DNA from: an uncultured Colwellia sp.
GTDB lineage: Bacteria > Pseudomonadota > Gammaproteobacteria > Enterobacterales > Alteromonadaceae
Direction of reading: 5' to 3'
Length of the DNA: 42,639 nucleotides
Assembly: GCA_913058405.1 (NCBI GenBank)
Contig: CAJXRC010000013.1
Coordinates: 1 to 42,639 of the forward strand
Shown here: positions 1 through 42,639 of the stretch, piece after piece
Numbering within the stretch: the first letter of the stretch is position 1
Layout: each line of letters opens with the position of its first letter
Notes under the pieces: model-generated
The model's input: the letters and a program-made list of their open reading frames with translations, nothing else
What the model was told of the DNA's origin: nothing
The model's database searches: none
Translations under genes and position numbers: made by a program

Positions 1-94
1 GTCTCTAAGCCTTTTAATTCTCGCTGAGTGGGAAAGAACTTAATCAATTTGGTATTAATTAAACACCTAAACGTAGAGTAAATTGACGTACAAA

Positions 95-118
95 AAAACG
101 ACGCTGGTGCGTCGTTTT
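95..118. terminator. Hairpin AAAACGACGC-TGGT-GCGTCGTTTT, probable bidirectional terminator
   Basis: Perfect 10-bp inverted repeat with 4-nt loop and A/T-rich flanks, downstream of the minus-strand NfeD gene. Confidence 0.8.
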
Positions 119-160
119 AGTTAGTGACTGTAAATATTTCAGCCTTACAGTTCATTCAAG

Positions 161-619
161 TTATAACGCTTTAACTAACATAATATTGCCTGTTATAGCG
201 ACAATTGAACACTGACTTTCTGCACTAATAGATTGTCCATTCGCATCCTCAGCTAAGCGTGCTTGCCAATCGATACCTGAATAACGAATGGTACCAGCCG
301 TTACTGTAATTTCAGTACTGGCTAAAACGGTTAACCCAACCATATCACTAGAGTTGTCCGTTTTACCTTTTGAATTTTGTAATGACTTTAAAGGTTTCCA
401 TAAAATAGCGGCAATAACCGCTGTTAAAATGCCAACAGTGAATATTTCACTTTGCCAACCCTCGACAAAACCTATGGTTACTAAAATACCAGTCGTCAAA
501 CTTGCAATAGCAAAAAATAATAACGGACCACTTAACCCCATAATACTTAGCTCTATAACAAAACTAATTCCCGCAATTAGGTACCATAAATGATCTGGGT
601 TTTCTAAAAAATATTCCAT
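161..619 (-). CDS. NfeD-like membrane protein with C-terminal OB-fold-like region
   Basis: 152 aa, hydrophobic N-terminus then a soluble domain (GLTVLASTEITVTAGTIRYSGIDWQARLAED); immediately downstream of an SPFH gene. Confidence 0.8.
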   Translation of the reverse strand: MEYFLENPDHLWYLIAGISFVIELSIMGLSGPLLFFAIASLTTGILVTIGFVEGWQSEIFTVGILTAVIAAILWKPLKSLQNSKGKTDNSSDMVGLTVLASTEITVTAGTIRYSGIDWQARLAEDANGQSISAESQCSIVAITGNIMLVKAL

Positions 620-680
620 AAAACCTCTTGAATAAAAAAAGTGTAGACCTGTACATTAAGCTATAGGTCTACATTAAAGG

Positions 681-1658
681 TTAGTTAGACAACTTCAAAC
701 TACTTGAAACTGCAATAGCTTGTGCAACGGTATTAGCAATATTCTCACCTGTTTTACCATCGGTTAGTACCACAGTACTTTCCTTAGCTATCGCTTGATG
801 AGCTGAAATTGAATCTTGTGCTAGCGTTAGCATGACCGCCGATTGACCTTGTTCAGTATTTGCCGCATTACCCACTACTTCTAACGCACTAGCATCTGCC
901 TCTGCAACTAAACGAATTGCTTCTGCCTTACCTGTTGCGGTAAGAATCTGAGACTCTTTTGACGCTTCTGCCGCAAGAACTTGCTCTGCTTTCGCCGCTT
1001 CAGCATCAAGTACTCGAGCACGCTTTTGGCCTTCAGCCTCAGTAATTGCCGCAGTTTTCACACCTTCCGCAGTTAAAATAACCGAACGTTTTTCACGCTC
1101 TGCCGTCATTTGTTTTTCCATGTCTTCACGAATAGTTTGTGGCGGTGAGATATCTTTTATTTCATAACGCGTCACCATCACACCCCAAGGCGCTGTTGCT
1201 TCGGTCATTGAACTTAATATTTGAGCATTAATCGTATCGCGGTTTTGGAAACACTCATCAAGCTCCATTGAGCCAATAGCATTACGCATACTTGTCATAG
1301 CAAGTTGAGTTACTGACAATTTGTAATCAGTAATATTATTGGTTGCTGCCGATGCATCAGTAACTTTCATAAACAAGATACCATCAATTTCAAGCGTTAT
1401 ATTGTCTTTGGTAATGGCAGCCTGCGAAGTTATTTCCAATGATTGTTCTTTTAAATTTCTATCTGCAGCAACAGATTGCACGTAAGGGATAATAAAATTA
1501 AGTCCCGCAGAGAGTGTTTTACTGTATTTTCCTAAGGTATAAATAACATAACCACGGTTTTGTGGTACAAAATAAATGCCTTTTTTCAGCGTATATAAAA
1601 TAACAATAGTTAGCCATAAAACGGGGCTAGTGAGAATACCTTCAACAATGTTTTCCAT
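681..1658 (-). CDS. SPFH/stomatin family protein (QmcA-like)
   Basis: 325 aa; N-terminal TM, motif VPQNRGYVIYTLGKYSKTLSAGLNFIIPYVQSV, Ala/Glu-rich coiled coil (ITEAEGQKRARVLDAEAAKAEQVLAAEASKES). Confidence 0.92.
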   Translation of the reverse strand: MENIVEGILTSPVLWLTIVILYTLKKGIYFVPQNRGYVIYTLGKYSKTLSAGLNFIIPYVQSVAADRNLKEQSLEITSQAAITKDNITLEIDGILFMKVTDASAATNNITDYKLSVTQLAMTSMRNAIGSMELDECFQNRDTINAQILSSMTEATAPWGVMVTRYEIKDISPPQTIREDMEKQMTAEREKRSVILTAEGVKTAAITEAEGQKRARVLDAEAAKAEQVLAAEASKESQILTATGKAEAIRLVAEADASALEVVGNAANTEQGQSAVMLTLAQDSISAHQAIAKESTVVLTDGKTGENIANTVAQAIAVSSSLKLSN

Positions 1659-1916
1659 AAATACCTTTCCTTATAATTGGCTATGAAGTAACAATTCAAT
1701 TGAGAATTATTTTTAACAACACGTTAATAGACTGTTATAAGCAAAGCAAGCTATTTCACCAAGGCCTTTGGTTACAATACGTTAACAGCACACTAGTATT
1801 AAGCACTGACAGGTATATAAGGACATTAGTCAGCAATGAAAAGAATGGGTGATACTAAGATACAACTATTTTCAGCTATAGAAAACAGTAAAAGCACCAA
1901 CAGAAAGTAGTGCTCA

Positions 1917-1985
1917 TATACCCGTCCCCACTTGAAATTTATGATTCAGACGTCCTGAAACGGACGTCTTCAAGAAGAGCGGGTA
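1917..1985. repeat. MITE-like dispersed repeat, short copy
   Basis: TATACCCG...TTGAA / TTCAA...CGGGTA inverted ends around a GACGTCC-TGAAAC-GGACGTC hairpin; related to 26799-26969. Confidence 0.65.
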
Positions 1986-2071
1986 CCGATTGATTGGGAA
2001 TAGTGTTAAGCCAAGATACTACTAGCAATAACTTGCTATTAAAATTTAGGTTTTACTATCCTGTCAATTTA

Positions 2072-2386
2072 TTAGCTTATATAAGTACAACAATAGTCAA
2101 TTAAGGTTTTCGCGCGTACTTCAAACGAACTATTTGCAGGGACACCAAAAGATTGCCCGCCGCTAATGTTTTGCCATTCAGTAGCTCCCGCCAGTAAAAT
2201 GTCACATTCACCTGCAGTAATTTCCATTAACTCTTCTTCATTAGTACCAAACTTATATTCACCTGGCATCATGATACCTAAGGTTTTAAAACTTCCATCG
2301 TTGAAAGTAACCTTGCGGCTGGTAACTTTGCCATCAAAATAAACGCTCGCGGCTTTAGTTACGGTAACTTCTTTAAACTCTGACAT
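2072..2386 (-). CDS. ppnP: Pyrimidine/purine nucleoside phosphorylase (YaiE/PpnP cupin-like family)
   Basis: 104 aa; VTSRKVTFNDGSFKTLGIMMPGEYKFGT...GGQSFGVPANSSFEVR. Confidence 0.85.
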   Translation of the reverse strand: MSEFKEVTVTKAASVYFDGKVTSRKVTFNDGSFKTLGIMMPGEYKFGTNEEELMEITAGECDILLAGATEWQNISGGQSFGVPANSSFEVRAKTLIDYCCTYIS

Positions 2387-2450
2387 GGGTAGCTCCTTGT
2401 TAAGCTTTTATATATGTTTTTATATTAATAAGTAAACCTTTAGGCAAAAA

Positions 2451-2482
2451 AAACGGCATAGGAATAAATTCAAATGCCGTTT
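2451..2482 (-). terminator. Intrinsic terminator downstream of ilvC
   Basis: AAACGGCAT/ATGCCGTTT stem; on the minus strand it is followed by a T run. Confidence 0.75.
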
Positions 2483-2503
2483 ATATTCACTCAATGGTGA
2501 GTA

Positions 2504-3985
2504 TTATTTTGCACTAGCAATTTTTTTCATGTCGGTCATGTAACCACGAAGTTCTTTACCAATTACTTCAACACCATGGTTACGGATTTCTTCGTTAACT
2601 TCGATTAAACGTGCGTTATCAACATTATTTGAAGATTCTTTTAAGCCTTCGCCTAATTGCTCTAATGTTAAGTTAGACGCGTATTCTTCAAGCAACGGTA
2701 CTGCAGCATGAGTAAATAAGTAATTACCGTACTCAGCAGTATCAGAAATAACAACATTCATTTCGTATAATTTGTTACGCGCGATACAGTTAGCAATCAA
2801 TGGAGTCTCATGAAGTGACTCATAGTATGCAGATGCATTGATGATACCTGAATCAACCATGGCATCAAAAGCAAGTTCAACACCGGCTTTAATCATAGCA
2901 ACAACAAAGATACCTTTGTCGTAGTATTCTTGCTCAGTAATTTCAGTTTCACAATCAGCTGCTTTCTCAAAAGAAGTTTCTGCTGTTTCTGCACGCCATG
3001 TTAATAAGTTAACATCGTCGTTAGCCCAATCAGCCATCATAGTTTCAGAGAAGCGACCTTCAATGATATCGTCCATATGTTTTTGGAATAAAGGACGTAA
3101 AATTTCTTTTAATTCTACTGACATATCAAATGCTAAAATTTTAGCTGGGTTTGATAAACGGTCCATCATGTTTGTGATGCCGCCATGTTTAAGACCTTCA
3201 GTAGTAGTCTCTAAACCGTATTGTAATAATTTACGTGCGTAAGCTGCATCCATACCTTGAGCAAGTAGTTGCTTATGACCTAAAACCGCAGCCGTTTGCA
3301 ACATACCACAAAGAATTGTTTGCTCGCCCATTAAGTCAGACTTAACTTCAGCGATGAAAGAAGACTCAAGAACACCTGCTCTATCACCACCAGTAGCACT
3401 TGCGTAAGCTTTAGCAATCGCTAAACCGTTACCTTGTGGATCATTTTCTGGGTGAACAGCGATAAGTGTTGGAACACCAAAACCACGTTTGTATTCTTCA
3501 CGTACTTCAGTGCCTGGACACTTAGGTGCAACCATAACTACCGTGATATCAGAACGAATCTGCATGCCTTCTTCAACGATATTGAAACCATGTGAGTAAG
3601 CTAAGGTTGCGCCCTGCTTCATCAATGGCATTACTGCAGTAACTGCAGAAGTATGTTGTTTATCAGGCGTTAAGTTTAAAACTAAATCGGCTTGTGGAAT
3701 TAAATCTGCGTAGCTACCTACTGTGAAACCATTTTCAGTAGCCCACTGCCATGATTGACGTTTTTCGCTAATCGCTGCATCACGCAATGTATAAGAAATA
3801 TTTAAACCTGAATCACGCATGTTTAAACCTTGGTTTAAACCTTGAGCACCACAACCGACAATAACAATGTTCCAATCTTTAATGAAGTTACAACCATCGT
3901 TGAACTCTTCACGTTTCATAAAACGACATTTGCCTAATTGACCTAATTTTTCACGTAAGCTTAAAGTATTAAAATAATTGCTCAT
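2504..3985 (-). CDS. ilvC: Ketol-acid reductoisomerase (class II, long form)
   Basis: [28 protein letters not shown]...[29 protein letters not shown]; start at 3985 preferred over the 4108 ORF start, giving 493 aa. Confidence 0.97.
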
Positions 3986-4034
3986 GGGGATCCTCTGAAT
4001 TTGGTTCTTTGTTAAGTCAGTTTTTCTGACAATG

Positions 4035-4081
4035 CTTTTTGCAATGAAACCATCATACGCTAGCCATCTTATTGCAAAAAG
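4035..4081. promoter_or_regulatory. Distal inverted repeat in the ilvC/ilvY divergent promoter, candidate IlvY site
   Basis: CTTTTTGCAAT (4035-4045) and its exact reverse complement ATTGCAAAAAG (4071-4081). Confidence 0.55.
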
Positions 4082-4098
4082 TGATATATTCGCACCAC

Positions 4099-4121
4099 TA
4101 CGTTGCATTTATTGCAACGTA
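4099..4121. promoter_or_regulatory. Candidate IlvY (LysR-type) operator
   Basis: TACGTTGCA-TTTAT-TGCAACGTA, perfect 9-bp arms containing a T-N11-A LysR box, between ilvC and ilvY. Confidence 0.75.
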
Positions 4122-4154
4122 AAATCACTAGTATCGATTCAGGGGTAATAAATT

Positions 4155-5033
4155 ATGGATCAAAAAGCATTGTCTATGTTTGCCCATTTGAGCCAAACAT
4201 TACATTTCGGTAAAACCGCTTTAGCACATCACATTAGTCCGTCTACGCTAAGTAGAGCAATACAACGACTCGAAGACGAGGTTGGTGGCGAATTATTACA
4301 TCGTGACAATCGAACAGTGGTACTAACGGATGTTGGTAAGAAATTCAAAATTTACGCCGAGAACCAGCTAGAACAGTGGCACAACTTCAAGCAGTCACTT
4401 GACCATAAGCAGGCTGCTTTGATGGGTAAACTTCATATTTACTGTTCCGTTACTGCCGCCTATAGTCACCTACCCCCTTTGCTGGAGCGTTTTCGGGCTC
4501 AACATCCTCTGGTAGAAATTATGTTAACCACAGGGGATGCAGCTGACGCCCTTGAACAAGTACAAAATCAATCTGTCGATTTTGCAATCGCTGCAGCTCC
4601 TGAAACCCTGCCGCGTAGCGTTTACTTTCACCATCTCGATACAATAGCACTCACGGTTATTGCGCCAACAATGACTTGTAAAGTGCAACAACAATTGAGC
4701 CAAAAGGTCTTAACTTGGTCTGATATTCCAATAATTTTGCCTGAACATGGCGCCGCTCGAAAAAGATTTGAGCTTTGGTATCGTAAAAAACAGCAAGGAA
4801 AACCAACCATTTACGCGACAGTCTCCGGCCATGAAGCGCTAGTCAGTATGGTTGCTTTAGGGTGTGGTGTTGGCATTGTGCCGCAAGTGGTGGTGGATAA
4901 TAGCCCTGTGAAAGACAGGGTCAGCAATTTGGAAAACATCGGTGATATTGAACCCTTTGAGTTAGGCGTCTGTTGTTTGAATCAAGCAAAAGCACAGCCG
5001 CTGATCAAAGCTTTTTTTTCGTCGATAGTGTGA
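4155..5033 (+). CDS. ilvY: LysR-family activator IlvY
   Basis: 292 aa LTTR; N-terminal HTH (FGKTALAHHISPSTLSRAIQRLEDEVGGELLHRDNRTVVLTDVG); divergent from ilvC. Confidence 0.93.
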   Translation: MDQKALSMFAHLSQTLHFGKTALAHHISPSTLSRAIQRLEDEVGGELLHRDNRTVVLTDVGKKFKIYAENQLEQWHNFKQSLDHKQAALMGKLHIYCSVTAAYSHLPPLLERFRAQHPLVEIMLTTGDAADALEQVQNQSVDFAIAAAPETLPRSVYFHHLDTIALTVIAPTMTCKVQQQLSQKVLTWSDIPIILPEHGAARKRFELWYRKKQQGKPTIYATVSGHEALVSMVALGCGVGIVPQVVVDNSPVKDRVSNLENIGDIEPFELGVCCLNQAKAQPLIKAFFSSIV

Positions 5034-5044
5034 TTTCTCACACT
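5027..5044. terminator. Hairpin between convergent ilvY and yifB
   Basis: AGTGTGA-TTTC-TCACACT overlapping the ilvY stop codon; no following T run. Confidence 0.35.
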
Positions 5045-5046
5045 CA

Positions 5047-6570
5047 CTACACTGAAACAGCACTCATCAAATGACGTAATAATCGATCCATTGCTCGATA
5101 AGATAAAGCCTCCACTAGATGTTTATGGCAAATATTTGAATTGCCCTCCATGTCGGCAAGGGTTCGAGCAATTTTTAAAATCTTGTGGTGCGCGCGGGTT
5201 GATAAACCTAATTTTTCTACGGCAAGCTCTAAAAATTCATTGTCATCGGTACTGAGTCTGCAGTACTGCTTCAACTCACTACTGCTGATATGTGCATTGG
5301 CTTTGCCTTGTCTTGCAAGCTGGATAGTTCGACACACTCGCACCCGCTGTTGTACTTGTTCGCTTGTCTCATTTTTTTGGCTGCTCTGCGCCCAAGTACC
5401 TCGAGGCAGTCTTGCCACTTCAATTTGAATATCGATCCGGTCAAGAAAGGGCCCTGACAATCGATTTAGGTACCGCAAAACTTGCTCTGGTGTACTTCGT
5501 TTATCATTATAAAATCCTGTTGGACTCGGATTCATTGCAGCGATCAATTGAAAACGTGCGGGAAAACATTGTTTCTGCAAGGCTCTGGAAATAGTGACCT
5601 CACCAGATTCCATTGGCTCTCTCAACACGTCTAATACTTTTCGCTCAAATTCAGGTAACTCATCTAAAAATAGCACTCCGTTATGCGCGAGTGTGATTTC
5701 TCCGGGTTTGGGCTGACTACCTCCTCCCACTAAAGCCGCTGATGACGCGGTATGATGCGGCGCTCGAAAAGGTCGAGTAAACCAAGATTTACGCGTAATA
5801 CCTTGATGGCTAATCGACTGAATGGCTGCAACCTGAAGTGCTTCATCTTCAGTCATCGGCGGTAAAATTCCCGCGAGGCGACTTGCCAACATGGTTTTAC
5901 CTGTACCTGGTGGACCGATGAATAATAAGTTATGGCCACCACTGGCAGCGATCTCCAACGCTCTTTTTGCTAAAGGCTGCCCCATAACATCACTCATATC
6001 TAATACTTGCTCAAAGACTTCTTCTGCCAGAACCTGTTCAGTGACTAACGGTAAAACTTGTTGGCCCGCAAAATGAGGAAACAATTGTGTCAGGTGATTG
6101 ATGGTATGAATTTTCGCTTGTTTGACCCAGCTGGCCTGTTCGATGTTTTGTGTAGGAATGATTAAGGTCCGCTGACTTTCACTGCTTGCCATGGCAACAG
6201 GGATTTCTCCGACGATTGCCCGTAGCTCTCCCGATAATGCGAGTTCTCCAGCAAACTCATAGAGGGATAAATCAACTGGCGGTAATTGTTCAGAGGCGGC
6301 AAGAATACCCACCGCAATGGGCAAGTCAAAACGACCCCCCTCTTTAGGTAAATCCGCAGGAGCAAGATTAACCGTAATTCGTTTAGCGGGAAATTCATAA
6401 CCACAATTGATGATGGCGCTGCGGACTCTATCTTTTGATTCTTTTACCGAGGCTTCCGGTAAGCCTACAATATTAAATGCTGGTAGGCCATTGGCAAGGT
6501 GAACTTCAACGGTAACAAGGGGTGATTCAAGACCGATTCGTGCCCGACTGTACACACAAGAAAGTGACAT
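5047..6570 (-). CDS. YifB/ComM family Mg-chelatase-like AAA+ ATPase
   Basis: 507 aa; Walker A GPPGTGKTMLA, FRAPHHTASSAALVGGG, LAHNGVLFLDELPEF. Confidence 0.95.
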   Translation of the reverse strand: MSLSCVYSRARIGLESPLVTVEVHLANGLPAFNIVGLPEASVKESKDRVRSAIINCGYEFPAKRITVNLAPADLPKEGGRFDLPIAVGILAASEQLPPVDLSLYEFAGELALSGELRAIVGEIPVAMASSESQRTLIIPTQNIEQASWVKQAKIHTINHLTQLFPHFAGQQVLPLVTEQVLAEEVFEQVLDMSDVMGQPLAKRALEIAASGGHNLLFIGPPGTGKTMLASRLAGILPPMTEDEALQVAAIQSISHQGITRKSWFTRPFRAPHHTASSAALVGGGSQPKPGEITLAHNGVLFLDELPEFERKVLDVLREPMESGEVTISRALQKQCFPARFQLIAAMNPSPTGFYNDKRSTPEQVLRYLNRLSGPFLDRIDIQIEVARLPRGTWAQSSQKNETSEQVQQRVRVCRTIQLARQGKANAHISSSELKQYCRLSTDDNEFLELAVEKLGLSTRAHHKILKIARTLADMEGNSNICHKHLVEALSYRAMDRLLRHLMSAVSV

Positions 6571-6677
6571 AAAAATTCCATTTTATTTATTCCTTTTCCT
6601 CAGTGTAGTTCATTTGTTGTTTGGTTGGTTTATTACTTATTGTCATTTATTGAGCAAAAAAACTCTAATAAAAAAAC

Positions 6678-6707
6678 TTGCACATTGGATTAGAGCTATG
6701 GTACTAA
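6678..6707 (+). promoter_or_regulatory. Candidate ilv operon promoter
   Basis: TTGCAC - 18 nt - TACTAA with upstream TGG, about 75 nt before the leader ATG. Confidence 0.4.
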
Positions 6708-6783
6708 TTTAATAAGTAAGTGATGCTGAACATAATAAAATCAATAATCAGTCTGCACAAAATAAAACAAACAAAGAGATAAA

Positions 6784-6858
6784 ATGCACAAATTTAACTC
6801 AATTATTATAAACCTTCTCGTCGTGGTGATTATTAAATCAACCCGAGGGTTTTGTTGA
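6784..6858 (+). CDS. ilvL: ilv leader peptide MHKFNSIIINLLVVVIIKSTRGFC
   Basis: 24-codon ORF with III-N-LLVVVII run (10 Ile/Leu/Val codons), just upstream of a hairpin with T tract and ilvG. Confidence 0.9.
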   Translation: MHKFNSIIINLLVVVIIKSTRGFC

Positions 6859-6930
6859 GCTAAAGAAAAGCATTCAATCAAATAACAAACCCTCGCTTCG
6901 CAAGAACCGAGGGTTTTCTTTTTAGCTTTT
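6844..6930 (+). promoter_or_regulatory. ilvGMEDA transcription attenuator (antiterminator/terminator)
   Basis: CGAGGGTTT (6844-6852), AAACCCTCG (6887-6895), CGAGGGTTT (6908-6916), then a T-rich tract. Confidence 0.88.
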
Positions 6931-7009
6931 TTTAATCGATTTCCATCAAAGATGAAAATGCTGAAAAAATAGACATTAACAATATAACAATATAACAATT
7001 GGAATCATC

Positions 7010-8674
7010 ATGACCAAGAGTAAAACGCTAACAGGCGGCGCATTATTATTTGAAGTGTTACAAGAGCACGGTGTACAGCACGTATTTGGTTACCCCGGCG
7101 GTGCCATCATGCCAATCTATGACGCTTTATACGATAGCGATGTAAAACACTTTCTATGCCGACATGAACAAGGGGCAGCATTTTCTGCTGTTGGCTATGC
7201 TCGTGCTGCTGGTACTGTTGGTGTCTGTTTAGCAACCTCAGGTCCAGGGGCAACAAATTTGATCACCGGCCTTGCCGATGCACTTGCCGATTCGATTCCT
7301 GTTGTCGCAATTACAGGACAAGTTCCGACTGCTGCAATGGGTAGTGATGCGTTCCAAGAAATTGATATTTTTGGTCTATCGCTTGCCTGTACTAAGCACT
7401 CTTTCCAAGTAACTGATATTAATGAGCTTGAAAAAGTTTTACATCAAGCCTTTGAAATTGCTTTAGAAGGTCGTCATGGACCTGTACTTGTTGATATTCC
7501 AAAAGATGTTCAACTAGCTGAAGTCACTCAGCGCTTAGATAAACTATCTCATTTAAAGAATAAGGTAAAATTACCCCTTGCTGATATCAGCAAAGCTCTT
7601 GATTTACTAACGCATGCTAAACAACCTATTTTATATGTAGGTGGTGGTGTTGGTATGGCAAACGCTGTAGAAGAAGTACGCGATTTTGCCGAAAAAACAG
7701 GTATGCCTAGTGTTTCTACATTAAAAGGATTAGGTGCCATTAATCCGGATAATGAAAACCACCTTGGCATGTTAGGTATGCACGGCACAAAAGCCGCTAA
7801 CCTTGCAGTACAGGAAAGTGATTTGTTAGTGGTAGTTGGGGCTCGTTTTGATGACCGAGTGACTGGCAAGCTAGATGAATTTGCTCCGAATGCTAAAGTA
7901 ATTCATTTCGATATTGATACCGCTGAGATTAATAAACGCCGTGACGCCGACGCCGCAATTTTAGGTGATTTAAAAGGCAATTTACCGTTATTGACCACTG
8001 AATTAAATATAGCTGATTGGCAACAAAAGTTAAAGCAAATGAACACTGATTTTGCATGGCGATATGATCACCCTGGCGATAATATTTTTGCCCCTGCCGT
8101 ATTAAAAACAGTCAGCGACCTTATGCCGAGCAATACCTGTGTAACCACTGATGTTGGTCAACACCAAATGTGGGCTGCACAGCATATGACATTTGATGAT
8201 CCAAGCAACTTTTTGACCAGTGGCGGTATGGGAACCATGGGCTTTGGTTTACCTGCGGCAATAGGTGCACAAATATCACGTCCTCATGATACTGTGATAG
8301 CGGTATCTGGCGATGGTTCAATCATGATGAACGTGCAAGAATTGGCAACGATTAAACGCTACCAGATTCCAGTAAAAGTGGTACTTATTGATAACGCAAA
8401 ACTAGGTATGGTTCGTCAATGGCAAGACCTGTTTTTTGATGGTCGTCTAAGTGAAACTGATTTATCAGACAACCCTGACTTCGTTATGTTAGCCACAGCG
8501 TTTGACATAAAATCAAAGTTAATCACTAAAAAGAGTGAAGTTAAAGCTGCCGTTGAAGAAATGTTAGATCATGATGGTCCTTACTTATTACAAGTAAAAA
8601 TTGATGCCGCAGAAAATGTTTGGCCGTTAGTACCACCAAATACAGCAAACGATAAAATGATGGAGAGTGTTTAA
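7010..8674 (+). CDS. ilvG: Acetolactate synthase large subunit
   Basis: 554 aa ThDP enzyme; [32 protein letters not shown]; intact. Confidence 0.97.
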
Positions 8675-8675
8675 T

Positions 8676-8954
8676 ATGAATTCTATGACGCTAAATAAGT
8701 ATCAATTGATCATTATGGCTGATGATAAACAAGTAGTGCTAGAGCGAATTTTACAAGTAACTCGATATCGCGGCTTTTTAATCAATGGTATGAATGCTGA
8801 AGTAAATACGGGTAACAATGTTGCGACAATCACTATGAGTGTCAGTAGCGAACGTCCTATCTCTTTGCTTATTGATCAAATAAACAAATTGATCGACATC
8901 AAGGGTGTCAAAGTAGACAATAGTGACGTGCAAATAAAACAACATAGCGCGTAA
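8676..8954 (+). CDS. ilvM: Acetolactate synthase small regulatory subunit
   Basis: Small ACT-like protein (LERILQVTRYRGFLINGMNAEV) directly after ilvG; ATG at 8676 preferred. Confidence 0.9.
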   Translation: MNSMTLNKYQLIIMADDKQVVLERILQVTRYRGFLINGMNAEVNTGNNVATITMSVSSERPISLLIDQINKLIDIKGVKVDNSDVQIKQHSA

Positions 8955-9073
8955 ATAACACCGCGCTTAGACAACAAGTAATATAATAAAAATTCGCTCT
9001 CTATAAATTGACATAACTCTGACATACGTCGGGGTTTGTTGATGAATCAAGAGCAACAAAATTAGGAAAGAAA

Positions 9074-10000
9074 ATGGCTAAAGTAAATGCAGAATATATT
9101 TGGTTCAACGGTGAACTTATGCCGTGGCAAAACGCTACTGTACACGTAATGAGTCATGCTCTTCATTACGGCTCATCTGTTTTTGAAGGCATTCGTGCAT
9201 ATGAAACACATAAAGGTACATGTATTTTCCGCTTGGAAGAGCATATCAAACGTTTATTTGATTCAGCAAAAATTTACCGTATGAATATTCCATACACTCA
9301 AGAAGAAGTTATCCAAGCATGTAAAGATGCTGTCGTGAAAAACGATTTAAAATCGGCATATCTTCGTCCATTAGCCTTTTTAGGTGATATCGGTATGGGT
9401 CTTCGTCCGCCAACTGACGCTAAAGCTGATCTTATGATTGCCGCATTTAGTTGGGAAGCATATTTAGGTGCTGATGCTGTTGAAAATGGTGTAGAAGTAG
9501 GTGTTTCTAGTTGGAATCGTTTAGCGCCAAACACTATGCCTACTGCTGCAAAAGCAGGTGGTAACTACTTGTCTTCTCAGCTTATTTCATCAGAAGCTGC
9601 TCGCCATGGTTATGCTGAAGGCGTTGCACTTGATGTAAATAACATGGTAAGTGAAGGTGCAGGTCAAAACTTATTTTTAGTTCGTAACAATGTTATTTTT
9701 ACACCGCCAGGAACAGCCTCTATTTTACAAGGCTTAACACGAGATGCGGTATTCTTCTTAGCTAAGCAATTAGGCTACGAAGTACGTGAAGAGTCAATTG
9801 CTCGTGAAGCTTTATATCTTGCTGACGAATTCTTTATGTGTGGAACGGCAACTGAAGTAGTACCAGTGAAATCAGTAGATGGTCTGCCTGTAGGTACCGG
9901 TTCTCGTGGTCCTATAACAAAAGCTATTCAGGAAGCCTTTTTTGGTATTTTTGATGGGACGACTGAAGTGCCAGATGGCTGGTTAGATCCTGTAAAATAA
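9074..10000 (+). CDS. ilvE: Branched-chain amino acid aminotransferase
   Basis: 308 aa; HALHYGSSVFEGIRAYET, PLP motif AGGNYLSSQL, EGAGQNLFLV. Confidence 0.97.
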   Translation: MAKVNAEYIWFNGELMPWQNATVHVMSHALHYGSSVFEGIRAYETHKGTCIFRLEEHIKRLFDSAKIYRMNIPYTQEEVIQACKDAVVKNDLKSAYLRPLAFLGDIGMGLRPPTDAKADLMIAAFSWEAYLGADAVENGVEVGVSSWNRLAPNTMPTAAKAGGNYLSSQLISSEAARHGYAEGVALDVNNMVSEGAGQNLFLVRNNVIFTPPGTASILQGLTRDAVFFLAKQLGYEVREESIAREALYLADEFFMCGTATEVVPVKSVDGLPVGTGSRGPITKAIQEAFFGIFDGTTEVPDGWLDPVK

Positions 10001-10004
10001 ATTA

Positions 10005-10124
10005 GTAACGACTTAACTCTTTGTCATTTGATACTGTAGCGGCATCGGAAATACTCACTTATATTCATAAGCTCCGTATTTCCTCTTTGTTACAGCACCA
10101 GCTGACTTTGAGTTGAGTAGTAAC
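10005..10124. repeat. Nested palindromic intergenic repeat, copy 1 (ilvE-ilvD)
   Basis: Stems GTAACGACTTAACTC/GAGTTGAGTAGTAAC (imperfect), CTGTA/TACAG, GGAAATAC/GTATTTCC, CTTAT/ATAAG; core similar to 38721-38772. Confidence 0.75.
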
Positions 10125-10235
10125 ATCGCCAATCATTGAATAAAAAGTTATTTTAAAAGCTCATTTAGCTCAGTAATCATAAAGTGAACTTTCAAAATAA
10201 ACCTTATCAACACCATCAATTGGAATGTAAAAATC

Positions 10236-12098
10236 ATGCCTAAATTAAGATCTGCAACTTCAACTCAAGGCCGTAATATGGCTGGTGCTCGTGCATTATG
10301 GCGCGCTACAGGCATGACAGACGGTGATTTTGGAAAGCCAATCGTTGCGGTAGTCAACTCTTTCACGCAATTTGTGCCTGGTCATGTACATTTGAAAGAC
10401 ATGGGACAATTAGTTGCCGGCGCGATTGAAGAAGCAGGCGGTGTCGCTAAAGAATTTAATACCATTGCTGTTGATGACGGCATTGCCATGGGTCATGCCG
10501 GTATGCTTTACAGCTTACCTTCACGTGATTTGATCGCCGATTCAGTAGAATACATGGTTAATGCCCATTGCGCTGATGCCATGGTATGTATTTCTAACTG
10601 TGACAAAATCACTCCAGGTATGTTGATGGCAGCAATGCGCTTAAACATTCCGGTCATTTTTGTTTCTGGTGGCCCAATGGAAGCAGGTAAAACTAAGCTT
10701 TCTGACCAAATTATCAAATTAGATTTAGTTGACGCCATGATTCAAGGTGCTGATCCTTTAGTAAGTGACGAGCAATCTGATCAAGTTGAGCGTTCAGCCT
10801 GTCCAACGTGTGGTTCATGTTCTGGTATGTTCACTGCTAACTCAATGAACTGTTTAGCTGAAGCATTAGGTTTAGCCTTACCAGGTAACGGCTCTATGTT
10901 GGCAACTCATGCGGATAGAGAGAAATTATTTTTAGATGCAGGTAAACAGATTGTTGAATTAACTAAACGTTATTACCAAGATAACGATGAGTCTGCACTA
11001 CCTCGTAATATTGCCAACAAAGATTCATTTTCAAACGCTATGTGTTTAGATATTGCTATGGGTGGTTCAACTAATACCATCTTACATTTACTAGCAACGG
11101 CACAAGAAGCCGAGATAGATTACACCATGGCAGACATGGATAAATTATCACGCATAGTGCCACAGTTATGTAAAGTTGCGCCATCAACACCTGAGTATCA
11201 CATGGAAGATGTGCATCGCGCCGGTGGTGTAATTTCAATATTAGGTGAGTTATCACGCGCTGGTTTATTAAAAACGGATGTACCTAATGTTTTAGGTACT
11301 ACGTTGGCCGATGTTATCGCTAAATACGACATCACTATTACAGATGATGAAGACGTTAAAAAATTCTATCGTGCCGGACCTGCAGGTATTCGTACCACTA
11401 AAGCATTTAGCCAAGACTGTCGTTGGGATACATTAGATGATGACAGAGAAAATGGTTGTATTCGTAACCTTGAAAATGCCTTTTCATTAGAAGGTGGCTT
11501 AGCGGTACTTTCAGGCAATATTGCCGTAGACGGTTGTGTTGTTAAAACTGCCGGTGTAAGTGACGACAACTTAGTATTCACTGGCCCTGCACATATTTTT
11601 GAAAGCCAAGATGATGCAGTAGCTGGCGTGTTAGACGGAAAAGTGGTTGCTGGTGAAGTAGTTGTTATTCGTTATGAAGGTCCTAAAGGCGGACCAGGCA
11701 TGCAAGAAATGCTTTATCCAACCACTTACTTAAAGTCTATGGGTCTAGGTAAGGCCTGTGCCTTATTAACTGATGGTCGTTTCTCTGGTGGTACTTCTGG
11801 TTTATCCATTGGTCATGTTTCTCCTGAAGCAGCTGACGGCGGCACAATTGCCTTAGTTGAACAAGGCGACATCATTCATATTGATATCCCGACACGTGAG
11901 ATCACCTTGCAAGTATCTGAAGCTGAACTTGAAACGCGTCGTGCCGCAATGGAAGCTAAAGGTAAAAATGCTTGGAAACCTGCTGATCGTGTTCGTCCAA
12001 TTAGCTACGCACTTAAAAACTACGCAATGTTAGCCACTAGTGCTGATAAAGGTGCTGTGCGTAACCGTGACTTATTAGATGGTTTAGTTGATAAGTAA
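10236..12098 (+). CDS. ilvD: Dihydroxy-acid dehydratase
   Basis: 620 aa; [40 protein letters not shown]. Confidence 0.98.
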
Positions 12099-12110
12099 AA
12101 CTGAAAAATG

Positions 12111-12141
12111 GAGCTAGAAAAGATAAAAAACTTTCTAGCTC
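12111..12141. repeat. Intercistronic hairpin after ilvD
   Basis: GAGCTAGAAA/TTTCTAGCTC perfect 10-bp inverted repeat, 11-nt loop, weak T tract. Confidence 0.6.
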
Positions 12142-12155
12142 AGCTAATTTGATTT

Positions 12156-12231
12156 CGTCATTCCCGAGTTTTCTAATCGGGAATCTAGCTTTCAAATAAT
12201 GGATGCTCGATATAATCAACTCGAGCATGAC
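12156..12231. repeat. REP/BIME-like double-hairpin element between ilvD and ilvA
   Basis: ATTCCCGA/TCGGGAAT (12160-12184) and ATGCTCGA/TCGAGCAT (12203-12228), bounded by GTCAT...ATGAC. Confidence 0.65.
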
Positions 12232-12286
12232 TATTTCATGGTTAGCTGCATTTTTTCAAGTGATTGACAGTAATTTAGGCAAAATC

Positions 12287-13840
12287 ATGACAGAAACACT
12301 CAAGCAAGTATCACCCCAAGAGCCATTAGATTACCTACGTCGTATTCTACTTGCCCCTATTTATGATCTCGCGGTTGAAACCGAATTGACGGCTTGCAAC
12401 AAATTGTCCTCTCGTTTAAATAATCACATTTATTTAAAACGTGAAGATCAACAACCCGTACATTCGTTTAAATTACGTGGCGCTTATAACAAACTCAATA
12501 GTTTAACTGAAGAGCAATGCATTCATGGTGTTATCGCTGCTTCTGCTGGTAATCATGCTCAAGGTTTAGCACTAGCGGCTAAAAAGCTGGGCATTAATGC
12601 AACTATCGTTATGCCCAAAACTACTCCAGATATTAAAGTGGACAATGTAAGACGTTTTGGTGGTGAAGTACGATTAGTTGGCAATAGTTTCAATGAAGCT
12701 CAAGCCGCTTCAATCGAATATGCCAAAGCAGAAAGTAAAACCCTTGTTCATCCCTTTGATGATGTTGAAGTCATTATTGGCCAAGGTACGGTAGCTAAAG
12801 AATTGTTACAACAATTGCCCCAAGCTGATGTGGTGTTTATACCTGTTGGCGGTGGTGGACTTCTTGCGGGTATGGCCGTTTATTTAAAACAGCTAAATCC
12901 TAGAACTAAAATTATCGGTGTAGAAGCTGAAGATTCAGCCTGTTTAAAAGCCGCACTTGAAGCAGGAGAGCCCGTTGATTTAACTCAAGTAGGTTTGTTT
13001 GCCGATGGCGTTGCCGTTAAACGTATTGGTGAAAATACTTTTGGTTTGATTCAAGAGTTTTGTGATGAAGTGATCACGGTTTCAACCGATGAAATTTGTG
13101 CATCTATCAAAGACATCTTCGAAGAAACACGTGTTATTGCTGAGCCTGCTGGTGCATTATCTTTGGCCGGCTTACAAAAGTATTGTCTGACTAGCAAAGG
13201 TGGTGAATCTTTAGCAGCAATACTTTCAGGCGCAAACATGAACTTTCATACCTTGCGTTACGTGTCAGAACGCTGTGAATTAGGTGAAAAGAAAGAAGCG
13301 ATATTAGCGGTTACTATTCCCGAAGAAAAAGGTAGTTTTAAACGTTTTTGTCAATCCATAGGCAACCGTGCCATTACCGAGTTTAACTATCGTTATTCTG
13401 GTAAACCTAGTGCTGAAATTTTTGTCGGTGTTCGTCTTGGCGGCAGTGTAGAAGAACGTCAAGAGTTACTGCAAGGACTAGAAAGCGCAAATTATCAAGT
13501 GAGAGATTTTACTGATAATGAATTAGCTAAATTGCACGTTCGCTACATGATTGGCGGAAAAACTCCTCATTCAGCGAAGAACGGTAACGATGAGCGACTC
13601 TTTAGTTTTGAGTTTCCTGAACATCCGGGAGCGCTAGAAAAATTCTTAGCCGCAATGGGCGAATACTGGAATATCACCCTATTTCATTATCGTAACCATG
13701 GCGCAGCATTTGGTCAGGTACTTGCTGGTTTTGATCTTGATAAAAATCAGCAAAACGAATTTTTCCAACACCTTGATGACCTTGGTTATCAATGGGCAGA
13801 AGAAACCGACAACCTCGCTTATCAAACCTTTTTGAATTAA
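12287..13840 (+). CDS. ilvA: Biosynthetic threonine ammonia-lyase
   Basis: YLKREDQQPVHSFKLRGAYNK, SAGNHAQGLALAAK, C-terminal regulatory domain; start MTETLKQV at 12287 preferred over ORF start 12203, which lies in the repeat. Confidence 0.96.
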   Translation: MTETLKQVSPQEPLDYLRRILLAPIYDLAVETELTACNKLSSRLNNHIYLKREDQQPVHSFKLRGAYNKLNSLTEEQCIHGVIAASAGNHAQGLALAAKKLGINATIVMPKTTPDIKVDNVRRFGGEVRLVGNSFNEAQAASIEYAKAESKTLVHPFDDVEVIIGQGTVAKELLQQLPQADVVFIPVGGGGLLAGMAVYLKQLNPRTKIIGVEAEDSACLKAALEAGEPVDLTQVGLFADGVAVKRIGENTFGLIQEFCDEVITVSTDEICASIKDIFEETRVIAEPAGALSLAGLQKYCLTSKGGESLAAILSGANMNFHTLRYVSERCELGEKKEAILAVTIPEEKGSFKRFCQSIGNRAITEFNYRYSGKPSAEIFVGVRLGGSVEERQELLQGLESANYQVRDFTDNELAKLHVRYMIGGKTPHSAKNGNDERLFSFEFPEHPGALEKFLAAMGEYWNITLFHYRNHGAAFGQVLAGFDLDKNQQNEFFQHLDDLGYQWAEETDNLAYQTFLN

Positions 13841-13846
13841 TGTTGT

Positions 13847-13878
13847 AGAGCCAATAAAGTTGATACTTTATTGGCTCT
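13847..13878. terminator. Terminator of the ilv operon
   Basis: AGAGCCAATAAAGT-TGAT-ACTTTATTGGCTCT perfect 14-bp stem followed by TTTTCTTTT. Confidence 0.93.
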
Positions 13879-13891
13879 TTTCTTTTAAATA

Positions 13892-14314
13892 TTACTTCGC
13901 TGGAATTGCCGCATCAATTTTCTTTAACGAGCGTAAAAATAGACCTAATCCGCCCATAGCCAATATCAAAATAACAATTAAGTCAAAAGAGGTCATGGTT
14001 CTAAAGCTAAAGCGGATAGAGGAAATTACGCCAAAAATAAAACCAGTAATAGAGCCGAGTGCTAACAACCAACCAATAGGGTTCTTACTGTTATAGAAAA
14101 TAATGCCGACACCGAACATAAAAGGGATCATAACCATACCACTGGTGATGCTGTAGCTTCCCCCCATAGCAGAAAATCCATAAAGACGCATGCCCATTCC
14201 AAAACTAGAACTGACGGTAATTGCATTAAGTAGTAAGTAAAAACCACCGCACATCATGATCAATCCAATAAAAAACTGCCCTAAACCACCTGATGTTCCA
14301 CCTGCTCCACGCAT
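13892..14314 (-). CDS. Small multi-pass membrane protein, last gene of flotillin operon
   Basis: 140 aa, several hydrophobic segments, Gly-rich N-terminus; 23 nt from the zf-TFIIB-like gene. Confidence 0.65.
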   Translation of the reverse strand: MRGAGGTSGGLGQFFIGLIMMCGGFYLLLNAITVSSSFGMGMRLYGFSAMGGSYSITSGMVMIPFMFGVGIIFYNSKNPIGWLLALGSITGFIFGVISSIRFSFRTMTSFDLIVILILAMGGLGLFLRSLKKIDAAIPAK

Positions 14315-14337
14315 AAATTCAACCTTTGTAATTTATA

Positions 14338-14886
14338 TTATTTTTCAGCAGAGTAAGGGTCTGCCGCTAGAAGATATGCGCGTAGATCCGCTTTATTAGA
14401 TTGCTGCGATAACCATTCTCTAAGCTCTTTTATTTTGTCATATGAAACTTGTCCAAATTTATCTTTGTAAATTTCAGAGAAGTTATCTTTCGTACTGTCT
14501 ATTCGAATATTTTTTTGCCAATGAGCCGTGAGTACAGAATTTAAAGATCCTGCTAACCCTTCATTTTTTAAAAGCTCCCATTCCCCTTTATCTAACCAAA
14601 TGCCCCCAACACTCGCGCTATAATCTATGCGGTGTTCAGTAGTACTACTCAAGCGCAACTTTCTCATGATTAGACCTGTTACAGGACAAAGCATAGCTGA
14701 CTTTGTGTCTTCAGCCTCACATGTGCTTTCTGCTTTAAATGAAAACTGCAGGTTTCGTTCTTTCCAAGAAACATAATCTTCTACTAAAATCCAGTTTCCT
14801 TCACATTGAGCACAAGTATGAGATCTAAACTGACCCTCAATAAAGCTTGGCGATAATTGGCCCGATTTACAACTAGTACATTTCAT
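14338..14886 (-). CDS. zf-TFIIB-like domain protein
   Basis: MKCTSCKSGQLSPSFIEG...CAQCEGNWI and a second block CPVTGLIMRK...GGIWLDKGEWELL. Confidence 0.7.
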   Translation of the reverse strand: MKCTSCKSGQLSPSFIEGQFRSHTCAQCEGNWILVEDYVSWKERNLQFSFKAESTCEAEDTKSAMLCPVTGLIMRKLRLSSTTEHRIDYSASVGGIWLDKGEWELLKNEGLAGSLNSVLTAHWQKNIRIDSTKDNFSEIYKDKFGQVSYDKIKELREWLSQQSNKADLRAYLLAADPYSAEK

Positions 14887-14952
14887 TTAAAAAATCCTTT
14901 TTATAATTAGAGACCAAACCTCTATCTATTTAAAATAGAGGTTCATATACTC

Positions 14953-16707
14953 TTACTCAGCCGAGGTCTGCTGACCATTCATTTTAGTTTTTACTTTTGC
15001 AATATTTGATTGCTGAACAACCGTTTTAGTATCATCAATTAAAGAATGTTTACCCATGATCAAATCATTTAATGTACCGGATTCTTTATTTACTAATCCA
15101 AGCTCTTGAAGCATTGAATCGATCATCGGTGCATTAGCCCGGTAGTTTAATGCCGCTGAAGTAATTTGCTCTGCTATTCCACCACTTCCAGAGGCTTCAT
15201 TTGTGCCCATTACAGCATTCGAGTTTCCGTAACCTTGAAGTATTTTTATACCATCGATATTTTCTAGTGGCTTCACTGAGTTCGCAATCATTTCAGGTAA
15301 TGTTTTTAAAATAGCTAACGATTTTTGTAATTCAATTTGCTCATCACGCAGTGTGTTTTCTGCCTCGTATAATGCCTTTTTACCTGCTGCTTCAACTGCA
15401 TATATTTTCTCATCAGCTTCAGCTTTTAATTTTTTAGCATCGGCACTAGCTTTCGCTTCGGTAAGTACTGCGGTTGCTTTATCTTCCGCAGCTCGTTTTT
15501 CAGCATCTGCTTGTACGGTGATACTTACAGCATCTCGTTCTGCTTCTTTCTTAGCATCAATCACTTCTATTTCTTTACGACGATTTGCTTCTGCGACCTC
15601 TCTAGCGGTTGTTACGGCTTCTTCTTTTTCTACACGGTCTTTTTCAGCTCCTGCGGCTTGTGCTCTTGCTGCGGATTCCGCCTCTGATTTTTCTGCTACT
15701 GCGATTTGCTTATCTTGCTCAGCTACTTCAATATCGCGTTGCTGTTGAATACGAGCTTGCTCTAGTGCAGTACGTTTATCAATTTCACGAGACTCAACAT
15801 CTCTGCTTTTTAATATTTCTGCTACTTCAATCGCTTGTTCTTTAGATATTTGAGCTTCTCTTTCCTCTCGTTCTTTGTATTCGCGAGTTTTCGCGATTTC
15901 AGCTTTTTGCTCTACACGCTTAAACTCTAGAACCTGTTCTTGGGCAATACGGAGTTCTTCTTCTTCTTTTTGAATTTCTAGTGATGCACGTTCTGCATCA
16001 AGGTTTCTTCTTTGAATTTTAACACGGTTATCTTGTTCTATATCATTAGTTTCTTTGCGTTTCTCTTCGATTATTTTAGTTAATCTTGCTCGACCCTCTG
16101 CATCAAAAGCATTGTTTTCATTAAAGAAATGCAAATCAGTCTGATCAAATCCTGTTAATGAAACCGACTCTAATTCAAGACCGTTTTTCTCCAAATCATT
16201 GGCCACATTTTGTTGAACTTTTTGTACAAAATCAGCTCTTTGTTCATGCATTGCAGTCATTGTCATTTCCGCAGCAACAGTGCGGAGTACATCAACAAAC
16301 TTCGACTCCATCAATTTTTTCAATTCTTCAACTCTCATGGTACGACTACCGAGCGTTTGAGCCGCCATGGAAATACCTTCAGTATGAGGTGCCACACGTA
16401 AGTAAAAATCGGCTTTTACATCAACACGCATTCTATCTTTGGTAATAAGAGAGTCTTTTTCTATTTTCTCAACTTCAATACGCAGTGTGTTCATATTGAC
16501 CGGGATTGTTTCATGTAAAACAGGTAGACAGATAGCGCCTCCATCTTTTACAACTTTTTCTCCACCCATACCTGTACGAACAAAAGCAATTTCTTTAGTC
16601 GCACGAACATATAACTTAGCAAAAATTAGTCCTATCGTAATGAAAGAGACTAGCCCTACACCGACCATCATTAAAATAAAAGTGGTATTGGCATTCAAAT
16701 TTTCCAT
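14953..16707 (-). CDS. Flotillin family protein (YqiK-like SPFH)
   Basis: 584 aa; N-terminal TM, KEIAFVRTGMGGEKVVKDGGAICLPVLHE, long Glu/Ala coiled coil. Confidence 0.92.
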   Translation of the reverse strand: MENLNANTTFILMMVGVGLVSFITIGLIFAKLYVRATKEIAFVRTGMGGEKVVKDGGAICLPVLHETIPVNMNTLRIEVEKIEKDSLITKDRMRVDVKADFYLRVAPHTEGISMAAQTLGSRTMRVEELKKLMESKFVDVLRTVAAEMTMTAMHEQRADFVQKVQQNVANDLEKNGLELESVSLTGFDQTDLHFFNENNAFDAEGRARLTKIIEEKRKETNDIEQDNRVKIQRRNLDAERASLEIQKEEEELRIAQEQVLEFKRVEQKAEIAKTREYKEREEREAQISKEQAIEVAEILKSRDVESREIDKRTALEQARIQQQRDIEVAEQDKQIAVAEKSEAESAARAQAAGAEKDRVEKEEAVTTAREVAEANRRKEIEVIDAKKEAERDAVSITVQADAEKRAAEDKATAVLTEAKASADAKKLKAEADEKIYAVEAAGKKALYEAENTLRDEQIELQKSLAILKTLPEMIANSVKPLENIDGIKILQGYGNSNAVMGTNEASGSGGIAEQITSAALNYRANAPMIDSMLQELGLVNKESGTLNDLIMGKHSLIDDTKTVVQQSNIAKVKTKMNGQQTSAE

Positions 16708-16748
16708 AGTAAATTTCCTTTTTTTTATGTTATAAATTTTTGTAAATA

Positions 16749-17390
16749 TTATTGATTGAATTTTATGGCAAGCCAGAAGGACTCTTTTTTCTCAACTAAC
16801 ACAACTTGTTGACCTTGATTAAATTCTTCATTGTCATTATCTGGTGTAACTAACACATAATGTTTTTGATTAAAGCTATCTGTTAACGACGCTTCTGCAG
16901 GACTATCTCGTCTAGCTGTACCGATAGTTATTGTTGCAATTAAACCGTTAAAGCTATTATTTGAAATCGCTGAAGATTCGTTTTTAGGAAGTAGACGACT
17001 TAGCGGTACACCAATATGGTGTGTGGCGTATAACGACAACATAAACGACAAACCATAGATTAAAAATTCAGATAAATTAATCGTAAAATTATTTAATAGT
17101 ATGTAATTTAGGGTATAACCGGTTATACCAAAGCTAGTTAAAAATAACACCAACCATACTAATAAAGGTAAGCGATTTAAGCATAACCAACCTAACAGGG
17201 GTGTTAGTCCCCCAACTGATATATCCGTATCAACATCTATATCAAGATCAATGGGTGAAATATGGTCCAGTAGGTTGACCATACTTAGGCCTATAAGCAT
17301 TCCAATACCTTCTAGTATTGCCAAGGCTAATACCGAGCATAATGCTACAGCGAAACCTATATTTATATCCGCAAGAATAAATTCAATCAT
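16749..17390 (-). CDS. YqiJ-like membrane protein with C-terminal OB-fold/NfeD-like domain
   Basis: 213 aa; TM helices then GTARRDSPAEASLTDSFNQKHYVLVTPDNDNEEFNQGQQVVLVEKKESFWLA; upstream of flotillin. Confidence 0.8.
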   Translation of the reverse strand: MIEFILADINIGFAVALCSVLALAILEGIGMLIGLSMVNLLDHISPIDLDIDVDTDISVGGLTPLLGWLCLNRLPLLVWLVLFLTSFGITGYTLNYILLNNFTINLSEFLIYGLSFMLSLYATHHIGVPLSRLLPKNESSAISNNSFNGLIATITIGTARRDSPAEASLTDSFNQKHYVLVTPDNDNEEFNQGQQVVLVEKKESFWLAIKFNQ

Positions 17391-17486
17391 ATGGTTAATC
17401 CTTTACCTAAATCTGGGAGCAATTTATTAGAAGCGTAATGAAAGGTCAAGCCGTTCACATTTTTATTACATTAAATTTACGCCTTG

Positions 17487-17501
17487 TGACATAATATGTC
17501 A
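17487..17501. promoter_or_regulatory. Palindrome upstream of the flotillin operon
   Basis: TGACAT-AAT-ATGTCA perfect 6-bp arms, about 100 nt upstream of the 17390 start. Confidence 0.4.
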
Positions 17502-17803
17502 AAGGATTGTAGTTTTATGTATCAGTGATAAATATAAATCAGTATCTACTACGTTATAGTGTTCATCCCTAGCAAGCTCTAGAGACAGTTCATTTCTTTT
17601 CCCAGCTTTCAAATATCTAGATTAAAATTAATTAGTTAATATTCATTCTTACTTAAGTTTTACAACTTCACCATCTGATAGAAATAGTCTTTTATTGATA
17701 TCTTCTTTTCATTGATGCTAGAATTAAAAAAAATCTTATTACCTAGTTATTAAGTAGTTAATACCTAGCTAATAGTCACTCACTCATAATCTAAGTGTTG
17801 CTT

Positions 17804-18241
17804 ATGACTACTTTCATCAATAAAACAGTAATGGTTGTTTTGCTCTGTTTGATCTTTATCGGTCAATCAATGGCATCAGTGACTATGTTTTATAGCATGG
17901 CAGGTATGCAACAAAGTGGGCAAATGATGACTAAAATGTCATCGATGAAAGGTTCAAATCATCACAGCACACAGAGAAACAACACTGCCCACGACATGAA
18001 TGCGATGTCTGATTGTGACGAAGAAATGATGACAAAAAAAACTTGTTCTTCCATGTCTTCTGAAAGTTGTTGTGAACAAGAGTGTGATTGTTTAACAGGC
18101 GGGTGTTCAACCGTTTCAGCATTTTCAATGATTATCGATTACACCCCCGTCTTTGCAACGCCGAGTAAAATAAAGTCACTCAATACCATTACCACAAGTC
18201 AAACACTTACCTCCCTTTATAGACCACCTATTCTGAGCTAA
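17804..18241 (+). CDS. Exported Met/His/Cys-rich protein, putative copper binding
   Basis: Signal peptide MTTFINKTVMVVLLCLIFIGQSMAS then Met/His/Cys-rich region including CSSMSSESCCEQECDCLTGGC; upstream of cusCBA-like genes. Confidence 0.7.
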   Translation: MTTFINKTVMVVLLCLIFIGQSMASVTMFYSMAGMQQSGQMMTKMSSMKGSNHHSTQRNNTAHDMNAMSDCDEEMMTKKTCSSMSSESCCEQECDCLTGGCSTVSAFSMIIDYTPVFATPSKIKSLNTITTSQTLTSLYRPPILS

Positions 18242-18361
18242 TCACAGTCTCATTGCGTCTACATTTTGCTGTATAAATTTTATAGTTGATAACTTAACAA
18301 GTATCGCTGATGCAAAACACCGTCTAGTCATTACCGTAAAGTATTCCCTCAGGAGGGAGTC

Positions 18362-19840
18362 ATGTTTTTATTTTCTTTTCCCGTTCAAGCTCGCGCAACT
18401 GTTGCTAGCATTATCACATTAAGTTTGTTATGTGCTATTAGCCCTACTCTTCAGGCTGCTGATAATAAGAAGGTTTGGTCATTTAATAGTACCGTAACAA
18501 CTGCACAAAAAAACGACCCTTGGCTCTCGGGTAATAAACACCAGCAACAAGCTGTTGAGGCCTTGAGCAATGCCGCTTCAAGTTTACCTGCCCCTAAAAT
18601 GTCAGTCGCATTTGCAAACTTGCCTACTGATGGTTTTGACTTTTCTCAAGAGGGAATGACACAACTAAAAGTGGGGATTACTCAGATGTTTCCTCGAGGT
18701 GATAGCCTGACAATCAAGAATCAACAATTGCGTATTCAAAGCGAAGCCTATCCTTTTCAACGTAACGATAGAGAAGCCAAAGTTGCGGTTACCGTTGGCA
18801 GCTTATGGCTTGATGCCTATAATGTTCAGCAAAGCATTATCCTAATTGAACAAAATCGTTCCCTATTCGAGCAATTAGCTGATGTCGCTCAAGCCAGTTA
18901 TTCTTCAACGTTAGGTAAAACACGTCAGCAAGATATTGTTCGTGCCCAACTTGAATTAACACAGCTCGATGATCGACTCGACATATTAGCGCAGCAACAA
19001 AATGCTTACATAGGTATGTTGTCACAATGGCTATCAACGGCATTTCTTAATGATTCTACGCAAGTAAATATAGCTGAGCTCGGTCAACTACAGAATATGA
19101 AATTAGCTAAGCAATTGCCCCAGTTAGATTTACTACATACAGGATTAAGTCACACTGGTGCTACCCGTTCAAAAGCAGACAGTACGGGTCTGAGTAATAC
19201 TGCTATGAGTAATAACCCTTGGTTATCTGTTGAGGAGCTGACCAAACAATTCGTTAAGCACCCTGCAGTTATTGCACTAGATAAAAAAATACTAGCAACA
19301 AAAACAGGCATAAGTTTAGCTGAACAAGCCTACCAACCTGAGTGGGGTATTAACGCAAGTTATGGCTATCGTGATGATGATCCTTTAGGTAACAATAGAG
19401 CAGATTTATTCTCTGTTGGCGTGACTTTTGATCTGCCACTGTTTACTGATAATCGTCAAGATATGACAGTAAAATCAGCAGTTTCAGCAACAGAAGCAGT
19501 GAAAACAGAAAAGATATTATTACTGCGTCAGTTACTGGGTGCTTTCTCTAGTGCACAAGGTCGCTTATCACGATTGAACAGTCGTAAAACGCTTTACCAA
19601 ACGAGATTATTACCACAAATTCACGATCAAGCGGAAGCCTCATTAACGGCATATACCAATGATGATGGTGATTTTTCAGAAGTCGTACGATCACGCATTG
19701 CTGTACTTAATGCTGAAATAGAACAACTAAAAATTGCTGTTGAACAGCAAAAAATAATTTTAGAGCTGAATTACCTTTTTGTCGGTAGTTTGGCTATGAA
19801 CAATACGCAGCAAACTTTTGCTCCGCGTGAGGAAAAATAA
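18362..19840 (+). CDS. TolC-family outer membrane efflux protein (CusC-like)
   Basis: 492 aa; signal peptide, TolC-type coiled-coil repeats; precedes MFP and RND genes. Confidence 0.88.
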   Translation: MFLFSFPVQARATVASIITLSLLCAISPTLQAADNKKVWSFNSTVTTAQKNDPWLSGNKHQQQAVEALSNAASSLPAPKMSVAFANLPTDGFDFSQEGMTQLKVGITQMFPRGDSLTIKNQQLRIQSEAYPFQRNDREAKVAVTVGSLWLDAYNVQQSIILIEQNRSLFEQLADVAQASYSSTLGKTRQQDIVRAQLELTQLDDRLDILAQQQNAYIGMLSQWLSTAFLNDSTQVNIAELGQLQNMKLAKQLPQLDLLHTGLSHTGATRSKADSTGLSNTAMSNNPWLSVEELTKQFVKHPAVIALDKKILATKTGISLAEQAYQPEWGINASYGYRDDDPLGNNRADLFSVGVTFDLPLFTDNRQDMTVKSAVSATEAVKTEKILLLRQLLGAFSSAQGRLSRLNSRKTLYQTRLLPQIHDQAEASLTAYTNDDGDFSEVVRSRIAVLNAEIEQLKIAVEQQKIILELNYLFVGSLAMNNTQQTFAPREEK

Positions 19841-21432
19841 TGACTATCAATAAACATATCAACGACTCAGCAGAACGTCCAGTAGAAAAAGTCAGACACA
19901 TTACGTTAACAGGCATCATTTTAGGCTTAGTTTTCGGGGTAATAATCACCCTAGTTGTAACAAGCTTTTTACCATCAAAAACAAGCGTTAGTGACAACAG
20001 TACAGAAGAAAGTAAACCTTTGTATTGGGTAGCACCAATGGATGCAAATTTTAGACGTGATCAGCCGGGTCAATCACCAATGGGCATGGATTTGATCCCT
20101 TATTACGGTAGTCAAAATAATACGATTGATGAAGGTGCTGGTACTATAAAAATATCGCCGAGTGTTATTAACAACTTAGGTGTACGTACTACGACAGCCA
20201 CTTATCGTCCACTCAAGACAACAATAGAAACAGTGGGTTATGTCACTTATGATGAAGATAAATTGGTACATATTCATCCGCGGATTGCAGGTTGGGTTGA
20301 AAAGCTCTACATCAACGCTATTGGTGATCCTGTGACTAAGGGTCAGCCACTTTATGACATATATTCACCTGAATTAGTCAATGCTCAAGAAGAATTACTG
20401 CTGGCATTAGATCGAAAAAATAAACGTTTAATTACCGCCGCTGAAAATCGTCTTATCGCCTTACAAATTCCTCGTAAGGCGATTAACGCATTAAAAAAGG
20501 ATAAAAAAGTCCAACTAAACGTTACTTTTTACGCTCCACAAAATGGTGTAGTAGAAAGTTTATTTATCAGAGAAGGCTTCTATGTAAAACCAGAAACCAT
20601 GATGTTATCTATAGTCGATTTAACCCAAGTATGGGTGAAGGCAGAAGTTTTTGAGCGCGATGTATTTAAAGTTGTCATGGGCGATAGTGCCAGCATGCGT
20701 TTAGATTACTTACCTTCCAAACAATGGGACGGTAAAGTTGAACACGTACATCCTATGTTAAATCCAAAAACAAGAACCGGTATTGTTAGACTGCATTTTA
20801 ATAACCAGAACGGTGATTTAAGACCGAATATGTTCGCGCAAATTTCAATTGCCATCAATGACAATGAACCCGCTTTGCAAGTACCAAAAGAAGCCGTTAT
20901 CCGAACGGGCAACCAAGACAGAGTAGTTTTAGCATTAGGCGAAGGTTATTTTAAGTCAGTCGCAGTGAAAATTGGTCGTTTTGATCGCGATAATATCGAA
21001 ATTATTTCTGGTCTTGCCGCTGGGGAGAAAGTGGTTAGTTCCGCCCAGTTCTTACTCGACTCAGAGTCTAGTAAAACATCCGACTTTAAACGTATGTATA
21101 TTGAAGAATTTCAATCTGATGATACTGCTGAAGACACTAACAATGAAGTTTCTTCAGCAACAGTTCATGGCACAGTCACTGCGGTGATGACCGATCACCG
21201 CATGGTAACTATCGATCGTGAAGCGATTGAAAAATGGAACCGAGAGCCCGCTAGCGTTGATTTCATGGTGGCTGAATCCGTAGATATGACACTATTTCAT
21301 GCTGGTGCATATTTAATGTTTACCTTCGAAATTAGCGATGGCGAATTCATTATTGTTAGTGCAATGACAATGAAAAAAGGCATGTCGCATGACATGTCTA
21401 AGGCAACTATGATTGAAGGAGATACACAATGA
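19840..21432 (+). CDS. cusB: CusB-like membrane fusion protein with C-terminal CusF-like domain
   Basis: MFP core (GWVEKLYINAIGDPVTKGQPLYDIYSPEL); N-terminal YWVAPMDANFRRDQPGQSPMGMDLIPYYG; C-terminal VHGTVTAVMTDHRMVTIDREAIEKWN...MTMKKGMS. Confidence 0.9.
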   Translation: MTINKHINDSAERPVEKVRHITLTGIILGLVFGVIITLVVTSFLPSKTSVSDNSTEESKPLYWVAPMDANFRRDQPGQSPMGMDLIPYYGSQNNTIDEGAGTIKISPSVINNLGVRTTTATYRPLKTTIETVGYVTYDEDKLVHIHPRIAGWVEKLYINAIGDPVTKGQPLYDIYSPELVNAQEELLLALDRKNKRLITAAENRLIALQIPRKAINALKKDKKVQLNVTFYAPQNGVVESLFIREGFYVKPETMMLSIVDLTQVWVKAEVFERDVFKVVMGDSASMRLDYLPSKQWDGKVEHVHPMLNPKTRTGIVRLHFNNQNGDLRPNMFAQISIAINDNEPALQVPKEAVIRTGNQDRVVLALGEGYFKSVAVKIGRFDRDNIEIISGLAAGEKVVSSAQFLLDSESSKTSDFKRMYIEEFQSDDTAEDTNNEVSSATVHGTVTAVMTDHRMVTIDREAIEKWNREPASVDFMVAESVDMTLFHAGAYLMFTFEISDGEFIIVSAMTMKKGMSHDMSKATMIEGDTQ

Positions 21433-24400
21433 TTGCTGCCATTATTCGTTGGTCAGTAGGCAATCGTTTCTTCGTCATATTGGCCACTATGATTTTAGTG
21501 GGCATAGGTTTGTACTCAGTAAAAAATACGCCTATTGATGCACTGCCTGATTTATCTGATGTGCAAGTTATTATCAAAACGAGTTATCCCGGACAAGCAC
21601 CGCAAGTAGTTGAAGATCAGGTAACTTACCCGCTCACTACCGCTATGTTATCAGTACCTGGCGCAGTAACTGTGCGTGGTTTCTCCTTTTTTGGTGATTC
21701 TTATGTTTATATTATTTTTGAAGAAGATACCGACCTTTATTGGGCTCGATCTCGGGTATTAGAATATTTAAGTCAGGTATCACCTAACTTACCGAGTGAT
21801 GCAAAACCGCAGTTAGGTCCTGATGCGACAGGTGTTGGTTGGGTATATCTCTATTCGTTGATCGACAAAACCGGCCAACATGATTTAAGTCAGTTACGTA
21901 GCTTACAAGATTGGTTTTTAAAATATGAGCTACAAACGGTAAAAGGTGTTTCAGAAGTGACCGCACTTGGCGGCATGGTTAAGCAATACCAAGTACAGGT
22001 TGATCCTGACAAGTTGCGTGCTTTTGGTATCCCACTTTCACTTATTCAAACGGCCATCAAACAAGGCAACCAAGAGATTGGCGCTTCTGTGGTAGAAATG
22101 GCTGAAGCTGAATACATGGTAAGAGCAACGGGCTATCTAAAAGGCGTTGAAGACCTTGAAAATATTCCTTTGGGTGTCAATGAAAATGGAACACCCTTAT
22201 TACTTAAAGATGTTGCACAAATAGGTACAGGTCCGCAAATGCGTCGTGGTATTGCCGAACTAAATGGTGAAGGTGAAACCGTTGGCGGCATTGTGGTGAT
22301 GCGCTTTGGTGAAAATGCTCAGCAGGTCATTAACGGCGTAAAGGCTAAACTAGAACAGTTGAAAAAAGGTTTGCCTGAAGGGGTAGAAATTGTCCCTGTT
22401 TATGACAGATCGGCATTAATTGAGCGTGCTGTAAGTAACTTAGCGATGAAGCTTTTAGAGGAGTTTGGTGTTGTCGCTTTAGTTTGTGTCATTTTTCTCT
22501 TTCATCTCCGCTCTTCTTTAGTGGTGATTATTAGCATTCCTGTCGGTATTTTAACGGCCTTTATCGTGATGCATGCTCAAGGCTTAAATGCCAACATCAT
22601 GTCTCTTGGCGGCATTGCCATTGCCATTGGCGCTATGGTTGATGGTGCAATTGTAATGATTGAAAACATGCACAAACATATGGAGCGTGAACCCCAAGAT
22701 AAACCCTTATCAAACGAAAAACGTTGGCAGGTTGTCATTGATTCCGCCAGCGAAGTCGGTCCAGCATTATTCTTTAGCTTGCTCATTATAACGGTCAGCT
22801 TTGTGCCAGTATTTACCCTTGAAGCGCAAGAAGGTCGAATGTTTTCGCCGCTTGCTTACACTAAAACCTATGCAATGGCAGCCGCTGCTGCGCTGGCGAT
22901 TACCTTAGTACCGGTATTAATGGGTTATTTTATTCGTGGCAAAGTGCTCGCTGAACATAAAAACCCAGTAAATAAATTCTTAACAGCACTGTATCTGCCT
23001 GCGCTAAAAACGGTATTACGTTTTCCAAAAACCACCCTATCTGCTGCTGTGGTTGTGTTTATCATTGGTTTATATCCGTTAGATAAAATAGGCAGTGAAT
23101 TCATTCCTCCCCTTGATGAAGGTGACTTGATGTATATGCCAACCACTTATCCTGGCATATCTATCGGCCAAGCAAGACAGTTACTGCAACAAACCGACAA
23201 GCTGATTAAAACCGTACCTGAGGTAAAAACCGTGTTTGGTAAAATGGGACGTGCAGAAACAGCAACGGATCCCGCACCGTTAACTATGATAGAAACCTTT
23301 ATTCAATTTAAGCCTAAAAGTGAATGGCGCGACGGCATGACTATCGCTAGTTTAAAAAAGGAACTTGATGCATTAGTAAAGCTACCCGGCGTTACTAATG
23401 CCTGGGTTATGCCGATAAAAACCCGTATAGATATGTTAGCTACAGGCATAAAAACACCTGTTGGTATTAAAATATCGGGACCAAAACTTGAAACGATTCA
23501 AGAAATTGGTCAACAGCTTGAAAGTATTTTGGCCAAAGTACCTGGTACCGCTTCCGTATATTCTGAGCGTGTTGCAGGTGGTCGCTATATCAAAGTTGAT
23601 ATTCAACGTGGCAAAGCGGCTCGTTATGGTTTAAATATTAGTGATATTCAACAAGTAGTTGCTACTGCAATTGGTGGTATGAATGTTACCAATACCGTAG
23701 AAGGTTTAGAGCGCTATCCGGTTAGTTTACGTTATCCCCAAGATTACCGAGACTCACCAGAGCAGCTATCACAACTACCCATAGTTACGCCCAATGGTCA
23801 GCGAATCTCATTAGGTGATGTTGCCCATGTATTTATTGAAGATGGGCCACCGGGCATCAAATCAGAGAATGCTCGATTAACCGGTTGGGCGTTCATTGAC
23901 TTAGCTGATACAAAAGGCGTTGATGTGGGCAGTTACGTGACCCATGCACAAACTGTATTAGATAAGGAATTAAAACTGCCAACAGGTTATTCTATTACGT
24001 GGGCAGGCCAGTATGAATACATGCAAAGAGCTAAAGCCAAACTGACCTATGTAGTGCCGTTAACATTAGCCATTATTATTGTATTACTGTATCTAAACTT
24101 TCGAAATGTCATCGAAGTCGCCATGATTTTAGGTACGCTGCCACTCGCTATGGTGGGAAGTATTTGGTTAATGTACTTGCAAGGTTTCAACTTCTCAGTC
24201 GCGGTAGGTGTTGGTTTTATTGCGCTTGCGGGTGTTGCAGTAGAAATTGGCGTTATTATGTTGGTTTACTTGAATCAAGCGTATAATGCTTTAATGGCTG
24301 AGAATGCCACAACAGGCAAAGGAACAACTAAGGCTGATATTTTACAAGCTGTGCTTCATGGCGCTGGTTTACGAGTAAGACCTATTATGATGACCGGAGG

Positions 24401-24596
24401 AACGGTTATTGTTGGTTTATTGCCTATATTATATGGCACGGGTACTGGTTCAGAAGTGATGAGCCGAATTGCTGCGCCTATGGTTGGTGGTATGGCGAGT
24501 GCTATGTTATTGACCTTGCTTGTTTTACCTGCGCTCTATTATTTATGGCGCTCGACCAATTTACCAACGACTGAAGATGTAGTTCAAGAAAAGTAA
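21429..24596 (+). CDS. cusA: CusA/CzcA family heavy-metal RND transporter
   Basis: 1055 aa; NTPIDALPDLSDVQVIIKTSYPGQAPQVVEDQVTYPLTTAML, SVAVGVGFIALAGVAVEIGVIMLVYLN. Confidence 0.95.
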   Translation: MIAAIIRWSVGNRFFVILATMILVGIGLYSVKNTPIDALPDLSDVQVIIKTSYPGQAPQVVEDQVTYPLTTAMLSVPGAVTVRGFSFFGDSYVYIIFEEDTDLYWARSRVLEYLSQVSPNLPSDAKPQLGPDATGVGWVYLYSLIDKTGQHDLSQLRSLQDWFLKYELQTVKGVSEVTALGGMVKQYQVQVDPDKLRAFGIPLSLIQTAIKQGNQEIGASVVEMAEAEYMVRATGYLKGVEDLENIPLGVNENGTPLLLKDVAQIGTGPQMRRGIAELNGEGETVGGIVVMRFGENAQQVINGVKAKLEQLKKGLPEGVEIVPVYDRSALIERAVSNLAMKLLEEFGVVALVCVIFLFHLRSSLVVIISIPVGILTAFIVMHAQGLNANIMSLGGIAIAIGAMVDGAIVMIENMHKHMEREPQDKPLSNEKRWQVVIDSASEVGPALFFSLLIITVSFVPVFTLEAQEGRMFSPLAYTKTYAMAAAAALAITLVPVLMGYFIRGKVLAEHKNPVNKFLTALYLPALKTVLRFPKTTLSAAVVVFIIGLYPLDKIGSEFIPPLDEGDLMYMPTTYPGISIGQARQLLQQTDKLIKTVPEVKTVFGKMGRAETATDPAPLTMIETFIQFKPKSEWRDGMTIASLKKELDALVKLPGVTNAWVMPIKTRIDMLATGIKTPVGIKISGPKLETIQEIGQQLESILAKVPGTASVYSERVAGGRYIKVDIQRGKAARYGLNISDIQQVVATAIGGMNVTNTVEGLERYPVSLRYPQDYRDSPEQLSQLPIVTPNGQRISLGDVAHVFIEDGPPGIKSENARLTGWAFIDLADTKGVDVGSYVTHAQTVLDKELKLPTGYSITWAGQYEYMQRAKAKLTYVVPLTLAIIIVLLYLNFRNVIEVAMILGTLPLAMVGSIWLMYLQGFNFSVAVGVGFIALAGVAVEIGVIMLVYLNQAYNALMAENATTGKGTTKADILQAVLHGAGLRVRPIMMTGGTVIVGLLPILYGTGTGSEVMSRIAAPMVGGMASAMLLTLLVLPALYYLWRSTNLPTTEDVVQEK

Positions 24597-24597
24597 T

Positions 24598-25476
24598 ATG
24601 AAAAAAAACACTCTAAACCTCCTATCACTAAGTCTCACATTCTTGGTTATGTGCGCAAGCATTTATACTAAACCTGTCCAGGCAAAAGTATTAGTAGTCG
24701 CTTCTGATGAATGGTGTCCTTATATCTGTGACAACACTCATCTTCCGGGGTTTTTAGTTGAGATAGTGACAGAGATCGCTGCCAGTAATGGCGTTAAAGT
24801 AAAGTTTGCTTTAACGCCATTAGCAAGAGCGCTAGACCTCACCCAAAAGGGAAAAATAGACATACTGCTGGGTTTAACGGCACAGCATATAAGTGATTTT
24901 CAGCTGCAAAAAACTCACTTAAGTTTTGGTGGCTTATATAATGACTTTTATGTGCGTGATAATGATCCATGGCGTTTTAATGGCATTGTTGATTTAGAGA
25001 TTACGTTAAGAAACAATGCTATTTTAGGTACTATCAACGGCTATGAGTATGGCGATAATATCGGTAATTTACTAAAAAATAATGCTGCGCACATATTTTC
25101 AGCGAGTGGTAATTCTCCATTACAAAAGCAGCTAAAAATGTTGCGCTTGGGTCGATTAGACATTTTATTGGATTCCAGATTTACTGTGCAATATCAGCTA
25201 TCTAAATTGGTAAATAAATCATCGAAGCTTAAAGCATCAAGCACGCCCAGCTCAGCAATCATTTATGCCGGCACTGAAGGTGACTTTACGCCATTATTTT
25301 TGGGGTTTTCGCCCCTTTTGAGTAAAGAGCAAGTACAGCTTTTCGATGATGGTTTAATGAACCTTAGAGAGAATGGACGGTTAAATAAAATTTTAGCAAA
25401 ATACGGCGTAATAGATTGGCATCAGCAATCAATAACGCAGCAAGACAAAGAGTCATCATATTTGATGGGAGGGTAA
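24598..25476 (+). CDS. Periplasmic substrate-binding-like protein (family 3 type)
   Basis: 292 aa; signal peptide ending near VQA, VLVVASDEWCPYICDNTHLPGFLVEIVTEIAASNG; starts 1 nt after the cusA stop. Confidence 0.72.
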   Translation: MKKNTLNLLSLSLTFLVMCASIYTKPVQAKVLVVASDEWCPYICDNTHLPGFLVEIVTEIAASNGVKVKFALTPLARALDLTQKGKIDILLGLTAQHISDFQLQKTHLSFGGLYNDFYVRDNDPWRFNGIVDLEITLRNNAILGTINGYEYGDNIGNLLKNNAAHIFSASGNSPLQKQLKMLRLGRLDILLDSRFTVQYQLSKLVNKSSKLKASSTPSSAIIYAGTEGDFTPLFLGFSPLLSKEQVQLFDDGLMNLRENGRLNKILAKYGVIDWHQQSITQQDKESSYLMGG

Positions 25477-25537
25477 AGCCTTTTTGCAAAATCACCCTGT
25501 TTTATTATTACCTTTAACTTCAAATTGAAGACTATAA

Positions 25538-26119
25538 ATGCGATTTTTTGAAATAACATTACTTGCTGCCTTAGCTAATTTTTTTGCTATATTTAGCGTC
25601 TATGCCAATGTAGAAATCACTCAGGCGCCATTAGACAAGTATCAATGGAGTTATGATACCGACCCTTATGGTAGCGAAGCTATTATTAATGAAAAGCTTA
25701 TTAGACATGGTGGTATTTGGATTAAATTTAAACGAGTGCCTCGTGTTGATGCCAAGCGTAATTCATGGGTTGAATTAATTCACCGATTACCTGGCGCATC
25801 TTTAGCTGGAAGTCAGAAAATACGTTTAACCTACCAATGTGATATTGCCCTTATTATCAAATTATCTCAGCAAGAATACGGTAAACACGGTGACAAAAGT
25901 TATGCCCATTACCAAATAGAATTGCCAGCAACAAATCAGTGGTCAACTAAGGAAGTTGATTTGAAAGACTTCTCCCGACCAGCATGGACACCAACTAACT
26001 CAACAGACCATGGTTTAATACCTAAACATATTGATGAGATTTATCTGACCCCAAGCATGACAGATAAAGACGGTGGTGAAGCTATTTTGCAAGTTCGTGC
26101 GATTGAGTTAATTCCTTAA
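25538..26119 (+). CDS. Exported beta-sandwich-like (possibly CBM/CIA30-like) hypothetical protein
   Basis: 193 aa with N-terminal hydrophobic segment; WSYDTDPYGSEAIINEKLIRHGGIWIKFKRVPRVDAKRNSWVELIHRLPG. Confidence 0.5.
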   Translation: MRFFEITLLAALANFFAIFSVYANVEITQAPLDKYQWSYDTDPYGSEAIINEKLIRHGGIWIKFKRVPRVDAKRNSWVELIHRLPGASLAGSQKIRLTYQCDIALIIKLSQQEYGKHGDKSYAHYQIELPATNQWSTKEVDLKDFSRPAWTPTNSTDHGLIPKHIDEIYLTPSMTDKDGGEAILQVRAIELIP

Positions 26120-26191
26120 GTCATTGCCTTAGGAAATTACCTTAAGTGATTACTTTAAGGAATAGTCTTAGGCAATCACATTAAAGTGTCA
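26114..26191. repeat. Six-unit 13-bp tandem repeat
   Basis: CCTTAAGTCATTG CCTTAGGAAATTA CCTTAAGTGATTA CTTTAAGGAATAG TCTTAGGCAATCA CATTAAAGTGTCA. Confidence 0.75.
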
Positions 26192-26257
26192 TTTTTTGAA
26201 AATAAACTATTCTTCACAAACCTTCAATTTATCTATGTTTTAAATAGATACCCAGGG

Positions 26258-26797
26258 CTATTTTTTTAATCCAACAATTGAATACTCACCGCCGACGGTA
26301 AGTTTGACCGTTACTGGTTTATCTGATGTGTTCTTCCAATACCAGCCATGAACACCCGCGAATGGCGTGGTAAAGCTACCTTTCATCTCAGTTAAGGTCG
26401 CAATAGCATAACTCTCATAATAACCTGTGGTATCACCTTCAGGTTCACCATGTAAATCAAAGAAAAGTGCAGTGCCTTCCGTTTGCCATTGATATTCCAT
26501 TTTCTTAAACTGCGCCATCGCAAATTTATACTCAATACCACGTCCTGCGGGAACAATTACTTCAATAATATCGGTTTCATGTTGTTTTACTGTGTTGAGT
26601 TCATCACTTTGTTTGGTATTAATCGTCGCCTTACCTCTAGGGTTCGCTAAAGCCGTTAAACCAAGCTTTGTGCCAATACCCGTTGGGTCGATATTGTATT
26701 CTGCCGGTAAAATAAAACTGACCAATACCACGCCAGCAATCACCAGCGCGATAATAGTTGATTTGAGTAAAGCCTTATTTGATAACGTATGTTGCAT
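26258..26797 (-). CDS. Single-pass membrane-anchored protein
   Basis: MQHTLSNKALLKSTIIALVIAGVVLVSFILPAEYNIDPTGIG...; upstream ORF extension to 26824 lies within a repeat. Confidence 0.7.
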   Translation of the reverse strand: MQHTLSNKALLKSTIIALVIAGVVLVSFILPAEYNIDPTGIGTKLGLTALANPRGKATINTKQSDELNTVKQHETDIIEVIVPAGRGIEYKFAMAQFKKMEYQWQTEGTALFFDLHGEPEGDTTGYYESYAIATLTEMKGSFTTPFAGVHGWYWKNTSDKPVTVKLTVGGEYSIVGLKK

Positions 26798-26798
26798 A

Positions 26799-26969
26799 TA
26801 TACCCGTTCTACTTGTAGATGCATGACTCAGCTGGATTTAGGGAATGCTAAACAAATCATACTCTACGTTACATTTCTTTTTAAGGGAATAACCCTTAAT
26901 AAAAAAAGCGCCTTGATTATGAATCGCTCAGACTTCCTGAAACGAGCATATTCAAGTGGAGCGGGTATA
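26799..26969. mobile_element. MITE-like element, long copy
   Basis: 17-nt terminal inverted repeats TATACCCGTTCTACTTG / CAAGTGGAGCGGGTATA (15/17); no transposase; internal TTAAGGG-AATAA-CCCTTAA hairpin. Confidence 0.7.
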
Positions 26970-27029
26970 AGTCTCTTAAATATAGAATTGAGTAAATGAG
27001 TGTTTTGCTGACTTAATAATATTGATAAC

Positions 27030-27740
27030 TTAGTAACCTTGATAACTAGTAAAATAACCGGTTAACTGAAAACCTACCAGCATAAAACCAGCACTCATTA
27101 ATAAGGTATTACTTGCCGTTGAAAATTGAGTAAAAGAATGATGTTTCCGCCAAAAACTAATGATCAATAATATAAAGGTTAGCGCGGTAAACTGCCCCAA
27201 TTCCACCCCTATATTAAAAGCAATCAAGTTCTGCCATAAACCGTCTTGGGGGAGTTGAAATTCTTGTAATTTGGTCGCTAACCCAAAGCCATGAAACAAA
27301 CCAAAGATCAGCACTGCTATTTTAGCATTGGGGCTAAAGCCTAAGGTACGTTCAAAACCGCCTAAGTTATCAAAACCTTTGTAAACAACTGACAAACCAA
27401 TAATTGCATCAATGATATAAGCATTCACTTGCACATCACCCAATACACCAGAGAGCAAGGTTAAGCTATGCCCCAAGGTAAACATACTGACATACAGTAA
27501 AATGTCTTTGCTCTTATATAGAAAGAAGATTACGCCGGCTAAAAACAGTAAATGATCGTATCCGGTCACCATATGTTTAGCCCCGATGTACATAAAAGGA
27601 AAGAATTGGACTCCGGTATTATTTTGTAAAAAAAGCCGAGTACTTTCATCGACGCCATGAGCCATGGCATTGAAAGAGACTAAACAAATCAGACTCAATA
27701 TCATGATAATTAAGGCTAGGCGATTACTTAGAGGAAACAT
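27030..27740 (-). CDS. HupE/UreJ family membrane protein
   Basis: FMYIGAKHMVTGYDHLLFLAGVIFFL, LFGLFHGFGLATKL, NIGVELGQ; start at 27740 (with GGAG upstream and a signal peptide) preferred over 27824. Confidence 0.82.
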   Translation of the reverse strand: MFPLSNRLALIIMILSLICLVSFNAMAHGVDESTRLFLQNNTGVQFFPFMYIGAKHMVTGYDHLLFLAGVIFFLYKSKDILLYVSMFTLGHSLTLLSGVLGDVQVNAYIIDAIIGLSVVYKGFDNLGGFERTLGFSPNAKIAVLIFGLFHGFGLATKLQEFQLPQDGLWQNLIAFNIGVELGQFTALTFILLIISFWRKHHSFTQFSTASNTLLMSAGFMLVGFQLTGYFTSYQGY

Positions 27741-28132
27741 TAATAACTCCGCTGATTTCAGCCTGTATTGAGTGGTTGCTATAAGAATGGTTATTAAAAT
27801 AAATAACATTAAGACTGAGTACATAATGCCAGTTAAATAAATCCAAACAAGTCCTGACCTTCAAATTTATAAACCCAACTAACCGTATGCAAGTCACGTA
27901 CAAAGCAACATTCAACTCTCATAAATTTCACATGGTGAAATATGAATCAACATTGTGCAATGAAAAAGCATATGCTTTTATGAAAAAACACCTCATTTAA
28001 AATCATCCACCAACACACTGTTTTACCAGAACTTCATCGCTAAATAAGAGTTGTTTTCTACCGCCTTTAACTCAGGATTAAGTAAGCTTTACTAGCCCTT
28101 TGTAGTGATTTAGGTAACAAAAACTTTAAAGC

Positions 28133-28166
28133 TGACACTTGTGTCAACTTACGATTCTGCTATAGT
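28133..28166 (+). promoter_or_regulatory. Candidate xdh operon promoter with overlapping palindromic operator
   Basis: TGACAC-TT-GTGTCA (28133-28146) overlapping TTGTGT as -35, 16-nt spacer, TGCTATAGT extended -10 (TATAGT 28161-28166). Confidence 0.55.
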
Positions 28167-28223
28167 AAATCCATACGAATATTCAACTCGACACTAAAAA
28201 TCAAAATTAAAGCGGAAAGAATA

Positions 28224-29708
28224 ATGGTAGCAAATACAATAAAATTCCTGTTAAACAACGAGCTAGTAAAGATTGAAAACTTAGATCCTAATACGACTGT
28301 TTTACAATACTTACGTGAAGAGCAATTTAAATCTGGCACCAAAGAAGGCTGTGCTTCAGGTGATTGCGGTGCTTGTACCGTAGTATTAGCTGAACTAGAT
28401 ACTGAAAACTCTGGTCAGCTTACATATAAATCAATTAACTCTTGTATTACCTTTGTCGGTAATTTACATGGTAAGCAATTGATTACCGTTGAAGACTTGA
28501 AAGAAGGTGCTCAACTACATCACGCTCAGCAAACGATTGTTGATAATCACGGTTCACAATGTGGATTTTGTACTCCTGGATTTGTGATGTCTTCTTTTGC
28601 TTTGCATAAGCAGAACAACACACCAAATCGTGCTGAAGTATTAGAAGCACTCGCAGGTAATTTATGTCGTTGTACCGGTTACCGCTCAATTATCGAAGCC
28701 GCAATGACGTCTAGCAAGGATGCTAGAGAAGATTCATTTGCTAAGCATTATCAAGCAACTGTTGCTGCGCTGACCGAATTAGAACAATTACCAACGCCAG
28801 CATTAACAGGTAACGGCCATAACTATATTGCGCCAAAAAATATCGATGAGTTGGCGACTGAGTTAACCAATGAGCCTAAATCCACGTTAGTGGCTGGTGG
28901 CACCGATTTAGCCCTTTCTGTTACACAGAATTTAGCAACCATTGATAAGCTTGTTTATGTCGGTAATGTTGCAGAATTAACGACTATCGAAGAAACAGAG
29001 ACTGAGATTATTATTGGCTCTGCTCTGCCTTACAGTGAATTTATCGATACCTTGCATCATTACTACCCTGATTTAGGGGAAATGATCGAACGTATCGGTT
29101 CTAAGCAAGTACGTAATACGGGTACTTTAGGTGGTAACGTTGGTAACGCATCACCTATTGGTGATATGCCGCCAGCATTAATCGCTTTAGGTGCAACCAT
29201 GACCCTGCACGTTCAAGGTCAAGAACGCACCATTTTAGTTGAGGACTACTTTGTTGATTACAAAAAGACAGTGCTTAAACCATCTGAGTTTATTAAATCA
29301 ATTCAAATCCCTAAACCTACCGCAGGTCAAACATTAAAACTCTACAAAATTTCTAAGCGTATTGATGACGATATTTCAGCGGTATTAGCTGCATTTTTCA
29401 TCGAGCAAGAAATTACTGAAAATGGCCAAAAAATTACTAATGTCCGTTTAGCTTTTGGTGGCATGGCGGCTATTCCTAAACGTTCTCCAGTGACTGAAGC
29501 CATATTGCTAGGCAATAGCTTAACAAAAGCGTTGGTCGCTCAGGCAAAAGAAGCGTTAACAACTGATTTCCAGCCTATGAGTGATGTTCGTGCTTCAGAC
29601 AAATACCGTATGACCGTAGCTCAAAATCTGATTGAGAAGTGCTATATAGAGCTGCAAAGCGCCAATGCTAGAAAAGTTATCGAAACGAGAGTGGTAAATC
29701 ATGCGTAG
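28224..29708 (+). CDS. xdhA: Xanthine dehydrogenase small subunit (2Fe-2S + FAD domains)
   Basis: KEGCASGDCGACTVVL, QCGFCTPGFVMS, CRCTGYRSIIEA, FAD motif LVAGGTDLALSV. Confidence 0.96.
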   Translation: MVANTIKFLLNNELVKIENLDPNTTVLQYLREEQFKSGTKEGCASGDCGACTVVLAELDTENSGQLTYKSINSCITFVGNLHGKQLITVEDLKEGAQLHHAQQTIVDNHGSQCGFCTPGFVMSSFALHKQNNTPNRAEVLEALAGNLCRCTGYRSIIEAAMTSSKDAREDSFAKHYQATVAALTELEQLPTPALTGNGHNYIAPKNIDELATELTNEPKSTLVAGGTDLALSVTQNLATIDKLVYVGNVAELTTIEETETEIIIGSALPYSEFIDTLHHYYPDLGEMIERIGSKQVRNTGTLGGNVGNASPIGDMPPALIALGATMTLHVQGQERTILVEDYFVDYKKTVLKPSEFIKSIQIPKPTAGQTLKLYKISKRIDDDISAVLAAFFIEQEITENGQKITNVRLAFGGMAAIPKRSPVTEAILLGNSLTKALVAQAKEALTTDFQPMSDVRASDKYRMTVAQNLIEKCYIELQSANARKVIETRVVNHA

Positions 29709-32091
29709 TCTTATTGATGTAAAAAAATCCGATGCCCAACAGGTAAAAACTAACACAGACAAAAGTGTTGTTAACGGACAAAAAAATGTTGGCTTAGGTG
29801 GCGTAGGTCGTTCTAAAAAACATGAAAGTGCTGACAAGCAAGTTGCTGGTGAAGCCATTTATGTTGATGATCGCCCATCACTTCGTGGTGAATTACATGC
29901 TGCGGTAGGTCAATCTACCATGGCACATGCCAACATCATCTCAATGGACTTATCTGCCGTTAAAGCAGCGACAGGTGTTATCTCAGTCATTACGGTTGAA
30001 GATGTGCCTGGACATACCGATATTGGTCCAGTATTTCCTGGCGACCCAGTACTGGCCATTGGTAAAGTTGAATTTATTGGTCAGCCCATCTTCGCTGTAG
30101 CGGCAACAAGTTTCGATCTTGCTCGTAAAGCGGTTAAATTAGCACGAATTGAGTATCAAGAGCTTGAAGCTGTGCTTACGGTAAAAGACGCCTTAGCGAA
30201 GCAAAACTTTGTTCGCCCGCCATTTACCATGAAACGTGGTGATTCTGACTCGGCTATTACAGCGGCAGATCATCAATTATCCGGTGAAATCCTCGTTGGT
30301 GGTCAAGAACATATGTATCTTGAAGGGCAAGTATCAACAGCTGAACCGACCGAAGATGGTGGTATGAATATTTTCACCTCTTCACAACATCCTAGTGAAG
30401 TACAAAAGTTAGTAGCTGAAGTTTTAGACATTCCACTAAACAAAGTATTAGTTGATATGCGCCGCATGGGTGGTGGTTTTGGTGGTAAAGAAACACAAGC
30501 AGCACCTTGGGCATGTATCGCAGCCTTATTGGCAAATGTGACTAAACGCCCAGTTAAGTTTAAGCTAGCGCGTATGGACGATATGGTGATGACAGGTAAA
30601 CGTCATCCCTTTGAAAATAACTACACCGTTGGTTTTGACAAAGATGGTCAAATCAAAGGTATTAACATCGAAGTTAATGGTAACTGTGGTTACTCCCCAG
30701 ATTTATCTGATGCCATTGTTGATAGAGCAATGTTCCACTCAGATAACGCTTACTACTTAGATCAAGCAACCGTTACCGGTAATCGTTGTAAACTAAACAC
30801 TGTATCTCATACCGCTTACCGTGGTTTTGGCGGTCCGCAAGGTATGATGACCATAGAGATGGTTATGGATGATATTGCGCGTCATTTAGGTAAAGACCCG
30901 TTAGACATTCGTAAAGTAAACTTATACGGCACTGATGACCGTAACGAAACCCACTACCATCAAAAAGTTGAGCATAATAACTTAAGCGAAGTTATTGAGT
31001 CATTAGAAGAAAGTTCTGATTACCAAGCACGTCGTAAAGCCATTACTGAATTTAACGCTACCAGCCCTATTTTGAAAAAAGGCATTGCCTTAACACCCGT
31101 TAAATTTGGTATTTCATTTACGGTACAGCATTTGAACCAAGCTGGCGCACTTGTTCATGTTTACACTGATGGCACCATTCACTTAAGCCATGGCGGCAGT
31201 GAAATGGGCCAAGGTTTGAATACTAAAGTAGCGCAAATTGTTGCTGAAGAATTCCAAGTTGATGTAGATACGGTTGCCTGTTCTTCAGCACGTACCGATA
31301 AAGTACCTAACTCATCTCCAACTGCAGCTTCATCAGGTACTGACTTAAATGGTAAAGCGGCAGAAGCGGCGGCTAAAACCATTAAACAACGTCTCATTGA
31401 CTTTGCTTGTGAGAAATATCAGGTTGAAGCAGAACAAGTTCATTTTGAAAACAACAATGTGATTGTCGGTGAGCAAACATTCTCATTCGCTGAATTTTCA
31501 CAAATAGCTTACATGGGCCGTGTATCTTTATCTTCTACCGGCTTCTATAAGACCCCTAAAATTCATTTTGACCGTGCTACAGGTAAAGGTCGTCCGTTCT
31601 TCTACTATGCAACGGGTGCCGCTGTATCAGAAGTTATCATTGATACTTTAACGGGTGAATACAAAACCTTACGTACCGATATTTTACAAGATGTTGGTCA
31701 CTCAATTAACCCAGCAATTGATATTGGCCAAATTGAAGGCGCTTTTGTTCAAGGTATGGGTTGGTTAACCACTGAAGAATTAGTATGGAATGAACAAGGT
31801 CGTTTACTTTCAAACAATCCAGCGACCTACAAAATTCCAGCAATTAACGATGCACCTAAAGATTTCCGTGTCGCCTTAGTGCCTGATGCACCAAACCGTG
31901 AGCACACCATTTACAACTCTAAAGCCGTTGGTGAACCACCATTTATGTTAGGTATGGCCGTTTGGTCTGCAATTAAAGATGCTATCGCCAGTGTTAATGA
32001 TTACAAAACTAATCCGAAACTAGATACGCCAGCAACACCAGAGCGAGTATTGTTTGCAGTTGAAGCCGTTAAAGCAGCGACGGCGAAGTAA
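29701..32091 (+). CDS. xdhB: Xanthine dehydrogenase molybdopterin-binding subunit
   Basis: 796 aa; GGQEHMYLEGQ, RRMGGGFGGKETQA, TAYRGFGGPQGM, GSEMGQGLNTKVAQI. Confidence 0.97.
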   Translation: MRSLIDVKKSDAQQVKTNTDKSVVNGQKNVGLGGVGRSKKHESADKQVAGEAIYVDDRPSLRGELHAAVGQSTMAHANIISMDLSAVKAATGVISVITVEDVPGHTDIGPVFPGDPVLAIGKVEFIGQPIFAVAATSFDLARKAVKLARIEYQELEAVLTVKDALAKQNFVRPPFTMKRGDSDSAITAADHQLSGEILVGGQEHMYLEGQVSTAEPTEDGGMNIFTSSQHPSEVQKLVAEVLDIPLNKVLVDMRRMGGGFGGKETQAAPWACIAALLANVTKRPVKFKLARMDDMVMTGKRHPFENNYTVGFDKDGQIKGINIEVNGNCGYSPDLSDAIVDRAMFHSDNAYYLDQATVTGNRCKLNTVSHTAYRGFGGPQGMMTIEMVMDDIARHLGKDPLDIRKVNLYGTDDRNETHYHQKVEHNNLSEVIESLEESSDYQARRKAITEFNATSPILKKGIALTPVKFGISFTVQHLNQAGALVHVYTDGTIHLSHGGSEMGQGLNTKVAQIVAEEFQVDVDTVACSSARTDKVPNSSPTAASSGTDLNGKAAEAAAKTIKQRLIDFACEKYQVEAEQVHFENNNVIVGEQTFSFAEFSQIAYMGRVSLSSTGFYKTPKIHFDRATGKGRPFFYYATGAAVSEVIIDTLTGEYKTLRTDILQDVGHSINPAIDIGQIEGAFVQGMGWLTTEELVWNEQGRLLSNNPATYKIPAINDAPKDFRVALVPDAPNREHTIYNSKAVGEPPFMLGMAVWSAIKDAIASVNDYKTNPKLDTPATPERVLFAVEAVKAATAK

Positions 32092-32137
32092 TTCGCCCTT
32101 TCATCTGAATTAAGTCGGAATAAATAGGAATATCATC

Positions 32138-33118
32138 ATGAAAATGAATTGGACTGGTGCAGCACACCAATTGAACAAACAAGGCAAAGCCTATGTTATC
32201 GCGACAATTGTTGGGGTAACTGGTTCAACTCCGCGTAATAGTGGTACCAAAATGGTGATAACCCATGATGATATTTTTGACACCATAGGTGGCGGTCACC
32301 TTGAACATAAAGTGATTAAACATGCACACCAGCTGTTAATGGCTGGAGATGATTGCCAACAGCTAGAACATTTTCAGTTAGGTGCACAACTTGGTCAATG
32401 TTGTGGTGGTAATGCCAGCGTATTGTTTGAAAGTTTTAGCGCCAGTGGTGTCAATATCATGCTGTTTGGCGCAGGTCATGTGGGTAAAGCACTAATGCCT
32501 ATTCTTGCTGGTTTACCTTGCAGCATTACTTGGGTTGATAGCCGTGCGGATCAATTCCCCGATGACGCAGGCAATTATCATAATGTCACCACATTAGTCA
32601 GTGAAAACCCGGCTGAAGAAGTTGCTCTCATGCCAGCGAATAGTTATTACATTGTCATGACGCATAACCATCAACTGGATTTTGAGATCAGTCACAATAC
32701 TTTAAAACGCGCTGATTTTGCTTATTTAGGTTTAATTGCCTCTGATACCAAATGGCGTCGTTTTCAACAACGATTCCAGCATCGTCATATTGCTAAAAGC
32801 TTAGTAGAGAAGATGAACTGCCCCATTGGATTATCGCAGGTACAAGGTAAGTTGCCGATGGAAGTAGCAGTGTCAGTTGCTGGTGAAATTATTCAGCTGT
32901 ATCAAGCTGAGCTAGCGTCACAAGCATTAGCTAATCCCAGTGCCAACAAACAAAAAGATGCCAAACCACAAAGCACTAAACAAGGTGTCGCTTGGCAAGA
33001 GCTAAAAAGTTTAATGACGGAAGAAGTCAGTTCGAGCAATGAGTATAAGTATTCTCAACGTTCACGTTTATCAAATTTTAAGGAGAAGCAAGGTGTCTCA
33101 TTTTGCCCTGCAAAGTAA
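32138..33118 (+). CDS. xdhC: Xanthine dehydrogenase accessory protein
   Basis: ATIVGVTGSTPRNSGTKMVIT, LFGAGHVGKAL, VMTHNHQLDFEI. Confidence 0.94.
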   Translation: MKMNWTGAAHQLNKQGKAYVIATIVGVTGSTPRNSGTKMVITHDDIFDTIGGGHLEHKVIKHAHQLLMAGDDCQQLEHFQLGAQLGQCCGGNASVLFESFSASGVNIMLFGAGHVGKALMPILAGLPCSITWVDSRADQFPDDAGNYHNVTTLVSENPAEEVALMPANSYYIVMTHNHQLDFEISHNTLKRADFAYLGLIASDTKWRRFQQRFQHRHIAKSLVEKMNCPIGLSQVQGKLPMEVAVSVAGEIIQLYQAELASQALANPSANKQKDAKPQSTKQGVAWQELKSLMTEEVSSSNEYKYSQRSRLSNFKEKQGVSFCPAK

Positions 33119-34460
33119 AAAAGTTATTGTTCATGCTGGTGATCAGAGCGAAATGATCGCTGCCTGCATCGAAATAAAAGGTCAACTAATCCATAACATT
33201 CACCCTTATGGACAAGCCCTTGATTGCCCAATAACCGATTTAGGTGAACAGGTACTTATGCCAGGCTTGGTTGACTCTCATGTTCATATTAATGAGCCAG
33301 GTCGCACCGAATGGGAAGGTTTTAATACCGCAACTCAAGCAGCAGCGGCAGGTGGTATCACTACCTTAGTTGATATGCCATTGAACTGTATCCCAGTTAC
33401 AACAACCAAAGCTGCTTTTGAAGAAAAGCTAGCGTCAGTACATGACAAACTTTGGGTAGATTGTGGCTTTTGGGGTGGCGTTATCCCTGACAATATTGAC
33501 GAACTTGATGATTTACTAACTGCAGGTGTTTTAGGCGTTAAATCCTTCTTAATCAACTCAGGCATTGAAGAATTCCCTAATGTTGCTGCAAAAGACATTC
33601 GTGCTGCTATGCCTATTTTAGCGAAACACGACGTGCCATATTTGATTCATGCTGAACTAGATTGCGGCAGTTTTGACGACGTTAAAATTACCGATAAATA
33701 CAATAGTTTTTTAGAATCACGGCCTAAAAGCTGGGAAAACAATGCTATCTCGTTAATGGTAGACATGGCGCGTGAATCAAAAGCAGCCGGTGATAACTGT
33801 AAAATTCACATAGTGCATTTATCCTCTGATGAAGCCCTTGATACCATTGCAAAAGCAAAAGCTGAAGGCTTGCGTTTTACCGCAGAAACCTGTCCACATT
33901 ATTTAACTATTGCCTCAGAAAACATTCCTGATGGCAAAACGTTATTTAAATGTTGCCCACCTATTCGCGAAAACAAAAACAGAGAGCAGTTATGGCAAGC
34001 AGTAACTGATGGTCGCATTAGTTTTATCGTCTCAGATCACTCACCGTGTACACCGCAATTAAAACACATAGATACCGGTGATATTGAAAAAGCATGGGGC
34101 GGTATTTCAGCACTGCAATTTGGTTTGCCGCTTATTTGGACCGAAGCAAAAAACCGTGATTTCACTCTGGTTGATTTAGCCCGCTTGATGTCACATGAAA
34201 CCGCCAAGTTTGCTGGTTTAGATAAAATAAAAGGCCAAATATCTGTGGGACATCATGCCGATCTCATGGTTTTTGATGACACAGCCAGTTTTATCATCAG
34301 CACTGACATGATCAAACATAAACATAAAATCACCCCTTATGTGGGACGCAAAGTTGATGGCCAAATAATGCAAACATTTGTTCGTGGTCAGCAAGTTTAC
34401 TGTAATGACCAATTTATCAGTTCACCGATTGGCCGACCGTTACTTAAAGGCCAGCTGTAA
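33093..34460 (+). CDS. allB: Allantoinase
   Basis: Amidohydrolase VLMPGLVDSHVHINEPGRTEWEGF, GGITTLVDMPLN, SDHSPC; GTG start 33093 with AAGGAG upstream. Confidence 0.94.
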   Translation: MSHFALQSKKVIVHAGDQSEMIAACIEIKGQLIHNIHPYGQALDCPITDLGEQVLMPGLVDSHVHINEPGRTEWEGFNTATQAAAAGGITTLVDMPLNCIPVTTTKAAFEEKLASVHDKLWVDCGFWGGVIPDNIDELDDLLTAGVLGVKSFLINSGIEEFPNVAAKDIRAAMPILAKHDVPYLIHAELDCGSFDDVKITDKYNSFLESRPKSWENNAISLMVDMARESKAAGDNCKIHIVHLSSDEALDTIAKAKAEGLRFTAETCPHYLTIASENIPDGKTLFKCCPPIRENKNREQLWQAVTDGRISFIVSDHSPCTPQLKHIDTGDIEKAWGGISALQFGLPLIWTEAKNRDFTLVDLARLMSHETAKFAGLDKIKGQISVGHHADLMVFDDTASFIISTDMIKHKHKITPYVGRKVDGQIMQTFVRGQQVYCNDQFISSPIGRPLLKGQL

Positions 34461-34593
34461 GTTAGCAGTCTTCTACTTAACAAATGAAATAAATTAAAAA
34501 TTAACAATAAGAACTAAAACAAACTAACACTCACGCAACCTAGCGGAGCCTTTGAAAGGTTTGGCTAACAAAGCGTTAACAGGAGATGAAGTA

Positions 34594-35661
34594 ATGATTG
34601 AAGATTGGTTAGCACAAAACAAATTATCGACAGATGATGCAGCATTAGAGCAAGAATTAAAAACACATTATGTCGATTTAGCTAGCGAACGCGTTGGCGG
34701 TGAAACACTGTCATGTAGTGATGATTTCTTTGCTGAAATGGAAAATTTATTAAAACCCGGTCGTGGTATTTTTATCGAAGAGAAATTTACTGAACGCGGT
34801 AAATGGATGGACGGTTGGGAATCACGCAGAAGTTATGGTCGTAACAATGGTCGTGATTCAGATTGGTGTATTATTCGTTTAGGTATCAGTGGTGTTATCC
34901 GTGCTTTTGATATTGATACCAACTACTTTCGTGGCAATGCGCCAGAAAAAGTATCGGTTGAAGCCTGTGTAAGTGAAGTTCAACCAAACAAAGATACTGT
35001 TTGGCATACTATTTTTGAAGCCACTGATGTTGAAGCACACAGCCAAAATCTTTTTGTCCTCGACGCTGAAAAAAAGATTAATAACACGGCTTTTACTCAT
35101 GTGCGTTTAACTATGTTTCCTGATGGTGGTATTGCGCGTTTCCGTGTTTACGGTGAAGCAGAAGTTAACTGGAATGATTTTGTTGACGGTGAACTAATCG
35201 ATTTAGCGTCAATTAGAAATGGCGCTAAAGCATTGTTAGTGAGCGACATGTTTTTCAGCGATAAAAACAATCTCATTATGCCAGGTCGTGGTGTGAACAT
35301 GGGTGATGGTTGGGAAACTAAACGTCGTCGTGATCCAGGTCCAGATTGGTCAATTGTTAAACTTGCTGCAACAGGAAGTGTCAACAAGGTAATCATTGAT
35401 ACGTGTCATTTTAAAGGTAACTTCCCCGATACCTTTATGCTGGAAGGTTGTATCAGTGATAGTGATGATTTCACCACAAATGCAGCACCTGTAACTTGGA
35501 CAGCCATAATTCCAAGCACTAAGTTATATGCTCATCGTGAACACTTATTCACTAAAGAGATCATCGTTGAAAAAGAGCAACCATTTACTCATGTACGTTT
35601 AAGCATCTTCCCTGATGGTGGTATTTCTCGTATGCGTGTTTTTGGTAACCGCCAAGGTTAA
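34594..35661 (+). CDS. alc: Allantoicase
   Basis: Two homologous halves (LLKPGRGIFI..GWESRR..DWCIIRLG / IMPGRGVNMGDGWETKRRRDPGPDWSIVKLA); start 34594 with AGGAG preferred. Confidence 0.93.
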   Translation: MIEDWLAQNKLSTDDAALEQELKTHYVDLASERVGGETLSCSDDFFAEMENLLKPGRGIFIEEKFTERGKWMDGWESRRSYGRNNGRDSDWCIIRLGISGVIRAFDIDTNYFRGNAPEKVSVEACVSEVQPNKDTVWHTIFEATDVEAHSQNLFVLDAEKKINNTAFTHVRLTMFPDGGIARFRVYGEAEVNWNDFVDGELIDLASIRNGAKALLVSDMFFSDKNNLIMPGRGVNMGDGWETKRRRDPGPDWSIVKLAATGSVNKVIIDTCHFKGNFPDTFMLEGCISDSDDFTTNAAPVTWTAIIPSTKLYAHREHLFTKEIIVEKEQPFTHVRLSIFPDGGISRMRVFGNRQG

Positions 35662-35670
35662 TTTGCACAC

Positions 35671-35703
35671 TTAGCAATGGCATTTTTTAAATGCCATTGC
35701 TAA
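35671..35703. repeat. Perfect 15-bp hairpin between alc and uraD
   Basis: TTAGCAATGGCATTT-TTT-AAATGCCATTGCTAA. Confidence 0.9.
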
Positions 35704-35726
35704 GGATAAAAAGCAAGGAAAAGAAC

Positions 35727-36236
35727 ATGATATTAGAAGATTTGAACCAATTACCAGTAGCAGATGCTAGCCATACGTTCATGCAATGTTGTACTTCAAG
35801 TGCGTGGGTTAACAATATGGTTAATGCCCGTCCATTTGCTAGTGAAGCAGCATTAACACAAGCAGCAGATAACGCATGGTTAGGTTTAACCGAACAAGAT
35901 TATTTTGAAGCTTTTGAAGGTCATCCCCAAATTGGTGATGTCAGCAGCTTGCGTGCTAAATATGCAAATACCAAAGAATTAGCTGGTAATGAGCAAGGAC
36001 TCGTTAAAGAAGCCAATGACGAGGTATTGGAAGTGCTTTCTCAAGGTAACGCTGATTACGAAGCAAAGTTTGGCTTTATCTTTATTGTTTGTGCAACAGG
36101 AAAAAGCGCAAAACAAATGTCTGATTTACTGCAAGCTCGCCTGCCTAATAATAAAGCCCAAGAGCTTATTAATGCCGCAGAAGAACAACGTAAGATCTTT
36201 CAACTGCGTATAGATAAAGCCTTAGCTGAAGGTTAA
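35727..36236 (+). CDS. uraD: OHCU decarboxylase
   Basis: MILEDLNQLPVADASHTFMQCCTSSAWVNNMVNARPF, FEGHPQIGDVSSLR; start 35727 with AAGGA upstream. Confidence 0.92.
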   Translation: MILEDLNQLPVADASHTFMQCCTSSAWVNNMVNARPFASEAALTQAADNAWLGLTEQDYFEAFEGHPQIGDVSSLRAKYANTKELAGNEQGLVKEANDEVLEVLSQGNADYEAKFGFIFIVCATGKSAKQMSDLLQARLPNNKAQELINAAEEQRKIFQLRIDKALAEG

Positions 36237-36286
36237 TCATAATAGCAATTACTTTGAATAATAAAGCCATTTTTTAAGGAAAAGTT

Positions 36287-36628
36287 ATGAGTCAAATTAC
36301 TACCCACATACTGGATACTACCCGTGGTTTACCCGCACAAAATGTACCTATTACCTTGTTTTCGCAAGACGGTGAAGCTTGGGAAAAAGTCAATGGCGGT
36401 GTTACTAATGAAGATGGACGTTTACCCGCTTTATTAGCTGCAGGTGAAATATTACCCGCAGGTATTTATCGCATGCACTTTGCTACCGCGGTTTATTTTG
36501 AAGCCAACAACGAAACAGGTTTTTATCCCTATGTTGATATCGTTTTTGAAATCGATGCCAGTGGTACTCATTATCATATCCCACTGTTATTAACAGCATA
36601 CGGTTACTCAACATACCGTGGTAGTTAG
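36287..36628 (+). CDS. uraH: 5-hydroxyisourate hydrolase
   Basis: ITTHILDTTRGLPAQNVPITLF; C-terminal YRGS signature. Confidence 0.96.
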   Translation: MSQITTHILDTTRGLPAQNVPITLFSQDGEAWEKVNGGVTNEDGRLPALLAAGEILPAGIYRMHFATAVYFEANNETGFYPYVDIVFEIDASGTHYHIPLLLTAYGYSTYRGS

Positions 36629-36715
36629 CCACTAGGCGATAATAGTTAAGTATCAATAAATAGCTTTTGCATAAATAGAATAGTTTCAAGCCATAACAGT
36701 TAAACGAGAGATAAG

Positions 36716-37228
36716 ATGACAGATAAAATCATTAATGTTGTACCCCAAGAGCTAACGGCAGAGAATTTCTCCGCTTATGGGGATGTAATTTCAGTGTCCG
36801 AAAGTGCTGAACATTTCGCCATTAATGATGGCCATACTATGCGTTATCACGATCTTGCTGATGTTGATGTTGCTGAGCAACAGGGCAAAACCCTGATTAA
36901 TATTTTTCGTTCTACCCCGCTGGCTTTTCCTTTACCAATAGAAATGATGGAGCGTCATCCATTAGGTAGCCAAGCGTTTATCCCTACAGGCAAGCAACCT
37001 TATGTAGTGGTTGTTGCGCCAGCAGGTGAACTTGATAGCAGCAAAATAAAAGTGTTTTTAGCCAGCAGTGAACAAGGGGTAAATTACCATAAAGGTACTT
37101 GGCATCACTTTTGTTTAGCGCTCAATGAAGTGAGTGACTTTCTCGTAGTCGATCGCGGCGGAGAAGGTGATAACTGTGATGTTGAAAAACTCGACGGTTC
37201 GCTGGTGATCTCATTAGCAGCTAAGTAA
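36716..37228 (+). CDS. allA: Ureidoglycolate lyase
   Basis: ENFSAYGDVISV, NIFRSTPLAFPLPIEMMERHPLGSQAFIPTG, GVNYHKGTWHHF. Confidence 0.94.
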   Translation: MTDKIINVVPQELTAENFSAYGDVISVSESAEHFAINDGHTMRYHDLADVDVAEQQGKTLINIFRSTPLAFPLPIEMMERHPLGSQAFIPTGKQPYVVVVAPAGELDSSKIKVFLASSEQGVNYHKGTWHHFCLALNEVSDFLVVDRGGEGDNCDVEKLDGSLVISLAAK

Positions 37229-37335
37229 TGAAGACTTCAATAGTAATATAGTAAATAGATAGCACGGTATTAAGCCGTGAAAAACAGTACAGCACCCAGT
37301 AATAGTAAAATTCAATAAGTAATAGGTTAAGAAAT

Positions 37336-38685
37336 ATGTCGAACAACACTGCAAACACTTCTTCAACGAGTGAAGCAATAAGTAAAGCTACAAGTACCGG
37401 TCGCAAAGCATATCGTGGCGAAGTACTGCACTTTTTAGCGGATCCTGCCAAAGTATCAGAAGAAGAGAGTTATCAGTACTTTGAAGATGGACTATTAGTC
37501 ATCAACCATGGCTTAGTTGAAGCAGTCGGTAACGCCAAGGATTTACTGAAAACGTTACCCGCCGACGTTGTCGTTACCCAATATGACAATGGCCTGATCA
37601 TGCCTGGCTTTATTGATACCCATGTACATTATGCACAATCCGAAATGGTCGCCTCTTACGGCGAACAATTACTCGAGTGGTTGGAAAACTACACTTTCCC
37701 AGAAGAAAAACAATTTGCTGATATTGAACACGGTAAACGTGTTGCTGAATTTTTCTTAACACAATTATTAGACGCTGGTACCACAACAGCATTAGTATTT
37801 GGCACAGTACATAAAGAATCTGTTGAAGCCTTTTTTACCGTCGCTCAACAGAAAAAATTACGCATGATTTGCGGTAAAGTGTTGATGAATCAAAACTGTC
37901 CTGATGATTTATCAGATACCGTTGAATCAGGTTACGCCGACAGTAAAGCGCTCATTGAAAAATGGCATAACACTGACAGATTACAATATGCGGTAACGCC
38001 ACGTTTTGCACCGACCTGCTCAACGGAACAACTGAATAAAGCCGGTGAGTTATTAAAAGAATATCCTAGTGTTTATTTACATACCCATTTATCTGAAAAC
38101 AAAGATGAAATTGCATGGGTGAGTGAATTATTCCCTGACAGTGACGGTTACCTTGATGTGTACGATAAAAGCAGTTTATTAGGTCGCCGTAGTGTTTTTG
38201 CTCACGGTGTACATTTGCACGATCATGAGTGTCAGCGCTTAAGTGAGACCAATTCAGCCATTGCTTTTTGCCCAACCTCAAACTTATTTTTAGGTAGCGG
38301 TTGTTTCAATTTAAAGCAAGCTGAAGCATTTGATGTGAATGTCGGCTTAGGTACTGATATTGGTGCCGGCAGCAGTTTCTCTATGTTAACCACACTCAAC
38401 GAAGGTTATAAAACTCAGCAATTACGTGGTGATAAATTAAGCCCCTACAAATCATTATATTTAGCGACCTTAGGGGGCGCTATTGCCTTAGATTTAGAAG
38501 GGACTATTGGTAATTTTGTTCAAGGCGCTGAAGCTGACTTTATCGTGCTTGATTATCAAGCAACACCTTTAATGGATGTACGCATCAAGCGCTGTACAAC
38601 CTTAACTGAAAAATTATTCGTGTTGAGCATGCTAGGTGACGATAGACATGTTAAAGCGACCCATATCATGGGTGAAAAAGTTTAA
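37336..38685 (+). CDS. guaD: Guanine deaminase
   Basis: IMPGFIDTHVHYAQSEMVASYGEQLLEWLENYTFPEE, THLSENKDEI, GTDIGAGSSFSML. Confidence 0.95.
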   Translation: MSNNTANTSSTSEAISKATSTGRKAYRGEVLHFLADPAKVSEEESYQYFEDGLLVINHGLVEAVGNAKDLLKTLPADVVVTQYDNGLIMPGFIDTHVHYAQSEMVASYGEQLLEWLENYTFPEEKQFADIEHGKRVAEFFLTQLLDAGTTTALVFGTVHKESVEAFFTVAQQKKLRMICGKVLMNQNCPDDLSDTVESGYADSKALIEKWHNTDRLQYAVTPRFAPTCSTEQLNKAGELLKEYPSVYLHTHLSENKDEIAWVSELFPDSDGYLDVYDKSSLLGRRSVFAHGVHLHDHECQRLSETNSAIAFCPTSNLFLGSGCFNLKQAEAFDVNVGLGTDIGAGSSFSMLTTLNEGYKTQQLRGDKLSPYKSLYLATLGGAIALDLEGTIGNFVQGAEADFIVLDYQATPLMDVRIKRCTTLTEKLFVLSMLGDDRHVKATHIMGEKV

Positions 38686-38720
38686 TTAACAAATTATTTA
38701 ATACCTGAAAGCTGCGAATA

Positions 38721-38772
38721 TGGCATCAGAAGTACTCATTTATAGTTATAAATTCCGTGCTTCTTCTTTGTA
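38721..38772. repeat. Nested palindromic intergenic repeat, copy 2 (guaD-puuD)
   Basis: GGCATC-AGAAGTAC-TCA-TTTAT-AGTT-ATAAA-TTCC-GTGCTTCT-TCTTTGTAC; same architecture as 10041-10092. Confidence 0.75.
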
Positions 38773-39038
38773 CTCACAAACTTCAGTCATCAACTAATTC
38801 ACTAATGGTATATTCAAACGCTTCACTTACTAAAGGCTAAGAAGCTAATAAAAATACCAGTACTACATATAACAGGCGGTTTCCTAGCGCGGGGCTAAGG
38901 CAACATCACTTACAGACAATGCTTTATAAAAACGATAATCATAAGACTATATTGTATAGAGCATTAGTTACTCAAAAATTTAGTTAATCATAAAATTATA
39001 AAACCCTTATTTCGAGTAAAGGTACAAAAGGAAAGACT

Positions 39039-40238
39039 ATGGACCCGTATATTACTGAGTGGTTAAACCTAATCATTCGCTTCGCACATCTTATCGTTGG
39101 TATCGCTTGGATCGGTGCTTCATTTTACTTTGTTTGGTTAGATAACCATCTTGAAGAACCACCCGAAGCAAAAGCTGAAAAAGGCATTTCTGGTGATCTT
39201 TGGGCCATTCATGGTGGTGGTTTCTATGAAGTCGCAAAATATAAATTAGCGCCACCTAAAATGCCAACTACATTACATTGGTTTAAGTGGGAAGCTTATA
39301 CTACTTGGATCACAGGTTTCTTATTACTCTCGCTTATGTTTTATGTTGGCGCTGAATCTTATCTCATTGACCCGCGCGTAAAAGAGTTAACTCAATGGCA
39401 AGCTATAGGTTTAGGACTGGGCTCGATTGTTATTGGTGTCGGTAGTTATGAGTTATTAGTACGAACAAAACTAAAAGACCACGGTTTAGTGTTAGCCGTT
39501 ATTTTATTCGCTATTGCAACAGCTTTATCTTACGGTTTAACCCAGGTATTTAGTGCCCGTGGTGCTTACATGCATATGGGAGCTATTTTAGGTACCATCA
39601 TGGCTGGCAATGTGTTTTTCGGCATTATGCCATCACAACGCGCCTTAGTTAAAGCGGTAGAAGAAGGTGCTACTCCTGACTCTAAATATGGCCTTAATGC
39701 CAAGTTACGCTCAACGCACAACACCTATATCACCTTACCCGTGTTGTTCATTATGATTTCAAATCACTACCCAATTACCTATAACCATAGTGCAAATTGG
39801 TTAGTACTAATGGCCATCATATTAATCACTGCAGCCGTACGTCAGTATTTTGTTTTACGTCATTTTGGCCAACAAAAACCTATGGTATTAGTGAGCTCTA
39901 TTATTGCCACTATCGTGCTTGCCTACGCTATTGCCCCCAAGACAGTTGAACTCTCCGCTGAGCAAAAACAGCAAGGTGTTAGTAATGCGCAAGTCCAACA
40001 TATTATTGAAACCCGTTGTAGCGCTTGTCATTCAGAAGCACCAACTGATGATGTATTTACCTCACCTCAAGGTGGCGTTATCTTTTCAGACATCACTTCA
40101 ATCAAACAATGGGCACCAAGAATTGAAGCACGCGTTGTTCATTCTAAGGACATGCCGTTTATGAACAAAACCCAGATGACAGAGGAAGAACGCCTAACGC
40201 TGTCACTATGGTTAAGCAAGAACAAAGATCAAGGATAA
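39039..40238 (+). CDS. puuD: Membrane urate hydroxylase with C-terminal cytochrome c domain (PuuD)
   Basis: Multi-TM N-terminus RFAHLIVGIAWIGASFYFVWLDNHLE, C-terminal CSACH heme motif and MPFMNKTQM. Confidence 0.93.
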   Translation: MDPYITEWLNLIIRFAHLIVGIAWIGASFYFVWLDNHLEEPPEAKAEKGISGDLWAIHGGGFYEVAKYKLAPPKMPTTLHWFKWEAYTTWITGFLLLSLMFYVGAESYLIDPRVKELTQWQAIGLGLGSIVIGVGSYELLVRTKLKDHGLVLAVILFAIATALSYGLTQVFSARGAYMHMGAILGTIMAGNVFFGIMPSQRALVKAVEEGATPDSKYGLNAKLRSTHNTYITLPVLFIMISNHYPITYNHSANWLVLMAIILITAAVRQYFVLRHFGQQKPMVLVSSIIATIVLAYAIAPKTVELSAEQKQQGVSNAQVQHIIETRCSACHSEAPTDDVFTSPQGGVIFSDITSIKQWAPRIEARVVHSKDMPFMNKTQMTEEERLTLSLWLSKNKDQG

Positions 40239-40241
40239 GAG

Positions 40242-42431
40242 ATGAAGCAAAAAACAATCAAGCATGGTTATAAGGTTGCAGGCTGTTTGTATAACTTAGT
40301 CAATCATGAAGTATTACCAGGTCTTAACATTCATGCTAATGACTTCTGGGATTCTGTCGCGGAAGTGTTAGCTGAGTTTACCCCACGTAATCAACAATTA
40401 TTGGCTACCAGAGCCAATTTACAGGCACATATTGATGTTTGGCATGCTGACTCGGCAAATCAGCCTTTTAACCAACAACGCTATGAATTGTTTTTAAAGG
40501 AAATTGGTTATTTAGTCGCTGAAAAAGCTGATTTCACAATTTCGACTAAAAATGTTGATGATGAGGTTGCCCTTGTCGCGGGCCCTCAACTGGTAGTGCC
40601 TTTGATGAATGCACGATTTTCCCTTAATGCGGCTAACGCACGCTGGGGAAGTTTGTATGACGCTTTATATGGCACCGATGTTATTGGTGATGATAATGGC
40701 GCGAAACAGACCAAAGATTTCAATCCTGTTCGCGGACGTCGAGTGCAAGCGTACGCACGCAGGTTTTTAGACGAAACTTTACCCTTGACCCGTGGCAGTC
40801 ATATTGATGCGGTGAAGTACCATATCGTTAAGCAGAATTTTACAGTAACCCTTTTTACCGGTGAACAAGTACAGCTAAAAAATACCGAACAGTTTGTAGG
40901 CTACAAGGGTTCGGTAGCTGATCCCTCTACGCTGCTATGTCGCCATAATGGCTTGCACATTGAAATCCAAATAGATAAAGACAATGTTGTTGGTAAAACC
41001 GATGCCGCTTCAGTTAAAGATGTGGTACTAGAGTCGGCATTAAGCACCATTCAAGACTGTGAAGATTCCATTGCCGCAGTGGACGCCTCAGACAAGACCT
41101 CAGTTTATCGGAACTGGTTAGGTTTAATGAAAGGCGATCTTGCTGAGATTATTCAAAAAGGCAATAAAACCATCACCCGAAGCCTAAACCATGATCGCAA
41201 TTATTTATCTCCTAACCAAGAAGAAATAACATTGCCCGGTAGAAGCCTACAATTTATTCGTAACGTAGGTCACTTAATGACAACCGATGCTATCGTCACT
41301 GCAACGGATGACAAAGTGCCAGAAGGCATTGTTGACGGTCTCATCACCAGTTTGATCTCACTGCATGATTTACAGGGTACCTCTAAATTCAAAAACTCTA
41401 AACAAGGCAGTATTTACATTGTAAAACCCAAAATGCATGGCCCTGAAGAAGTTACCTTTAGCCATGATTTATTCAGCGCTATTGAACGTCATTTGGGCTT
41501 AGCCCAAAACACCATAAAAATGGGTATCATGGATGAAGAACGTCGCACTTCCGCTAATTTAAAAGAATGTATTCGCGCCGCACAAACACGCCTCGCATTC
41601 ATTAATACCGGATTTTTAGATCGCACTGGGGATGAAATTCATACCAGCATGCAAGCGGGTGCTATGGCACAAAAGGCCTTGATGAAAGGTGAGCCATGGA
41701 TTGCAGCCTATGAGAATAGAAATGTCAGAATTGGTTTGCAAGCAGGCTTACAAGGTAAAGCTCAAATAGGTAAAGGTATGTGGGCAATACCCGATCAAAT
41801 GTCCGAAATGGTTAAAAGTAAAATAACCCACCCAGAATCGGGAGCTAATTGTGCTTGGGTTCCCTCGCCGACCGCCGCTACCTTGCATGTCATGCATTAT
41901 CATAAAGTCAATGTTCAAGACATTCAAAGTGCCATGCAAGCTGAGTTTGCTTTACCGGGAACCATTGATGACTTAAGCGAGTTGTTAACGATTCCTTTGC
42001 TAAAAAATCAATCTGAATTATCAACAACGGCAATTCAAAAAGAATTAGATAACAACATTCAAGGTTTATTGGGTTATGTCGTTCGTTGGGTAAATCAAGG
42101 CATTGGCTGTTCTAAAGTACCTGATATTGACAATATTGCTCGTATGGAAGATAGAGCGACCTTACGTATATCGAGTCAGCATGTTTGTAATTGGCTTCAT
42201 CATGGTGTGATCAGTGAAAACCAGGTACTTGAATCACTGCATCGTATGGCTGAAGTTGTCGATCAACAAAATTCTGCCGATAGCAGCTACATTGCTATTG
42301 GCAACGATTTTGGGGAAAGTATTGCTTTTAAAGCTGCCGCGGATCTTATTTTCCAAGGTAAAGAGCAACCAAGCGGTTATACAGAACCGTTATTGCACCA
42401 AAGACGTCAAGAAGTTAAAGCCTTGCACTAA
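40242..42431 (+). CDS. glcB: Malate synthase G
   Basis: 729 aa; NAANARWGSLYDALYGTDVI, YIVKPKMHGPEEVTF, GIMDEERRTSANLKECI, NTGFLDRTGDEIHTSM. Confidence 0.97.
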   Translation: MKQKTIKHGYKVAGCLYNLVNHEVLPGLNIHANDFWDSVAEVLAEFTPRNQQLLATRANLQAHIDVWHADSANQPFNQQRYELFLKEIGYLVAEKADFTISTKNVDDEVALVAGPQLVVPLMNARFSLNAANARWGSLYDALYGTDVIGDDNGAKQTKDFNPVRGRRVQAYARRFLDETLPLTRGSHIDAVKYHIVKQNFTVTLFTGEQVQLKNTEQFVGYKGSVADPSTLLCRHNGLHIEIQIDKDNVVGKTDAASVKDVVLESALSTIQDCEDSIAAVDASDKTSVYRNWLGLMKGDLAEIIQKGNKTITRSLNHDRNYLSPNQEEITLPGRSLQFIRNVGHLMTTDAIVTATDDKVPEGIVDGLITSLISLHDLQGTSKFKNSKQGSIYIVKPKMHGPEEVTFSHDLFSAIERHLGLAQNTIKMGIMDEERRTSANLKECIRAAQTRLAFINTGFLDRTGDEIHTSMQAGAMAQKALMKGEPWIAAYENRNVRIGLQAGLQGKAQIGKGMWAIPDQMSEMVKSKITHPESGANCAWVPSPTAATLHVMHYHKVNVQDIQSAMQAEFALPGTIDDLSELLTIPLLKNQSELSTTAIQKELDNNIQGLLGYVVRWVNQGIGCSKVPDIDNIARMEDRATLRISSQHVCNWLHHGVISENQVLESLHRMAEVVDQQNSADSSYIAIGNDFGESIAFKAAADLIFQGKEQPSGYTEPLLHQRRQEVKALH

Positions 42432-42482
42432 CTTAATTTACAACAACTTAAGCTCAACTTTTCTTTAGCATCATCATTTACC

Positions 42483-42517
42483 AAGCCACATTACCTGCAA
42501 AGCCAGTAATGTGGCTT
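42483..42517. terminator. Terminator of the purine catabolic operon
   Basis: AAGCCACATTAC-11 nt-GTAATGTGGCTT, perfect 12-bp stem followed by T residues. Confidence 0.85.
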
Positions 42518-42639
42518 TTCATTCATGAGATATTAAAAATCCTAAATCAACTATTAACGCGATTAATACCAATTTGATTAAATGTCTTCCCAACTCAGAG
42601 CTATGTTAGATGTTCAATAACAAGGCGAATTTGTTTAGG

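Follow-up and report, generated by a model that had tools for sequence, protein, structure and literature searches.

Leader peptides with terminators have been described upstream of branched-chain amino acid (BCAA) genes across Gram-negative species, the leaders being putative (PMC6123439), and ilvG of Shewanella is listed among the known leader-peptide attenuators (PMC2659441). Both sources cite the founding comparative paper, Vitreschak et al. (2004), for predicted ilvG attenuators in Shewanella and other gammaproteobacteria; as cited there, these combine a leader peptide with a terminator/antiterminator upstream of ilvG, the arrangement also found herein. The ilvB-OMG and ilvB-II motif RNAs and the three-hairpin attenuator of Corynebacterium glutamicum ilvBNC follow the same logic, in which a BCAA upstream ORF controls a terminator, an antiterminator, and an anti-antiterminator, but they differ from the present case in gene (ilvB), lineage, and sequence (PMC10272879, PMC11857589).

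The closest described system is ilvL of the ilvXGMEDA operon of Escherichia coli K-12 (NC_000913.3). Its segment 2, TGCGGGG, lies inside the leader ORF (nt 67–73 of 99) and pairs with CCCCGCA at the 5′ arm of the terminator, while GTGGTGGTGATTATTATCCCACC forms a hairpin over the Val/Ile codons. In Rfam, the whole of this attenuator (L051 in our set) is spanned by RF02744 (Rev39_5p_UTR), a 5′ UTR family of soft-rot enterobacteria whose name is silent on the matter; RF02744 is the enteric version of the ilvL attenuator, scoring 157 bits on E. coli ilvL and 105 bits on one relative in our set (L040).

The window, that is, the whole stretch of 42,639 nucleotides analyzed from an uncultured Colwellia sp. 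(contig CAJXRC010000013.1), most probably carries an ilvL-type ribosome-mediated transcription attenuator of ilvGMEDA with the usual four segments (probability of roughly 0.93). The operon and its synteny are those of E. coli. On the forward strand lie ilvG (acetolactate synthase large subunit, 7010–8674; Pfam TPP_enzyme N/M/C), ilvM (ACT-domain small subunit, 8667–8954, a 95-aa ORF from GTG 8667, with an ATG at 8676; ACT_5), ilvE (class IV aminotransferase, 9074–10000; Aminotran_4), ilvD (dihydroxy-acid dehydratase, 10236–12098; ILVD_EDD), and ilvA (threonine dehydratase, 12203–13840; PALP and Thr_dehydrat_C). Upstream of the leader, and divergent from it in both organisms, is the Mg-chelatase gene yifB/comM; since the order in E. 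coli K-12 is yifB/ilvL–ilvX–ilvG, the window contains the orthologous regulatory site. A candidate promoter, TTGCAC-18-TACTAA, may lie at 6678–6707 of the same strand, with an aligned −35 element (TTGCAC, 6678–6683) and, after an 18-nt spacer, a −10 element (TACTAA, 6702–6707) just preceded by TGG; both the −35 element and TATGGTACTAAT, at the −10 element, are conserved across most of the genus. Adjoining the ilvGMEDA cluster, at 2504–5033, are ilvC (KARI, reverse strand) and a divergent LysR-type regulator resembling ilvY.

The leader ORF (6784–6858, forward strand) lies directly upstream of ilvG, starts with ATG at 6784, ends with TGA at 6856–6858, and encodes the 24-codon peptide MHKFNSIIINLLVVVIIKSTRGFC, against 32 codons in E. 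coli ilvL. Ile, Leu, and Val account for 10 of the 24 codons. Like the E. coli leader, it has a V-V-V-I-I run (6820–6834), which here belongs to the control codons CTT CTC GTC GTG GTG ATT ATT (LLVVVII, 6814–6834), and CTCGTCGT is identical in all 36 members of the genus.

Segment 2, CGAGGGTTT (6844–6852), is formed by codons R21-G22-F23 and can act both as the 5′ arm of the antiterminator and as the 3′ arm of a protector stem. Its exact complement, segment 3 (AAACCCTCG, 6887–6895), can pair either with segment 2 or with segment 4 (6908–6916), the 3′ arm of the terminator, after which the intrinsic terminator ends in a U-rich tail, TCTTTTTAGCTTTTT (6917–6931). The leader, both copies of the 9-mer, the complement, and the tail had been placed by an earlier sequence-only reading, correctly to the base, and the mutually exclusive hairpins that it proposed do fold: the 3:4 terminator (6887–6916), a 9-bp stem enclosing a small one of 3 bp, reaches −16.4 kcal/mol and runs into TCTTTTTAGCTTTTTTT, and the alternative 2:3 antiterminator (6844–6900), with its exact 9-bp complementarity, reaches −15.1 kcal/mol. 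Besides those at 6844 and 6908, the window has no further copy of the repeated 9-mer, and it has a single copy of the complement, at 6887. The arrangement of 9-mer, complement, and same 9-mer within 110 nt was found a single time in the 42.6 kb, whereas 30 dinucleotide shuffles of the full window gave no instance of it (an 8-mer version was found four times in these shuffles), and it is not due to chance. The duplication itself is explained by segments 2 and 4 both pairing with segment 3 in any such attenuator. Both this terminator and that of E. coli have a 12-nt top region and a U tract; the 9-bp segments are AT-richer than the G-rich segments of E. coli ilvL, and the spacer between segments 2 and 3 is shorter (34 versus 51 nt).

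The same reading took the element for a pared-down attenuator of three segments that differs from the enteric scheme, on the grounds that no separate 1:2 protector was evident and that the antiterminator strand lay in coding sequence. Neither difference holds. The strand is inside the ORF in E. coli as well, so that such a location is normal for ilvGMEDA and marks no special compact design. As for the protector, the minimum-energy fold of 6784–6852 is a hairpin of −11.5 kcal/mol that ties up segment 2. In it, AAACCT (6810–6815), TCG (6821–6823), and GGTGATT (6825–6831), within the Asn-Leu-Leu-Val-Val-Val-Ile codons, pair with 6836–6852, the whole of segment 2 included, which defines segment 1 (6810–6831, forward strand) over the same Val/Ile codons as the E. 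coli hairpin. With the two proposed differences gone, what is left is a four-segment ilvL attenuator.

Codon choice also argues for this stem. The probability that segment 2 of the window is paired upstream is 0.96, versus 0.43 in synonymous recodings, only 0.5% of 200 of which are equally high (codon-usage background: the eight window genes and each genome's own ilvG). Across 34 leaders the mean probability is 0.90 versus 0.52 and the mean minimum free energy −13.6 versus −8.7 kcal/mol, and upstream pairing exceeds the synonymous mean in every one of the 34. The codons CTC and GTC, which make up 4% of the Leu and 10% of the Val codons of the eight window genes, are invariant in all 36 genus members, as expected if they are paired with segment 2. 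The TCG:CG[A/G] and GTG:CA pairs are retained in nearly all of 61 distinct family sequences, in which no double-sided compensations were found. Because the pairs are mostly invariant or changed on one side, to G-U only, covariation support for the 1:2 stem is weak, and its evidence is conservation and codon choice. Judged from these sequences, the whole genus has a 1:2 stem in which the Leu/Val control codons take part, and this stem is stronger than synonymous codon use would predict.

A true three-segment attenuator, in which the switch is set only by the ribosome covering segment 2 and no functional 1:2 stem takes part, is the best of the alternatives, and we consider it unlikely. The missing compensations would suit it, as would the full-length nascent fold in the absence of a ribosome, in which 2:3 slightly outcompetes upstream pairing of segment 2 at equilibrium once segment 3 exists (0.56 versus 0.35). 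It leaves unaccounted for, however, a stem that the leader, folded as far as segment 2, adopts at minimum energy, that is favored by codon choice in 34 of 34 leaders, and that holds uncommon codons fixed. Not being dominant once segment 3 has been made, the protector must act kinetically. There is likewise a slim chance that the protector has a marginal role in this AT-rich genus and that regulation is mainly by direct ribosome masking of segment 2, giving three-segment behavior in an element of four-segment enteric descent.

In the four-segment attenuator, as sequence and comparison show, the control codons hold segment 1 and the last codons of the leader segment 2, segment 3 comes after the stop, and segment 4 is the distal arm of the terminator. 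Concerning ribosome footprints, termination, and the response to starvation, we infer the following course. When charged Leu, Val, or Ile tRNA is short, a ribosome would stall at codons 11–17 and occupy segment 1, leaving segment 2 free to pair with segment 3, and transcription would run on into ilvG. A ribosome reaching the stop codon would instead cover segment 2, and after its release, or when the leader is untranslated, the 1:2 protector could hold that segment; whether covered or held, it would let 3:4 form, with termination at about 6917–6931. The nascent RNA left uncovered by a ribosome was folded on the assumption that the leading edge of the ribosome is 14 or 16 nt beyond the P-site codon's first base. 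The modeled probability of 2:3 is about 0.9 with the A site at codons 7–16 and 0.66–0.90 at codon 17; at codon 18 it is 0.57 or 0.01, and for codon 19 and all later positions through the stop it is about 0. The modeled switch point, codon 17/18, is thus the end of the VVVII run, which is consistent with the earlier proposal that a stall in this run frees the upstream copy of the 9-mer and that a ribosome at the stop covers it.

Relatives bear out the arrangement. The ilvG upstream regions of 135 genomes from the genus, family, and order were compared together with that of E. coli (136 in total), and a BCAA-rich leader is present in 132, most often closing with a Val/Ile run and then S-P/S-R-G; no recognizable BCAA leader was seen in the other four (L039, L050, L113, and L134), which appear to be leader losses or rearrangements. 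Of 130 analyzable cases, 128 have the best antiterminator strand within the leader ORF, although in about eight of these the best ungapped duplex is the adjacent GTTTGTTG/CAACAAAC pairing and not the G-rich core. Within the genus, CGAGGGTTT is exact in 31 of 36 members, with CGGGGG in three, TGAGGG in one, and GAGGGGTT in one. The leader and the layout of segments 2, 3, and 4, whose conservation the sequence-only reading had made a test of itself, thus recur in about 130 genomes.

That the hairpin simply terminates a transcript coming from upstream, with a short ORF beside it by coincidence, is scarcely credible: a good intrinsic terminator is indeed present, but yifB/comM, the gene upstream, is encoded on the opposite strand, and in these genomes the terminator is conserved together with the leader peptide, the control codons, and segment 2. 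A riboswitch or protein-binding attenuator, whose ORF would not be the sensor, has nothing specific in its favor beyond the lack of any Rfam family match, and is just as improbable, since the conserved element is a BCAA-rich peptide whose control run in most genomes precedes segment 2 by about 8–12 nt, and the genus alignment showed no conserved non-coding region resembling an aptamer.

Segments 2 and 3, moreover, covary between lineages, as far as their aligned sequences indicate. Their core is CGAGG/CCTCG in 21 distinct combinations and CGGGG/CCCCG in 51, and the pairs found among relatives include TGCGGGG/CCCCGCA, GCGCGGGG/CCCCGCGC, GCTCGGGG/CCCCGAGC, GTCGGGG/CCCCGAC, and TACGGGGG/CCCCCGTA. 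In permutation tests uncorrected for phylogeny, Watson–Crick pairs at position +1 beyond the core occur in 64 of 84 distinct combinations versus 56.5 expected by re-pairing (P = 0.0004) and at +2 in 19 of 84 versus 10.4 (reached in 0 of 5000 shuffles), with no excess at +3 in the same 84 combinations. Conserved leaders, this covariation, and the modeled switch together support ribosome-mediated Ile/Val/Leu attenuation of ilvGMEDA, as first proposed for the locus, and the comparison gives high confidence in the mechanism of what appears to be a well-conserved, ordinary ilvL attenuator. A scan of the window at Rfam gathering thresholds matched no family; RF02744 had no match in the window, and none in L001 at E ≤ 1. 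An ilvL attenuator with covarying segments, conserved across the whole order, is therefore outside the reach of the current RF02744 model.

Some relatives depart from the common form. An in-frame TAG in the ilvG matches of three of them was rejected as an artifact, being located just before the start codon where the match had overrun the start upstream. In L086–L089, L032, L093, L101, and L110, a distance of about 260–370 nt separates the end of the leader from ilvG, with a long spacer between terminator and gene. In the close relative L003 (genome G031; 98% IlvG identity), CGA of the leader has become TGA, a stop five codons upstream of the genus norm. There, a U-G pair preserves the pairing of segment 2, which a ribosome at the displaced stop would continue to cover, making L003 a natural variant suited to testing the geometry of masking.
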